The notes beneath the pieces were generated by a model. It saw only the letters and a program-made list of their open reading frames with translations. It was not told where the DNA came from and made no database searches. Both the position numbers and the translations under genes were made by a program. DNA of 64,000 nucleotides from Candidatus Mediterraneibacter intestinipullorum (lineage in GTDB: Bacteria > Bacillota > Clostridia > Lachnospirales > Lachnospiraceae). The stretch is from contig DWYM01000093.1 of the NCBI GenBank assembly GCA_019118665.1, positions 1 through 64,000 on the forward strand. The letters run 5' to 3'. Positions 1 to 64,000 of this stretch are shown here, one piece after another; position 1 is the stretch's first letter; each line of letters begins with the position of its first letter.

Positions 1-135
1 GCCCGCATAAGCGGACTGTCAGTTTATCACGACAATCCTCTTATTGTTCGATCGCTCGCTCAGGTTGGCACCTTCATTACAAGGGGTTGCCGCGGCTTCA
101 CAGATCCTTTGTATCTCCACCGCTCCGAATAAGAG
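1..135 (-). promoter_or_regulatory. SAM-I (S-box) riboswitch; aptamer ~38-135, terminator-like hairpin GTCCGC-TTAT-GCGGGC at 1-16; regulated gene lies left of the window
   Basis: Minus strand reads CTCTTATTCGGAGCGGTGGAGA...CTGTGAAGCCGCGGCAACC...AAGGTGCCAACCTGAGCGAGCG...AATAAGAG: S-box core motifs with closing P1 CTCTTATT/AATAAGAG. Confidence 0.9.
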
Positions 136-166
136 AAAGTCTGGCTATTTAATTAATTTCTGTTAC

Positions 167-1459
167 TTATCCCACTTTTAATATAAACTTCTGGAGCTCC
201 TTTTCACTGGACACCTTCTCGATCATGCCGCCCAGGCTCTGGAGCTTCTCCTCGAACCGTTCATACCCTCTCTGGATATATACGATATCATCCACGATGG
301 TGATCCCATCCGCCGCAAGCCCCGCGATACAGAGCGCCGCTCCCGCTCTCAGGTCCGGCGCGCTCACTCTTGCCGATGAAAACTTCTCCACGCCTTCTAT
401 GGTCGCTGAGTTCCCTTCCACCTTTACCTGCGCTCCCATCCGCGCCAGCTCCGCGAGATATTTAAAACGGTTTTCGAAAATGCTCTCCGTGATCGTGCTC
501 GTTCCGTTTGCCAGGGCAAGGACAACACCGATCTGAGGCTGCATGTCAGTCGGATATCCCGGATAAGGCAGCGTCTTTACCTGCGTGCATCTGAGACGTC
601 CTTTTGCGACCACGCGGACAGCATCGTCGAACTCTTCCACTTCGCATCCGATATCCACCAGCTTGGAGATCGTAGCATCGAGGTGTTTCGGGATCACGTT
701 CAGCACCGTGACATCCCCTTTGGTAGCTGCTGCCGCGAACATAAATGTCCCCGCCTCGATCTGATCCGGGATAATGGAATATTCCGTCTTGTGAAGGGAC
801 TTCACGCCGCGGATCTTGATCACGTCCGTCCCGGCTCCTCTGATATTTGCCCCCATACTGTTCAGAAAGTTGGCCACATCCACCACATGAGGCTCTTTGG
901 CAACATTTTCCATAATGGTCAGCCCATCTGCCATTGCTGCCGCCATCATCACATTGATCGTCGCGCCCACAGTGACCACATCAAAATAAAGATGTGTCCC
1001 TTTCAGCTTTTCCGCCTCGGCCACGATCTTACCATGCTCAATGTCCACATCCGCGCCCAGCGCACGGAATCCTTTCAGATGCTGATCAATGGGCCGGCTG
1101 CCGATATTGCACCCGCCGGGAAGGGCCACCTCAGCGCGCCTGTACTTCCCGAGCAGAGCCCCCAGCAGATAATAAGACGCCCTTATCTTCTTGATATAAT
1201 CATACTCTATATTGAAGTCACCGATCGTGCTGCCGTTGATCTTCACTGTGTGCCGGTCAACACGCTGCACCATTGCTCCGATTCCATCGATCGCCTCGAG
1301 CATCACATTGACGTCATTGACATCCGGAAGATTTTCGATCACAACTGTCTCATCTGTCATGATCGCTGCCGCCAGGATCGCAAGAGCCGCATTCTTGGCG
1401 CCGCCGATCTCCACTTCTCCTACCAGCGGATTCCCGCCTTTTATGATATATTGCTCCAT
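167..1459 (-). CDS. murA: UDP-N-acetylglucosamine 1-carboxyvinyltransferase
   Basis: 430-aa ORF with MurA/EPSP-fold sequence (GGNPLVGEVEIGGAKNAAL, GGCNIGSRPIDQHLKGFRALGA). Confidence 0.95.
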   Translation of the reverse strand: MEQYIIKGGNPLVGEVEIGGAKNAALAILAAAIMTDETVVIENLPDVNDVNVMLEAIDGIGAMVQRVDRHTVKINGSTIGDFNIEYDYIKKIRASYYLLGALLGKYRRAEVALPGGCNIGSRPIDQHLKGFRALGADVDIEHGKIVAEAEKLKGTHLYFDVVTVGATINVMMAAAMADGLTIMENVAKEPHVVDVANFLNSMGANIRGAGTDVIKIRGVKSLHKTEYSIIPDQIEAGTFMFAAAATKGDVTVLNVIPKHLDATISKLVDIGCEVEEFDDAVRVVAKGRLRCTQVKTLPYPGYPTDMQPQIGVVLALANGTSTITESIFENRFKYLAELARMGAQVKVEGNSATIEGVEKFSSARVSAPDLRAGAALCIAGLAADGITIVDDIVYIQRGYERFEEKLQSLGGMIEKVSSEKELQKFILKVG

Positions 1460-1546
1460 TTCGCACCTCGATTAAGATTCTGTTATCATGGCTGTATTTC
1501 ATTCTGCCGCAACCATTGTACCATAAAAACGACTTTTTCCAAAGCC

Positions 1547-2107
1547 TTATTTTAATTTGGCCTTTGCGCTTTTGTCAAATTTCCTGCGCGGACGGTATCT
1601 TTTCCTGCGCTTTTTCACTTCATTTAACACATTTTCTATGGTCTCCTCAATGCGGCATCCATCCTCACAGACCGTAATATCCGCATATTTTTCAAAATAC
1701 GGTACGCGCTCCTCATACAGATCCCTGAATGTCTGCCCTTCCCGGAGCACGACCCCGCGTCTCTTCGGATTTCTTATCCTCCTCTTTATTGTCTGATAAG
1801 AAACCTTTAAATATACGACCGTTCCGATCTTTTTATAATGCTCCATGGCTTCCTCGCAGTAGATCACGCTTCCGCCAGGAGATATGACCGCATTTTCAGC
1901 GTTAACGGAGGCATTCACCCGATTTTCTATCTCCAGGAAACCGTCCGCGCCCACCTCGGCAATGATCTCTCTGAGCAGCTTTCCTTCCTGCTCCTGGATC
2001 AGGAGATCCGTGTCAATAAACTTCATGCCGAGACGCTTTGCCACCACAATGCCCACTGTACTTTTCCCCACTGCCGGCATGCCGATGAATATAAGGTTTT
2101 TCTTCAT
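1547..2107 (-). CDS. aroK: Shikimate kinase
   Basis: FIGMPAVGKSTVG P-loop and FIDTDLLIQ / SPGGSVI motifs. Confidence 0.9.
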   Translation of the reverse strand: MKKNLIFIGMPAVGKSTVGIVVAKRLGMKFIDTDLLIQEQEGKLLREIIAEVGADGFLEIENRVNASVNAENAVISPGGSVIYCEEAMEHYKKIGTVVYLKVSYQTIKRRIRNPKRRGVVLREGQTFRDLYEERVPYFEKYADITVCEDGCRIEETIENVLNEVKKRRKRYRPRRKFDKSAKAKLK

Positions 2108-2210
2108 AAGCTTTTCTCTCTTATCTCTTATTCAGGAAAACTGCCGGTATATGCACAGATTCTGCTCACACGCGGAATTTTCCCCCGATAGTATAACATG
2201 TTTTTTCCTA

Positions 2211-2669
2211 TTAGTAAAATCTCCTGCACCTTCTGCGGTGATCGCATCTGCGTTTGTACAGTTCCTGAAAGAGCATCACTTCCACCAGGTCCCGGAGCAT
2301 TCCTTTTTCAGAGCCTCTGCGCCAACAGCCGCCGTCCCTGCATGAGCATGCAGCTCCCGACACAGCGCTCTCTTCGTTTTCTTCCTCATCAAAAGCTTCA
2401 CTCCATTCTGCCAGTCGCTCATGCCTGCGCACGTTGTCGCAGACCCGCCTGCACATCATCTTAAGCTGGAGTTTGTCGGGATACTGGTCATAGACCATGC
2501 TGTTTTCATATTCCATGCGGTCGCACTCCTCCTCCACATAGGGCAGGATGCGTTTCGGTATCTCAGGATACATGCTTTTTAAATATTCAAAATCCATCCG
2601 CTCGGTCCTCTCATCGTCAAAAGAGAAGGGCGTCGGATAAGCCATATAATAAGGCATTTTTTCATTCAT
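2211..2669 (-). CDS. Hypothetical protein, Cys/Arg-rich C-terminus
   Basis: ORF; start chosen at MNEKMPYYMAYPTPFSFDDERTERMDFEYLKSMYP. Confidence 0.6.
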   Translation of the reverse strand: MNEKMPYYMAYPTPFSFDDERTERMDFEYLKSMYPEIPKRILPYVEEECDRMEYENSMVYDQYPDKLQLKMMCRRVCDNVRRHERLAEWSEAFDEEENEESAVSGAACSCRDGGCWRRGSEKGMLRDLVEVMLFQELYKRRCDHRRRCRRFY

Positions 2670-2748
2670 GCGGTATTCACTCCCAGACAAACATTATATT
2701 TACACTATATGCGGGGGAAGCGGGATTAGTGAAGCGGAAGTATGAAAA

Positions 2749-2816
2749 ATGCTCTGAGTGACTCCGAAACCATGATTTTACCATAGTCAATAAATCCGTC
2801 ACTTAGAGCATCTTTT
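2749..2816 (-). terminator. Long-loop hairpin, putative bidirectional terminator downstream of pgmB
   Basis: ATGCTCTGAGTGAC...GTCACTTAGAGCAT arms (13/14 paired) with T-runs on both sides. Confidence 0.6.
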
Positions 2817-2854
2817 TTTATATTTTTTTAATACTTTTGTTTGTGCGCTGTGTA

Positions 2855-3487
2855 CTACGCGATCTGCGCCACTTCCGCCGCTGACTTCAGCTCAAACTCC
2901 GGCTTTTCCGGCCATGGTCCCTGCCCGATCACCGCGCAGTCCATTCCTGCTGCTTTGGCAGCTTCCAGTCCCGCGGGCGCGTCCTCAACGACCAGGCACT
3001 CTCCCGGCTCAAGCCCCAGCGCCTGTGCCGCCTTCAAGAACACCTCCGGATGCGGCTTGCTGTGTGTGATCATCGTGCCGTCGCAGACAGCGTCAAACGC
3101 CTTTTCCGCGCCCAGACGTTCTATGATGAAGGGCGCATTCTTACTGGATGATCCTACCGCGATCTGGATCCCATGCGCCCGGAGTTCCTGAAGCATCTCC
3201 CTTACAGCCGGCTCCATATCCGCCGGGGTCATCTCCGAGAGCAGTGTCCTGTAATATGTATTTTTCTCCTCCGCAAGCTGTTCCTTCTGTTCTTCCGAGA
3301 ACGTCTCCCTGCTTTTCTCAAGGATGATCTCAAGGCTTTCCAGCCTGCTCACGCCCCGGAGCCTGCGGTTGACTGTCTCGTCAAAAGGCACTCCGATCTC
3401 ATCCGCCACTTTCTTCCATGCCCGGTAATGGAACCGGTCCGTATGGCACAGGACTCCGTCCAGATCAAAAATCACGCCTTTATACAT
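2855..3487 (-). CDS. pgmB: Beta-phosphoglucomutase, HAD family
   Basis: MYKGVIFDLDGVLCHTDRFHYRAWKKVADE; HAD motifs; adjacent to GH65. Start moved inside the longer ORF. Confidence 0.9.
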   Translation of the reverse strand: MYKGVIFDLDGVLCHTDRFHYRAWKKVADEIGVPFDETVNRRLRGVSRLESLEIILEKSRETFSEEQKEQLAEEKNTYYRTLLSEMTPADMEPAVREMLQELRAHGIQIAVGSSSKNAPFIIERLGAEKAFDAVCDGTMITHSKPHPEVFLKAAQALGLEPGECLVVEDAPAGLEAAKAAGMDCAVIGQGPWPEKPEFELKSAAEVAQIA

Positions 3488-5846
3488 CCTGTACTCCTCC
3501 TTTTCGTCCTTTATCTGACACGGCCTTTCCCTGCTCCAGAACATACCCCTGCCCATTGAAGGTAAGCGCGAGCTCAGGTCCTGACAGATGTTCAGCCGCG
3601 ATCTGGTCCCCTGTCAGGCTTACCCGGATCCAGGTCCCTCTCCAGCAGATCTTAAATGCCATGGACTTCCACTCCGCGGGAAGGTTATTCTCCAGCGCAA
3701 GGCGTCCGTCTTCCCATCTCAGTCCGGCAAAGCCGCACACATCGCACTGCCAGATGCCGCCCATCGCCGCGCTGTGGATGCCTTCATTTGATGAACCCGG
3801 GTTCGGTCCCAGATCAATATCCACTGCATGTCTGTACATGTCCAGCGCCATCTGGTCCATGCCCATCCACGCTGCCACTACACAGTGCTGTCCATGGCTT
3901 AAGGAAGAGTCATGGAGAGTCCGCGACTCATAGAACAGGAAGTTCTTCTTCCTTGTCTCCTCGTCAAAGAGTTCCGGCATGACCCTGAGCAGCATCACAA
4001 GGTCCGCCTGCTTGGACACCATGAACCGGTTCATCTGCATGGGGCTGTAATCCTCATAGATGGAGGACACGCCCTGCTGTGTCTTATATTTCGTCAGGTC
4101 GATCTTCTCCAGGCGCAGATACTCGTCATTCTGGGGCACAAGCCCATCTGCGCCGGGCATTGGCAGGTAGACCTGGTCCGCTTTTTCCGCGAACTCTTTT
4201 CCCAGCTTTTCCAGATCAAACTTTCTGGCAAGCCGTGTATACGCCTTCTGCCATTTTTGCTCAAGCTGTCCTATCACCTCCCCGGCAATCCGCAGATTGT
4301 AGACTGCCAGATAGTTGGTGAAGGCGTTGTTGTCCACATCCTCCTTATATTCGTCAGGGCCGATAACGCCGCAGATCTCATATCGTTTTGCGTTATCGTT
4401 CCATTCCAGGCGGCTGCTCCAGAAGCGGGCAGTCTCCAGAAGGAGTTCACAGCCGTATTTCTCCATGAAATCATCATCCCCGGTGGCATTATAGTAAAGC
4501 CATACCGCCCATGCCACGTCCGCTGTAATGTGATGCTCCCTGATACCCGTATAGATCAGGATGCTCTCTCCTGTGACAACATCAGCAGCTCCGTAGAGCG
4601 GGGTGACCTCTCCGTCATCCATCCATGCGCTCTCCCATGGGAACATCGCGCCCTCATATCCGTTCTCCTCCGCCTTCCGGTATGCCCCGCTCATGCTCCG
4701 GTAGCGGTACTCGAGAAGAGTCCGGGCAGAAGCCGGGTCTGTGAGCAGGTAATGGGGCAGGAGAAACATTTCCGTATCCCAGAAGGAATGTCCTTTATAT
4801 CCTTCCCCGGTCATACCCTTTGCTCCGATGCCCACACGGTTGTCCTTTCTCTGGATCATGATATTCAGATGATAGAGGGCAAACCGGACACCGAGCTGAT
4901 CCATCGGATTAGAGCTGTCGATGACCACATCCATTTTCTCCCAGTACGCGTTCCACAAGCTGGACGATTCTTCCAGAAGCTCTCCATATCCCAGCTTGCC
5001 GCACTCCCCGATGCATGCGTCCCCCGCATTGCTGACAGGTTCTGTCTGATGCGTGCCATCCAGGCTGTCAGGCCGCTCATAGACCTTGTCCCTTCCTGTG
5101 TGCCAGCACGCGGTTTTATCCATTCTCAGCGTTTCCTCCGCTTCCACCAGAAAACGGTACCGCATCACAAGCCTCCTTCTCTCGATGACGGGCAGTTCTG
5201 ACGCGCACTCTTTATTAAAACTGTGGGCACAGTGGACTGCCACCGGGATATCAGACTGGGCTGTGCGAGTGGTCAGACGGAGGATCCCTCCCTCCAGCAT
5301 CCGCTTCTCACCGTCCAGACAATGCTGGGCGCCGGTGTTGGAACTGCGGGAGCTGATCCCGCTTTCCAGAACGATCTCCAGCGGGCCGGACAGCGGGGTG
5401 ATCTCCATCTGGAATGCTGCCACATGCTCCCTTTTTAAAGAAACAAACCTGCGGAAGCAGAACTTTACCCTGCTGCCGGAAGGACTCTCCCATGTAACCT
5501 CCCTGACGCATTCTCCTGTACGCAGATCCAGCCTCCGTGAATAGGAATGTACCTTCCCTCTGTCCATAGAGAACCGCTCCCCATTCAGGGAGATCACCAT
5601 CTGCGCCGCATCCGGCAGATTAGGCAGCTCTGTCACCTCGTCCGGCATCGCCTTGTTAAATGTTCCTGTGACAAACGTGTCTCTGCACTGACCTACATAA
5701 TCTTCCTCCAGTGCACATCGTATATTCATATATCCGTTTCCCTGAGCAAAGATGGACTCACATTTTGCCATACAGCGGGAATCAAATCCCGCCTCCTCGA
5801 CGACCCATCCGAGAGGGAGCGGGCTGTAATTCAAATGAAAGTTCAT
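3480..5846 (-). CDS. Glycoside hydrolase family 65 disaccharide phosphorylase (substrate undetermined: maltose/kojibiose/nigerose/trehalose class)
   Basis: 788 aa; KGHSFWDTEMFLLPHYLLTDP, GVIGPDEYKEDVDNNAFTNYLA, HSAAMGGIWQ motifs; pgmB neighbour. Confidence 0.9.
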   Translation of the reverse strand: MNFHLNYSPLPLGWVVEEAGFDSRCMAKCESIFAQGNGYMNIRCALEEDYVGQCRDTFVTGTFNKAMPDEVTELPNLPDAAQMVISLNGERFSMDRGKVHSYSRRLDLRTGECVREVTWESPSGSRVKFCFRRFVSLKREHVAAFQMEITPLSGPLEIVLESGISSRSSNTGAQHCLDGEKRMLEGGILRLTTRTAQSDIPVAVHCAHSFNKECASELPVIERRRLVMRYRFLVEAEETLRMDKTACWHTGRDKVYERPDSLDGTHQTEPVSNAGDACIGECGKLGYGELLEESSSLWNAYWEKMDVVIDSSNPMDQLGVRFALYHLNIMIQRKDNRVGIGAKGMTGEGYKGHSFWDTEMFLLPHYLLTDPASARTLLEYRYRSMSGAYRKAEENGYEGAMFPWESAWMDDGEVTPLYGAADVVTGESILIYTGIREHHITADVAWAVWLYYNATGDDDFMEKYGCELLLETARFWSSRLEWNDNAKRYEICGVIGPDEYKEDVDNNAFTNYLAVYNLRIAGEVIGQLEQKWQKAYTRLARKFDLEKLGKEFAEKADQVYLPMPGADGLVPQNDEYLRLEKIDLTKYKTQQGVSSIYEDYSPMQMNRFMVSKQADLVMLLRVMPELFDEETRKKNFLFYESRTLHDSSLSHGQHCVVAAWMGMDQMALDMYRHAVDIDLGPNPGSSNEGIHSAAMGGIWQCDVCGFAGLRWEDGRLALENNLPAEWKSMAFKICWRGTWIRVSLTGDQIAAEHLSGPELALTFNGQGYVLEQGKAVSDKGRKGGVQDV

Positions 5847-5871
5847 AAGTTTTCTCCTTTATTATGTCATA

Positions 5872-6705
5872 TCATCCTTTGATCCCTGTTGAAGCCATAC
5901 TTGTCTGAACCTGCTCCTGGGCAAAAATGTACAGGATGATGCCCGGCAGTACGACAATGGTCAGAGCCGCAAACAGTTGGGTGTAGTTGTAAGAGAATTC
6001 ACTCGTAAAGTAGCTCAGCGCGACCGGAAGCGTCCGTTGGGAGTCCGACATGGTGAGCAGTGACGCAAAATAGTATTCGTTCCAGTTGCTTAAGAACATG
6101 AGGATTCCCGCCGTCGCCAGCGCGCCTTTGGCCAGCGGCAGGTTGATGGACCAGAAGATCCGCAGAAATCCCGCGCCGTCCACGATCGCCGCCTCATCCA
6201 GCGACTTGGGGATCGAGAGAAACCCTGCTCTCAGGATAAAAATGGACATTGCCATACCCGTTGAGAGATAGACAAGAGTCACTCCCGCAAGTTTGTCATA
6301 CAGCCCCAGCTCCATGATCAGGTTGAAGATCGGCTGGGTCTTGCTGTGCGCGGGCACAAGGAGTGTCACGGTAAAGAGCGTGAACAAAAGCGTGCGCCCC
6401 GGGAATTTATATTTTGCCAGCACATATCCGCCCATGGCATAGAACAGGAGGGATACCACCGTGGACACTCCCGCTGCCAGCAGGGAATTGAGAAAGTACC
6501 GGGGGAAATTGTAATTCTCAAACAAGTGGGCAAATGTGTCAAGCGACAGGGAGGACGGGAGCGCCAGCGGGCTGCTCAGTATCTCTCCGTTTGTCTTAAA
6601 AGCCGACATGATCACCCAGAGGATGGGAAATATAGAGATCACGATGACAAAAATTTCAATGAAATATATGAGTCCCCTGCTCATTCCTTTTTTCAGTTTC
6701 AGCAT
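5872..6705 (-). CDS. Carbohydrate ABC transporter permease (MalG-like)
   Basis: Multi-TM; EAAIVDGAGFLRIFWSINLPLAKG EAA loop. Confidence 0.9.
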   Translation of the reverse strand: MLKLKKGMSRGLIYFIEIFVIVISIFPILWVIMSAFKTNGEILSSPLALPSSLSLDTFAHLFENYNFPRYFLNSLLAAGVSTVVSLLFYAMGGYVLAKYKFPGRTLLFTLFTVTLLVPAHSKTQPIFNLIMELGLYDKLAGVTLVYLSTGMAMSIFILRAGFLSIPKSLDEAAIVDGAGFLRIFWSINLPLAKGALATAGILMFLSNWNEYYFASLLTMSDSQRTLPVALSYFTSEFSYNYTQLFAALTIVVLPGIILYIFAQEQVQTSMASTGIKG

Positions 6706-6717
6706 ATACCCACCTCC

Positions 6718-7629
6718 TTAATAGTCTGTCTCGTTTATGCGAAATGCCTTGTTTATCACGACCATCATGATCAGACCGATCACAAACATGAGCACTCCGA
6801 TAGCGTTGGCATATCCGTATCTGTAATCCGTAACCGCGTTTACGAGCAGGATGGGGAGACTCATGGTGTCATTGCCCGGTCCGCCCGCCGTTGTCAGGGA
6901 TATCTGTTCATACATGGTGATCCTCGATGTGAGGGAACAGATCACGCCGGTAGCGATGGCGCCGCGGCACAGCGGAAGCTGGATATGGCGGATCAGCTGC
7001 CAGCCGCCTGCTCCGTCGATGATCGCCGCTTCATTTAACTCCTGCGGAATGTTCATCAGATCACCCAGTACGAGCAGTGTTACGATGACCGCGTAGAACA
7101 GCCATGTGAGCGTGACCGCCCAGAACGCCCACGGCGACTGGTAAAGCCACTGTATGTCAAAATCCGGATCGATCGTGCGTATGATGGAATTAAGGATTCC
7201 AAAATTATTGTTAAAAAAGAACCGGTAAATCATTGCCCACGCCGCCGCACTGATCACGTTCGGTATCATAAATACCGCTCTTGTCACTTTCCATCCTCTT
7301 TTCCGCTGATACAGCACAAAGGCGACCAGCGTGCCGAATCCCACATGGAAAAACATGGCGATGATCGACCAGAGGAACAGATTTTTCAGTGAGATCAGGA
7401 ACGCGCTGCTCGTAAACAGGTTCTGGTAATTGCGTATCCCATTGAACACCGGGTCATTAAACCCATCCCACTGTGTAAATGATGTGACAAACACCTGGAA
7501 GATCGGCACAAGGTAGAACATGAGAAAGATCACGGTCGTGGGGAGCAGGAACAGATAAATCCATTTGTAGTTCTTGCGCTCCCAGTGTTGCTTTGACATT
7601 CGGTTCGGTTTTGTGACTTTTTTTAGCAT
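6718..7629 (-). CDS. Carbohydrate ABC transporter permease (MalF-like)
   Basis: Multi-TM; NEAAIIDGAGGWQLIRHIQLPLCRG EAA loop; start at MLKKVTKPNRM downstream of AGAAAGGAAA RBS. Confidence 0.9.
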   Translation of the reverse strand: MLKKVTKPNRMSKQHWERKNYKWIYLFLLPTTVIFLMFYLVPIFQVFVTSFTQWDGFNDPVFNGIRNYQNLFTSSAFLISLKNLFLWSIIAMFFHVGFGTLVAFVLYQRKRGWKVTRAVFMIPNVISAAAWAMIYRFFFNNNFGILNSIIRTIDPDFDIQWLYQSPWAFWAVTLTWLFYAVIVTLLVLGDLMNIPQELNEAAIIDGAGGWQLIRHIQLPLCRGAIATGVICSLTSRITMYEQISLTTAGGPGNDTMSLPILLVNAVTDYRYGYANAIGVLMFVIGLIMMVVINKAFRINETDY

Positions 7630-7652
7630 AAAACCATTTCCTTTCTGAATAC

Positions 7653-7680
7653 ACACGCCCGTCTGAAACGGCGGGCGTGT
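7653..7680 (-). promoter_or_regulatory. Intercistronic stem-loop between solute-binding protein and permease genes
   Basis: ACACGCCCG...CGGGCGTGT inverted repeat. Confidence 0.6.
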
Positions 7681-7708
7681 AAAAAGCTGTTTATTCTGCT
7701 GTCCGGTC

Positions 7709-9040
7709 TTATTCTGCCGTCGCTTCCTGAGCCGCAGTGGTCAGAAGCTCACAGAATTCTTCTGCTGTATATGTGCCGTCTGCCAGTGAGGGCAGCAGTC
7801 TGCTCAGGTCTGAGTTGGCAACAGAGGATGGTATCACATCCAGGATGCACGGAGCGAATACCGTCTCCTCTGAAGTGTCAGCCGCAAGGTCTGCCAGAAC
7901 CTGTGTCTCTCCCTGCTGGGAAGTGAAGCTCTCGCTGTACTCCAGTTTCGGCGCGTCACCGCCTTCTGCGAGCAGGTATGCTTCCAGTTCCTCCGGTGAA
8001 TAGATGAACTCAAGGAATGCCTCTGCCAGCGCGATCTCGTCTTCTGTAGCGTCAGCGGAAATCCACCATTCTCCGTAGCTGCGTGTCTGCGCGATACCGA
8101 CCTGTCCCGGGAAGAGAGACGCCCTTACATCAGCTCCATTAAAGCCATTGCTCCAGTTTGCTGAGTTTGCCTCCTCAAAATCTGTTGACATCCACGGTCC
8201 GTTGGATATGATGGACACCTGTCCGCTCATAAACGCGTTGGCCGCGTCCGGATAAGCCGCTCCCACAGAGTTTGCGGACGCATTGTTCTGGAGAAAGCTC
8301 TGGAGTTTCTCTACTGCCGTTACAATGATGGGCTGGTTAAAGTCTGTGATCTTCTCTTCGATACCTCTGTTAAGAAGCTCTACACCACCCTCCTGGTCCG
8401 CGATAAGCGCGGTCAGGAACAGTGCGCTGACCCACGCGTTTTCCGCTGTTGAGAAAGCGATCTTCTGATCTCCGATCAGGCTGATGAACTCATCCATCGT
8501 AAGGCTGCTTAAGTCTTCTGTCGGATTCCACATAGCGCTGTTGTAGAAAAAGCCTGTAGGTCTGACTGTTGCCAGAGGCACGCTGTAGATCGCGCCGTCC
8601 TCCTCTGTACAGTAGTCGATCGCGTCCTCAAGCATGAGCGCTTTGATATCCGGGTTCTCATCCAGCCACCCGCTGATGTCATGTGCCATTCCGTTGGGGA
8701 AAACAACGGTGCGGAGCCATTCTTTGTCTCCTCCCTGTACAAGCGGCGGAAGGGCGTTCTGCTGCGCCAGCTGTTTCATCTGGTCATTGAACACATCCTC
8801 CGTCACGTTCTCAAGCTCAATGTGGTACTGGCCTTCATATAACTGGTTAAAACGCTCTACCTGGGGCTCAAAGAAAACAGCCCCCACATTCTGTCCGGTC
8901 TTGTAAGACGGGATCGTTATGGTGATCTCGCCGGAAACCCCGCCGTCTGTTGTGCTGCCGCCACCGCCGGAAGCCCCGCATCCGGCAGACACGAGCATAA
9001 GCCCTGCTGTTAACGCCGCCAAAAGTCTTTTCTTTTTCAT
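7709..9040 (-). CDS. Carbohydrate ABC transporter solute-binding lipoprotein
   Basis: MKKKRLLAALTAGLMLVSAGCG lipobox and SBP family 1 sequence. Confidence 0.9.
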   Translation of the reverse strand: MKKKRLLAALTAGLMLVSAGCGASGGGGSTTDGGVSGEITITIPSYKTGQNVGAVFFEPQVERFNQLYEGQYHIELENVTEDVFNDQMKQLAQQNALPPLVQGGDKEWLRTVVFPNGMAHDISGWLDENPDIKALMLEDAIDYCTEEDGAIYSVPLATVRPTGFFYNSAMWNPTEDLSSLTMDEFISLIGDQKIAFSTAENAWVSALFLTALIADQEGGVELLNRGIEEKITDFNQPIIVTAVEKLQSFLQNNASANSVGAAYPDAANAFMSGQVSIISNGPWMSTDFEEANSANWSNGFNGADVRASLFPGQVGIAQTRSYGEWWISADATEDEIALAEAFLEFIYSPEELEAYLLAEGGDAPKLEYSESFTSQQGETQVLADLAADTSEETVFAPCILDVIPSSVANSDLSRLLPSLADGTYTAEEFCELLTTAAQEATAE

Positions 9041-9089
9041 AATTACTGCTCCTTTCATCATTCGATATCTCATCTGGATAAGATTTCCG

Positions 9090-9099
9090 AAAACGTTTT
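9090..9099. promoter_or_regulatory. LacI-family operator upstream of the ABC/GH65 operon
   Basis: AAAACGTTTT palindrome; near-copy at 10197-10210. Confidence 0.6.
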
Positions 9100-9147
9100 T
9101 GTAAAGATGTATAAAAAAGTGGAAATCCTGCTGTATTCTTTTTCGAA

Positions 9148-10173
9148 TCAGATTTCCAACCTCTTTACACTGTCCCGGATCTCCAGTTTATGCGGGAGGA
9201 TCAGCCTCTGCGCGGAGCGCCTGCCCTCGATCATGTCGAACAGCAGATGAGCCGCCTCATAGCCTTTGTCCTTTATGTTCTGGTCCACAGTCGTAAGTCT
9301 CGGGTCTGTGTACTCCGTCACATAAAGTCCGTCATACCCTACCACAGAATAGTCGTCAGGCACCCTGCACCCTGCCTCTTTCAGCGCTTCCACCGTCCCG
9401 ATCGCCAGCAGATCGCTCATGCATAAAAACGCAGTCACGCCTTTATCCTGATGCTCTTTCAGAAATCCGGTAACTCCCTCGGTCGCTTCCTCCTTCAAAA
9501 AGTTTGTGTAGATGACAGAATCCGCGGGCGGTTTCAGCCCATTGCGCTCCAGCGCCCGCATCGCCCCATCCATCCTCTGCGCGGTGACCGTGGCGTTCTT
9601 TCTGCCGCATACAAGCGCGATCCTGCGGTGTCCCTGATCGATCAGATACTGCGTCAGTTCATCAAACGCAGCCATGTGGTCGTTGGTCACGCTGCTCACA
9701 TTCTCTCCGCTGACTTCCACGTCAATAGTCACGCACGGATTCTTGCTCTCCGCAAGGGATGTGAAATATGGGTCCGTGCTCTTGATGCCGAAGATGATGC
9801 CTCCCGCGATGTTGTGTTCGTAGCACAGCTGCTCGTAACTCTTCTCCTCCTGAGTCCGGCTGTTGATCACATACATCGAGATGTCAAGCCCACGTTCAAA
9901 AGCGAACTGGTAACATCCCTTCATCAGCATGGTCTCAAAGTCATTGAACATCGCGTCCTCAAGAAATCCTGATAAGATCAGGGCGATATCTCTTGAATGC
10001 TTGGACGACAGGCTCTTCGCCACAAGATTGGGCCGGTATTTTAACTCTTCCGCGACTTTCAGGATACGCTCTCTGGTCTTGGCGCTAATGTCGGGGTAAT
10101 TATTCATCGCTCTCGACACCGTCCCTACGGACACGCCTGCCGCTCTTGCCACATCCTGAATTGTCGCTGCCAT
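9148..10173 (-). CDS. LacI-family transcriptional regulator
   Basis: MAATIQDVARAAGVSVGTVSRAMNNYPDISAKTRERI helix-turn-helix plus periplasmic-binding-like domain. Confidence 0.95.
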   Translation of the reverse strand: MAATIQDVARAAGVSVGTVSRAMNNYPDISAKTRERILKVAEELKYRPNLVAKSLSSKHSRDIALILSGFLEDAMFNDFETMLMKGCYQFAFERGLDISMYVINSRTQEEKSYEQLCYEHNIAGGIIFGIKSTDPYFTSLAESKNPCVTIDVEVSGENVSSVTNDHMAAFDELTQYLIDQGHRRIALVCGRKNATVTAQRMDGAMRALERNGLKPPADSVIYTNFLKEEATEGVTGFLKEHQDKGVTAFLCMSDLLAIGTVEALKEAGCRVPDDYSVVGYDGLYVTEYTDPRLTTVDQNIKDKGYEAAHLLFDMIEGRRSAQRLILPHKLEIRDSVKRLEI

Positions 10174-10196
10174 GTCTACACTGCCTCCTATGTTTA

Positions 10197-10210
10197 CAAA
10201 AACGTTTTTG
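10197..10210. promoter_or_regulatory. LacI-family operator upstream of the regulator (probable autoregulation)
   Basis: Perfect palindrome CAAAAACGTTTTTG. Confidence 0.65.
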
Positions 10211-10286
10211 ATACTTCAGTTTTAACACACTCCGTTATTTTCGTCAATTTATTTCTGCGATGAAAATTCTTTTTGTCATAATTAGA

Positions 10287-10327
10287 CAAAAAAACCGCCG
10301 CCAGGTTCTCCTGACGACGATTTTTTT
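10287..10327 (-). terminator. Rho-independent terminator downstream of the FHA gene
   Basis: CGTCGTCAGG-AGAA-CCTGGCGGCGG followed by T-tract on the minus strand. Confidence 0.7.
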
Positions 10328-10348
10328 ATACACTTTTTTTGTCCAGTA

Positions 10349-10918
10349 TCACTCGCTCTCTCTGAGAATCCTCTGTACCTCCAGACGTGTCTCCCCGACT
10401 CCGATGATGTCATCTCTCTGGATCACCATGGGTCCGTCCACCCGCTCTCCGTTTAAGTATGTGCCGTTTCTCGATCCCTCATCCTTCAGATAGAGCTTAT
10501 CGCCTCTGTGGATGATGACGCAGTGAACTTTGGAAACCCTTCCATCACCTGTGACCGGAAGATATTTTTCGTACATACTGCCGTCCTTTCCCCTTCCGAT
10601 CCCCACAGTGTCATAAAATGTAAACGTATATTTATCCCAGCTGTCGATGTCCTCCAGAACGATCTTCCACTGCCTTCTCTTCTTCCCCCGCGGACGAACC
10701 TCTCTTTCCTGCGGATATGCCTCTTTGCGCCCGCGTCTCCTCCGGGGCGCATCGTAATCGTCCTCTTCGTCGTCATACGCGCGGCTGTTTCTTCCGCCGC
10801 CGGCGTACACCGCTCTGTCGTTTCTTTTCTTTATACTGATAAATGATACCGCCAGCATGGCAATACTGCCTGCAGCAAGCACAAACATCACGATCCAGTA
10901 CCACATAATATTTATCAC
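10349..10918 (-). CDS. FHA-domain protein with N-terminal TM segment
   Basis: VSKVHCVIIHRGDKLYLKDEGSRNGTYLNGERV FHA motif. Confidence 0.9.
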   Translation of the reverse strand: MINIMWYWIVMFVLAAGSIAMLAVSFISIKKRNDRAVYAGGGRNSRAYDDEEDDYDAPRRRRGRKEAYPQEREVRPRGKKRRQWKIVLEDIDSWDKYTFTFYDTVGIGRGKDGSMYEKYLPVTGDGRVSKVHCVIIHRGDKLYLKDEGSRNGTYLNGERVDGPMVIQRDDIIGVGETRLEVQRILRESE

Positions 10919-11101
10919 TCCTTAAGTCTTAATACTACTATACTTTTTACCGGCGGGCAAGTAGAAATCACGGTTTTTGTCGAATCACGCGGTGGCGTAC
11001 AGGTAATTTCTGTGTTAGAATATCCCTGGTACTTATAGATTAAAATACTGGGGCATCCGAATGCAGAGGTCCTGCATCTGTGCCCATGAAAGGAGACCGT
11101 T

Positions 11102-12337
11102 ATGAGTATCATACGACCGTTCCGGGGGATACGCCCGAAAAAAGAGCTCGCCTCTTCCATCGCCGCGCTCCCCTATGACGTGTACAGCAGCGGAGAGGCG
11201 CGGCAGATCGTCCGCGATAATCCCCTGTCATTTTTAAAGATCGACCGTGCGGAAACACTGCTTCCCGAAGGAACTGATATGTACTCCGCGCCGGTCTATG
11301 AGACTGCCCGGGACACACTCAACGTAATGATCCGGGAGGGTTCTTTTATCCAGGACGATACTGACTGTTACTATATATATGCCCTTACCATGGACGGAAG
11401 GACTCAGACCGGACTGGTGGGCTGCGCTTCCATCGACGATTATATGAGCGGAGTGATCTTAAGGCATGAAAATACCCTTGAGGCAAAGGAACAGGACCGT
11501 ATCCGCCACATCGACACATGCAGCGCCCATACAGGTCCCATCTTCCTGACCCACCGTCCTAACGAGCGGCTTCGCCAGATCACAGACCGGATAAAAATGC
11601 AAAAAGCAGTGTATGATTTTACCAGCGAGGACAATATCCGCCATCAGGTATGGAAGATTGACAGCCCGGAAGACATTGAAAATATTTCCCATATTTACGC
11701 TCAGACACCCCATCTGTACATCGCAGACGGACATCACAGAGCGGCTTCCGCCGTGAAAGTCGGTCTGGTGAGAAGAGACGCGGATCCCGAATTTTCCGGC
11801 GCCGAGGAATACAACTTTTTCCTCAGCGTACTCTTTCCTTCAGATGAACTTCAGATCTATGGCTATGACCGTGTAGTCACTGACAAGAATGGGTATACAT
11901 TTGCTTCATTTCTTGATAAGATAAAAGACGGCTTTGATGTCACTCACATTGGAATCGGACCGTGCCGCCCCGCACACAAGGGAGAATTCGGCATTTACAG
12001 TGACGGAACATGGTACATGGCAAAGGCTCATTCCCGCCTGTTGTCTGACGATCCGGTCCGCGGGCTTGATGTATCGATCCTTCAGGAGCACATCCTTGCA
12101 CCCATCCTCGGGATCCATGATCCAAAAACCGATCCGCGCATCCGTTTTGTCGGAGAGATCAAAGGGTCTGCCGCTCTGGAACAGGCGGCGGACGCATCGG
12201 GCGGAATCGCATTTTCCATGCATCCCACCTCCATGGAGGAACTGCTGCGGATCTCGGACTCCGGGAGGCTCATGCCGCCCAAATCCACCTGGTTCGATCC
12301 GAAGCTCCGGAGCGGACTGTTCATACACCAGTTCTGA
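11102..12337 (+). CDS. DUF1015 family protein
   Basis: MSIIRPFRGIRPKKELASSIAALPYDVYSSGEAR ... HLYIADGHHRAASA. Confidence 0.85.
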   Translation: MSIIRPFRGIRPKKELASSIAALPYDVYSSGEARQIVRDNPLSFLKIDRAETLLPEGTDMYSAPVYETARDTLNVMIREGSFIQDDTDCYYIYALTMDGRTQTGLVGCASIDDYMSGVILRHENTLEAKEQDRIRHIDTCSAHTGPIFLTHRPNERLRQITDRIKMQKAVYDFTSEDNIRHQVWKIDSPEDIENISHIYAQTPHLYIADGHHRAASAVKVGLVRRDADPEFSGAEEYNFFLSVLFPSDELQIYGYDRVVTDKNGYTFASFLDKIKDGFDVTHIGIGPCRPAHKGEFGIYSDGTWYMAKAHSRLLSDDPVRGLDVSILQEHILAPILGIHDPKTDPRIRFVGEIKGSAALEQAADASGGIAFSMHPTSMEELLRISDSGRLMPPKSTWFDPKLRSGLFIHQF

Positions 12338-12424
12338 GCAGCCGTATTACGACCTGAGCGATCGGTACCTGTTGAGTGATCTGTATTTATATTATATTTT
12401 TAAATTTTAGAGGAGATGTAATTC

Positions 12425-13288
12425 ATGGAAAGAAATGACCTTTGCTGGTGCGGCAGCGGCAGGAAATATAAAAAATGCCACATGCCGATCGAAGAAAAAA
12501 TGCTCATGCACGCAGAGAAAGGGGAGATGGTGCCCACGCGCAAGCTCCTTAAGACACCGGCTCAGATAGAGAAGATCAAAATAAGCGCCGAGCTTAACAC
12601 TGCCGTCCTTGACGAGGTGGCAAAGCATATCCGCATCGGGATGAGCACCGCTGAGATCGATGAGATCGTCCACCGCTTCACAGTAGAGCGCGGAGGCATT
12701 CCCGCTCCCCTGGACTACCAGGGATTCCCGAAAAGCGTGTGTACGTCCATCAACAATGAGATCTGCCACGGCATCCCGGATGAAAACGTCATTCTCAAAG
12801 AAGGCGACATCATCAATGTAGACGTGTCCACCATCCTTGACGGATATTTCTCGGACGCTTCCCGTATGTTCAAGATGGGAAAGGTTTCCGAACGCGCCGA
12901 GCGCCTCGTCCGCGTGACTGAAGAATGTGTGGAGCTGGGGCTCGCCGCCGCCAGACCGTGGGGACACCTGGGCGATATCGCTGACGCGATCAACACCCAC
13001 GCCAGGAAAAACGGCTACTCCGTCGTGGAAGAGATCGGCGGTCACGGCATCGGGCTCGCCTTCCATGAAGATCCTTTCGTAAGCTATGTGACGCCGAAGG
13101 GGAGCGAAATGCTCCTTGTCCCGGGCATGATGTTTACCATCGAACCCATGATCAACGAGGGCAGCCCGGACTTCTTCGTGGACGAAGACAACGGCTGGAC
13201 CGTGTATACCATCGACAACGGACTTTCCGCGCAGATCGAGTATATGGTGCTCGTCAAAGAGGACGGAGTAGAGGTATTGACGAAATAA
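12425..13288 (+). CDS. map: Type I methionyl aminopeptidase with N-terminal SEC-C motif
   Basis: NDLCWCGSGRKYKKCH (SEC-C) and GGHGIGLAFHEDPFV / MMFTIEPMI. Confidence 0.95.
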   Translation: MERNDLCWCGSGRKYKKCHMPIEEKMLMHAEKGEMVPTRKLLKTPAQIEKIKISAELNTAVLDEVAKHIRIGMSTAEIDEIVHRFTVERGGIPAPLDYQGFPKSVCTSINNEICHGIPDENVILKEGDIINVDVSTILDGYFSDASRMFKMGKVSERAERLVRVTEECVELGLAAARPWGHLGDIADAINTHARKNGYSVVEEIGGHGIGLAFHEDPFVSYVTPKGSEMLLVPGMMFTIEPMINEGSPDFFVDEDNGWTVYTIDNGLSAQIEYMVLVKEDGVEVLTK

Positions 13289-13499
13289 GGCCGCGCAGGA
13301 TGTATTCAGCGTAGGGATGCGGGCGGCTGAGGCGACTTCGGCTCCACTCCGGCATTCCCGCGCTGAAAGGTGTCCCAGGCCAGTTTGGAAATTGATATAT
13401 TTTAGCAATTAATATACCACTTTGCATATTGATTTACGACTCTTGCCGCAATAATCCCCTCTGCATCCTTTCATCGGAATCACGGTCATGAATTTTGCA

Positions 13500-14060
13500 T
13501 CAAAAATAAGAGAGGTCTATCCTGACCCCTCTGTCCCACAGTTCGTCTTCCTTCTTCTCCGCAAGCCCATTATTGTAATAAAGCTCTACTGTATCCGGAG
13601 CATCCTTCCCATCCTCTACAAGGACCAGGAGGTGAAGCGTCGGCTCCTCCCCGACAGTCTCTTCATCTTCCCTCAGGAACATAGCGCCGCTGCTGGCCTC
13701 CAGCACCACCTTGGTCTCATACTTTTTCCTTCCTTTTGATGCCACAGCCTCGAAGTCTGCAGGCTTTACTGCGATCCGGGCGGGGTTTATGAGCTTGGCG
13801 CTGACTACATAATAATGATAGCCTTCTTTATCTTCATAGTAATAGAAATATCCCGACGGATCAGCCGGGCTCAGTTCCTCTGTCTCATAGGCTTCTTCTA
13901 TCTGAAGAGTCATCTCCGTTCCCTCTATGGCATAGGACTCCCCCAGCTTAAGCTCCACAGTATCCTCCGCCTTTTCCCGCTTTTCTCCCCCAGCGCAGCC
14001 TACTGTGAGAAAAAGCGCGCCTGCACACAGGGACAGTAAGCACCGTACTCCTTTGATCAT
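13500..14060 (-). CDS. Putative lipoprotein (DUF5067-like)
   Basis: LSLCAGALFLTVGCAGG lipobox; start MIKGVRCL. Confidence 0.6.
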   Translation of the reverse strand: MIKGVRCLLSLCAGALFLTVGCAGGEKREKAEDTVELKLGESYAIEGTEMTLQIEEAYETEELSPADPSGYFYYYEDKEGYHYYVVSAKLINPARIAVKPADFEAVASKGRKKYETKVVLEASSGAMFLREDEETVGEEPTLHLLVLVEDGKDAPDTVELYYNNGLAEKKEDELWDRGVRIDLSYF

Positions 14061-14062
14061 CC

Positions 14063-14824
14063 TTATTCCTCCACTTTCAGCTCTGCCTCGATTCTCCCAG
14101 CGTTCAACGGCTGGGTATAGTCTTCGATGCTCCATGTCGCCACATCCACTATAATGTCATAAGCGCCCGGCTCCAGAGTCTGGTTCAGCTCAAACTCCGG
14201 CACCGCAGTCCCCGGAGCGATATAACCGCTCTCATAAAGGACCTCCCCTGTATCTGCAAGGGAGATGGTATACACAAAGTAGCAGACATTTCCTTCCGGA
14301 TTGATCAACGGAACACGAATAACACCATCTGAATTGCTCACGGTCAGGATGCTGATCCCCGGCAGGGCGATAGAGTCCGGATCATCGTTGATCAGCCCAT
14401 CCGGCATCTCGTAGGCCACGGCTGCCTTCTCAAGATCCGGACCTTCCGGCTCATTTGCCAGCCACAGGTACACGCCTCCGGCGATCAGGGCTGCCAGCAG
14501 CAGCAATAAGGCGATAATCCTTTCCGCCGCCGTGCCAACTACACGCACATATCCGTGCTCCTGCCCATCAGTGCAGGGGATGTATCCCACGATCTTCTGG
14601 AAAAATCCTGGTTTTTGTCTGGTGACATAGAGGGGAAGGATGTGTTCCCCATCTGTCAGGATGTCATCTGTGTTCTTCCCCTTTACTCCGGCATCCCCGC
14701 AGATGATGGCTTTTCCTCTTGTCTGCTTCATGAACACCTTCTGATCCATGCACTTCCAGCTGTGTTTCTTCCGGTCTTTCCAGCTCCGGTTCTCATTGCC
14801 CTGTTCATCATATCTGTACTGCAT
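14063..14824 (-). CDS. Membrane protein of unknown function, paralogue of 14845-15612
   Basis: Single TM followed by an extracytoplasmic domain; shares the VPL/FPLINPEGN-CY--YTI---TGE-LY-SG-I-PG architecture with its neighbour. Confidence 0.65.
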   Translation of the reverse strand: MQYRYDEQGNENRSWKDRKKHSWKCMDQKVFMKQTRGKAIICGDAGVKGKNTDDILTDGEHILPLYVTRQKPGFFQKIVGYIPCTDGQEHGYVRVVGTAAERIIALLLLLAALIAGGVYLWLANEPEGPDLEKAAVAYEMPDGLINDDPDSIALPGISILTVSNSDGVIRVPLINPEGNVCYFVYTISLADTGEVLYESGYIAPGTAVPEFELNQTLEPGAYDIIVDVATWSIEDYTQPLNAGRIEAELKVEE

Positions 14825-14844
14825 TGCTTCTCGATCCTCCTGTT

Positions 14845-15612
14845 TTATTCCACCACGAGCTCCGCAGGGATCTGCGCCCCATTGAGCTCTACTGTATAGT
14901 CATTGATATCGGATGTCTGAATCTTGACGAGTATCTGGTAGGTACCGGGATCCAGCGTACAATTCAGATCAAAGTTCAGCACCGCCTTCCCAGGCTCGAT
15001 CCTGCCTGACTGATAGAGTATCTCTCCGGTCTCCATGTCCTGTATGGTGTACTTCATATAGCAGGCATTTCCCTCTGGATTGATCAAGGGAAATTCTACA
15101 GTCCTCTGTCCTGCCTCCATTTTCAGAATGCTGACACCCGGTACTGAGATGCTCTCGGGATCTGTATTCTCCAGTCCCTCTCTCCGGTAGGAGACTGCCG
15201 TTTCATCTAATCCCGGCACCTGCTCCCGGCTGGAAAGCCACCAGCCAAGGAATACACCGCCAGCCAGCAGAAGAAGAATCATCACCGGCAGGATAAGCCC
15301 ACGAAACAAAGCATGCTTTACGATCCGCACATAAGCGTCTTTTTCCGTATCTGTACTGACATCGATATAGCCCACAGTCCGTTCCAGACGTTTTCTCTTC
15401 CTCTGATAAGGGTGCAGACGATAAGCCTCCCCCTTACCCTTAAGAAGGAGATCTTCTGTCCTGCCCTCTTTCCTGCGCATATCCGCCACAATGCGGTAGC
15501 CGCCATTGGGGTAGCGTTCCATCAGTTCCTTTCCCGTCAGATAGCCCCAGGTCCTGCCTTTACTATCCTTGTGCCTGGCAGAATATTCCTGTTTCTTTAC
15601 CGACCATTCCAC
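14845..15612 (-). CDS. Membrane protein of unknown function, paralogue of 14063-14824
   Basis: Same architecture and conserved motifs as the preceding paralogue. Confidence 0.65.
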   Translation of the reverse strand: MEWSVKKQEYSARHKDSKGRTWGYLTGKELMERYPNGGYRIVADMRRKEGRTEDLLLKGKGEAYRLHPYQRKRKRLERTVGYIDVSTDTEKDAYVRIVKHALFRGLILPVMILLLLAGGVFLGWWLSSREQVPGLDETAVSYRREGLENTDPESISVPGVSILKMEAGQRTVEFPLINPEGNACYMKYTIQDMETGEILYQSGRIEPGKAVLNFDLNCTLDPGTYQILVKIQTSDINDYTVELNGAQIPAELVVE

Positions 15613-15654
15613 ATCGTTTCCTCCTTACTTTTCACTCATCAATCCTTCTTCATA

Positions 15655-15692
15655 ACAGAACAGGGAGCAGAGTCTGCTGCTCCCTGTTCTGT
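15655..15692 (-). promoter_or_regulatory. Strong intercistronic stem-loop (16-bp perfect arms) after the pilin/WxL-like gene
   Basis: ACAGAACAGGGAGCAG-6nt-CTGCTCCCTGTTCTGT; no clear U-tract. Confidence 0.65.
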
Positions 15693-15749
15693 GCTATTCC
15701 GGCCAGGCCAAAGACTGTCCGAAATCAGGTAGTCACTATGTAACGATTA

Positions 15750-16307
15750 TTATGATTTAGTAACTGTCCATGTAACAACTGCGCTATACTTAGCGTCTGC
15801 AGCAGCAGTGCTGGTTGACGTAATTGATGCGTATGCAGTATCTGTAGTAGTCGTTGTATCAAGTTTCACTATTTCTTGCCCGCTATTCAGGAAATTTCCA
15901 GTATTCGCAGAAGTGTCACCTGGCAGCAGCTGCATATTTACGCCTGTACCGCCAGTCATTGCGATTTCTGCTCCTGTCCAGCCTGATGCTGATGCAGTGA
16001 CAGAAAGGCCATTTCCAACAGCTGTACTTGAAGCAGCACCATTATCTTTATTTGTAAGCGTGAACTTCATTGCAGATCCTTTTGTTGCTGCCTCACTTTC
16101 ATCTGCGGCTTTGTTGTTCTCACCTAAGGTAACGCTAACCGGGAAAGTAATCTTCCAGTTATTTGCCTCATCATCGCCAGGTCCTACGATCGTACCGGAC
16201 GTATAGTTAAATGTTGTTGTTCCTGTTGATGCGAATACTGTTGTTCCCATCATGCTTACTGCCAGTGTTCCAGCTAATAATGCTGCAAAAAGTTTTTTGT
16301 TTCTCAT
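15750..16307 (-). CDS. Secreted surface protein, pilin/WxL-like (C-terminus AVVTWTVTKS)
   Basis: Signal peptide MRNKKLFAALLAGTLAVSMMGTTVFAS; Thr/Ser-rich beta-type sequence; C-terminal TWTVT. Confidence 0.6.
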   Translation of the reverse strand: MRNKKLFAALLAGTLAVSMMGTTVFASTGTTTFNYTSGTIVGPGDDEANNWKITFPVSVTLGENNKAADESEAATKGSAMKFTLTNKDNGAASSTAVGNGLSVTASASGWTGAEIAMTGGTGVNMQLLPGDTSANTGNFLNSGQEIVKLDTTTTTDTAYASITSTSTAAADAKYSAVVTWTVTKS

Positions 16308-16402
16308 TTCTTTTTCTCCTTTTCTTTTTCTCTTATTTCTCTATATCCAAGCACCCTGTGTGCCATGGACCAGTTCCTTTGGTACAGAGATTTTTCGCTT
16401 CC

Positions 16403-16693
16403 CTATACCCTGCTGATTTCTTCTTCTGTTTCCCGGCGTCTTGTCATTCCTGCCAGGAACAGGATCAGGGCTGATCCCGACAGAGCCATCAGCCAGCTTC
16501 CTATCTCTGCCGTATCTCCGGTCTTGGCGCTTCCACCTGTTGTTCCCGGTCCCCTGTCTATCGTTGTCTGTGTTGTACCCTGGTACACAAACTGCGTCTG
16601 CCCCTGTGGAGCTGCTGCCTCTGCTTGTATCACATTTGCAGGTATCATCCAGAGGCTTAAACAGATCAGTCCTGCTACTATGCTTTTCTTCAT
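16403..16693 (-). CDS. Small secreted protein with sortase-type C-terminal signal
   Basis: Signal peptide, then SAKTGDTAEIGSWLMALSGSALILFLAGMTRRRET (KTGD motif, TM, positive tail). Confidence 0.65.
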   Translation of the reverse strand: MKKSIVAGLICLSLWMIPANVIQAEAAAPQGQTQFVYQGTTQTTIDRGPGTTGGSAKTGDTAEIGSWLMALSGSALILFLAGMTRRRETEEEISRV

Positions 16694-16711
16694 CCTTGTC
16701 CGCCTCCTTAA

Positions 16712-19700
16712 CTAATTACCGGCCGCCTTGCTGAACTGGAAGGTAATCCTTCCGGTAAACGGATCACCGTTCACGATTCCGGTCACCATATTCTCTGACT
16801 TGAAGTATAGTGGCAATGTGTTCTGTGTAGATCCAGAGCCTGTACTAAATTTCATTGTTCCCACTTTTCCGCCGTTCTCCGATATATCGCTTCCGCTTTT
16901 GTCTCGTGTGCCAGTGAATGCTTTCAGAGCGATCGTCTCGCTATTGTTGTTTCGGGAAATATCAAAGGTCTGTGAGCTTTTAAGATCTAATATCGTCACA
17001 TCCACTCCCGGATCCGGATCTGGCAGCTCCGCATCTGCAATCGGCTCAAGCGTAATCTTTTCGTTTGATGAATAGATATACCGGTCCGCGCTGTCTGACA
17101 TAGTGACCTTTTGAGGAAAACTGATCATGCTTTTTATCTGGCTTCCCAAAATTCCGGTCATAGTCGTCTTCACGCCCGGGATACCTATGCTGTTTAAATC
17201 CGTATTCCCATCAACATCCGTTGTTGTCCCCCAATTCGCCGGAGGATTAGTATTATTGGTATCCGTCCATGCAAAGATGAGGTACTGGGCTCCGTCATCA
17301 TTGTTGTGGGTCACATTTCCAGTCTTGGTAAAACTGATCGTGAAGCTCTTATTGCTGCCTTCAACCGGCTCAATCCTCACTGAATTTCGGTCTATTGTAT
17401 TTTTCAAATCTGTAATGCTTAGGTCCAGGAATCCATCAGAATCTGAGTCCTGATCACTCGTTGTTACCATGCCAAACAGTTGGTAGTTCTGATTTTCCCA
17501 ACTTGCAGTATTCGGATTCTTTTTATACAAAGCAACCTTCAAGTCTCCGGAAAAAGCGGATTCTTTAAGCAGCGCCTGTATTGATTCTTTATTGTTAGCG
17601 TTAGGACTGCTATCATTATCATCGCCCTCAAGCTTGAACGTTCCTGTTACCTTAATTCCCTGATTCTCATAGAACAGCGCCTTCTCATCGACAGTTACAG
17701 TGGTATCGGCTGACTGGTTATACACCTGCGGTACGCGATATACTTGCGTATCAATGTATTGGTAAGAACCTGATGTCAAGCTCGCAGGAGGTCCATCGCG
17801 CCATCCGGCATCCGAAAGTGCGCCGTTTGGAGTTGTAAGAGGTCCGTTTGCCTGATTCCACAAATAAACCCGGTAGGTTCGGTCTGTTCCTTGCTCATTT
17901 ATATTAGTCAGAGTCAGTGTGATGGTTGTCTGCTTGGCTTCAGCATCATATGTTTGATTTATCGTAACATTCCCATCCTTAAGCACGGGATAATAGCTGT
18001 CACTTACAACCTTCGTTGAGGTTTTACTGAACAGATCCACTGTTCCAACGGCGACAGATCTGAGGGGTGTGCCACTCTCCTCGGCTTGAGAACGATATAC
18101 GGCGTATTGAGCTAAGGCATTGCTTGCCGTCACTTCACCCTCCATGACAAATGTAACGCTGAACGAGTTGTCACGATAAAACTTAACAGTCTGCGAAGTA
18201 CCACCATCAGGAGACCGGATCGGCTTTGTACCGTCTACATAGTACGGAATCAGCGTAATTGTTCCACTTCCATTAGTACGATCTGGACTAGCGCCCTTTC
18301 CAAAGATTGCCTCCCATGCGGCCCTTCCGGCATTCGCGGCATCTCCCGCAGTCGTTCCAAGAGTATTCAGGTCTAATGTTGAACTTGCTCCAGCTGAGAT
18401 CTCGTAGTTGTATACTTGGATCTGTTCTGATGTACCGGTAGTAGTGCTGCCTTTTACGATCCTCCATCCCTGAAGTTCTTTTCCATTTGCTTCAGCTGGC
18501 AGCATGATGCTGCTCAGATCCACAACATTACTCTTTCCTTGTACACCGGTATAATACACATTGGCATTATCTGTATTCCACTTATTTATATTGGTCGTTT
18601 CCGCATTGATGTCTGTCAGATCAGTGGGGACGTAAATCTGGACGGTCGCTGCGTTCAGGTAGTAAAATTTCCCTATCTCTGTTCCGCTCTGATCTACGTT
18701 TGAAGGCATGTTACCACTAAAGGTACTTTTTTCTTCATCCAGAAGGTATTTATTTGTTCCATTAGTGAACTGGTCCTTGTATCCTGTAAAAAGAACACTG
18801 CCTCCTGCTAAACCACTGACGCTTCCGCTTTCCCGATCGGCAAAGTTCGTATTGCTGTACTCAGTACCGGAAAACCATCCGCTCTGCTTGTATACCGTAT
18901 AACCGGCATTGAGCCATACACCGCCTGTCGTTGATGTCTGTGCTGTCAGCTTGATTGTATAATTAGTGCTGTTGCTGAGTGCCCCCTGCTCTGACATCTG
19001 CTGATAGATTGATCTCACATTGATAATATCTCCAGGCTGCCAGTTGCCCCCCGATGTGGGGTCAATTGTAATGGTTTTACTTCCCCCTTCCACGGTAAGC
19101 TTAAATCCACTGAAAAAGTTTCCTGCTGATATATTTGCAGGGACATTCAGTCCTATCAGAGCATTTTCCGTCTGGTCATATGCCAGAGTCAAGTTAGCAC
19201 TGTCATACCGCTTATTGTTATACCAATATTCCACACCAAAGCTTACCGGGGCGGCGACGATATCCATAGTGCGCAATTCAGCAGTTGCACTTCCACTTAA
19301 GCTAAGAGTATATACATACCTCCCATTCTCTAAGGTAGGAGCGCTTAGTGAATATCCATTGCTTCCGCTTGTTATGACAGTGCCATCAGCTTTCTTTGTT
19401 GTGATTGTCGGTACACTATACCCCTCCGAAGGCTTTAATCCAATCCTAAAACCACCATTCGGCTGCTCTGCCCGGATAAAGAAGTACTCTTCGGTCAGAG
19501 GATAATATCCCTGTCTCGCACTGTTCTGGTCTTTTTTCAAATAAATATAGCTGCCGTTAACATTTGAAGCGTTTCCAATACCGGATGTAGCAAGTGTTCC
19601 GTCTTCCACGCCTGTCATGGAAGATACTCTGTAATTCTCCTGGACACTTGAATAGTGATTGTAAATGATCTTAAACGGTCGGGTCATCCCATTTACAGTG

Positions 19701-21859
19701 ATATTGTACGCACTTACCGGCACGCCTACATTACCAGCCAAGTTATAACGGTTGAAGCTTCCTCCCCAGTCTGATGTCCAATTATTAATATCCTTTTGCA
19801 AACACTGAATAAGGATTTCCCCATTTCCGCCAAGAGATGTTCTTGTTATCCCTCTCTGATTCAGGCTCGACAAATCAACATAATATCTTTCAAAGTTCTT
19901 GCCCTCGGTAAAACTCTGTCCCTTACCTGCATAAATATCTACAGTCAGATATCCCGGCATGTATCGCCAAGCCAGAGGATGACCAGAACCATAATTTCGA
20001 GCTCCTCGCGCCGTCTCCAGGCGGAACCCAACGGATTCTCCAGGATAAAAATTACCCGTTGCAACTGTCGTCTTGCTCGTGTCTTCTGGGTTCAGGTAAG
20101 TGCCCTGATTGATATCATCACTCAGATCCGTCCTGTCTGTAAGGTTCCCGTACTTCATCTGCCTCATTTGCGTTGGGAGATCACTACTTGTTGCAGAATA
20201 CGGCCATGTATATGCATCAACATGTATATAGGTCCCGCCTCCCCCGGTGATCTGACCAAATCCACTGTTCCTCCAGTCACTATTGGGTTGAGTATAGGAA
20301 GTATATGTAGGACTTGTTGCCCAATGCTTAGTAGCCACACCTGTTCCTGCCAACAAGTCGGAAACGCTGTTGGTATTAACACTGTCGCCAGGTCCCTCTA
20401 CAAATCGGGTAAACAGACGGGTAATACCCATTTCCGTGTTTTGTACAGGCATTCCTTCATTTATCCAGAGACCGTAATATCTTGTCTCCAGATTTGTATC
20501 CCAACCAAAATTATGCATACGGATATCAATGTCCTGTGCAGGCATCTCAAAGATTACCTGATAACGCAGTGTACTGGTTGTTGATGCAATCTGCTCTGCA
20601 TTCGCTATCCAAGTGCCGTTTGATTTATCTTTCGCGATCGCGTCGTCATCTTCTGGTCTGACTAAACCGTAAGACGCGATAACCCTCGTGAACGAATCAC
20701 TCCACCCAGCATCGAACTCATAAAGGGCCATGAGCGCTGTCTGATACTCTGAAGGCAACTCGATGGTAGCGACTATCTTTTCTCCTGGTTTTACCTGTAT
20801 TGGATCTACAAGATCTCCAGCACCTTCATAAGACGTTCCGTTTACCAGAAGGCTGAAATCAATGGAGCTCGGCAAAAAGCCGATCGTGTATGTATCGCTT
20901 GTATCCAGTGCGTAATAGAAACGGACTGACGTAGTATCTGTATCCAGCAGGTAACCTGCCTCTATATTTCCATAAGGATTTCCCTGTTCTGTATTATCTT
21001 CTGTGGTGTAGTACCAGTCATACCCGGTCCCATCTGACTTCTCTATCGGATAGAGTCCTGTGATAAATACAGGGGCACTCTCGTCACCGCCCGCGATAAT
21101 GATCCCTGCTCTGGAAAAACTCCTCTGTACAGTCGTGCCGGTGCCGGTAATCGTTTGTTCAAATGATGGGATCTCTACTGTGTCAAATGAGCCACCTTCA
21201 AACGTGTAGGTGCCACTTGTATTAAGATTCGATATTAGCAATTCATCAGCATACTGTCCCACATTTATAGCGGCGGTAGTTGTTGCCCTTGCCGCCTGGA
21301 TTCCTTCCAGGGATTCTTCCAACACGTTCAGCGGTAATGCGGCAGGTGTTTCCTCCGATGCTGCCGGCTGCTGTGAAGCTGCCGCTTCATTTGCCGCTGA
21401 TACGGAAGAGGTTTCAGACGTCTTTGTCTCAATCTGATCTACTGTCACAGTTACCTTTTCTTCTTTATCCATCTGCTTTCCGTTCTGGGAAGCTGTCTCC
21501 TTATAGGTCAGGATATATGTATAGGTACCATTCTCTGTCACCGTTGTTTCAAACTCAGAGGGATCAAAGGTGTTCCCTTCTTCGTCCTTCAGCTCCCCAA
21601 GAGTGATCCCTGCGCCCACACTGTCCGTGTTCCCTTTCAGCACAGCCTGGGCTTTCCCTTCTGAATAGCTGACATCGATCTGGTATCCGCTGGTCTCCTT
21701 TGCAAACACAGCTTCCAGTCCGGACAGTTCAATCCCTGTCAAAATGGTTACGGCCGCTACCAATACCGCCAGCATCCTGTGCCACAGCAGGTGTCCGCTC
21801 CTCTGTTCTGTTCTCTTACCGCCTCTGTACGGCTTCCTTCTTCTTTCATAAGATTTCAT
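16712..21859 (-). CDS. Giant (1715 aa) secreted surface protein/adhesin candidate
   Basis: N-terminal signal HRMLAVLVAAVTILTGIELSGLEAVFA; beta-rich repetitive extracellular sequence; no C-terminal anchor seen. Confidence 0.7.
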   Translation of the reverse strand: MKSYERRRKPYRGGKRTEQRSGHLLWHRMLAVLVAAVTILTGIELSGLEAVFAKETSGYQIDVSYSEGKAQAVLKGNTDSVGAGITLGELKDEEGNTFDPSEFETTVTENGTYTYILTYKETASQNGKQMDKEEKVTVTVDQIETKTSETSSVSAANEAAASQQPAASEETPAALPLNVLEESLEGIQAARATTTAAINVGQYADELLISNLNTSGTYTFEGGSFDTVEIPSFEQTITGTGTTVQRSFSRAGIIIAGGDESAPVFITGLYPIEKSDGTGYDWYYTTEDNTEQGNPYGNIEAGYLLDTDTTSVRFYYALDTSDTYTIGFLPSSIDFSLLVNGTSYEGAGDLVDPIQVKPGEKIVATIELPSEYQTALMALYEFDAGWSDSFTRVIASYGLVRPEDDDAIAKDKSNGTWIANAEQIASTTSTLRYQVIFEMPAQDIDIRMHNFGWDTNLETRYYGLWINEGMPVQNTEMGITRLFTRFVEGPGDSVNTNSVSDLLAGTGVATKHWATSPTYTSYTQPNSDWRNSGFGQITGGGGTYIHVDAYTWPYSATSSDLPTQMRQMKYGNLTDRTDLSDDINQGTYLNPEDTSKTTVATGNFYPGESVGFRLETARGARNYGSGHPLAWRYMPGYLTVDIYAGKGQSFTEGKNFERYYVDLSSLNQRGITRTSLGGNGEILIQCLQKDINNWTSDWGGSFNRYNLAGNVGVPVSAYNITVNGMTRPFKIIYNHYSSVQENYRVSSMTGVEDGTLATSGIGNASNVNGSYIYLKKDQNSARQGYYPLTEEYFFIRAEQPNGGFRIGLKPSEGYSVPTITTKKADGTVITSGSNGYSLSAPTLENGRYVYTLSLSGSATAELRTMDIVAAPVSFGVEYWYNNKRYDSANLTLAYDQTENALIGLNVPANISAGNFFSGFKLTVEGGSKTITIDPTSGGNWQPGDIINVRSIYQQMSEQGALSNSTNYTIKLTAQTSTTGGVWLNAGYTVYKQSGWFSGTEYSNTNFADRESGSVSGLAGGSVLFTGYKDQFTNGTNKYLLDEEKSTFSGNMPSNVDQSGTEIGKFYYLNAATVQIYVPTDLTDINAETTNINKWNTDNANVYYTGVQGKSNVVDLSSIMLPAEANGKELQGWRIVKGSTTTGTSEQIQVYNYEISAGASSTLDLNTLGTTAGDAANAGRAAWEAIFGKGASPDRTNGSGTITLIPYYVDGTKPIRSPDGGTSQTVKFYRDNSFSVTFVMEGEVTASNALAQYAVYRSQAEESGTPLRSVAVGTVDLFSKTSTKVVSDSYYPVLKDGNVTINQTYDAEAKQTTITLTLTNINEQGTDRTYRVYLWNQANGPLTTPNGALSDAGWRDGPPASLTSGSYQYIDTQVYRVPQVYNQSADTTVTVDEKALFYENQGIKVTGTFKLEGDDNDSSPNANNKESIQALLKESAFSGDLKVALYKKNPNTASWENQNYQLFGMVTTSDQDSDSDGFLDLSITDLKNTIDRNSVRIEPVEGSNKSFTISFTKTGNVTHNNDDGAQYLIFAWTDTNNTNPPANWGTTTDVDGNTDLNSIGIPGVKTTMTGILGSQIKSMISFPQKVTMSDSADRYIYSSNEKITLEPIADAELPDPDPGVDVTILDLKSSQTFDISRNNNSETIALKAFTGTRDKSGSDISENGGKVGTMKFSTGSGSTQNTLPLYFKSENMVTGIVNGDPFTGRITFQFSKAAGN

Positions 21860-21882
21860 GTCGCTGCCTCACCTCTTACCTT

Positions 21883-22350
21883 TTATTCGACTTTCTGGTT
21901 GATAAATTCTTCTCCGGTATCCGCGTTAAGCCAAATCTGGTATGTTTCTTTCCCCTTATCGGCTTGAACTACCCAGTATTTCACACCTTCGTGTTCACGG
22001 ATATCGCATGCTCCGATCTCCGCTTCCTCCCCAAGACTACCAAGAGCCATCTCTCTGGCCTGATCTCTTGTTATCGTCACGGAGCTTTCTTCCGCCAGGA
22101 TCTCTCCTATATTGACTTCCATCACTCCGTTCTCTGTCACGGTCACACCGGTCTGAGCTTCCAGCTGTTCTTTTTCCTCTTCTGTCAATTCTGTTTTGGC
22201 AGGTGCTTCTGAGGCAACCTCTCTTACCTCTTCCGATATGTCTTCCTCATTACCTACGATATCGTATTGTGTATACATATATATACCGGCTCCCGCGACC
22301 AGCGCTGCCGTCAATGTCGACATGAACAGGGCTTTTTTCTGGTGTTTCAT
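21883..22350 (-). CDS. PepSY-domain membrane protein
   Basis: N-terminal TM; ITRDQAREMALGSLGEEAEIGACDIREHEGVKYWVVQADKGKETYQIWLNADTGEEF. Confidence 0.75.
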   Translation of the reverse strand: MKHQKKALFMSTLTAALVAGAGIYMYTQYDIVGNEEDISEEVREVASEAPAKTELTEEEKEQLEAQTGVTVTENGVMEVNIGEILAEESSVTITRDQAREMALGSLGEEAEIGACDIREHEGVKYWVVQADKGKETYQIWLNADTGEEFINQKVE

Positions 22351-22373
22351 ATATTTCCGCCTTTCCTGTTTCC

Positions 22374-22889
22374 TCAATTCACCAGTGTCTCCTTCTGAAC
22401 CGCAAACTCTCTCTGAACGCCATCAGCACCTCTCCCGAACCCCACAGCGGGACCGTGGTCGATCCGGCGCTCGATCTCCTCCTCACTCATGTCCTCCAGG
22501 AGACTCGCTATGGTTACTCCGCTCAAGAAATTCTCCCATTTTTTCTGCATCACCGAGTAGCACTTATGTACAGTACAGTAAAACGCGGCGTCCCGCCCAC
22601 AATAACTGTCCCCTTCCAGACATCTGTTGAGAACGACAGTTCCTTCCACTAACAGCACCACATCATAGAGCCGTATGCTCTCCGGCGCTCTGCCAAGACC
22701 GTATCCGCCATTCTTCCCTCTGTGGCTGGTGATCAGTCCTTCGTTGCGAAGCGCCAGCCCTATGCGGTTTAAATATTTTTCTGGTATCTCCATCGCTTCC
22801 GCGATCTCAGCGATGGGCACGACCCTGCCCTCTCTCGCCAGATACGTCAGGATGCGGACGGCATAGTCTGTCGTCAGTTTTAGCTGCAT
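22374..22889 (-). CDS. Rrf2-family transcriptional regulator
   Basis: MQLKLTTDYAVRILTYLAREGRVVPIAEIAEAMEIPEKYLNRIGLALRNEGLITSHRGKNGGYGL; Cys-rich CLEGDSYCGRDAAFYCTVHKCY; start after GAGGAAAAGG RBS. Confidence 0.9.
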   Translation of the reverse strand: MQLKLTTDYAVRILTYLAREGRVVPIAEIAEAMEIPEKYLNRIGLALRNEGLITSHRGKNGGYGLGRAPESIRLYDVVLLVEGTVVLNRCLEGDSYCGRDAAFYCTVHKCYSVMQKKWENFLSGVTIASLLEDMSEEEIERRIDHGPAVGFGRGADGVQREFAVQKETLVN

Positions 22890-23039
22890 AGTCCTTTTCC
22901 TCTCTATAGTCTTTCTTTTCTCTATAAAGGATGCCGCATATTTCACTGCGTGTTCTGATACCTTCATTCATATCCAATTTATCAGGTATTGCTTGATCTT
23001 ATAAAAACATAAATACCTATGCAGCTGTCACCCGGCCTG

Positions 23040-23065
23040 CACCACATAATCGGAATTATGTGGTA
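23040..23065 (+). repeat. Left inverted repeat of the invertible element
   Basis: CACCACATAATCGGAATTATGTGGTA. Confidence 0.95.
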
Positions 23066-23235
23066 GATATGACACCGCGGCAGCTCCATGGGCAGTTGTA
23101 AGTCGGATCATTGAGCTAAAAAACATAGAACAAAGGCATAAAAAGAAATCCTTGCCTGTTTTTCACGACAAAAAACGGAAAAGGATGACTTTTTGCTGCC
23201 CATTTTGACAAAATCAAAAAAATTTTATTTGCCTC

Positions 23236-23264
23236 TTGTCAAAATCAATCGATCCATGTATAAT
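23236..23264 (+). promoter_or_regulatory. Sigma-A type promoter inside the invertible segment
   Basis: TTGTCA (23236-23241), 17-bp spacer, TATAAT (23259-23264). Confidence 0.85.
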
Positions 23265-23302
23265 ATAAAAAACAATTATCTATGTAGATCATCCATTCGG
23301 TA

Positions 23303-23328
23303 TACCACATAATTCCGATTATGTGGTG
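23303..23328 (-). repeat. Right inverted repeat of the invertible element
   Basis: TACCACATAATTCCGATTATGTGGTG, exact reverse complement of 23040-23065. Confidence 0.95.
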
Positions 23329-23336
23329 TTTTTTAT
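23305..23336 (+). terminator. Right recombination site doubling as intrinsic terminator
   Basis: 10-bp stem with TCCG loop followed by GTTTTTTATTTTC. Confidence 0.65.
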
Positions 23337-23346
23337 TTTCCCCCTT

Positions 23347-24171
23347 TTATATTACTAATCCCAGAGCGTCCATACGTTTCCGTGGTTCATGATCTGAGGA
23401 CATGACATAGATCCTTGTGGTGTTGATGCTGCTGTGTCCCAAAATGTCCGCCAGTCTTGCGATATCCTTATCAATCTTGTAAAAGCACCGGGCGAACAGA
23501 TGCCGCAGGTTGTGAGGGAATACCTTCTGCCGGGCCACACCCGCGTCTTTACACAGAGCCTTCATCATCTTCCAGATGTTTGACCGGTCCAGTGGGTTGC
23601 CGTTTTTTGTGACGAATACCGGGCCGGATGAGATTTTTCCTCTTCTAAGGTATTCTTTGAGCGCTTTTCTTAATTTCCCAGAAATAAGGACCACACGGAT
23701 CTTGCCCTTGAGCCGGATCGCTGCCTCTCCCTGTTCTACAGCTTCGACAGTGATATACTTCAGCTCCGACACCCGGATGCCGGTGCCGCAGATGGTCTCT
23801 AAAAGCAGCCGCAGCTTTTCGTTCTTCTTTTGCCTTGCCGCTTCCAAAAGTCGGAGATATTCCGCCTTGCTCAACTCCTTTTCCCGGGGAAGGAAAGGCC
23901 GCTTCTGGATCCGCAGCCGCTTCACCCGCAAGTCCTCTCGTCCTAAATAAGAAAAGAAGCCGTTTAAGGCCGCCAGCTTGACATTGACGCTGCCGGCACG
24001 GTGTTTAGACTGCAGCTCCTCTTTGTACCGGAGTGCCAGCTCCCTTGTGAGTTCCTGACCCTTTGCGAAGCTTAAAAAGTGCAGGATGTCCCTTTTGTAT
24101 TGACGCCGGGTCGCCTCGCTTTTTTCCTCCTGTTCTAAATATTTGATATACTGTTTTACCCTTTCTTCCAT
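23347..24171 (-). CDS. Tyrosine recombinase (candidate DNA invertase)
   Basis: N-terminal core-binding domain; catalytic residues in GTGIRVSELKYI, HNLRHLFA, LGHSSINTTRIYV. Confidence 0.9.
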   Translation of the reverse strand: MEERVKQYIKYLEQEEKSEATRRQYKRDILHFLSFAKGQELTRELALRYKEELQSKHRAGSVNVKLAALNGFFSYLGREDLRVKRLRIQKRPFLPREKELSKAEYLRLLEAARQKKNEKLRLLLETICGTGIRVSELKYITVEAVEQGEAAIRLKGKIRVVLISGKLRKALKEYLRRGKISSGPVFVTKNGNPLDRSNIWKMMKALCKDAGVARQKVFPHNLRHLFARCFYKIDKDIARLADILGHSSINTTRIYVMSSDHEPRKRMDALGLVI

Positions 24172-24266
24172 ATATATGCCTCCTGTTTGTTTTTCTTCAT
24201 ATTATTATCCCTCGAAGGCAATAGAAAAAACATCTGAAAGGCAATTCTTTGTCTGGACAGCAAAAA

Positions 24267-24325
24267 TCCGGGGAAATATAAAGGGAAGGACATGTGTTAT
24301 GTCCTTCCCTTTATATTTCCCCGGA
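24267..24325 (-). terminator. Terminator with 27-bp perfect stem overlapping the 3' end of the kinase gene
   Basis: TCCGGGGAAATATAAAGGGAAGGACAT-GTGTT-ATGTCCTTCCCTTTATATTTCCCCGGA; TTTTT follows on the minus strand. Confidence 0.8.
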
Positions 24326-25267
24326 TCCTGAAGGGGCGCCAAATCTATGTTCCATCAGCATGGTGAGATATTTTTCATACTCTGCCCCTTCATTCCTCGG
24401 CACTCCGTCCCTGACGGCATCCCGGATTGCCAGCTCGATCATTTCTCCTGCCAGCTTCATGTCTTCCGCAAGGTCATCTCCCCGCGCTTTTCCTCCCGCG
24501 ATCACGGAAGCAAACAGATCTCCTGTTCCTGAATAGCCCTCCCCGATGAACGGATGCGCGCGGAACTCTGCCCTGTCTTTTGTGACAGCGAGATTACCCA
24601 TCTTTTCCCTGCCGTCTGCTCTGTCTGTAAAGTGGATTCCGGTGACGACCACCTGTGACGGTCCGCCCTGCATCACATGCCGGGCAAGTTTTTCCGCTGT
24701 CTCCACGATCCTTTTTCCATCATTCCCTCTTCCATCCCGGAGAGCTCCCGCATTCTCATGCGCATGTGCCTCCTGCTCCGCTGCTCCTGCGTTTTTCGCG
24801 ATCTGACTGGGATCTGTGTCGGTCAACAGGCACAGCTCGGTCAGGTTCGGGGTAATAATATCCGCCCGCTGTACCAGACGTTTCATCTCCTCCTGAAACT
24901 CTGATGAGAAAATAGAGAACCTTTCACCATTGTCGCCCATGATCGGATCGACAAGGAGAAAGGTATCCTCTCTGTGAAATACGTCCAGAAAATCAATGGC
25001 TCTCCCGATCTGGAGGCAGCCTGACATAAATCCCATGTAGATTCCGTCAAACCGGACGTCCATCTTCTCCCATTCTCTCTGGATCTTCCCCATCTTATCC
25101 GTATAGTCGTCATAGAAATAGCTGGGGTAGCCGGTCTGCGCGCTCAAAACAGCCGTCGGCAGAGGACAGGGCTGCACTCCCATGGCAGCGATCACCGAGA
25201 CCGCCGCCGTAAGGGAACACCGCCCGAAACCGGACAGATCATTTATCACTGCGATCTTCTTTGTCAT
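24311..25267 (-). CDS. Pyridoxal/pyridoxamine kinase family protein
   Basis: MTKKIAVINDLSGFGRCSLTAAVSVIAAMGVQPCPLPTAVLSAQTGYPSY; LVDPIMGDNG; GTGDLFAS. Confidence 0.85.
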   Translation of the reverse strand: MTKKIAVINDLSGFGRCSLTAAVSVIAAMGVQPCPLPTAVLSAQTGYPSYFYDDYTDKMGKIQREWEKMDVRFDGIYMGFMSGCLQIGRAIDFLDVFHREDTFLLVDPIMGDNGERFSIFSSEFQEEMKRLVQRADIITPNLTELCLLTDTDPSQIAKNAGAAEQEAHAHENAGALRDGRGNDGKRIVETAEKLARHVMQGGPSQVVVTGIHFTDRADGREKMGNLAVTKDRAEFRAHPFIGEGYSGTGDLFASVIAGGKARGDDLAEDMKLAGEMIELAIRDAVRDGVPRNEGAEYEKYLTMLMEHRFGAPSGSGEI

Positions 25268-25330
25268 ACTTTTCTCCCATAAAGGGCTGACCCCTTTTGC
25301 CGCTGTTTTCACAATACTCTAAATCTTCTT

Positions 25331-27382
25331 CTAAATCTCAGTCCTGGCGATCGGCTTCAATACGGCCGCGGAGTGCCGCCCCATATTGATCACGATCTCG
25401 CCGTTTTCCACGATATATTCATCATAAGCGGTCGTATAGCCGTTCTCATAGGTATATATGAGCCGTTTCATCCTGCCTTCTTTCGGCATGCCGGACAGCC
25501 AGACAGGAACCGTCACCTCTTTCAGTTCCTTGCTGTTGTTGAGGACGACAACGATCTGTTCATCCCCCTGGAACCTTGCGTAAGCGAGAATATTATAGTC
25601 TGCGGTGAGGAGCTTGATGGATCCCTTCTTCAGCGGTGTTTCTTCTTTATGGATCCGGATCATCTCTTTGTGAAATTCCAGCAGTTCTTTATCTTCATTT
25701 CCCCATGGAAATGTCCGCCTGTTGTCCGGATCTGTGAATCCGCACACCCCGACCTCATCTCCGTAGTAGATCGTGGGCGCGCCCACCCAGGTCATCTGCA
25801 CTGTCACGGCCTCCCGCATGACCGCGTGGTTTACGCCTTCCTCAGCCGCCTTGGAACCCGCATGCTCCACACGCCCCACGATATGATTCGTGCGCGTAAG
25901 AAATCTGGAGTGATCGTGGTTGGACAGCTCATTCATCGCCACTTGAAGAGACGGCGTGAGCATGCTCGCCATGAAATGCCGCATGGCTCCCACGAAGTTG
26001 TCCGGATTGCCCCACAGATCAGTACGCCGCTCATCGCTGTGCTTTTCCATACCGGTGAGGAACCATGTGAGAGGCTCCATGAAGGCGTCATAATTCATGA
26101 CACTGTCCCATTCGTCTCCCTGGAGCCATTCAGCTGGATCGCCGTAGTGCTCCGCCAGTATGACCGCCTCCGGATTCGCCGCTTTTACTTCCTTGCGGAA
26201 GCGTTTCCAGAACATGTGGTTATACTCATTGCTGCACCCCAGATCCGCCGCAACATCAAGACGCCAGCCGTCAACATTATAGGGCGGAGAAACCCATTTC
26301 TTTCCAATGTCCATTATATATTGCTCAAGTTCCGGTGAATCTTCATATGAAAGCTTAGGGAGCGTATCATGTCCCCACCAGCCGTCATAGCTGCCATTAT
26401 ACGGCCATGCCTCGTTCCGGTTATCAGAAAAATGGAAAAATTCCCTGTATGGGCTGTCAGCGCTTACATATGCGCCCTTCGGATATTCGGGCTGCTGCTC
26501 ATAAATACGTTCCCGGTCCATCCACTTATTAAACGAACCGCAGTGATTGAACACTCCGTCCAGTATCACCCGCATCCCTCTCTTGTGCATCTCTTCTACC
26601 AGGCAGGCGAACAGCTTATTGCTCGCCTCCAGATTCCGGATATCTCCCGTCCGTTTCTGGTACTTTGTCGCATGGGCATTATCTCCGTTGCCTTCCGGAA
26701 GCGTTTCCCCTCCGTCCTCAACGATCTTACCATAATGAGGATCGATATAGTCATAGTCCTGGATATCATATTTATGATTGGAGGGCGACACGAACAGCGG
26801 ATTGAAGTAGATCACCTCCACACCCAGCTCCTGCAGATAATCCAGTTTATCCATAACTCCCTGGAGATCGCCTCCGTAAAAATTATGGATATCCCTCGCG
26901 GCAGGCACCTGGTTCCAGTCCCTTATCCTGGCGCTTGGCTCTCCGATATAAATATATTCCCTGTCCTCCACGTCATTAGAAGGGTCTCCATTACAAAAAC
27001 GATCCACAAAGATCTGGTACATGACCGCTCCCTTTGCCCAGTCAGGTGTGGAAAATCCGGGCACAATGGTAAACGCATAGTAATCTTCCCTGTGGTCTGA
27101 CACCCCATACCGGTTAAAATAACAGATCTGTTCACCTTTCTTTACTTCAAATGAATAACGGAAAGGCTCTGTCCCGAGCTGCCATTCGATCTCATAGAAA
27201 TCAAATTCATCCCCTGAGAGCACTTTCCACATCGCATGGCTGGATTCCCCGACAAGAAGATTCACTTCTTCCACATCATTATGTGCAGTCCGAAAGCGCA
27301 GGCGCACCACGGCGTTTGCCTCCGGCTCCGCCGGAATGACATAATCCTGCGTTCCATCACAGAACAGCGCGTCTCTGTTCAT
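25331..27382 (-). CDS. GH13 alpha-glycosidase (neopullulanase/cyclomaltodextrinase-like)
   Basis: DGVFNHCG, DGWRLDVAADLG, LAEHYGD, ELSNHDHSRF GH13 motifs. Confidence 0.9.
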   Translation of the reverse strand: MNRDALFCDGTQDYVIPAEPEANAVVRLRFRTAHNDVEEVNLLVGESSHAMWKVLSGDEFDFYEIEWQLGTEPFRYSFEVKKGEQICYFNRYGVSDHREDYYAFTIVPGFSTPDWAKGAVMYQIFVDRFCNGDPSNDVEDREYIYIGEPSARIRDWNQVPAARDIHNFYGGDLQGVMDKLDYLQELGVEVIYFNPLFVSPSNHKYDIQDYDYIDPHYGKIVEDGGETLPEGNGDNAHATKYQKRTGDIRNLEASNKLFACLVEEMHKRGMRVILDGVFNHCGSFNKWMDRERIYEQQPEYPKGAYVSADSPYREFFHFSDNRNEAWPYNGSYDGWWGHDTLPKLSYEDSPELEQYIMDIGKKWVSPPYNVDGWRLDVAADLGCSNEYNHMFWKRFRKEVKAANPEAVILAEHYGDPAEWLQGDEWDSVMNYDAFMEPLTWFLTGMEKHSDERRTDLWGNPDNFVGAMRHFMASMLTPSLQVAMNELSNHDHSRFLTRTNHIVGRVEHAGSKAAEEGVNHAVMREAVTVQMTWVGAPTIYYGDEVGVCGFTDPDNRRTFPWGNEDKELLEFHKEMIRIHKEETPLKKGSIKLLTADYNILAYARFQGDEQIVVVLNNSKELKEVTVPVWLSGMPKEGRMKRLIYTYENGYTTAYDEYIVENGEIVINMGRHSAAVLKPIARTEI

Positions 27383-27395
27383 AGATTAAGCCCCC

Positions 27396-29231
27396 TTATG
27401 TCTCGCTGTCCTCATCAAATAATGCCTCAAACTCGCTCCTTGTTATCTTTTCCTTCTCTAACAGGAGTTTTGCGCATGCCTCCAGGACATCATGGTGATC
27501 CTGAATGATCCTGCGCGCTCTTGCATAACACTCATCGATGATCCGCTTTACTTCTTCATCGATCGTCCCTGCCACCTTCTCGCCATATCCGCGGGAAGTG
27601 TGTCCGAAATCTCTTCCGATGAATACTTCGTCGCTGTCATTGTCATAATTGATCAGGCCAAGGCGCTCAGACATGCCGAACTTGGTGATCATGGATTTGG
27701 CGATCGCCGTCGCCTGCTTGATATCCTGGGAAGCGCCTGTGGTGATGTCATCGAATATCTCCTCTTCCGCCACACGGCCACCCAGCGACACCGTGATCTC
27801 CTGGAGCATATGCCCCTTTGTATTAAACATATCATCCTTCTCCGGCAGAGGCATGGTGTACCCACCTGCTCCTCCGGTGGGGATAATGGATACGCTGTAC
27901 ACAGGTCCCACGTCAGGAAGCACATGGAACAGGATCGCGTGTCCCGCCTCATGGTAAGCCGTGATCCGCCGTTCCTTTTCAGAGACGATGCGGCTCTTCT
28001 TCTCCGGTCCGATGCCCACTTTTACAAAGGCATGACGGATATCCTGCTGCTGGATGAACACTCTGTTGTCCTTTGCGGCCAGGATGGCAGCCTCATTTAA
28101 CAGGTTTTCAAGATCCGCTCCGGTAAATCCCGCGGTTGTCTGCGCGATCTGCCGCAGATCCACGTCATCGCCCAGGGGCTTGTTCTTTGCGTGTACCTTC
28201 AGGATTTCTTCTCTTCCGCCCACATCCGGACGCCCTACGATCACATTCCGGTCAAACCGTCCGGGACGCAGGATCGCCGGATCGAGGATGTCCTTCCGGT
28301 TCGTGGCTGCCATGACGATAATGCCTTCATTCACTCCAAAACCATCCATCTCCACAAGGAGCTGGTTCAGCGTCTGCTCTCTCTCGTCATGTCCTCCGCC
28401 GAGACCGCTTCCCCGCCGTCTCGCTACCGCGTCGATCTCATCGATAAACACAATGCACGGAGCGTTCTTCTTCGCGTCCTGGAACAGATCGCGCACCCGG
28501 GACGCGCCCACGCCGACGAACATTTCCACGAAATCCGAACCTGAGATACTGAAAAACGGCACTCCCGCCTCACCTGCCACGGCCTTCGCCAGCAGCGTCT
28601 TTCCGGTTCCCGGCGGCCCCTCCAGGAGCACTCCCTTCGGGATCCTTGCCCCGAGCTGCACATATTTCTTTGGGGCCTTCAGGAAATCCACGATCTCCTC
28701 CAGCTCTTCTTTTTCTTCCTTCAGACCTGCCACGTCCGAGAAGGTGACCTTGATCTCATCCTGCCCCGCCATTCTTGCGCGGCTCTTGCCAAAGTTCATT
28801 GCCTTTGCATTTGCCCCGCCGTTCTGGCGGTTCATCAGATAAAAGATGAGAAAGACTCCCGCCAGCGTCACCAGCAGCGGAAGAAAGACTGTTGTCAGCA
28901 CAGACTCCTCCGGTATCGCGGAGATATCATACTCTACTTCCTGCTTATCCAGCAGGCTCCTTACTTCTTCCACATCAGAGACATTGACCGTCCGCGCCCC
29001 ATCTTCATTTTTCAGCATGAAGGACACCGTACCTGTCGGCACGGCGCGGTTCAGGTCAATATATACATCTGTCACATTGTCCCGCTCTACCTGGGTGACA
29101 AACTCCGTATAAGGCATCTCCTGCCGGTGCATCTGCATCCTGCCCGCCATCCAGAGAGCCGCCGCCACGATCACAATGAACATCAGGACCGTGGATATGT
29201 TAATGCTCCTGTATTTCCTGTTATTATCCAA
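27396..29231 (-). CDS. ftsH: ATP-dependent zinc metalloprotease FtsH
   Basis: [33 protein letters not shown], two N-terminal TMs. Confidence 0.97.
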
Positions 29232-29245
29232 AATTCTGCTCCTTC

Positions 29246-29773
29246 CTATTCCACGCCTTCCACTACTCCGATGTAAGGAAGGTTTCTATACTTCTGGGCA
29301 TAATCAAGCCCATACCCGACCACGAATTTATCCGGGATCTCAAATCCGCAGTAATCCACCTTCACGTCCTTCACTCTCCGCTCCGGTTTGTCCAGCAGCG
29401 CACACAAATGCATGCTGGCGGGATTCCTCTTTTTAAGGACGTCCATGAGATAATACAGTGTGTTTCCGGAATCAATGATATCCTCAACGATCAACACTTC
29501 TTTGTTCTCGATGGATTCGTCCAGATCCTTCGCGATGCGCACAACGCCGCTGGAAGCCGTTCCATCGCCATAGCTTCCCACACACATAAAATCCATGGAT
29601 ACCGGCACTGTGATCCTCTTTGCCAGCTCACACATAAAAAAGACGCCGCCTTTTAATACGCAGATAAGATGAACCTGCTTTCCGGCATAATCCGCACTGA
29701 TCCTCTCCCCCAGTTCCCTGATCCTCTCATCAACCTTGTCTTCAGGAATCAGCACCCTGATCGTCTCTGCCAT
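29246..29773 (-). CDS. hpt: Hypoxanthine phosphoribosyltransferase
   Basis: [22 protein letters not shown] PRTase motif. Confidence 0.95.
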
Positions 29774-31250
29774 TTTCTTTCTCCTCCGTTATCTTTATCT
29801 CAAGAACTGTTTTTGTCCTGCTGCTGATATGGCACGCGCGGCTCATCCGGCGTCCGGGGATCCAGATGATGTGTTCCCCATCGGCAATGAGCAGCATACG
29901 CTCCCTTTCTTTCCGCGGGATCTTTTCATTGACAAAAAAAGATTTCAGCTTCTGCCGGCTTCCCTTCTCATCAATGATGAGGTAATCACCGCTTTGCCGC
30001 GTCCTCGCGGAAAGACTGTATTTTATTATATCATAATCAAACCATTTCGTGTAGCTTTTTTGCCGGATCCCTTCTGCCTCTGAAACGTCCGCGTTTTCGA
30101 TGATCCGGCAGGTGATGATCTGTCCTGTGCCGGGGATCTCCACTCTGCCCGGAACTTTCAGAGAAACCGTAAATCCATCCCTACTATCCGGTTCTTCCCC
30201 ATCCTCTACGGCTCCGCCGCACTGTTTGATCCTCACTCCGTCATATGTCCGTTCTGCTTTTATGCCTCCCGGCAGATCCAGCGCACGCCCGGTCTGCCTG
30301 TCAAAAAGCTCTGCCAGGGCCGCGATATGGACCGCTCCGATGTCGCGCTCCTGCCCTCTTACATATGCGAGGCTTTTCCGGATGAGCTGTTTCTGCACGG
30401 CCGGCGCCTCCTTCTGAAACGCCTCCCTGTTTATCTCCAGCCCCCTTGCTTCTCCAGTGTGCGCCGCAGCCTCGTCCCCGGCGCTCTGTCCGGCTTTTCC
30501 GATTTCCACGCAGTTCTCCCACGCCCGGTCTGCGCCCTGCTCCAGATAATCCCACACCTCGCGGGCCTGCCGGGACAGCTCATCCAGATGCTCCGCGGTC
30601 CTGGGATTGACCTGTTCCCCGAAGACCGGCAGGATATTGTGCCGGATCCGGTTTCTCGTATAATCGTTCTCACTGTTTGTAGCGTCCTCGCGCCAGGAGA
30701 TCACTTTTGCCCTGAGATAGCCCTCTGTCTGAATCCGGGTGAGCACAAGGAGCGGGCGGATCCATTTTCCCGCTGTCGGGCGGATGCCCCCCAGCCCCTT
30801 CAGCCCTGTTCCCCGCGCCATATTCCAGAGCACGGTCTCCGCATTGTCATCCCTGTGATGGGCGGTCGCGATCTTCGTGCCTCCGTCCTCGCGGCACATA
30901 AGGCAGAACGCCTCCCGGCGGGCCGTTCTCCCCGCCTCCTCAGGAGATTGTTTCCGGTTTCTGGCAATTAATTCCACATCTTCGTGAAAAAACCGGCAGG
31001 GCACTTTCAGATCCCGGCACAGTTGTCTCACATACGCCTCGTCCCCATCCGCGTCCGCGCCCCGCAGCCCATGATTCACATGGCACACCTTTACCTGAAA
31101 TCCCAGCCTTTCACGCAGGGCGCAGAGCACAAAAAGCAGGCATACCGAGTCTGCTCCGCCCGATACACCTGCGATTACCACGTCACCCTTCCCGATCATG
31201 CCGTGTTTCCTGATAAACTGTTCCACTTCTTTCTCTTCATTTCTCATCAT
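29742..31250 (-). CDS. tilS: tRNA(Ile)-lysidine synthetase
   Basis: VIAGVSGGADSVCLLFVL PP-loop; CHVNHGLRGADADGDEAYV. Confidence 0.95.
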   Translation of the reverse strand: MMRNEEKEVEQFIRKHGMIGKGDVVIAGVSGGADSVCLLFVLCALRERLGFQVKVCHVNHGLRGADADGDEAYVRQLCRDLKVPCRFFHEDVELIARNRKQSPEEAGRTARREAFCLMCREDGGTKIATAHHRDDNAETVLWNMARGTGLKGLGGIRPTAGKWIRPLLVLTRIQTEGYLRAKVISWREDATNSENDYTRNRIRHNILPVFGEQVNPRTAEHLDELSRQAREVWDYLEQGADRAWENCVEIGKAGQSAGDEAAAHTGEARGLEINREAFQKEAPAVQKQLIRKSLAYVRGQERDIGAVHIAALAELFDRQTGRALDLPGGIKAERTYDGVRIKQCGGAVEDGEEPDSRDGFTVSLKVPGRVEIPGTGQIITCRIIENADVSEAEGIRQKSYTKWFDYDIIKYSLSARTRQSGDYLIIDEKGSRQKLKSFFVNEKIPRKERERMLLIADGEHIIWIPGRRMSRACHISSRTKTVLEIKITEEKENGRDDQGADS

Positions 31251-31297
31251 ATGTAAACTATAACGAATTCATTCCCAAAAGTAAAGAGGCTGCGCCA

Positions 31298-32695
31298 CTA
31301 TGACTCCCACAATCCCACCGCCAGCACTGTCATGTCGTCCGCCGGCTCTTTTCCGGTCCATGCCAGCACCTGTTCCAGTATATGATGGGCCATTTCTTTC
31401 GGATTGCTGATCGCGCTCCCCTGTATGATGGTCTCCAGGAGGATATCCTGCTCCCCCACCGGCAGCGCGTCCAGCACGCCGTCTGTCACCATGATGACAA
31501 AATCACCGTCCTCCAGCTTCCTCTTCACGGAATCGATCTCGATATGGTTCATCACGCCGATGGGCAGGCTGGTGGAGCTCAAATGCTCTACACTGTCCTT
31601 TTTCTTGATGAATGTAGAGGACGCCCCTGCTTTTATGATCTCACACTCTCCTGTGTACAGGTCGAACACCGTCATGTCCACCGTGGAATAATGGATCTCC
31701 TCCCTGCCCATGACGAGCGTGGTATTGATCATCTGGATCGCTGTCTCCTCGGGAAATCCGGCGGCCAGCAGCTCCTCCAAGAGCTCGATGACCAGCGTGC
31801 TCTCCCGGCACGCCTCCTCCCCGGACCCCATTCCGTCAGAGAGCACAACGCCTTTCCTGCCTCCGGGCATGTCCATCATGGAGAAATTATCTCCTGAAAT
31901 ATTGGAACATCCCTTGCCGATGCGGGCTGTTCCCTGCATCGTGTAAAACGCCGGGCCCTCCCTGCAGACAACGGTCATATACCTGGGCCCCAGCATCTGA
32001 GCGCTGTCCCCCGGAAGCACGAAACGCCTCCCCGCTGCCTCTGACACGGCTCGTACCACTTCTTTCACTGAGACCTTCTGCTTCTTCATGCTCCGCGCGG
32101 TCACATGGATCTCATACTTGCCTTCTCCGTTCATAAAGAAATGGGTATACAGTACACGGATGTCCTTTTTCTTCAGGGCGGAGGCGATCTTCTTCTCCAG
32201 CCGCTCGTCCGTAAATATGCTGTTCTCCAGCTCTTTGGCCGTGTGCTGCATCATATCAGCGAACGTATCCAACTGGATCGCGCAGCTCTCCCTGCTCCTC
32301 GCCATCCGGTTGACCCAGATAATGTTCTGTCTTGCGCCGTGAAATCCTTCCAGCATCTCCCGCAGAAACCTGGGCGCCATGACGCACCTCTGCATCAGCT
32401 TTCTCTTGGTCTCCGTATTGAGTTCATTTCCATACTTGTCCACAGCGGAAAGCACGTCATATCCCATCTGGTAAGTGTGCACGAAATTCTCTCCCCAGCA
32501 CCAGCCGCATTTCTCACACTTGCCGCATACGTTTTCCCGCACCCTGGAAAATATTTCATCTATTTCTTCTGAAGAAAATGCCTGCCGCTTCTCCTCCAGC
32601 CCAAGAAATGTGCGGGAGAGCTGCCGCAGGGAATGCGCGAATTTTTCTATCTGTTCCACATATGGGCTGCCGTGCAGCGCCTGTCCCTCATTCAT
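31298..32695 (-). CDS. SpoIIE-like PP2C serine phosphatase without N-terminal TM domain
   Basis: SDGMGSGEEACRES...VTDGVLDAL PP2C/SpoIIE signature; 465 aa; located next to tilS/divIC. Confidence 0.85.
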   Translation of the reverse strand: MNEGQALHGSPYVEQIEKFAHSLRQLSRTFLGLEEKRQAFSSEEIDEIFSRVRENVCGKCEKCGWCWGENFVHTYQMGYDVLSAVDKYGNELNTETKRKLMQRCVMAPRFLREMLEGFHGARQNIIWVNRMARSRESCAIQLDTFADMMQHTAKELENSIFTDERLEKKIASALKKKDIRVLYTHFFMNGEGKYEIHVTARSMKKQKVSVKEVVRAVSEAAGRRFVLPGDSAQMLGPRYMTVVCREGPAFYTMQGTARIGKGCSNISGDNFSMMDMPGGRKGVVLSDGMGSGEEACRESTLVIELLEELLAAGFPEETAIQMINTTLVMGREEIHYSTVDMTVFDLYTGECEIIKAGASSTFIKKKDSVEHLSSTSLPIGVMNHIEIDSVKRKLEDGDFVIMVTDGVLDALPVGEQDILLETIIQGSAISNPKEMAHHILEQVLAWTGKEPADDMTVLAVGLWES

Positions 32696-32747
32696 AGTAT
32701 CTGCTCCCTTTCTGTATCAGACGCGGCGGATTGCCGCTGACATAAAC

Positions 32748-32779
32748 AAAGACCCCGGGGAATCTCTCCCGGAGTCTTC
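32748..32779 (-). terminator. Terminator/hairpin between divIC and the spoIIE-like gene
   Basis: AAAGACCCCGGGGAATCTCTCCCGGAGTCTT imperfect inverted repeat. Confidence 0.6.
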
Positions 32780-32818
32780 ATTCGTAAATCTCTGTCTTAA
32801 AATTAAAACCTGTGCCGC

Positions 32819-33157
32819 TTACTCCGCCGGCTTAAACACGATCTCATTCGGATCCACAAGCCCCAGCTTCTCTTCCGCGGTCTCTTTGATATAATCGTCT
32901 GTTGTGACGTACTCTTTAAATTCTTCTACTTCTTTGGCGCGCTGTTCTTCCTCTTTGATCTGCGCCTCCAGCTCTTCCTCCTGTGCCTTGTACTGTGCGT
33001 TCTTCGCGTGCAGCTTCACGGAACCGACCGCGAGCACGCCTGTAAGCACTACAAGTATCATGCAGATAAGGAGAACGCTCCGCTTATGCTGCCCGAGCCT
33101 GTAATTTTTCTTTCTGCTCTTCTTCCTCTCTGCCGTACGTTGTTTGATCTTATTCAT
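32819..33157 (-). CDS. divIC: Septum formation initiator DivIC/FtsB-like
   Basis: Single TM plus coiled coil; YabQ/YabP neighbourhood. Confidence 0.85.
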   Translation of the reverse strand: MNKIKQRTAERKKSRKKNYRLGQHKRSVLLICMILVVLTGVLAVGSVKLHAKNAQYKAQEEELEAQIKEEEQRAKEVEEFKEYVTTDDYIKETAEEKLGLVDPNEIVFKPAE

Positions 33158-33226
33158 CCATACTCACCCTGCTTATCAATTTGTAATTTATGCTCCCCAT
33201 TATTAAACTTTATTTTATCCGCTTTC

Positions 33227-33568
33227 TTATTTTTTTTCAAGGCTTTTCTTCTTTCCGGAAACTTTTTTCTCTACCCTGGAAAAAAGTTTTTTCACAGAGC
33301 GCAGGAAAACATACCCCATCCCTGCCCCGCACACCAGGCCAAGCAGAAAAAACCACCGGATACTCCCGAATGTTGTCTCATACATCCTGCTGAAGATATA
33401 GCCGCTGGTCCCGATCCAGAACAAGAAATCCTCCGCGGCCACCACCCGGGGGACATGGGGGATGAGCTTTCTCAGACAGCACAGGAGTTCATACGCAAAC
33501 ATCACGGTCATGCCCGACAGCCCGGCATAGAGGAAAATCCCCGCCTCCGTCCCGATCCCCAGTATCAT
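33227..33568 (-). CDS. yabQ: Spore cortex biosynthesis protein YabQ
   Basis: Small multi-TM protein between yabP and divIC. Confidence 0.8.
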   Translation of the reverse strand: MILGIGTEAGIFLYAGLSGMTVMFAYELLCCLRKLIPHVPRVVAAEDFLFWIGTSGYIFSRMYETTFGSIRWFFLLGLVCGAGMGYVFLRSVKKLFSRVEKKVSGKKKSLEKK

Positions 33569-33577
33569 GACCGGCGC

Positions 33578-33862
33578 CTACCTGAACAGTTTTGACAGGA
33601 AGGTCTCATTCGGCTTTCCCGCCTGTGAGATGGCGGAATATGCGATGCTGTCGATGCTTCCCGAGAGATCCACCTCTCCTTTTTCCACACTGAGCCTGTT
33701 CACATGCAGGTCTGTCCCCTTGACCATCAGCATCCCCTGCTCTGTCTCCAGCAGAATCTCATTCAGATCAAAGGAAAGGACGTCGAGCACTCCTGTCACC
33801 ATAGCTGTTTTCCTGTTATTGACCACCAGTTTATGTGTCTTCGCAATACGCTGTTCTTCCAT
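33578..33862 (-). CDS. yabP: Sporulation protein YabP
   Basis: MEEQRIAKTHKLVVNNRKTAMVTGVLDVLSFDLNEILLETEQGMLMVKG. Confidence 0.9.
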   Translation of the reverse strand: MEEQRIAKTHKLVVNNRKTAMVTGVLDVLSFDLNEILLETEQGMLMVKGTDLHVNRLSVEKGEVDLSGSIDSIAYSAISQAGKPNETFLSKLFR

Positions 33863-33917
33863 CCACACTCCCTCCCACTCTGCTTTTAAATATATGAGGG
33901 GTTGTTTCTGTTTATTC

Positions 33918-34157
33918 CTAAAGATATTTGAACAGGTCTTTCGCGTCCTCTTTTTTTGTCGTCTCACGGACGACCAGCACTTCCACCTTCACCGTTTTCG
34001 TGCCGAAGCCGATCTCGATCACATCCCCTGCCTTTACCTGCGCCGACGCTTTCGCAGGTCTTCCGTTGACCGTGACGCGCCCCGCGTCGCACGCTTCATT
34101 TGCCACAGTCCTCCGCTTTATGAGGCGCGATACTTTCAGAAATTTATCCAAACGCAT
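33918..34157 (-). CDS. rqcP: S4-domain RNA-binding protein (RqcP/YabO)
   Basis: MRLDKFLKVSRLIKRRTVANEACDAGRVTVNGRPAKASAQVKAGDVIEI. Confidence 0.9.
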   Translation of the reverse strand: MRLDKFLKVSRLIKRRTVANEACDAGRVTVNGRPAKASAQVKAGDVIEIGFGTKTVKVEVLVVRETTKKEDAKDLFKYL

Positions 34158-34211
34158 TTTCTCTTCCTCCTTTCGGGACCGGAGCCCGATTTTTCCCATA
34201 TATCAGAAAAA

Positions 34212-34244
34212 GCACCTGCGATGCTCCTGGCGCATCGCAAGTGC
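34212..34244 (-). terminator. Terminator of the HU gene
   Basis: GCACCTGCGATGC...GCATCGCAAGTGC, T-tract on the minus strand. Confidence 0.8.
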
Positions 34245-34278
34245 CTGTCCGTTGTTTTACCTTGAATGTGAGACAGGA

Positions 34279-34551
34279 TTAGTTGATAGCATCCTTTAAT
34301 GCTTTTCCTGCTTTGAACTTCGGAGCCTTGCAGGCTGCGATCTTCATCGTCTTTCCTGTCTGCGGGTTTCTTCCCTCTCTTGCTGCTCTCTTGCTTACCT
34401 CAAATGTTCCGAAACCGACAAGCTGAACTTTATCGTCCTTCTTAAGCTGCTCTGTTACAACATCGATAAAAGCCTTTAATGCTTTTTCAGAGTCTTTCTT
34501 GGAAATTTCTGCTTTCTCTGCGATTGCTGCGATAAGTTCTGTTTTGTTCAT
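34279..34551 (-). CDS. hup: HU-family DNA-binding protein
   Basis: [28 protein letters not shown] ... [22 protein letters not shown]. Confidence 0.97.
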
Positions 34552-34733
34552 AGGTAAATCCTCCTCTTTATTGTACCTGAATACAATGTTATTCTGATTT
34601 CAAAGGGAAATATGCCCTGTCGGCCGCAATATTCCGCCTTTATGTACTGTTATAACGTTTTCGCCGGGCTTTGTCAAGATTTTTCATCGTTTTTTACCGT
34701 TTTCTCTCATCTTGCCGCCTGGAAACAGTCTGT

Positions 34734-36425
34734 TTATCCCAACACAGGCTTCAGCTCCGCTGACAGCTTCTCTTTTTCAGCCTGCGCCTCCGCAAGATCC
34801 CTGCCAAGCGTTGTATAGTAGATCTTGATCTTCGGTTCGGTTCCCGAAGGACGTATGATCACTGTCGCGTTGTTCTCCAGCTTGTAGATCAGTACATCCG
34901 CTGCCGGGAGACCCGTCTCCTCCGGCTTCTTATAATCTGTCGCCGCCGTCACTTTGTATCCCGCGATCTCTGTCAGCGGTTCACTGCGGAGCTCCTGCAT
35001 GATCCCCGCCATCTTGTCCATCCCGCTCAGTCCCGGGAACTCAAAGCTGTCCACTTTGTTGAGATATCGCCCATACTGCGCATAGATCTCTTCCATTCGC
35101 TGTTTTAAGGAGCTTCCGATGCTCCTGTAATATGCCGCCATCTCACAGATCAGCATGGAGCCGATGACAGCGTCCTTGTCACGCACATACGGTCCTGCAA
35201 GATATCCGTAGCTCTCCTCGAATCCGAAAATAAAACGGTCTTCCTCTCCTGCCTGCTCCAGCTGCGCGATCTGGTCCCCGATCCACTTAAATCCGGTCAG
35301 CACGGTGCGAAGCTCTACCCCATAGTGCTCCGCCACCGCGTCAGCAAGGGGAGTGGACACGATCGACTTCACTGCCACCGGGTTCTCCGGCATTGTGCCC
35401 TTCTCGATGCGCCCCGCGCAGATATAATCCAGAAGCAGTACGCCCGCTTCATTTCCGCTCACCAGCTCATAGGAACCATCCGGGCACTTCATTGCAATCC
35501 CCACGCGGTCTGCATCCGGGTCTGTTGCCAGCATCAGGTCCGCCCCGGTCTCTTTTGCCAGATCCAGTCCCAGCTCAAGAGCCTCAAAAATCTCCGGGTT
35601 CGGATAGCTGCATGTGGTAAAGTATCCGTTCGGGTACTCCTGTTCCGGCACAATGGTGATATCCGTTATCCCGATATCCTTTAATACCTGTGTCACCGGA
35701 ACGAGCCCGGAGCCGTTCAGCGGGCTGTACACCAGCTTCAGTCCCGCGGTCTTGCAAAGGCCCGGACGTACCTGCCAGGACTCAATGGCGTCATAGAGGG
35801 CTCTCTTACAGTCATCGCCCACAAACCGGATCAGCCCATCCTCTACGCCCTGCGCGAAAGAGATGTATTTTGCGCCTGTGAGCACGTCTGTCTTCTGGAT
35901 CTCGTCATACACGACCGCCGCCGCGTCGTCCGTCATCTGGCATCCATCCGGCCCATATGCCTTGTATCCGTTATATTTTGCCGGGTTATGGGAAGCAGTC
36001 ACCATGATTCCCGCGTTACAGTTATAGTACCGCGTCGCAAAAGAAAGGGCGGGAACAGGCATGAGCGCATCGTAGATCCTTACCCTGATCCCATTTGCCG
36101 CCAGCACCCCTGCCGCTGTCTTCGCGAATATATCGCTCTTCAGACGGCTGTCATAGCTGATCGCTACCGTCTGTGTGCCTCCCTGTGTCTTTACCCAGTT
36201 CGCGAGGCCCTGTGTAGCCTGGCGCACCACATAGATATTCATGCAGTTCGTTCCCGCGCCGAGCACGCCGCGCAGCCCTGCCGTTCCAAACTTCAGCGCC
36301 ACTGCAAAGCGTTCTTTGATCTCATCGTCTTTCCCTTCGATCTTCGCCAGTTCCGGTTTCAGATCCGCATCTTCCAGATCTGCTTCCAGCCAGCGCTTAT
36401 ACTCTTCCTGATACATGCTTACCAC
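34734..36425 (-). CDS. Phosphoglucomutase/phosphomannomutase
   Basis: VTASHNPAKYNGYK active-site loop; DPDADRVG; RPSGTEPKIK. Confidence 0.95.
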   Translation of the reverse strand: MVSMYQEEYKRWLEADLEDADLKPELAKIEGKDDEIKERFAVALKFGTAGLRGVLGAGTNCMNIYVVRQATQGLANWVKTQGGTQTVAISYDSRLKSDIFAKTAAGVLAANGIRVRIYDALMPVPALSFATRYYNCNAGIMVTASHNPAKYNGYKAYGPDGCQMTDDAAAVVYDEIQKTDVLTGAKYISFAQGVEDGLIRFVGDDCKRALYDAIESWQVRPGLCKTAGLKLVYSPLNGSGLVPVTQVLKDIGITDITIVPEQEYPNGYFTTCSYPNPEIFEALELGLDLAKETGADLMLATDPDADRVGIAMKCPDGSYELVSGNEAGVLLLDYICAGRIEKGTMPENPVAVKSIVSTPLADAVAEHYGVELRTVLTGFKWIGDQIAQLEQAGEEDRFIFGFEESYGYLAGPYVRDKDAVIGSMLICEMAAYYRSIGSSLKQRMEEIYAQYGRYLNKVDSFEFPGLSGMDKMAGIMQELRSEPLTEIAGYKVTAATDYKKPEETGLPAADVLIYKLENNATVIIRPSGTEPKIKIYYTTLGRDLAEAQAEKEKLSAELKPVLG

Positions 36426-36516
36426 TCCTACTGTTTTTTATTGATCCTGATACAAGATCACAAATAAATCCAGTACTAATATATCATGTTTCCGACCGGG
36501 CATCAACAAAACTATT

Positions 36517-37530
36517 TTATATCTTCAGAGAAAATACTTCCTCCAGAAAATGATTCTTTTCCTCCGCCTGGCGCACTGCCATCCTGAGTTTTTCAACATA
36601 TTTTTCCGGCAGCCACGCCTTATTGGAACGATAGTAGCTCCCTGCTGTCTTCCAGAACTTCTCCGGATACGCCAGGGAAAGACCAAGATACTCCTTTTCT
36701 TCCGGGGCAAGAGCGCGTTCCTCCTCATATGCTTCGAGAAGTTTTTGTCCAGCTTTTTGTTTCCAATGATGCTTTTCCATGGCTTTTCTGATAAAATAGT
36801 ACAGATCATTCACCTGGATATCCGTTCTCATGTTCTCAAATCCTGTCACGGCAATCCCATCTTTCAGCATGATGACATTGTGATAATTATAATCTCCGTG
36901 GATCATGCGGCCCTGGTCAACGCTCTGTCTGTACAGCTTCATGCAGCCCGATGCCTGCATTTTCCCCAGCACTTTCTCAGCCATGCCGAACATTTTTTCA
37001 AAGCTCTCCAGATAGAGATACTCGAACTCATTTTTCGCCGTCCGCGCCCGGATAAAGGAGCGCACCTTTTTCAGTTCCCGGTTATGGCGCAGGATCTCAT
37101 CCACCGGATCTCTTCCCGGTGGGAACGCTTCTTCCGGCGGGACCGGGCGCCATTCTGAGAGCAGCGCGTCCAGTTCTCTGTGCAGGGATCCAAGCAGCCC
37201 CGCCGCCCGCAGGACTTCGCCCTCCTGACGGATATCGCACTCCCGACCCGGATACCACTTTTTGAGCATATACACCGTGCCTTCCCCTGAAGTGACGAGC
37301 AGTTTCCCATCTTTCGTGAATACCGGGGTGTCAACTTTTATATTTCCTCTCTTTTCTATGCGGCTGAGGACTTCATACAGCAAAGGGGCGCGCCGCCCGG
37401 ATATCCTGGTCTCCTTCAGCAGCATCGTCCCTTCATTTGTATCGCAAAAAAACGCACCCCTTATCCTTCGGGTGCCTTTTACTTCTATATGATACTGTTC
37501 CAATACTTCCAGTTCGTATTCCTCTCTCAT
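36517..37530 (-). CDS. CotS-family spore coat / phosphotransferase-like protein
   Basis: MIHGDYNYHNVIM kinase-like motif; CotS-like overall. Confidence 0.8.
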   Translation of the reverse strand: MREEYELEVLEQYHIEVKGTRRIRGAFFCDTNEGTMLLKETRISGRRAPLLYEVLSRIEKRGNIKVDTPVFTKDGKLLVTSGEGTVYMLKKWYPGRECDIRQEGEVLRAAGLLGSLHRELDALLSEWRPVPPEEAFPPGRDPVDEILRHNRELKKVRSFIRARTAKNEFEYLYLESFEKMFGMAEKVLGKMQASGCMKLYRQSVDQGRMIHGDYNYHNVIMLKDGIAVTGFENMRTDIQVNDLYYFIRKAMEKHHWKQKAGQKLLEAYEEERALAPEEKEYLGLSLAYPEKFWKTAGSYYRSNKAWLPEKYVEKLRMAVRQAEEKNHFLEEVFSLKI

Positions 37531-37655
37531 AGCCGCCCCCCCTGTCAGACACTTTTTCGTCGCAACAGCCAGCCGCGCCGGATTGCCGGAGCTGTTTCCG
37601 GCAGGGCACGCCTGATCTGTTATTCTAATCTATGAGAGGAGAGGCCCAAGTATGA

Positions 37656-38990
37656 TTACAGGCCAAGTTTTTCTTTCACATAACCGCAGAGTATCTCCTT
37701 TTTATTTCTCCCGGGGTCGTCGATCACATACTCCAGAAGCTCGCTCAGCATACTTCCAAGCTCCCTTCCCGGCTGCATGCCCAGCTCCATGAGCTCTCTT
37801 CCGCCGACCGCGAGCTGGCGGAGCGTGATGCAATCTCTCTTCTGGATGATCTCCTGATACAGCTCCCGCATCGCCACGATATTCTCGATCTTTTCCCTCT
37901 TTCTGTACGCGCTCTGCGCCTTCACATCCGCCATTCGCACGGCCAGATAATAGGGGAAGAGCTCCACACCGATCCGGTTCATGGCGCGGCGGACGTTTTT
38001 CGGAGTCGCCTCCACTCGGTAATCATGATAGCAGACAAGGCGTGCCACCTTTTTGATGGTGTCGTTGTCAAACTTAAGCCTTCGCATGACTTTCCTCGCG
38101 ATCTCTTCACTGACGAGCGCATGGCCTTTGAAATGATCCCTGCCGTTCTCGTCCGTTGTCCGCATGGCAGGTTTCCCCATATCATGGAACAGCATGGTAA
38201 GGCGCAGGATCTTATCCCGCTTGACGTTCTTCAGGGCGTGCAGAGTGTGCTGCGCCACATCATATTTGTGATGGGGTGTATTCTGCTCTACCCCCACCAT
38301 GGCATCCCACTCCGGCAGGATGATCTTCGTGAGTCCCAGCTCATACGCGTCCTGGATCCGCTCCGGATGGGGAGAGACAAGGAGCTTGATAAGCTCTGTC
38401 TGGATCCGCTCCTCACTGATCCTTTCCAGCGTGGGCGCGAGCTCCCTCACCGCCTGCGCGGTTTCTTCCTCAATGGGGAAATCAAGCTGCGCGGAAAACC
38501 TCACCGCCCGCAGGATGCGAAGCGCATCCTCGGAAAACCGCTCCTTCGGATCCCCCACACATCGGATGAGATGATGATTTAAGTCCTTCATTCCGCCAAA
38601 CACATCCACAAGCCGCACATCATCATTATACGCCATCGCGTTGATCGTAAAATCCCGGCGGCGCAGATCCTCTTCCAGCCGGCTGGTGAACTGGACCTGC
38701 TTCGGATGCCGGCTGTCTTCGTATGCGCCATCGATCCGGTAAGTGGTCACTTCATAGGAATCTTTTCCGATGAGCACAGTGACCGTGCCGTGTTCGATCC
38801 CGGTATCCACAGTCCTGCGGAAAAGCTTCTTGACCTCCTCAGGGCGCGCCGACGTGGTAATATCCCAGTCCTCCGGTCGTCTCGCCAGGATGGAATCCCG
38901 CACGCATCCGCCCACGGCATACGCCTCGTATCCATGGAGCTGGAGATTATTAATGATCATCGTGACTTTCCTTGGCAATGTTATCTTCAT
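37656..38990 (-). CDS. cca: CCA tRNA nucleotidyltransferase with HD domain
   Basis: GYEAYAVGGCVRDSILARRPEDWDITTSARPEEV; HD motif LFHDMGK. Confidence 0.93.
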   Translation of the reverse strand: MKITLPRKVTMIINNLQLHGYEAYAVGGCVRDSILARRPEDWDITTSARPEEVKKLFRRTVDTGIEHGTVTVLIGKDSYEVTTYRIDGAYEDSRHPKQVQFTSRLEEDLRRRDFTINAMAYNDDVRLVDVFGGMKDLNHHLIRCVGDPKERFSEDALRILRAVRFSAQLDFPIEEETAQAVRELAPTLERISEERIQTELIKLLVSPHPERIQDAYELGLTKIILPEWDAMVGVEQNTPHHKYDVAQHTLHALKNVKRDKILRLTMLFHDMGKPAMRTTDENGRDHFKGHALVSEEIARKVMRRLKFDNDTIKKVARLVCYHDYRVEATPKNVRRAMNRIGVELFPYYLAVRMADVKAQSAYRKREKIENIVAMRELYQEIIQKRDCITLRQLAVGGRELMELGMQPGRELGSMLSELLEYVIDDPGRNKKEILCGYVKEKLGL

Positions 38991-40564
38991 GAGTAAACTA
39001 CCCTCTTTACTATCTCTTCTTCTCTTTTATGACAGGTAAATATTATAACCTGTTTTCCCTGTCTGCTCAACCATTTTAATGCAGACTCCAGCCTTTTGTC
39101 ATCATAAAACGCAAAAACATCGTCCAGTATGACCGGCACAGGCTCTTCAAGAAGAACCTCCGCTGCCGCCAGCCGTACCGCGAGATAGATCTGTTCGATG
39201 GTCCCGCGGCTTAAACGCTCCGCCGGGATGTTCCTGGAGCCGTCCCATACGGACAGGCGTCTCTCCTCATCCATCCTGATCGACCTGTACGCGCCGTCCG
39301 CAACAGCCGCAAAGATCTCGGAAGCTCTCCTGTTCAGAAGCTTCGCCGTCTGATCCCCCATCTCCCGCGCCGCGCTCTTGAGCTCCTCCTCCGCAAGGGA
39401 CAGAGCTTCCAGTTTCCGGTCCAGCCTTTTCCGGGTATCCCCGGGCTCATATTCTTCATACTGTTCCCTCAGATTTACGCAGCGGATCTCCTTATCCTTC
39501 CAGACGGAGCGGATATGATCCAGTTCTCCCTGAAGCCGCCTTTCAGCGTCGCGGATTTCTCCGGTCTGTGCCTGCCCGGCGTTCCGCCGCGCCGGCGCGT
39601 CCGAGGCTGCTATCTCCCGCGTCCTGCTGCCGCCGGATCCCAGGTCCCGTCTTTCCCGGAACCGCGCGGATACTCCCGCCAGCAGAAGGAGGACGCCCAC
39701 CGCGGCGACCACTCCTGATATCACAGCGAAAGGCGCGGGCGGTACAGGCACCTCTGCCCTGCTCAGGAAGAAACTCCAGAGAAAGCCCGCGGCTCCCGCC
39801 AATATGCCCGCAGTTCCCATGCGGATAAAGCCTCTCCCGGTCTCCTCCCCCATGGCAGCGGAACTTTTCCGCTTTTTCAGCCCGTCCAGCTGCTCCTGTT
39901 TTTCATCATATTCATTCCGGAGGGCCTGCATATCCCGCTCCAGATATGAGCGCTCCAGGCGGAGCTTCTCCCGCTCTGCCTCCCGAACCGCCTCTTCTTC
40001 GCGGATCGCTTTTTCCGTATCCTTCTTCTTCTCTTTCAGTATCCGCAGGGCGGCCGCAATGTCCATCTCTCCGCCCCCGGTCTCTAAATAATTTGCCGCA
40101 CGGTTTTCCAGAGCCTCGTACAATTCCTGTCCTGGCTCTGCCTGGAGCTGTCCCACGGACACTGTACTGTCAAACAGCCCCGGCGTCATGCCGCCAAGCA
40201 GCATATCCAGATCCCCCTGCTCCACGGACAGCTCTTCCCCATCATCCTCACAAACAAGAGAGGCCCTCCGGGCCGTCCTGGAGAAATTCCTCTCCAGGCG
40301 GAAGTTCCGTCCCCCGCAGGAAAACCTCATGACCCCTGCATAATATCCGGGATTTTCCCACGGCTCATATCTGGAAAACCCATCCTTCGCCGCGGCGCGT
40401 CCCCGCCCTCTCTCCAGCCCGAAAAACATGGCGCGGATAAAAGCGTGGAGCGTGGATTTCCCGAATTCATTTTCCCCGCGGATGACCTGGACGCCATCTT
40501 TCAGATAGAAATGCCGCTCTGTAAACTTGCCGAAATTTTTAATATAAAGTTCTGTTATGACCAT
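38987..40564 (-). CDS. AAA ATPase, YhaN/SbcC-like
   Basis: GENEFGKSTLHAFIRAMFFGLERGRGR Walker A; VPVILDDVFAFYDDKR Walker B; TMs within the coiled coil. Confidence 0.85.
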   Translation of the reverse strand: MVITELYIKNFGKFTERHFYLKDGVQVIRGENEFGKSTLHAFIRAMFFGLERGRGRAAAKDGFSRYEPWENPGYYAGVMRFSCGGRNFRLERNFSRTARRASLVCEDDGEELSVEQGDLDMLLGGMTPGLFDSTVSVGQLQAEPGQELYEALENRAANYLETGGGEMDIAAALRILKEKKKDTEKAIREEEAVREAEREKLRLERSYLERDMQALRNEYDEKQEQLDGLKKRKSSAAMGEETGRGFIRMGTAGILAGAAGFLWSFFLSRAEVPVPPAPFAVISGVVAAVGVLLLLAGVSARFRERRDLGSGGSRTREIAASDAPARRNAGQAQTGEIRDAERRLQGELDHIRSVWKDKEIRCVNLREQYEEYEPGDTRKRLDRKLEALSLAEEELKSAAREMGDQTAKLLNRRASEIFAAVADGAYRSIRMDEERRLSVWDGSRNIPAERLSRGTIEQIYLAVRLAAAEVLLEEPVPVILDDVFAFYDDKRLESALKWLSRQGKQVIIFTCHKREEEIVKRVVYS

Positions 40565-40586
40565 GGCTGCTCCCTCTTTGCTCCTC

Positions 40587-41639
40587 TTATCTCCGGCTTT
40601 CCAGAAGCGCGTCTATTCCCTCGCACAGCGCCTCGTACTCCACGCTGCCTTCCCCGCACCCGGCAAAATGTCCGATATACTGCCCCAAAAGGTTGTCCCT
40701 GTTGTCCTCATAAAGCCGGCGGATATCATATGCCGGCGAAGTCTCGTCAACCACTTCGATGATATTTCCAAGCTCCTGCAGCCGATTTGTATCGAAACCG
40801 ATATCCGAGTCTCTTTTACCTCGCAATGTTATTTTGTAAATATTTTCATTTCTATTATCATTTAATAGTATTCTTATTTTTTCTCTTACGCTTCCTTCCG
40901 TATCATTTCCGCCTACTTCCAGATCCGCATGGACATATTCCCGGCAGGCACAGGGAATCCACTGTGTCCTGACGCCCTGCTCCGTGATCTCTCCCCTGAT
41001 ATATCCGTGAGGTCCTGTATCATTTTTGTCGACAGGCTCCAACGCACCCGCATAGATGATCCTGTTTTTTTCCACTGCCTGCGGCTTGTGGATGTGCCCC
41101 AGAGCGACATAGTCAAACCCTGAGGCTGACAGCGCCTTTCCGTCAATGGGGATATGCTTTTCATCTCCGCCGTGCGCCAGCAGGATTTCAAAAGGCTCCA
41201 CTCCGCCTGCGGCGAGGCTGTCATAAAGAGCCTCCCTGATCTCCCTGCTGTGATAACTGGATCCATATACGGCTGTATGAAGCTCCGGGAAATCCACATA
41301 TGCCGGAGCCTCTCCAAAAAGAGAGTATACATTGGGACTCCACTGAAACGTCCGGTAGTAAGAATCCGCTCGGATATGATCGTGATTTCCCGCTATGAGC
41401 ACGACCCTTGTATGGCTAAGCCCGGAAAAAAGATAGTCCGCCTCTTTTAACTCCCGCAGCAGCGGCTGCCTGTGAAACAGGTCTCCTGCGATAAGCAGAA
41501 GATCTGTCTGTTCTTCCTCGCACACATGGATCACATGTTCAAATGTATCCCACAGCTCCCTCTGTCTCCGGTCACTGTAGAGCGGTCCCGCATCCGGCTG
41601 CGCGCCGAGATGCACATCCGCGATATGTATAAATCTCAT
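40587..41639 (-). CDS. Metallophosphoesterase DNA-repair exonuclease, SbcD/YhaO-like
   Basis: MRFIHIADVHLGA...LIAGDLFHR...VLIAGNHDH. Confidence 0.9.
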   Translation of the reverse strand: MRFIHIADVHLGAQPDAGPLYSDRRQRELWDTFEHVIHVCEEEQTDLLLIAGDLFHRQPLLRELKEADYLFSGLSHTRVVLIAGNHDHIRADSYYRTFQWSPNVYSLFGEAPAYVDFPELHTAVYGSSYHSREIREALYDSLAAGGVEPFEILLAHGGDEKHIPIDGKALSASGFDYVALGHIHKPQAVEKNRIIYAGALEPVDKNDTGPHGYIRGEITEQGVRTQWIPCACREYVHADLEVGGNDTEGSVREKIRILLNDNRNENIYKITLRGKRDSDIGFDTNRLQELGNIIEVVDETSPAYDIRRLYEDNRDNLLGQYIGHFAGCGEGSVEYEALCEGIDALLESRR

Positions 41640-41676
41640 GCCGTACCTCCTGTCTGCCCGCGGGGCGCATACCAGA

Positions 41677-41706
41677 AAAGGGCGCCACATCTGAAATGTC
41701 ACGCCC
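41677..41706 (-). terminator. Terminator downstream of asnS
   Basis: Minus strand GGGCGTGACATTTCAGATGTGGCGCCCTTTTC. Confidence 0.65.
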
Positions 41707-41729
41707 TCCTTCATGTTCTTTATATGAGC

Positions 41730-43121
41730 TTATAACTCACAGTTGTTCACGGTTCTCGGGAATGGGATCACATCGCGGATGTTGGACATGCCTGTCAGAT
41801 ACATCACGCAGCGCTCAAAACCGAGCCCGAATCCCGCATGTCTTGTGGAACCATATTTTCTCAGGTCCAGATAGAAGCCGTAGTCCTCTTCCTCCAGCCC
41901 CAGCTCCTTCATGCGGTTCAGCAGCTTATCATAATCATCCTCTCTCTGGCTTCCCCCAATGATCTCTCCGATCCCCGGCACAAGGCAGTCAACAGCGGCA
42001 ACTGTCTTTCCGTCGTCGTTCTGCTTCATGTAGAAAGCCTTGATCTCCTTCGGATAATCCGTGACAAATATAGGACGTTTAAAGATCTGCTCCGTCAGGT
42101 AACGCTCATGCTCTGTCTGAAGGTCGCATCCCCATGAAACTTTATATTCAAATTTGTCATTGTTTTTTTCCAGAAGTTCGATCGCCTCGGTATAAGTCAC
42201 TCTCGCGAAATCAGAGTTCGCCACATGATTCAGCCTGTCTAGCAGACCCTTGTCCACAAAGGAATTGAAGAAGTTCATCTCCTCCGGCGCGTTCTCCAGC
42301 ACATAGCTGATTACATATTTGAGCATTGCCTCCGCAAGGTCCATGTTATCATCCAGATCCGCGAACGCGATCTCCTGCTCGATCATCCAGAACTCCGCCG
42401 CATGTCTCGTTGTATTTGAGTTCTCTGCTCGGAATGTGGGCCCGAATGTATAAATGCTGCGGAACGCCTGGGCGTATGTCTCGCCGTTTAACTGCCCGCT
42501 GACAGTCAGGCTTGTCTCTTTCCCAAAGAAATCCTGTGTATAATCCACAGCGCCGTCCTCATTCTTCGGAACATTTTCCATATCAAGCGTGGTCACCCGG
42601 AACATCTCCCCCGCGCCCTCACAGTCGCTTCCTGTGATCAGCGGAGTGTGTACATATACAAACCCTCTCTCCTGGAAGAACCTGTGAATCGCGTAAGCCG
42701 CCAGGGAGCGCACACGGAACACTGCCTGGAATGTATTTGTCCTCGGCCTCAAGTGTGAGATCGTCCTGAGATATTCAAAACTGTGACGTTTCTTTTGCAG
42801 CGGATAATCCGGAGCTGACGCCCCTTCGATCTGTACCTCGTCCGCCTGGATCTCAAAAGGCTGCTTTGCCTGAGGCGTCGCTACCAGCGTACCCATCACG
42901 ATGACCGCCGCCCCTACGTTTAATTTGGAGACTTCCGCGAAATTCTCCATCTTGTCATGGTATACTACCTGAAGCGTCTCAAAATAAGAGCCGTCATTTA
43001 CAACAATAAACCCAAATGTCTTAGAGTCGCGGATGCTGCGCACCCAGCCCCCGACAGTTACTTTCTTGTCCAGATAGGCCTCTCTGTTCTTAAATATTTC
43101 CCGGATCGTTGTCAATTCCAT
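41730..43121 (-). CDS. asnS: Asparaginyl-tRNA synthetase
   Basis: Class II aa[44 protein letters not shown]. Confidence 0.97.
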
Positions 43122-43215
43122 GTTTAAATAACTCCTTCGTCGATAATTGTCAGTATTAACATTATAACACTGTCCGTCAAGACCGTAAACAAATTTACTC
43201 TAGTATTCTGATATT

Positions 43216-43368
43216 TCATAAGTAAATGGATCTGCGCCCGCCCTCACAAAGGGATTTATCTGCAAATTCATTCAGCACGGCGTCCGCCCCCCATTTATCG
43301 GCAATCTCTTTTAAAAGATCATCCATTCCCTGCTCGACCGGCAGAGTAATGCATCCTTTTGAACTCAT
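43216..43368 (-). pseudogene. N-terminal fragment of a GH112-type phosphorylase
   Basis: 50 codons after a GGAGG RBS: MSSKGCITLPVEQGMDDLLKEIADKWGADAV then divergence; compare GRVTIPTDVDVVAETLELVERWGADAI in 54420-56582. Confidence 0.6.
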
Positions 43369-43401
43369 TGCGTTTCCTCCTCTTTCTGTGCTGCTGCAGC
43401 A

Positions 43402-43821
43402 CTACCATCCCTTATATATTGATATTTTATAATCAGCAAGCTTTCCCGACTTCTGCCGCCTCCACTGTCCTGGAGACATTTTCACCAGCTTTTTAAAATT
43501 CCTGTTAAAGGTGGACGCCGTCGGAAACCCTACCCTCTCGCGTATCTCCTCCACACTGTCGGAAGTCTCTGTGAGCAGGATACAGGCTTTCTGTATGCGC
43601 ACCATATTGACATACTCCAGAGGAGTCGCATGGGTGATCTTTTCAAAGATCCTCCGAAAGTGCGTCTCGCTCACATGGCACATCTCCGCCAGCGCCGAGA
43701 CCCGGAGCTCTTCCCTGTAATGTTCGGCGATGTACTCCATGGCCTTCAGCACCCGGCCTTCGCCCTGATCCTCTTCCTTCTCAAAGGCCTGCCGGACGCC
43801 TCCGTCTTCCTGCGCCCACAA
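43402..43821 (-). pseudogene. AraC-family regulator reduced to its DNA-binding domain
   Basis: AMEYIAEHYREELRVSALAEMCHVSETHFRRIFEKITHATPLEYVNMVRIQKAC...VGFPTASTFNRNFKKLVKMSPGQWRR; no sensor domain, 5' end abuts GH20 fragment. Confidence 0.65.
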
Positions 43822-44480
43822 AAAACATATCGCTCCAGATCATAGGCTCCAGACCGTATTTCCCGCAGATCTCCAGTACCCGGTCCAGATGCCGCTTAAT
43901 CAGCGCTCCCTGCTCGGGAACGCCATTTTTCTTTCTGTAATTGCCGTATCCCATGTAGAACGCTTCATCCATACCGAGATGGATCCTCCTGGACGTGTAC
44001 ATCTCACTAAGAGACTTCAGCATGGCGTCAATGAGCCGGTAAGTCTTCTCCTCTTCCACGATGAGGATGTCCTCGTCATCCCGGTATTCCATCATGGCAG
44101 GCCAGCGCAGCACAGTGCGCAGGTGAGCCAGCGTCTGTACGCAGGGGATCATCTCAATGCCAAACATGGCGGCCGGCGCACCCGGCTTTTTCCGAGGCCC
44201 TGCTTCCAAGGAGAAACTCCCCCAGCCCCCGGAAAAATCCGGCGGCGGAGCCGTAGGTCAGGCGTGCGCGTCCCGCTTTTTGCTCCAGCCGGAAGGCGGC
44301 ATGCTCCATCCGGGAGTCCAGCCTCCCTTCCAGCACATGCGCTCCCTCTCCGCCGGTTTCGTGACTGTCCGCCTCCTCTGCCGGGGCTTTTTCCAGCAGC
44401 TCCCAGTCTCGTTCCGCCAGGAGATCCCTGACCGCCTCTTTCTCGATCCCTTCTATACTGCCAAGATATATTTTTTTCAT
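43781..44480 (-). pseudogene. GH20-like beta-N-acetylhexosaminidase remnant (two fragments, different frames)
   Basis: MKKIYLGSIEGIEKEAVRDLLAERDWE...SAAGFFRGLGEFLLG then, in another frame, FGIEMIPCVQTLAHLRTVLRWPAM...RIHLGMDEAFYMGYGNYR...LEPMIWSDMFF. Confidence 0.7.
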
Positions 44481-44595
44481 AGTATATGACCTTCCTCTTG
44501 CTTTTCTTGTATTGATGTTTTATCATGATTTCCAGTTTCGTTCAATGCGTAAGTAATCTTACTGGCAAATACACACAGGAAAGGAAATCAGAAAA

Positions 44596-45312
44596 ATGAA
44601 AAGTGAAAACAAAAACGGCTGTATGTGGTACGATACAGACGGCAATCCGCTCCACCCGGACCGCGTTGGCGAACGCCCGAAGGTGCTCTATAACGAGCAG
44701 ACCGGAAAATTCGTCCTCTGGTTCCACCTGGACTCTTCCGACTATTTTGCCGCCCATGCCGGCGTGGCAGTGGCGGACTCGCCCACAGGGCCGTTCCGCT
44801 TCGTCCGGGAGATCAGCCCCAACGGCTATGACTGCCGGGATATGACGCTCTTTCGGGACACAGACGGAAAAGCCTATCTCATCTACAGCTCTGACTGGAA
44901 CAAAACGCTGCGCATCGCGCAGCTCACAGACGATTTCCTGGATGTAAACGGCATCTTCAGCCATGCTTTCCCGGAGCAGGAAAGAGAGGCCCCGACGGTC
45001 TTTACAAAGGACGGCGTGTATTACATGATCACTTCCGGATGCACAGGCTGGGACCCCAACAATGCCCTTTTCGGGACTTCCAAAAATATCTTTTCCGGCT
45101 GGAAGCTGATCGGCGACCCATGCACAGGTGAAAACGCGCGCCAGACTTATTTCGGACAGAGCGCCTATGTCTTCGAGAAAGACGGCGTCCACTATCTTAT
45201 GCTGGATCACTGGAAGCCGAACGATCTTCAGATGTCGGGATACAGCATCCTGCCCATCCGGATAGAAAACGGCCATCTCACAGTCGCCTTCCGGGAATAT
45301 ACAGACCTTTAG
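44596..45312 (+). CDS. GH43-like glycosidase, probably internally deleted near the N-terminus
   Basis: MWYDTDGNPLHPDRVGERPKVLYNEQTGKFVLWFHLD...DMTLFRDTDGKAYLIYSSDWN...REAPTVFTKDGVYYMITSGCTGW. Confidence 0.7.
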   Translation: MKSENKNGCMWYDTDGNPLHPDRVGERPKVLYNEQTGKFVLWFHLDSSDYFAAHAGVAVADSPTGPFRFVREISPNGYDCRDMTLFRDTDGKAYLIYSSDWNKTLRIAQLTDDFLDVNGIFSHAFPEQEREAPTVFTKDGVYYMITSGCTGWDPNNALFGTSKNIFSGWKLIGDPCTGENARQTYFGQSAYVFEKDGVHYLMLDHWKPNDLQMSGYSILPIRIENGHLTVAFREYTDL

Positions 45313-45319
45313 GCTGATC

Positions 45320-46108
45320 TCACGCGAATTTTACCGCGTTGTAAATATTGATCACAACGATCACTGCCATAAGAAAGATAAACAGTTTGTTGACTCCCTC
45401 TTCGCTGATCTTTTTGTTGATCCTGCTGCCGATGGTGCCGCCCATGATGCCCCCCGCGATCATTAAGACAAGGTAGGAGAGCCTGATATCCGGGATAGTG
45501 CCTGTGACGCAGGTCTGCGCAAAGCTGGTGATCTGGGAAAACATAATGATATAGAGAGAGCTCAGCGCCGCTTCCTTTGTGGACATGGAGAAAAAATAGC
45601 CCAGCACCACCAGGTTAATAGGGCCTCCCCCGATCCCAAGGAAACTGGACATGACTCCCAGCACAAATCCGATGACTGCGCACAGCCAGAGCTGTGTGCA
45701 GTTTTTTGTATGTATCCTTTGCTTGTAGAGCGTATAGACCAGAGTTCCCAGCGTTATGATGGTGAGCACGATCGACTGGGTCATGCCCACGAGATCTTCA
45801 TTTCCGACCGCGTCTTTCAGCCCCTGGAACATGGCTTTTCCCGCCACGCCCCCCACGGCCCCGCCAACGGCCAGGGCGGTGGAGATCCGCACATTCATCC
45901 TGGCAGTTCCCGACCGCACATTTTTATAGACAGACACAAGGGACATGGCAAGCACCGTACATCCTGACAGGAAACTGATGCTGCTGACCCCCATGATCCC
46001 GGTGGCGTCCAGCACCGGCTTGATGATCACACCGCCTCCGATCCCGCAGATCGAGCCCGCGGTACAGGACAGGATGCTCACCGCGAAAACTACCAAAAAC
46101 ATAACCAT
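45320..46108 (-). CDS. TauE/SafE-family sulfite exporter-like membrane protein
   Basis: Multi-TM; GICGIGGGVIIKP-type and SFLGIGGGPINLVVLGYFF repeats. Confidence 0.85.
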   Translation of the reverse strand: MVMFLVVFAVSILSCTAGSICGIGGGVIIKPVLDATGIMGVSSISFLSGCTVLAMSLVSVYKNVRSGTARMNVRISTALAVGGAVGGVAGKAMFQGLKDAVGNEDLVGMTQSIVLTIITLGTLVYTLYKQRIHTKNCTQLWLCAVIGFVLGVMSSFLGIGGGPINLVVLGYFFSMSTKEAALSSLYIIMFSQITSFAQTCVTGTIPDIRLSYLVLMIAGGIMGGTIGSRINKKISEEGVNKLFIFLMAVIVVINIYNAVKFA

Positions 46109-46239
46109 TGCTTCTGACCTCTCTTTCCCTTTATATATTTTCTCATTATACTCCGTTTTTGTCATTTCAGCTACTTCTATCCTGCTTTTCCTAAAACGGC
46201 CAAATTTCCAGTTTTCATCATGTCTTATTTCAAGTTATG

Positions 46240-46279
46240 TTTACAAGTTGAAATAAAATGGGTATACTAAGGTTAGTAT
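46240..46279 (+). promoter_or_regulatory. Promoter of the fic gene with overlapping palindromic operator
   Basis: TTTACA-N17-TATACT (46240-46268); ATACTAA-GG-TTAGTAT at 46264-46279 overlaps the -10. Confidence 0.7.
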
Positions 46280-46305
46280 TTCAATTTCTTCAGAAAGGAG
46301 CACTC

Positions 46306-47091
46306 ATGTCCTCCCAGATCGAAGGTACGCAGGCTACGCTGGAGGATATTCTCGATCCAATGATCGATACAAACACAAACCGCAATGTGACTGATGTCGT
46401 CAACTACATCAAGGCTACAGAAACTGCCATTAAACGGCTGCAAGAGCTTCCCTTGTGCAATCGGCTGATCAAGGAGACGCATGCAGTCCTTATGTCCGGT
46501 CTTGAGAAGTATATGAATGCGGATGACAGACTGGACACACTGATCCAGGCAGCTCTGATCCATTACCAGTTCGAGACCATACACCCATTTCTTGACGGCA
46601 ATGGGCGTGTCGGAAGACTGCTTATCACACTGTTTCTGATGAAAAAAAAGGTGCTCACCACACCGGCTCTGTACATTTCATACTTCCTGAAAAAGAACCG
46701 TGTGGAATACTATGATCGTATGACCGAGGTCCGCGTCAAGGGAAATTATGAGCAGTGGGTAAAGTTCTTCCTTGAGGCGCTTACAGATTCTGCAAAAGAC
46801 GCGGCTGACACCATTGATGAGCTGGTTGTCCTGCACGATAAGAATGTGGACATTATTTCCAGAATGGGCCGCGCGGCGAAAAACATAATGCTTGTATTCA
46901 ACTACCTGGAGGCCAATCCCATCATCGAGATCCGAAAAACCGCAGAGGCGTTGGGGTTCACCTTCAATACCGCTTCCAGCGCTGTCAACCGGCTTGTGGA
47001 CACAGGCATCCTCGCCCGGACATCCATTGCCAGCAGAAACCGCACTTTTGCGTATGAAGCCTACCTCGCCATTCTGCGCAAAGGGACCTGA
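46306..47091 (+). CDS. Fic-domain protein (putative AMP transferase), N-terminally short
   Basis: SSQIEG inhibitory-type motif at the N-terminus; HPFLDGNGRVGR Fic motif; C-terminal winged-helix-like part. Confidence 0.88.
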   Translation: MSSQIEGTQATLEDILDPMIDTNTNRNVTDVVNYIKATETAIKRLQELPLCNRLIKETHAVLMSGLEKYMNADDRLDTLIQAALIHYQFETIHPFLDGNGRVGRLLITLFLMKKKVLTTPALYISYFLKKNRVEYYDRMTEVRVKGNYEQWVKFFLEALTDSAKDAADTIDELVVLHDKNVDIISRMGRAAKNIMLVFNYLEANPIIEIRKTAEALGFTFNTASSAVNRLVDTGILARTSIASRNRTFAYEAYLAILRKGT

Positions 47092-47176
47092 AAAAGTCTG
47101 AGCTTGCTTTCCCGCATGGATTGTATTATTGTAAAGTCAGATATCATTTTCTATGGACAGAAAAGAAGGAGACACA

Positions 47177-48643
47177 ATGAATAAAAGACCAAACATCATT
47201 TTACTTATGACAGACCAGCTCAGGGGAGACTGCCTCGGATACGCCGGACACCCGGATGTAAAGACCCCCTATCTCGATACACTTGCCTCACAGGGCGTTA
47301 ATTTTGACCGTGCCTACAGCGCGTGCCCGAGCTGTATCGCGGCGAGAGCCGCCCTTCACACGGGAATGGAACAGAGCCGGCACGGAAGGGTGGGCTATGA
47401 GGACAATATTCCCTGGAGATATGAACACACCCTTGCCGGGGAACTGACAAAAGCAGGTTACTATACACAGTGCGTAGGCAAGATGCACGTCCACCCCCTT
47501 CGGAATTACCTGGGCTTCAACAACGTGGACCTGCATGACGGATACCTCCATGCCGCGCGCTATGGGAGCGTCCCCTACCGCGAGTCCCAGTTCGTTGCGG
47601 ACGATTATTTCCACTGGCTGAAACAGGAGCTGGGAGCCGACGCGGACGTGACGGATACAGGCATCGAGTGCAACAGCTATGTTGCCCGCCCATGGATGCA
47701 CGAGGAAAAATACCATCCCACCAACTGGGTGACAGACCGCTGCCTGGATTTCCTGCGAAGGAAAGACCCGGACCAGCCCTTCTTTCTGATGGCGTCCTAC
47801 CTGCGTCCCCATCCGCCTTTTGACGCGCCCCGGTATTACTTTGATCTCTACAATAACAAAGACCTGCGCAGGCCCTTTGTGGGGACATGGGAGAGCGACG
47901 AGCTCCTGAACCGGGACGGACGTATCTTTGACTCAAAGACAGGTCCCATTGACGAGGAGCTGATCCGCCAGGCACAGGTCGGATATTATGCCTGCATCAC
48001 CCATCTGGATCACCAGATCGGCAGGCTGATCATGGCTCTTATCGAGCAGGAGGTCTATGACGATACCATTATCCTTTTCACAGCGGATCACGGCGAGGAG
48101 CTGTGCGATCATCATATGTTCCGGAAATCAAGGCCCTATGAGGGAAGCTGCCATATCCCATTCCTGATATGGGCAGGGAAAAATGTCTCCCTGGACGTCA
48201 GCCCCTCCGGCGTGTGCCACAGCATCGTGGAGCTTCGGGACGTCATGCCCACCCTCCTGTCTGCAGCCGGAGCGGACATTCCCGCATCCGTAGACGGAAA
48301 GGATCTTCTGCCGCTGGCCGCCAGCCCGGAGCGTTCCGTACGCCCATGGCTTCACGGAGAACACTCTTACGGAGAATACTCCAACCATTGGATCGTCACA
48401 GAGACAGACAAATACATCTGGCACACTGCCACCGGGCGGGAGCAGTACTTCAATCTGGCAGACGACCCCCATGAGCTGACAGATCTGGTAAACGACAGCG
48501 CGTCTGAAGAAAGAATTTCATATCTTCGTTCTTGCCTGATCGATGTGCTGAAAGACAGGCCGGAGGGATTTACAGACGGTACCAGGCTTATCCCAGGCCG
48601 CCCCTGTCCCGAGACACTGGACCACATAAGGAGGAATCCATGA
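47177..48643 (+). CDS. Sulfatase (alkaline-phosphatase superfamily)
   Basis: MNKRPNIILLMTDQLRGDCLGYAGHPDVKTPYLDTLA; CIAAR FGly-type motif. Confidence 0.9.
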   Translation: MNKRPNIILLMTDQLRGDCLGYAGHPDVKTPYLDTLASQGVNFDRAYSACPSCIAARAALHTGMEQSRHGRVGYEDNIPWRYEHTLAGELTKAGYYTQCVGKMHVHPLRNYLGFNNVDLHDGYLHAARYGSVPYRESQFVADDYFHWLKQELGADADVTDTGIECNSYVARPWMHEEKYHPTNWVTDRCLDFLRRKDPDQPFFLMASYLRPHPPFDAPRYYFDLYNNKDLRRPFVGTWESDELLNRDGRIFDSKTGPIDEELIRQAQVGYYACITHLDHQIGRLIMALIEQEVYDDTIILFTADHGEELCDHHMFRKSRPYEGSCHIPFLIWAGKNVSLDVSPSGVCHSIVELRDVMPTLLSAAGADIPASVDGKDLLPLAASPERSVRPWLHGEHSYGEYSNHWIVTETDKYIWHTATGREQYFNLADDPHELTDLVNDSASEERISYLRSCLIDVLKDRPEGFTDGTRLIPGRPCPETLDHIRRNP

Positions 48644-49473
48644 GCCACAGACAGTATTCCATCCAGAGCCCAAACATAGAAAAGTTGAACGCATGGCTTC
48701 TGTCCATCTCCTTTTCCAAAGACGAAAAAGACTGGAAGAGTGTTTTTCACTCTCACCACTTTACAGAGATCTTTTTTGTTGTCAACGGAGAGGGGAATTT
48801 CCTCTTCCGCGACAAAACTTACCACATAAAAACCGGAGACCTTGTCATCATTCCCCCATATATGGAACACACAGAGCAGTCCATCAAGGGAACGCCTCTC
48901 GAGTATTATGTGATCGGGGTCGACGGCGTCTCTTTCCAAGTCGCGGACACCCAGGCAAACGTACAGGTATTCTGCAATTTCAGCAACAAATCGCTGATCG
49001 CAGATCTCCTGAGGCAGATGCTCTATGAGGTCCGCAATCCCTCCTGTGGCTCTGATAAGATCTGCCAGAACCTGCTGGAGATCCTGCTCCTGAGGATCAT
49101 CCGCCACCGGCATGTGATCCCGGTGGCCCTCACGTCCACATACATGACGAAGGAATGCGCCCGCATCAAGGAGTACCTGGACAGCAACTACTCGGAACAT
49201 ATCACCCTGGATACGCTGACCAGACTGACACACATGAATAAATACTATATGGCACACTCATTTGCCAAATACACCGGCAAATCGCCCATCCAGTATTTGA
49301 ATCAGCGCCGTATGGAGGCCGCCTGCACCCTTTTGAAAGACACAGACTACTCGATCGCCTCCATATCTTCAACGGTCGGATTTTCCTCACAGTCATATTT
49401 CACGCAGGCATTCCGGAAAAAATACGGCATGACACCAATCAAGTACCGCCAGCAGAACGCGCCGGACACATGA
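48640..49473 (+). CDS. AraC-family regulator with N-terminal cupin
   Basis: ATGA overlap with the sulfatase; ITLDTLTRLTHMNKYYMAHSFAKYTGKSPIQYLNQRRMEAACTLL. Confidence 0.9.
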   Translation: MSHRQYSIQSPNIEKLNAWLLSISFSKDEKDWKSVFHSHHFTEIFFVVNGEGNFLFRDKTYHIKTGDLVIIPPYMEHTEQSIKGTPLEYYVIGVDGVSFQVADTQANVQVFCNFSNKSLIADLLRQMLYEVRNPSCGSDKICQNLLEILLLRIIRHRHVIPVALTSTYMTKECARIKEYLDSNYSEHITLDTLTRLTHMNKYYMAHSFAKYTGKSPIQYLNQRRMEAACTLLKDTDYSIASISSTVGFSSQSYFTQAFRKKYGMTPIKYRQQNAPDT

Positions 49474-49558
49474 TATACAAAACTATGCTCTCAGAATAAA
49501 GGAGGCAGCCCGATTCCCCTGCGCAATCCTGTCTTTTGTCTCATATATGCCTCCTTTG

Positions 49559-51016
49559 TTATTTCATATGATAAAATTCAATGTGCGGATTAAATGCGTC
49601 CTTTTCCCAGCAAAGCTTCTGCTGCCCTCTTCCTTTCACGGAAAATTTTCTGGCGTCCGTCTTTTCCCGTGTATACCGGGCAAACCAGTCCTCCATCTCC
49701 TTTTTCATGGATTGTATGATGGAAGAATACTCTTCTTTCCCATACAGATCCTCCGCCTCCTCCGGATCCCGCTCCATGTCATATAATTCGCATGGGCCGC
49801 CTCCGTAACGGTGGATATATTTATACCTGCCTTTTCTGATCATGCGGGTTTTTCCGTATTCATCATATATGACCACACTGCCCTCTCTCTCCTTTTCAGG
49901 GTGACGGAGCAGGTCTGTCATGCTTTTCCCCGGCTGCATTGGTTCCAGGCTCCACTGACATCCGGCCAGCTCAAGGATGGTCGGAAACAGATCGCACTGC
50001 CCTGCCATGCTGCGGCATACCGCCCCTTTCTTCACGCTGTCCGGCAGGCTGAAAATGAGAGGCACTTTGACGGATGTATCATACATATTCGGCGGGAAGG
50101 TCCCATTTCCCTTTCCCCAGATGCCGTGATGTCCCATATTCATGCCGTTATCCGCGGTAAATATCACGATCGTATCATCCCGCAGGTTCTTTTCTTCCAG
50201 CTTTTCAAGAATCCTTCCCACCCCTGCGTCCATGGCGGAGATCGCCGCATAGTATCCGGTCAGGTTCTCCCTTCTCTTTTCCGGTGTGTCGCCGATGGGG
50301 CAGGTCCGGATCTGGTTCGGATGTACCGGAAGATCCGGGGTCGCGGTAAACGCGCAGTCCTTATAAAGCTTCCGGTACTCCTCCGGATGCTCCTTTTGAT
50401 CCCACGGACTGTGAGGAGCTGTGTAATGCACACTGAGGTAGAACGGCTTTTCTATTTCAGCCAGTTCATCAATATAGCGGAGAGAACGCTCTGTGATCAG
50501 ATCTGTGATGTACCGCTTCTCAACAGACATTTTCCCTTCATCGCATATGTCAGGTTCATAATAGCTGCATCCTCCGCGCCCGATGGTGTACCACTTGTCA
50601 AACCCTTTTTTCTTTGACGCGTTGTCCCCGAGATGCCACTTGCCGCTGAGGGCGCACAAATACCCCTCCCGGGCAAGTATCTCTATATAAGTCCTGTGAC
50701 CTGCCAGGTAGTCGATCGCCCTGTCCTCCATATTGAACCCGGAGAGATGTTTCATGTGGGGATATTTGCCCGCGTCCACATTGCCCATCTCGATCCAGTC
50801 CAGGACGCCGTGACACGAGGGCATCTTCCCTGTCACAATGGAGGCTCTGGCAGGCGAACACACAGGCGACGCGCAGTAGAACTCATCAAAACGGATCCCC
50901 TCCGCTGCCAGCCTGTCAATGTTCGGCGTCTTTACGTCATGGTTTCCGGCGCACCCCAGCGCCCATGCCCCCTGATCGTCTGTCAGGACAAAAACGATAT
51001 TTGGTCTTTTTTTCAT
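49559..51016 (-). CDS. Sulfatase (Cys type)
   Basis: MKKRPNIVFVLTDDQGAWALGCAGNHDVKTPNID; CSPAR motif. Confidence 0.92.
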   Translation of the reverse strand: MKKRPNIVFVLTDDQGAWALGCAGNHDVKTPNIDRLAAEGIRFDEFYCASPVCSPARASIVTGKMPSCHGVLDWIEMGNVDAGKYPHMKHLSGFNMEDRAIDYLAGHRTYIEILAREGYLCALSGKWHLGDNASKKKGFDKWYTIGRGGCSYYEPDICDEGKMSVEKRYITDLITERSLRYIDELAEIEKPFYLSVHYTAPHSPWDQKEHPEEYRKLYKDCAFTATPDLPVHPNQIRTCPIGDTPEKRRENLTGYYAAISAMDAGVGRILEKLEEKNLRDDTIVIFTADNGMNMGHHGIWGKGNGTFPPNMYDTSVKVPLIFSLPDSVKKGAVCRSMAGQCDLFPTILELAGCQWSLEPMQPGKSMTDLLRHPEKEREGSVVIYDEYGKTRMIRKGRYKYIHRYGGGPCELYDMERDPEEAEDLYGKEEYSSIIQSMKKEMEDWFARYTREKTDARKFSVKGRGQQKLCWEKDAFNPHIEFYHMK

Positions 51017-51042
51017 CCTCTCTCCCCTTTCTCTGTGTGGGA

Positions 51043-51918
51043 TCAGCCCTTGATCCCTCCGCCGGTCACGCCTGCGATGATCTTCTCAGACAAGAAGATA
51101 TAGAGGAGGAAAGTGGGCAGGAACACGATCACCACTGCCGCGAAGAGGGCCCCATAGTTTCCTGTATATTTCATCGAGTTCACGATCTGCAGCAATCCCA
51201 CTCCTACCGGGGTCATATCCGATGTATTCGCGAAGATGAGGGCAATAAAAAACTCATTCCACACGCTCAGGAAATTGAAGATCGTCACCGTGATGATGGC
51301 CGGCTGCACAAGGGGCAGCATAATGACCCAAAATGTTTTACCCGGGCTGCATCCGTCAATGGCCGCTGCCTCCTCGTATGTTTTGGATAATGTGGCAAAA
51401 AAGTTGAGAAGATATGTTGTCGTAAACGGCACATTCAAAAAGATGTACAGCAGTATGAGCAGGATCCTCCCCTTGATCTGCCACTCCGTCGCCAGCGCGA
51501 AGATGGGCATGATGATCATGATGGAAGGAATACTCATGGCGATGATCAATCCGGACTTTATCTCTTTGTTCCCGAGGAACGAATACCTGGACAAAGCATA
51601 CGCGGCCGGCGCCGATATGATGACCACTGCCACACAGGAAACAACAGAGTAAAGCAGGGAATTACCGAAAAACTTCGCCACATTCTGGGATTCCCAGGCG
51701 TTCACATAATTTTCCGGGTGGAACCCCGTCGCAAATTTAAAGACTTCACCTGAAAATATCTCCCTTGATGTAGAGAGGCTGGCTCCCAGTATCCAGATAA
51801 GAAATACAGCTGTAAAAAAAATCCACGCAAGGACGATCACATATCCCGGAAGCAGTGAGAGCTCTTTTTTCCAGTTTATTTTTGCTTTGTATTTTGCTTT
51901 TTTATTCTTTTTACTTAT
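51043..51918 (-). CDS. Carbohydrate ABC transporter permease
   Basis: EAAAIDGCSPGKTFWVIMLPLVQPA EAA loop; start MISKKNKK. Confidence 0.9.
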   Translation of the reverse strand: MSKKNKKAKYKAKINWKKELSLLPGYVIVLAWIFFTAVFLIWILGASLSTSREIFSGEVFKFATGFHPENYVNAWESQNVAKFFGNSLLYSVVSCVAVVIISAPAAYALSRYSFLGNKEIKSGLIIAMSIPSIMIIMPIFALATEWQIKGRILLILLYIFLNVPFTTTYLLNFFATLSKTYEEAAAIDGCSPGKTFWVIMLPLVQPAIITVTIFNFLSVWNEFFIALIFANTSDMTPVGVGLLQIVNSMKYTGNYGALFAAVVIVFLPTFLLYIFLSEKIIAGVTGGGIKG

Positions 51919-51950
51919 CATTCCAAGTTCACCTCTTTTCTGCTTAACAA

Positions 51951-52850
51951 TCAAAACTCCAGATCATCGTCCTTGACCACTTTGTTCACGATAAAATATA
52001 CGGCCAGTACGATGACTGCCAGCGTTACTCCCACGGCAGCGCCTGCCCCGGCGTCTCTCGTTATGGTAGCCTTTCCGCCAAAAGCAGTGTCGTATAAGTA
52101 GACGACGGGCACGATCGTTGTAGCCTCCGTATCCACCGGTGAGAACATTTTTGACCACAGGAAAAAGGTGATGGTATGTACACTCCAAAACGTAATGTTC
52201 GTCTTAATGATCCCTCGCAGCAAGGGCAGAGTGATCTGACTGAACTGCTGTATCTTGTTGGCTCCGTCTATAGTCGCCGCTTCATAGAGATCCTGGGGGA
52301 TACGCTCGATCCCGCTGATGAAGATCAGCATATAGTATCCCACTGCTCCGAAAACAAAAGCAACCAGCATTGCCCAGAACTTCATATCCGCGCCCAGCCA
52401 TCTAACGCCTTCAAGCCCCAGTTTCTTCAATATCGTATTGAGCATACCGTAATCCTGGTTGTAAATATACTGGATCCACATTGTTGCCATGGCGACCGCG
52501 CTGATGACATTGGGCAGATAGATCGCTGCCCTGAAAAATTTCTTAAACCGGATCCCGCTTGTCAGTATCACAGCAAACAGCAGTGAGACCGACAGGGTGA
52601 GTACCCCGCCGAACAGCCAGATACTGCCCATGTTCAACATTGATTTGCGATATGTCGAGCTGCCGAATATTTTCGCGTAATTCTCAACTCCATAAAACGA
52701 CCATGTAGACACATCATCCGTGATACCCTCGATTTTAAAGAAACTCATGACAAAAGTCCTGATCGTAGGATATAAAAACATGATCAACAGAGAAAACACG
52801 CACGGCAGAACAAAACATAAGATCAACGCCCTGTTTTTTTTCATGTTCAT
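51951..52850 (-). CDS. Carbohydrate ABC transporter permease
   Basis: EAATIDGANKIQQFSQITLPLLRG EAA loop. Confidence 0.9.
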   Translation of the reverse strand: MNMKKNRALILCFVLPCVFSLLIMFLYPTIRTFVMSFFKIEGITDDVSTWSFYGVENYAKIFGSSTYRKSMLNMGSIWLFGGVLTLSVSLLFAVILTSGIRFKKFFRAAIYLPNVISAVAMATMWIQYIYNQDYGMLNTILKKLGLEGVRWLGADMKFWAMLVAFVFGAVGYYMLIFISGIERIPQDLYEAATIDGANKIQQFSQITLPLLRGIIKTNITFWSVHTITFFLWSKMFSPVDTEATTIVPVVYLYDTAFGGKATITRDAGAGAAVGVTLAVIVLAVYFIVNKVVKDDDLEF

Positions 52851-52869
52851 GCTCCTTCCTTTATCAAAA

Positions 52870-52897
52870 AAAGGTGGCCCATAAGCGTGCCACCTTT
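52870..52897 (-). terminator. Attenuator/terminator between solute-binding protein and permease genes
   Basis: Minus strand AAAGGTGGC-ACGCTTATGG-GCCACCTTTTTTT. Confidence 0.75.
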
Positions 52898-52916
52898 CAT
52901 GAAATTACATCTGCTC

Positions 52917-54179
52917 TTAATACAAAGCGTCCATTGCCTCCGCAAACTCTTCTCCGGTAGCAAACTGCCCTTCAAACAGCCTGATGATCGTGTCTTTGAA
53001 GCTTGCTTTCAGATCGGCATTATCGTTCATGCCCATGTTCCAGTCAAGCGGATCCGTTGTCGCGTTCAGCGTCTCGATTGTTCCGTCCATGACTGCCGGC
53101 GCTGTGTTCGACGGATCAGCCGGGATCTGTGACGCTGTGTCAGCCATTTTCTGGTCCCATTCGCCCTGAGTCAGGAACATGATAAAATCAAACGCAGCCT
53201 GAGGATTCTCAGAGTAGGATGGGATCGCCAGTGAGTTAGCGCCCGCGTAAGCGTTTGTGGGATCAACTCCGCCCTCTACTTCCGGATAGTTGAACAGTCC
53301 CCAGTTGAGTTCTGTCTGAGTATTGTTATTGACCTCAGCAACTACATAGTTCGCACATACGACCATTGCCACATCCTGATCGAGCCCCATCTTGTTCTGG
53401 CTTGCAGGATACTCATCCGGAGCGCCCTCTGCAAGGTAACCGCTTTCAACAAAATCGATGATCTGCTCTGCCGCCTGGATCACACCCTCGTTGGATGCCC
53501 ATCCGCCGTTTACCGCCAGATCAGAGATCGCGTCCTGACCGATGATCCTGTCAAGGTGATATCCGAAGAAGAAGTCGGCGTAAGCGCCGTCCAGAGCCAT
53601 CGGCTGATAACCGTTGTCCTTCATCGTCTGGCATGCTGCCAGAAATTCTGTCCATGTTGTGGGGACTTCGATCCCGCAGTCCTCAAAAATGTCTTTGTTG
53701 TAGAAGATACCGCCCACCTGAGGCTGCTCTGTTATACAGCAAAGGAAACCCGCGCCCTCGATCGCCTTTTCGTTAAAGCATGCAAAGCTGTGGTCGGAAT
53801 AATTGGCAGCCTCCGCCATCTCGGTCAGGTCATATAAGTAGTCTTTGTACTGGGCAGTGATCCTCTCATAACCGTCCTCGAAGATATCGATGGGCTCATT
53901 TGCCTGGAGGGCTGTGGCGATCATCTCATTGATCGTACGGCCTTTCCACTCGATATTAATGGTCGCTCCGGTCTCCTCTGAAAAGGCGTCTGCCGCTTCC
54001 TGTATCACCTGTCCCTGAGGCTCATTGCTGTTCCACATGGACCAGTAGTTCAGCGTGACACCGTCGTATTTTTTGCCTTCGCCGGAACCCGAAGCTCCGC
54101 CGCCATTCGATCCACATCCGACAGCAAGTGATACTGCCATTGCCGCTACAAGCATCATACTAACAGCTTTCTTTTTCAT
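52917..54179 (-). CDS. Carbohydrate ABC transporter solute-binding lipoprotein
   Basis: MKKKAVSMMLVAAMAVSLAVGCGSNGG lipobox; SBP family 1. Confidence 0.9.
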   Translation of the reverse strand: MKKKAVSMMLVAAMAVSLAVGCGSNGGGASGSGEGKKYDGVTLNYWSMWNSNEPQGQVIQEAADAFSEETGATINIEWKGRTINEMIATALQANEPIDIFEDGYERITAQYKDYLYDLTEMAEAANYSDHSFACFNEKAIEGAGFLCCITEQPQVGGIFYNKDIFEDCGIEVPTTWTEFLAACQTMKDNGYQPMALDGAYADFFFGYHLDRIIGQDAISDLAVNGGWASNEGVIQAAEQIIDFVESGYLAEGAPDEYPASQNKMGLDQDVAMVVCANYVVAEVNNNTQTELNWGLFNYPEVEGGVDPTNAYAGANSLAIPSYSENPQAAFDFIMFLTQGEWDQKMADTASQIPADPSNTAPAVMDGTIETLNATTDPLDWNMGMNDNADLKASFKDTIIRLFEGQFATGEEFAEAMDALY

Positions 54180-54419
54180 TTTTTTCCTCCTTTACTTTTA
54201 TCCTTTTATTTTTGTAACATCATTATATAACCCCGGAGCTCCATATGCCATCACTATGTTGCTTCATTTTTTATATATCTTGTTTTTTATCTGTGTTTTA
54301 TACAATCACAGCTCTCAAAAACACATAAATTATGATATATTCATGAATCATGTAATATGTGTCAAGCAATTTTGCATATATTTACTCGTAAAAACCGTCT
54401 TTTTATCAACAATCTTTCG

Positions 54420-56582
54420 TCATATCTCATACCAGTAAATGCCGTTGGCCTCCAGATCAAGGTCGAAGCTTGTTCCATCACCCTTATACACTGTTGTGCT
54501 CTGAGGCTCGTAAGTATTGTTTACCACACAGTATTTTCCGTTCTTCACATAGGCGTGTACTTCCACGTTATAGTTCGTGCTGAACCATTTGTGCAGTTCG
54601 CCCTCATCGTGGGACGCCCAGAGGATGGAGCGGTACAACAGACGGCTGTTCTCAAAGCTGTACGGAAGTCCGCTGATATATACGGTGCGGCCCTTTCCGA
54701 AATCATTGACAGCAAGCTGCACTTCCTTGTCGATCTGCTTCAGGATCGTGGTTCCCTCATATGCATAAATATTTTTCTTTCCCTCACCGAAATCGATCTC
54801 TCCTCCGCAGTCCTCTGTGATGAAATGCTCATGCTCATCCCAGTTATATTTATCCACGTTCAGAGTAAATCCGTTCTCTTCCTCCACGCCCATCACTGTG
54901 GCAAGCTGGAAGAAATGCCCCTCATGGTGGTGAGCCGCCGGCTCGCCTACGCCGATAAATCCGCCGCCGTTGTAAATAAATTTCTTTACTGCGGTGATGA
55001 TCTTCTCATCTGTCCAGTTGTCTCCGCCGGTATAGGCTGTATCCGCGTCACCCACGTTGAGAACGACATCAATATCATCGAGAATGTCCGGATTGCTGCG
55101 GATGTCGTCAAAGCTGATCCACCTCACATCAAAGGGCGCTCCGCTGAGAGCCTCGATGATCCCCGCATAGGAGTAGTTCTGCTTGTAGTAGATCGCATGG
55201 TGTACCATGTGATTGCCCCAGGCTCTCATCCTGCCCCAGCAGTTCAGGACCGCCACCTTCTTCACGCAGTAGGGCGTCGTCCCCTTGATATTATCATACA
55301 GCGTGCGGAATTCCCGGCATACGCTCTCCACATAATCGATAAATTCCGGGAACTCCATGGCAAGCTTCAGATATCCTCCGTATCCGATCCGGTCGATGGG
55401 CTTTCTCAGGATGGCCCGCCGCGCCGTCACCCAGTTGACCTTGGCTTCCTTCACAGGATCTCCGCCCTCGTGGAACGTATCCGGGAAGAAGTAGGGCAGA
55501 AGGCGTCCTTCTGTGTACTTCACGCCCTCGATATCGCTGATCAGGCGAAGGGTCGCTCCGTTTCCAACGCTTCCTACCACCGCGTCCAGTCCCACCTTCT
55601 TAAACTCGTCCATAAACGGCTCCATGCCGATCCAGTGGTCGCCCAGGAACATCATGGCTTCTTTTCCGCACTCGTGGGTGATGTGTACCAGTTCTTTCGC
55701 CAGCTTCGTCACTTCTCTCCTCTGGAAATCCTGGAAATCCCGAAATTCCTTTGAGGGAATGCGGTATGTATTGTTCATGTAACCCTGGTCAATGATGAAC
55801 TCCGGACGGAACCTGTATCCCGCCTCTTTTTCAAACCGCTCCAGTATATATGGGCTCACAGATGCTGAATAACCGTACCAGTCCACATATTTCTCCCTTG
55901 CCAGTTCATCAAAAATAAGAGTAAACTGATGGAAAAATGTCGTATAACGGATCACATCAACATGAGGATTGTCCGCAATAAATCTGCGCAGGCGCTCTTT
56001 CGAATACTCTCTCGTCTTCGGCTGGCGCACGTCAAAGGTAATCTGCTTCTCAAAATCGGTCCAGCCATTTGTCACCGCATTGTACATATGTACCGGATCC
56101 CACATGATATAAGCCAGGAAGCTCACCGTATAATCATGAAACAGGGCCGCGTTATGGATGGTCACGTCTCCGGTCCCGCTGTCATAGCTCCACTGATCTG
56201 CCGGGACCACCTCTCCTGTCGTGCGGTCGATCACCTCCCACCAGCGGGTAATGTCATCATGGTCGTTTACTTTCAGCATATCCGGATACAGATGGTTCAT
56301 CAGATGGATGGAAAGCTCACTGTCCACCGCGGTGTAAAACGGCGTCATGATATACATCTGCTGGATCTCGTCCGGATTCGCTTTTGCCCATGCGTTATCC
56401 TTCCTTGTAGTATAATAGGTAGAGTAAACCTTTGCGTCCACGTTTCTCAGCTCTTCCGGATAATCCGTACCGTCGCAGTCCCGGATAGCGTCTGCCCCCC
56501 ATCGCTCTACCAGTTCCAGTGTCTCCGCCACCACGTCAACGTCTGTGGGTATTGTAACCCTTCCCTTTGTTTGCTCTTTCAC
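54420..56582 (-). CDS. GH112 galacto-N-biose/lacto-N-biose-type phosphorylase (GTG start)
   Basis: WGADAIRDCDGTDYPEE, EVVDRTTGEVV, VSFLAYIMWDPVHMYN, GKEAMMFLGDHWIGMEPF, VKYTEGRLLPYFFPDTFHEGGDP; GGGAGA RBS before GTG. Confidence 0.9.
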   Translation of the reverse strand: MKEQTKGRVTIPTDVDVVAETLELVERWGADAIRDCDGTDYPEELRNVDAKVYSTYYTTRKDNAWAKANPDEIQQMYIMTPFYTAVDSELSIHLMNHLYPDMLKVNDHDDITRWWEVIDRTTGEVVPADQWSYDSGTGDVTIHNAALFHDYTVSFLAYIMWDPVHMYNAVTNGWTDFEKQITFDVRQPKTREYSKERLRRFIADNPHVDVIRYTTFFHQFTLIFDELAREKYVDWYGYSASVSPYILERFEKEAGYRFRPEFIIDQGYMNNTYRIPSKEFRDFQDFQRREVTKLAKELVHITHECGKEAMMFLGDHWIGMEPFMDEFKKVGLDAVVGSVGNGATLRLISDIEGVKYTEGRLLPYFFPDTFHEGGDPVKEAKVNWVTARRAILRKPIDRIGYGGYLKLAMEFPEFIDYVESVCREFRTLYDNIKGTTPYCVKKVAVLNCWGRMRAWGNHMVHHAIYYKQNYSYAGIIEALSGAPFDVRWISFDDIRSNPDILDDIDVVLNVGDADTAYTGGDNWTDEKIITAVKKFIYNGGGFIGVGEPAAHHHEGHFFQLATVMGVEEENGFTLNVDKYNWDEHEHFITEDCGGEIDFGEGKKNIYAYEGTTILKQIDKEVQLAVNDFGKGRTVYISGLPYSFENSRLLYRSILWASHDEGELHKWFSTNYNVEVHAYVKNGKYCVVNNTYEPQSTTVYKGDGTSFDLDLEANGIYWYEI

Positions 56583-56655
56583 TGTTCTTCTCCCTTCTCT
56601 CTGCACAATCTCTCAGTTATTGCATGTACATTCTTTGTACATTTTACTAAAAACA

Positions 56656-56684
56656 AGCATAGGCGAAAAGAAGAAACCCGTCAA
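56656..56684 (-). promoter_or_regulatory. Promoter for the GH112 gene
   Basis: Minus strand TTGACG-N17-TATGCT; TGTACA-N5-TGTACA palindrome just downstream (56625-56641). Confidence 0.65.
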
Positions 56685-56732
56685 TTTGCATATTGCTGAC
56701 ATTTTTAGGATTCTTGCTTTGATGATTTCAAA

Positions 56733-56764
56733 AGAATCCCCGGAGCTGCCGCCCCGGGGATTCT
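56733..56764 (-). terminator. Intrinsic terminator
   Basis: AGAATCCCCGG...CCGGGGATTCT with T-run on the minus strand. Confidence 0.7.
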
Positions 56765-56903
56765 CCGTATACATATAATGCTATGATGCCGTTTGCAGCA
56801 CTTCAAGCGCAGCGTTTTTGACTATGGTTCCATTGAATTCTTCTCACGCCATCCTTCTCATATAGAAATTCCGCTGAAAATCTCAAATATTTGCAATAAA
56901 TTT

Positions 56904-56934
56904 GCCGGTGGCCAGATATATGCTGGTCACCGGC
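56904..56934 (-). terminator. Hairpin downstream of the GH136-like gene
   Basis: GCCGGTGGCCAG-ATATATG-CTGGTCACCGGC; weak T-tract. Confidence 0.5.
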
Positions 56935-56980
56935 AGTCTTATTAAATACATCTCAGGTAGACTTTCTTTGTATGCGTCAA

Positions 56981-59900
56981 CTATTTATTTTGCCTTTTTT
57001 TCAGTCTGATCATCATAATAATTCCTGCCGAAATGAGGAACACAGCCCCCCACTCCAAGGCAACAGGTGTATCACCGACTTTCACTGTCTGATTCCTATT
57101 ATCAGCAGTCGGGGCCTGCACATTGCCTCCACTTCCCGTTGGCACATCACCCGAAGGACCTGCAGACGGATTGTCGGACGGTACTTCCGGAGCGGCCATT
57201 GCGTCTGTCTTAACGGTCAGAAGTGCCGCTTCTGATTCATTACCAACTCCATTGACAGCTGTAACCATAATCTCATATGTGGTATCTGCCGTAAGCCCTG
57301 TCAACACATACTGTGTATCCGTTATGGCTGTCGTATTCATACGCTGACCATTAACATATACATTATATCCCACAACACCTTCATTATCTCCGGCTGGTCT
57401 CCATGAGATGGAGATACTCTCAGACATGACTTCAACTGTGGTCAGATTTCCGGGAGCAGTCGGACGCTGATCCCCTGGCTCCTGGAATGTTACTGTTGTA
57501 AAACGGACTACATCCGAGACAGAAGTATTTCCTACCGCGTCCACTGCCTCAATCTTGACCTGATACTCTGTCGCAGCTTCCAAACCTCCCAGTTCATACC
57601 GCAGTACTGATGTTGTTAACTCATTTGTCTCACTGATATTAGCCTGTTGTTCTGTGATCGGCGATGCGTTTACCTTAACATCATTCAAATAAATATTATA
57701 ACCGACCACTCCCACATTGTCAGTTGACTCGTTCCACATAACCACTGCACTGTTATGCGTAATATCACTGATCGTAATTCCATCGGGTTTTGTCGGAGCT
57801 TCCCTGTCCGGTGCCACCCCTGTCACAAAGCTGACCGGATTCGATATAGAGCTATTTCCAGCCTCATCCAAAGCCTCAACCTTGACCTGATATTCCGTCT
57901 CAGCCGTCAACCCTGTCAGCTGGAACTTCAGTTCTGTTATCGGGAGCGCGTTGACCTTGTTGTCATTCAGATAAATATTATAACCCGCTACCCCTACATT
58001 GTCAGTTGACTCCGTCCAGGAAACCACTGCGGTGCTTTCTGTTATGCCGCTGACCGCGACTCCGGAAGGAACGGTTGGCGCCTCATTGTCAGACGTTTGT
58101 AGCGCCTCTGTTGCAAAGCTGATGGAGCCTGATGAAGATGTATTCCCTGCTCCATCTACAGCCTCTATCCTGACCTGATATTCCGTCTCAGCCGCCAGCC
58201 CTGTCAGTTGGAACTGCAGTTCTGTTACCGGGAGCGCATTGATCTTGTTGTCATTCAGATAAATATTATAGCCCGCCACTCCTACGTTATCAGTTGAGGC
58301 AGTCCATGAGACCACTGCACTATTGTCCGTAATGGAGCTGACTGCGACTCCACCAGGAGCCGTCGGAGCTTCATTGTCAGGAGGCGTTTTTGTTGTAAAA
58401 CTGATCGGATCAGAGACAGATGTGTTTCCTGCCTCATCTAACGCCTCGACCTTGACCTGATATTCGGTTTCAGCTTCCAGCGCTGTCAGCTCACATCTTA
58501 ATTCTGTTACCGGAGAAGTGTTCACCAGCTTATTATTCAGATAAATATTATAGCCGGTTACTCCCACATTGTCAGTTGACTCTTGCCAAGTGACTTCCGC
58601 ACTATTGTGCGTGATCTTTCCTACCGCAACCTCACTCGGAGAACTCGGCTTCGTCGTATCCACCGTCTTCACTGTGACGGCTTCTGAGCTTTGGGTATTA
58701 CTTGACGTATCCACCGCTTCTACTACAACTTTATATTCTGTTCCAGCCTTGAGATCGGTGAGCGTATATTCTGTAACGGTCACCAGACTCTCATTTATTT
58801 TTGCTTCATCCACATATATATTGTATCCAGCTACTTCTACATTATCTGTGGATGCTGTCCATGTAATCTTCGCACCGGTCTCCGTGATCTCAGATGCTTC
58901 CACATTGGTCGGCGCGTCCGGCGCTGTAATATCCACGGTCTCCACTGTCGCGGCTTCTGATTTTTGTGTATTGTTTGACGTATCCACCGCTTCCACTACA
59001 ACTTTATACTCTGTTCCAGCCTTAAGGTCAGTGAGCATATATTCTGTAGCGGTCACCAGACTCTCATTTACTTTCGCTCCGTCCACATATATATTATACC
59101 CGGCAACTTCTACATTATCTGTGGATGCTGTCCATGTGATCTTCACGCTAGTCTCTGTAACATCAGATGCGGTCACATTAGTCGGAGCGCTTGGCCCTTC
59201 CTCATCTGGTGCTTCCAATGTCGTAAACGTCTCCTCTCTGGATTCCGCTTTATTTCCAGCTTCATCTACAGCCTCGACCTTTACTCTATATTCGGTATCA
59301 GCTTCCAGACCTGTCAGTTCATACTTCAGTTCTTTTACCGTCTCTCCATTCACCTTCTTGTCATTCAGGTAAATGTTGTAGCCACTCACTCCCACGTTGT
59401 CAGTTGACTCTTGCCAGGTCACTTCCGCACTGTTGTGCGTAATGTTTCCTACCGTAACCTCACTCGGCACACTTGGACTCGTCGTATCCACCGTCTTCAC
59501 TGTCCCGGCTTCCGATTTTTGCGTATTATTTGAAGTATCTACCGCTTCTACTACAACCTTATATGTGCTTCCAGCCTTAAGATCGGTCAGCGTATACTCC
59601 GTTCCAGTCACCAGATCCCTATTTACCTGAACATCATCAACATATATATTGTAGCCAGCTACTTTTATATTATCCGTGGATGCTGTCCATGTGATCTTCG
59701 CCCCGGTTGCCGTGATATCAGATACGTTCACATCAGTCGGCGCGCTCGGCGGTATGATGTCTTCAATCACTGCATCCTGGTATGTGATGATCGGTGTTAT
59801 ATGCAATGACGGCTGCGTTGCATTGGTTGACTTGGCAACAACACGGATATAATCGCCCTGTCTCACTTCTATGTTGTCAAAATCTTTCCAGTCCGCAGCG

Positions 59901-62368
59901 CTCACAAAACTTGTACTAAGTGTTACTGACTGTTTCTGCTCGCCATTTACAAGCAGCGATAATGTAACGGTACCAGTGTTTCCGCTCTTACGCAGATATG
60001 GCTCATCACCTACTGTAGAATTTGGAGCAGGCTTCGTAACACCACGCTTCACTTTAAAGGAAACAATTCCGGTCTTTGGCGCTCTGAATGTCATAGCAGT
60101 CTGAGTATCTCCATTTGGTGCAGAAAGAAGTCCCTGTGTGTTCTCTGTGATCGGGGTACTGTGAGTGGCACCAGTAATACCCGGACCATAATACTGCTCC
60201 ACCTGCCAGTTCGGATACGTTGGATCATATGTCATGATATTTGTCCATGCTCCGTTTCCGACCCGCATTTGCCCAAACCATACATTCCCCTGCTGGGGTC
60301 CGGCAAAGTCCAGAGCCCAGTGATATTCATTCTTCTGTTTGACCGTATACTCAGACACAGCGTTGTTGCCTGCCGTAATGCGCAGTATTTCTCCGCCGCT
60401 GAGCAGATCTTTCTCAGACAATTCTGAACCATCCCTGAGGACTGTCACCTTCGATGTTTCACTGACTGTGATATTCGATAAAAACTCGCTCACCATGGTC
60501 GGATTTTTAGCGGTAAACGGAACATAGATCACTTTTTCTGCACTATCTTCATCCGTCATGTACATAGTGGCTATCAGCGTACCTATATACTCTGCCGCTC
60601 CGATCTCCGGTGTGGTAGTGATAGTATTGCCAAAGAAATCCTTCTCCACCGCAAATCCATTTGCGTCCGTGATGACTTTTCCCTTATCGATTGCGGGAGA
60701 ATTCTCCACAAGCTTATAGCCGTCAAACACTGTATTCTGTGCCGGGTTGCTGTGCGGCCTTGCAGTTCCGTCAACCGAAACAGCAGTCGGAGCCGTTCCC
60801 GGGTCTGCAAGAACCGGAGTTCCCGCACTTACATTTACTGCATTTGTGTCCCTGGCGGGTATATTTGAGTAATTATAATACAAGTTGTTGTTATAGGTTA
60901 CTTTATCATTTGTATACCAGGTTTCCGTTTTTGGAGATGTACCGGAATAATAGATAATATTGTTCTCAATCGTTGCCGCGCCATTCTTCATATCCGGACG
61001 GATCAGAGGTACGCCCTGTGCAATATAAAATGTATTGTTATATATATGCGCGTCCGGATTGCTCGGTATGTTCAGCGGTCCGATCATATCGTTCTGACTG
61101 ATATTATAACGGAACGTACTGTTTACAGCCTGCTGAAGACAGAACATAACAGCTCCACCGCTATTCCCGTGGCTGTAATTATACTGATAGAGCGTTCCAT
61201 CACCCGAGTCGGCGTCCCATGCCTGTCCGTCGCCATTTCCTCTGCCCGCGTTCTTCGTGTCAAAGCACTCATTGTACTGGAATACGGCATTTTTGCACTT
61301 CCACGGCCAGATAGCGGCTGCTACCCGACCAAAGTCCGTTGCATTGTAATCCGTTGTATTTATATACTTTGCCGCACCATCGGACACATTGTTTTCTACA
61401 ATGGGACGGTCGCAATACATCGTTGTGATAGCGTCTCCGCCCACATCCTTCATATAGTTATTGCTTATCACTACATTGCTGTGCCCATACTGCCGCATGA
61501 CACTATCAGGGAGCTCATCAGTTGTAAACTTCCCCCAGTACGCAGTATATGCCGCAGCTATACCCCAGCGGTATACATTCTCCACATGGCAGTTTGTGAT
61601 CTGCAGGTCATTATATCTCGGTATGCCCGTCTGCGTTTCATTTGTCGGCAGAGCAGCAATAAAATAGATACCGCCGTTCAACATGTGTTTATTGTATACG
61701 TTGCCATCTACATCATGCACATACAGGTCATCCAGAACAATATGGTCTGCCGTTCCAATATTCTGCGTCATTCCAGCCACACCTGTGCGGTCCATTACAT
61801 TTTTACCATTCCATGGCTTCCCCGCATCTTCAGGATGAAGCTCCCCCCGGTCTCTGTCATTTGTAATCTCAAGACCACTGATCTCGATATATTCTACGTC
61901 TTTTAGCAGAACAGCCGAAGAGACATTCCCCTGCCATTTATGTTGCGCATTACCCAGTTGCTGGCCATAGCTCTGATACCATACACCTGTACCATTGGCA
62001 TTGATCTGAGGACGAGCGCCATCGCCATATGTAGAAATGATAATAGGAGCCGCCTCGCTTCCTTTGCTCCCCTCCTTTATGTGCAGGTATTGACTGTCAA
62101 ATACAGAGCCTTTTTCCAAAAGCACCTGATCGCCAGGCCCAAGTGTGATCTCATTGATCTTGCTAAGTGATTGAAAGGGCTCATCCTGCGACGTTCCGGG
62201 ATTCGCATCGTCTCCGTTTACAGAACTTACATAATATGTGGTCCCGATCTCCTGGTTTACTGTTTCCCCCGCTCCTGTATCAGCCGCCTGCACCACAGGT
62301 GTCTGGAACATACTTCCTGCCGCGATTACAATGCTCAAAACAGAAGCAATCCACTGATTTCTCTTCAT
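56981..62368 (-). CDS. Surface-anchored right-handed beta-helix protein, GH136 lacto-N-biosidase-like, with about nine FN3 domains
   Basis: Signal peptide; YYVSSVNGDDANPGTSQDEPFQSLSKINEITLGPGDQVLLEKGSVF; beta-helix with NGDGQAWDADSGDGTLYQYNYSHGNSGGAVMFC; FN3 array; C-terminal VKVGDTP-TM-KKRQNK anchor. Confidence 0.7.
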   Translation of the reverse strand: MKRNQWIASVLSIVIAAGSMFQTPVVQAADTGAGETVNQEIGTTYYVSSVNGDDANPGTSQDEPFQSLSKINEITLGPGDQVLLEKGSVFDSQYLHIKEGSKGSEAAPIIISTYGDGARPQINANGTGVWYQSYGQQLGNAQHKWQGNVSSAVLLKDVEYIEISGLEITNDRDRGELHPEDAGKPWNGKNVMDRTGVAGMTQNIGTADHIVLDDLYVHDVDGNVYNKHMLNGGIYFIAALPTNETQTGIPRYNDLQITNCHVENVYRWGIAAAYTAYWGKFTTDELPDSVMRQYGHSNVVISNNYMKDVGGDAITTMYCDRPIVENNVSDGAAKYINTTDYNATDFGRVAAAIWPWKCKNAVFQYNECFDTKNAGRGNGDGQAWDADSGDGTLYQYNYSHGNSGGAVMFCLQQAVNSTFRYNISQNDMIGPLNIPSNPDAHIYNNTFYIAQGVPLIRPDMKNGAATIENNIIYYSGTSPKTETWYTNDKVTYNNNLYYNYSNIPARDTNAVNVSAGTPVLADPGTAPTAVSVDGTARPHSNPAQNTVFDGYKLVENSPAIDKGKVITDANGFAVEKDFFGNTITTTPEIGAAEYIGTLIATMYMTDEDSAEKVIYVPFTAKNPTMVSEFLSNITVSETSKVTVLRDGSELSEKDLLSGGEILRITAGNNAVSEYTVKQKNEYHWALDFAGPQQGNVWFGQMRVGNGAWTNIMTYDPTYPNWQVEQYYGPGITGATHSTPITENTQGLLSAPNGDTQTAMTFRAPKTGIVSFKVKRGVTKPAPNSTVGDEPYLRKSGNTGTVTLSLLVNGEQKQSVTLSTSFVSAADWKDFDNIEVRQGDYIRVVAKSTNATQPSLHITPIITYQDAVIEDIIPPSAPTDVNVSDITATGAKITWTASTDNIKVAGYNIYVDDVQVNRDLVTGTEYTLTDLKAGSTYKVVVEAVDTSNNTQKSEAGTVKTVDTTSPSVPSEVTVGNITHNSAEVTWQESTDNVGVSGYNIYLNDKKVNGETVKELKYELTGLEADTEYRVKVEAVDEAGNKAESREETFTTLEAPDEEGPSAPTNVTASDVTETSVKITWTASTDNVEVAGYNIYVDGAKVNESLVTATEYMLTDLKAGTEYKVVVEAVDTSNNTQKSEAATVETVDITAPDAPTNVEASEITETGAKITWTASTDNVEVAGYNIYVDEAKINESLVTVTEYTLTDLKAGTEYKVVVEAVDTSSNTQSSEAVTVKTVDTTKPSSPSEVAVGKITHNSAEVTWQESTDNVGVTGYNIYLNNKLVNTSPVTELRCELTALEAETEYQVKVEALDEAGNTSVSDPISFTTKTPPDNEAPTAPGGVAVSSITDNSAVVSWTASTDNVGVAGYNIYLNDNKINALPVTELQFQLTGLAAETEYQVRIEAVDGAGNTSSSGSISFATEALQTSDNEAPTVPSGVAVSGITESTAVVSWTESTDNVGVAGYNIYLNDNKVNALPITELKFQLTGLTAETEYQVKVEALDEAGNSSISNPVSFVTGVAPDREAPTKPDGITISDITHNSAVVMWNESTDNVGVVGYNIYLNDVKVNASPITEQQANISETNELTTSVLRYELGGLEAATEYQVKIEAVDAVGNTSVSDVVRFTTVTFQEPGDQRPTAPGNLTTVEVMSESISISWRPAGDNEGVVGYNVYVNGQRMNTTAITDTQYVLTGLTADTTYEIMVTAVNGVGNESEAALLTVKTDAMAAPEVPSDNPSAGPSGDVPTGSGGNVQAPTADNRNQTVKVGDTPVALEWGAVFLISAGIIMMIRLKKRQNK
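57200..59765 (-). repeat. FN3-encoding tandem repeats (about 9 units of ~280 bp)
   Basis: Recurring SA-ITW-ASTDNV-VAGYNIY---KVN---VTE--Y-LT-L-A-TEY-VKVEAVD in the translation. Confidence 0.9.
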
Positions 62369-62386
62369 ACCATACCCTCCATGTAT

Positions 62387-63154
62387 TTATATGTGATTTA
62401 CAATAAAGGCAAAGAGCTGTTCTTCATCCGCCTCTACCTTAAGACTTTCTGCACGTTCCTCAATCATTTCCGCATAACGGAGCTGCCGTATCTCATTGTC
62501 TACCGCGCTCCTGACCGTATCCAGCGGAATAATCTCACCGCTTTCATTGATCATGTCCCCATTGCTTTCATAGTATTTTCTGGCCTCCTCATCCGCCACC
62601 TCCATATCTGCATTGGAACTATCATTACAATAGGCCTCTTCAACCTGGTTCAGCTCATAATCAAGATACTGCTCCATCGAATACTCTACCAGGCCATAGA
62701 TAACCTCGCCGGCTTCCTTTGCAGCTTTTCTTTCCTCATTCAACTGCTCCAGATACTTTTGTTTGTCGGCATATGACATGCGCTCAAGATATCCCTTTTC
62801 TTCTGCAACCGCATAAACTGCATACCGGTATCTAAGTTCTTCGACAGCAGCTTCAGCAAGTTTTCTGCAAGGCACATCGCCTTCATAATCCCTCGTCCAA
62901 AAATCACCCTCTATATCCGCATTATACTGAGAAATAAAATACGAGGTCACATCATACTTAACAGTATCTATAGCCTGAAGAAACTCGTCTTCACTGATCT
63001 TACTTCCGTCTATTGCCAGCTCGACCGCCTCTGTTTCCCTTTCTTTTGTCATTATGACTACTGCCACAGTTGTGATAATGACAATGAGAAGAATCAAAAT
63101 AAGTGCTGTCATTTTTCTACTTTTTTTTACATCATTTTGTACATACTTCTCCAT
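62387..63154 (-). CDS. Membrane-anchored helical SurA/PrsA-like protein, candidate LnbY-type chaperone for the adjacent GH136-like protein
   Basis: N-terminal TM then VELAIDGSKISEDEFLQAI... helical sequence without PPIase domain; 18 bp upstream of the GH136-like CDS. Confidence 0.6.
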   Translation of the reverse strand: MEKYVQNDVKKSRKMTALILILLIVIITTVAVVIMTKERETEAVELAIDGSKISEDEFLQAIDTVKYDVTSYFISQYNADIEGDFWTRDYEGDVPCRKLAEAAVEELRYRYAVYAVAEEKGYLERMSYADKQKYLEQLNEERKAAKEAGEVIYGLVEYSMEQYLDYELNQVEEAYCNDSSNADMEVADEEARKYYESNGDMINESGEIIPLDTVRSAVDNEIRQLRYAEMIEERAESLKVEADEEQLFAFIVNHI

Positions 63155-63242
63155 ATTTCAATTATACTCTGTCATATATTTTGCATGCTTGTATAATCCG
63201 TGCTTTTTTATGGGATTTTTTTGTATAATCAGGAACTTTTCA

Positions 63243-63271
63243 TTTACTTTTTTGATGTTATGTCCTATAAT
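63243..63271 (+). promoter_or_regulatory. Promoter of the right-edge AraC-family gene
   Basis: TTTACT-N17-TATAAT. Confidence 0.7.
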
Positions 63272-63308
63272 GTAGTAAAATATTTTGAAGCATAAGAGGT
63301 GGCCTTTC

Positions 63309-64000
63309 ATGCAGTATATGGGTAATTATCTTCCACTCTATGAGAATTCAGTGTCCGAGGCAGCGTTTCTGTCGCAGGAAGCAGGCTATCATTTTGAGAA
63401 GTATCTACATACCGATTTTGTGATGATATCACCTTACACCGTACACTCTTTTTCCGTACCAGAAGATGAAGAGTGCTCATTTTATCACATCCAATTTTCT
63501 CCCAGGCTCTTTTCACAAATCGCATTGATACAAGATACAAGAAATCCGGTCAGCCTCATTCACTCTCTTCTTTTCCGCTTCCACTTTTTTCACAGGCAGG
63601 CAGCCACAGAAGACATCCGCCGAATCGTCCCTTCAGTCATCCCTTTATATAATTCCCCGGCCTCCAATAGATCAACTGCATCTGCGGAAATCAATGTTCT
63701 CCTCCTGCAGCTTTTGATTGAAATATTTCATTATTACAATGGGGACGAAACCGTTTGCAGTCCGTCAACTGCACCCGGCCGATACATCTCTTTTACGATG
63801 GATTTCATAGAGAAGAACATAGAGAAGAATTATGAGAAAAAAATCCTGATCCAGGACATTGCTTCCTGCCTGCGCATATCCGCCCGGTATCTGGGAAAGA
63901 TATTCTCCAGCTATATGCATATGCCCTTGGGAAGCTACATAAATATTTACCACATACACAAGGCCATCGGCATGATGGAAGATCCCGATCTTTCCCTGAC
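63309..64000 (+). CDS. AraC-family regulator, truncated by the window end
   Basis: Open frame from ATG 63309 to the edge: MQYMGNYLPLYENSVSEAAFLSQEAGYHFEKYLHTDFVMISPYTVHSFSVPEDEECSFYHIQF...ILIQDIASCLRISARYLGKIFSSYMHMPLGSYINIYHIHKAIGMM; absent from ORF track because no stop. Confidence 0.85.
   Translation, partial: MQYMGNYLPLYENSVSEAAFLSQEAGYHFEKYLHTDFVMISPYTVHSFSVPEDEECSFYHIQFSPRLFSQIALIQDTRNPVSLIHSLLFRFHFFHRQAATEDIRRIVPSVIPLYNSPASNRSTASAEINVLLLQLLIEIFHYYNGDETVCSPSTAPGRYISFTMDFIEKNIEKNYEKKILIQDIASCLRISARYLGKIFSSYMHMPLGSYINIYHIHKAIGMMEDPDLSL

Follow-up and report, generated by a model that had tools for sequence, protein, structure and literature searches.

Invertible promoters are an established class of switch, represented by fimS, the C. 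difficile switches and the Bacteroides invertons, and have so far been studied mainly in Bacteroidota and C. difficile. The E. coli fimS element carries its promoter on an invertible segment of about 300 bp, adjoins the genes of the tyrosine recombinases FimB and FimE and sets a surface trait ON or OFF (in part PMC5763102). The C. difficile switches Cdi1-Cdi7 are segments of 154-230 bp between inverted repeats, with RecV as the tyrosine recombinase; Cdi7 is the only switch of strain R20291 with a neighbouring recombinase (CDR20291_3416) and is RecV-independent (PMC5903667). In the main text of the hCom2 inverton catalogue, groups 139 and 125 are dominated by Firmicutes_A, and group 139 is tied to tyrosine-type recombinases (PMC11892184). 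A similar site is E. coli dif, GGTGCGCATAATGTATATTATGTTAAAT, which contains TTATGT (PMC3025954).

In this study, we compared with these systems a locus within a 64,000-nt stretch of contig DWYM01000093.1 of Candidatus Mediterraneibacter intestinipullorum (the window). The locus is very probably a phase-variation switch, in which the adjacent recombinase would invert a promoter segment and thereby toggle the rrf2-pepSY-giant protein operon. It has the anatomy of an inverton: a short promoter-bearing segment within inverted repeats, both orientations among homologues and paralogues, and an intact recombinase nearby. Its parts are listed here by position.

13500..14135, minus strand: probable lipoprotein, final gene of the conserved operon
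14063..14824, minus strand: paralogue of the membrane protein at 14845..15612
14845..15612, minus strand: membrane protein with an extracellular C-terminal domain
15750..16307, minus strand: small secreted protein, 185 aa
16712..21859, minus strand: giant secreted protein, 1715 aa, with a signal-peptide-like N terminus and no Pfam domain; about 30-33% identity between operon copies
21883..22350, minus strand: membrane-anchored PepSY-like protein (weak PF03413, E=5e-4, under the curated cut-off)
22374..22889, minus strand: rrf2 regulator, 171 aa when read from the better-supported start (Pfam Rrf2 E=6e-33; alignment), with a cysteine-rich C-terminal stretch NRCLEGDSYCGRDAAFYCTVHKC
22890..23039, minus strand: leader from the left site to rrf2, promoterless by promoter scoring
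23040..23065, unstranded: left recombination site, on the target side, with its core ACATAA-TCGGAA-TTATGT at 23044-23061; 26/26 inverted repeat, core kept in 68 fully matched loci
23066..23302, unstranded: invertible segment, OFF in the present assembly, inverted in the paralogue G000:C76 and in G010:C34a
23148..23186, plus strand (folds on minus too): hairpin then T-run upstream of the promoter (z=-3.5 on plus, -1.7 on minus)
23236..23264, plus strand: promoter TTGTCA-N17-TATAAT, 11/12 match, directed away from the operon, with a -35/-10 region that is kept in 5 homologous segments
23276..23300, plus strand: 25-nt block just past the promoter, identical in C74, C76, C34a and C34b; candidate operator or leader element
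23302..23338, plus strand: right-repeat hairpin plus TTTTTTATTTT (z=-6.1)
23303..23328, unstranded: right recombination site, on the recombinase side, with its core ACATAA-TTCCGA-TTATGT at 23307-23324 in inverted orientation to the left site
23347..24171, minus strand: Xer-like tyrosine recombinase, 274 aa, with R133, K157, H220, R223, H246 and Y255 invariant

A preliminary description of this DNA had proposed an invertible-promoter switch for a surface operon, OFF here, and the proposal is supported: homologous segments are inverted relative to homologous flanks, promoters are segment-specific, and the pairing of recombinase and repeats is conserved across Clostridia. Most of its details also held. 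The perfect 26-bp inverted repeats that it placed around 237 bp are complementary at 26/26 positions, and the tyrosine recombinase gene that it saw adjoining them is an intact minus-strand ORF with a Pfam Phage_integrase match (E=7e-29), its stop codon 18 nt from the right arm. The plus-strand TTGTCA-N17-TATAAT, described as facing the 3' end of the recombinase gene, scored 11/12 and is the sole strong promoter found at the switch. The gap between the left repeat and rrf2 had been described as lacking a strong promoter, and a scan for leftward matches of at least 9/12 found none there, either in the window or in four homologous loci. The predicted leader of about 200 nt into rrf2 was computed at about 209 nt, with the -10 moving to 23104-23109 in the modelled inversion. 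The minus-strand rrf2-pepSY-giant protein operon beyond the left repeat was upheld for Rrf2, the PepSY assignment is weak, and for rrf2 the ATG at 22889 (RBS agagaggaaaagg) is better supported as the start than 22967.

The length of the arms is far beyond chance. With spacings of 30-400 nt, the runner-up inverted repeat of the whole 64-kb window is 11 nt long, and the maximum in shuffled windows (n=30) was 14 nt. The left arm, ACCACATAAT-CGGA-ATTATGTGGT, is palindromic around an asymmetric centre, and the right arm is built likewise around ...TCCG...; since each arm has this form, the two are, as judged by their sequence, inverted copies of one recombination-site-like element. Deletion or excision of the segment was ruled out because the sites are inverted rather than direct and their spacers agree in the inverted register only.

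The same arrangement recurs in a family of recombinases of at least 40% identity, collected from relatives' genomes and GTDB contigs (102 homologues, 90 of them followed by 300 nt or more on the 3' side). In a FastTree phylogeny, the family falls on one side of a branch (local support 88). An inverted-repeat pair lies directly 3' of the recombinase gene in 83/90 loci, and in two family loci without a pair (L044 and L128) the contig stops before the far site would be visible. The family core is ACATAA-N6-TTATGT, and the entire 18-nt core agrees between both sites in 68 loci. Arm positions are near-invariant, and the four inner spacer positions carry 0.03-0.23 bits between loci. The 6-nt spacer is equal within nearly every pair, a match partly selected for because repeat detection needed a perfect stretch of at least 14 nt, and 51 distinct spacers occur among the 68 fully matched loci. 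Palindromic spacers were absent (0/68), which is not significant, about one being expected by chance. Fixed arms with a varying, pair-matched spacer would be expected if a tyrosine recombinase binds the arms and needs homology between the spacers. In two loci (L136 and L156) the arms 3' of the recombinase read ACGGAAT...ATTCCGT, not ACATAAT...ATTATGT, and are altered in step on both sides; these are apparently natural shifts of recombinase specificity.

The repeats could instead be transcription terminators or the ends of a mobile element, the recombinase being an integrase that acts elsewhere. The right repeat and its T-run do make a good terminator-like hairpin, and tyrosine recombinases are often integrases. 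However, a terminator has no need for a matched asymmetric spacer common to two distant inverted copies, the segments occur inverted, and a second element boundary was not found. Moreover, the more distant, integrase-like recombinases (26-42% identity, with enough sequence) have the repeat pair in 0/77 cases; L025, counted at 31% and carrying a pair, was left out of this control as a frameshifted family member in two pieces of 40-48%. We give this explanation hardly any credence.

The recombinase of the switch is most like Xer proteins: its best profile matches are XerA-like and XerD models, its best structure matches are Xer structures, and it stays under the XerC/XerD equivalog cut-offs (133 of 330 bits for XerD, 127 of 335 bits for XerC). 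Set against E. coli dif, the sites are dif-like, with a 6-nt centre and ACATAA-N6-TTATGT in 68 loci, and with Xer/dif and archaeal XerA the family shares the 6-bp centre, the TTATGT of E. coli dif and an Xer-like recombinase (PMC3025954). The dif-like core together with the Xer-like protein suggests an Xer-derived invertase. The TTATGT of dif is presumably its XerD arm. In contrast to Xer/dif, the family has symmetric arms, two inverted sites, and inversion rather than dimer resolution, and its recombinases are multi-copy and adjacent to their own sites, that of the window scoring far under the XerC/XerD cut-offs. We infer that the recombinase is a locally dedicated invertase, which would bind the palindromic arms (ACATAA/TTATGT) of the two inverted sites; strand exchange within the asymmetric 6-nt spacer, presumably catalysed by this adjacent enzyme, would then invert the segment of about 240 bp. 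On the far side of the recombinase gene, a perfect 28-bp inverted repeat with a 5-nt loop (24266-24326) overlies the 3' end of a pyridoxamine-kinase-like gene; this very strong hairpin, between the two genes, is probably the terminator of the kinase-like gene.

A second element is present in the same genome on contig C76 (arms 398-421 / 651-674), with its own recombinase (88% identical) directly beside it. Its segment is homologous to that of the window and, measured against recombinase and rrf2, is flipped: the copy in the window is OFF and that in C76 ON. Outside these two switches, the genome has just one more perfect core, a solitary site on contig C79. This was dropped as a third switch, as the core site is lone, the recombinase is 27% identical and the inverted repeats are only imperfect. 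The C79 locus (L006, 108-2218) encodes a tyrosine recombinase of 281 aa, flanked by two short Xer-like proteins (161 and 150 aa), with the lone ACATAATAGCAATTATGT palindrome at 721-738; near relatives of this recombinase occur in G034 and G021.

Across the family, segment pairs with homologous target flanks, anchored on the recombinase, are in opposite orientation in 8 cases and in the same orientation in 5. Genomes G005 (ON) and G026 (OFF) have orthologous flanks and opposite segments. These differences lie between species and paralogues, among homologues at about 77-88% DNA identity, in assemblies that are mostly MAGs with one genome per species. On these alignments, inversion is established as a historical event between homologues. 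The switch might have inverted formerly and now be locked, or flip so rarely that its role is evolutionary and not physiological. Orientation differences confined to species and paralogues would fit this, as would the near-identical viral_contigs loci (L157/L158 and L151/L165), which have the same orientation within each pair. However, the recombinase is intact with all catalytic residues present, the arms are perfect and the spacers matched, features that would decay if unused, and contigs stop exactly at the arms in several assemblies (L079, L123, L104, L106 and L101 end inside the first arm or at most 4 nt from it). In 79 unselected loci, contig ends at most 900 nt from the recombinase numbered 15 on the 3' (switch) side and 5 on the 5' side. 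Such ends are as mixed orientations would cause, and are indirect evidence, as multi-copy sequence also breaks contigs. A locked or nearly locked element seems quite improbable to us; we favour a switch that still operates, for which the benefit would be heterogeneous surface display through switching within one population.

A promoter on the segment is a general feature of the family. Matches of at least 10/12 occur in 65% of 82 segments, against 13% of dinucleotide shuffles (p=5e-27) and 6% of equal-length target flanks. Where one promoter direction is clearly better, 37 segments are OFF and 13 ON, and 32/82 have no clearly one-sided promoter by the scoring used. Of 78 loci with an ORF downstream, 72 have the longer one directed away from the switch. 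In the OFF state of the window, the promoter would fire toward the recombinase, and the right repeat with TTTTTTATTTT is a probable terminator of this transcript before antisense entry into the recombinase gene. After inversion, the promoter would face left, and its transcript would cross the left repeat, which lacks a T-run, and enter rrf2-pepSY-giant secreted-small secreted-two membrane proteins-lipoprotein. This asymmetry extends to the family, in which the 12 nt outward of the repeat contain a mean of 5.6 T on the recombinase side versus 3.6 on the target side (p=2e-4). The internal hairpin at 23148..23186, in which two base pairs show compensatory changes across 5 homologues (modest evidence at this number), is probably a terminator that would insulate the operon from recombinase transcription in either orientation.

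It is also conceivable that the promoter flips while the operon is mainly under another promoter or Rrf2 itself, so that the switch merely tunes expression. An Rrf2 regulator is the first gene of the operon, and its cysteine-rich C-terminal stretch resembles those of Fe-S-type Rrf2 proteins. The conserved 25-nt block past the promoter may be an Rrf2 operator; within 3 mismatches it is confined to the two switches in its own genome. In addition, a weak leftward 9/12 match inside the OFF segment (23288-23260) could leak in the OFF state. Against this stands the empty promoter scan upstream of rrf2, as far as the left arm, in the window and in the four homologous loci, and we consider mere tuning unlikely. 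The promoterless leader also holds an inverted repeat, TACCTGAT...AGGTATC (22940-22996), mostly conserved in C76 and G009, a possible hairpin or operator.

The C. difficile switches resemble this family in their occurrence in Clostridia, short segments, inverted repeats, tyrosine recombinase and control of surface and signalling genes, and differ in that RecV acts in trans on several sites and the Cdi repeats are mostly unrelated to each other (PMC5903667). A master recombinase of the RecV or Mpi kind was ruled out here, because both inverted-site pairs in the genome have a private recombinase; unlinked sites lacking a local recombinase were not found in it. The preliminary description had cited Mpi and RecV as established precedents; the mechanism class is indeed known, but the Bacteroides enzyme Mpi belongs to the serine recombinases (PMC5903667). 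Cdi7 differs in spanning a small ORF (PMC5903667), and may be related to the ACATAA-N6-TTATGT family. With fimS the locus shares its general layout. That switch differs in having a recombinase of another subfamily, unrelated repeats and required host factors, and in not being dif-like. The gut invertons of Bacteroidota and hCom2 are alike in their invertible promoters by non-regulatable invertase genes and in the surface products downstream, as far as the main text of the catalogue describes them; its passages on the hCom2 groups set out neither their anatomy nor a spacer rule or a terminator design (PMC11892184). Compared by description, the family may be hCom2 group 139, and gut inverton catalogues may hold it unlabelled. 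In the literature, with the hCom2 motifs and the Cdi7 sequence out of reach, we found no account of the ACATAA-N6-TTATGT site, spacer rule or module. The switch is one member of a large family in Clostridia and is not unique to this operon.

The recombinase family is present in 45 of 283 good-quality genomes drawn evenly across the class (~16%), in 35/181 genera and in up to 8 copies. Cultured isolates that carry it include Bittarella massiliensis GD6 (L061), Eubacterium sp. An11 (L062), Hungatella effluvii DSM 24995 (L085) and Clostridium transplantifaecale (L107). The first target genes mostly encode signal-peptide-bearing giant proteins, including SLH-like ones (L084 and L122); the target of Pusillibacter L147 is annotated as S-layer homology, the other target names being read by eye. 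Regulators, CheW-like, glycan-biosynthesis and other genes are further targets. The switches of L048, L049, L082 and L133 precede genes for what we take to be DLTG.RFG.LTV-type (AP2/HNH-like) proteins, not surface proteins. Since 33/46 homologous segment pairs precede non-homologous flanks, the module appears to be reused before different genes.

The locus-specific spacers should confine each recombinase to the segment beside it and prevent recombination between paralogous switches. With somewhat less than even confidence, we propose that these are Clostridia-wide, modular plug-in switches, each an Xer-derived invertase with symmetric dif-like sites. The spacer would act as a private address, so that up to eight paralogous switches per genome flip independently. 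In Mediterraneibacter, the result would be a tandem repertoire of giant surface proteins, each with its own regulator, allowing combinatorial ON/OFF antigenic variation and cross-talk through Rrf2. The rule of a family recombinase plus an inverted ACATAA-N6-TTATGT pair with equal spacers lets switches be read from assemblies. By this rule, about 16% of the sampled good-quality Clostridia genomes should have surface proteins, glycan-related genes and regulators that are phase-variable. It also makes spacer identity testable as the isolator of paralogous switches, and the family provides a naturally occurring set of compact invertases that may be orthogonal.

The operon of the window extends from rrf2 to about 13500. 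Its 1715-aa giant protein gave no match in Pfam, PADLOC or PDB and one far sub-threshold match in NCBIfam. In G010, a genome of the same genus (Mediterraneibacter, Lachnospiraceae), the whole operon including the switch occurs twice in tandem (L038/L143, C34), one copy ON and the other OFF. Compared with the window, these tandem operons have 82% identity in rrf2, 60-66% in the membrane proteins and only 30-33% in the giant protein, and extra membrane-protein copies were found in G009 and G010. The pattern suggests a repertoire of surface proteins that have diverged from each other, in cassettes that are conserved in their other parts and switched one by one. A second giant protein in the window (56981-62368, 1795 aa), with no link to the switch, has a weakly matched beta-helix-like N-terminal part, nine fibronectin type III domains and a C-terminal membrane anchor; a region like its N-terminal part is encoded past the operon in G010 (L143 2664-4403).
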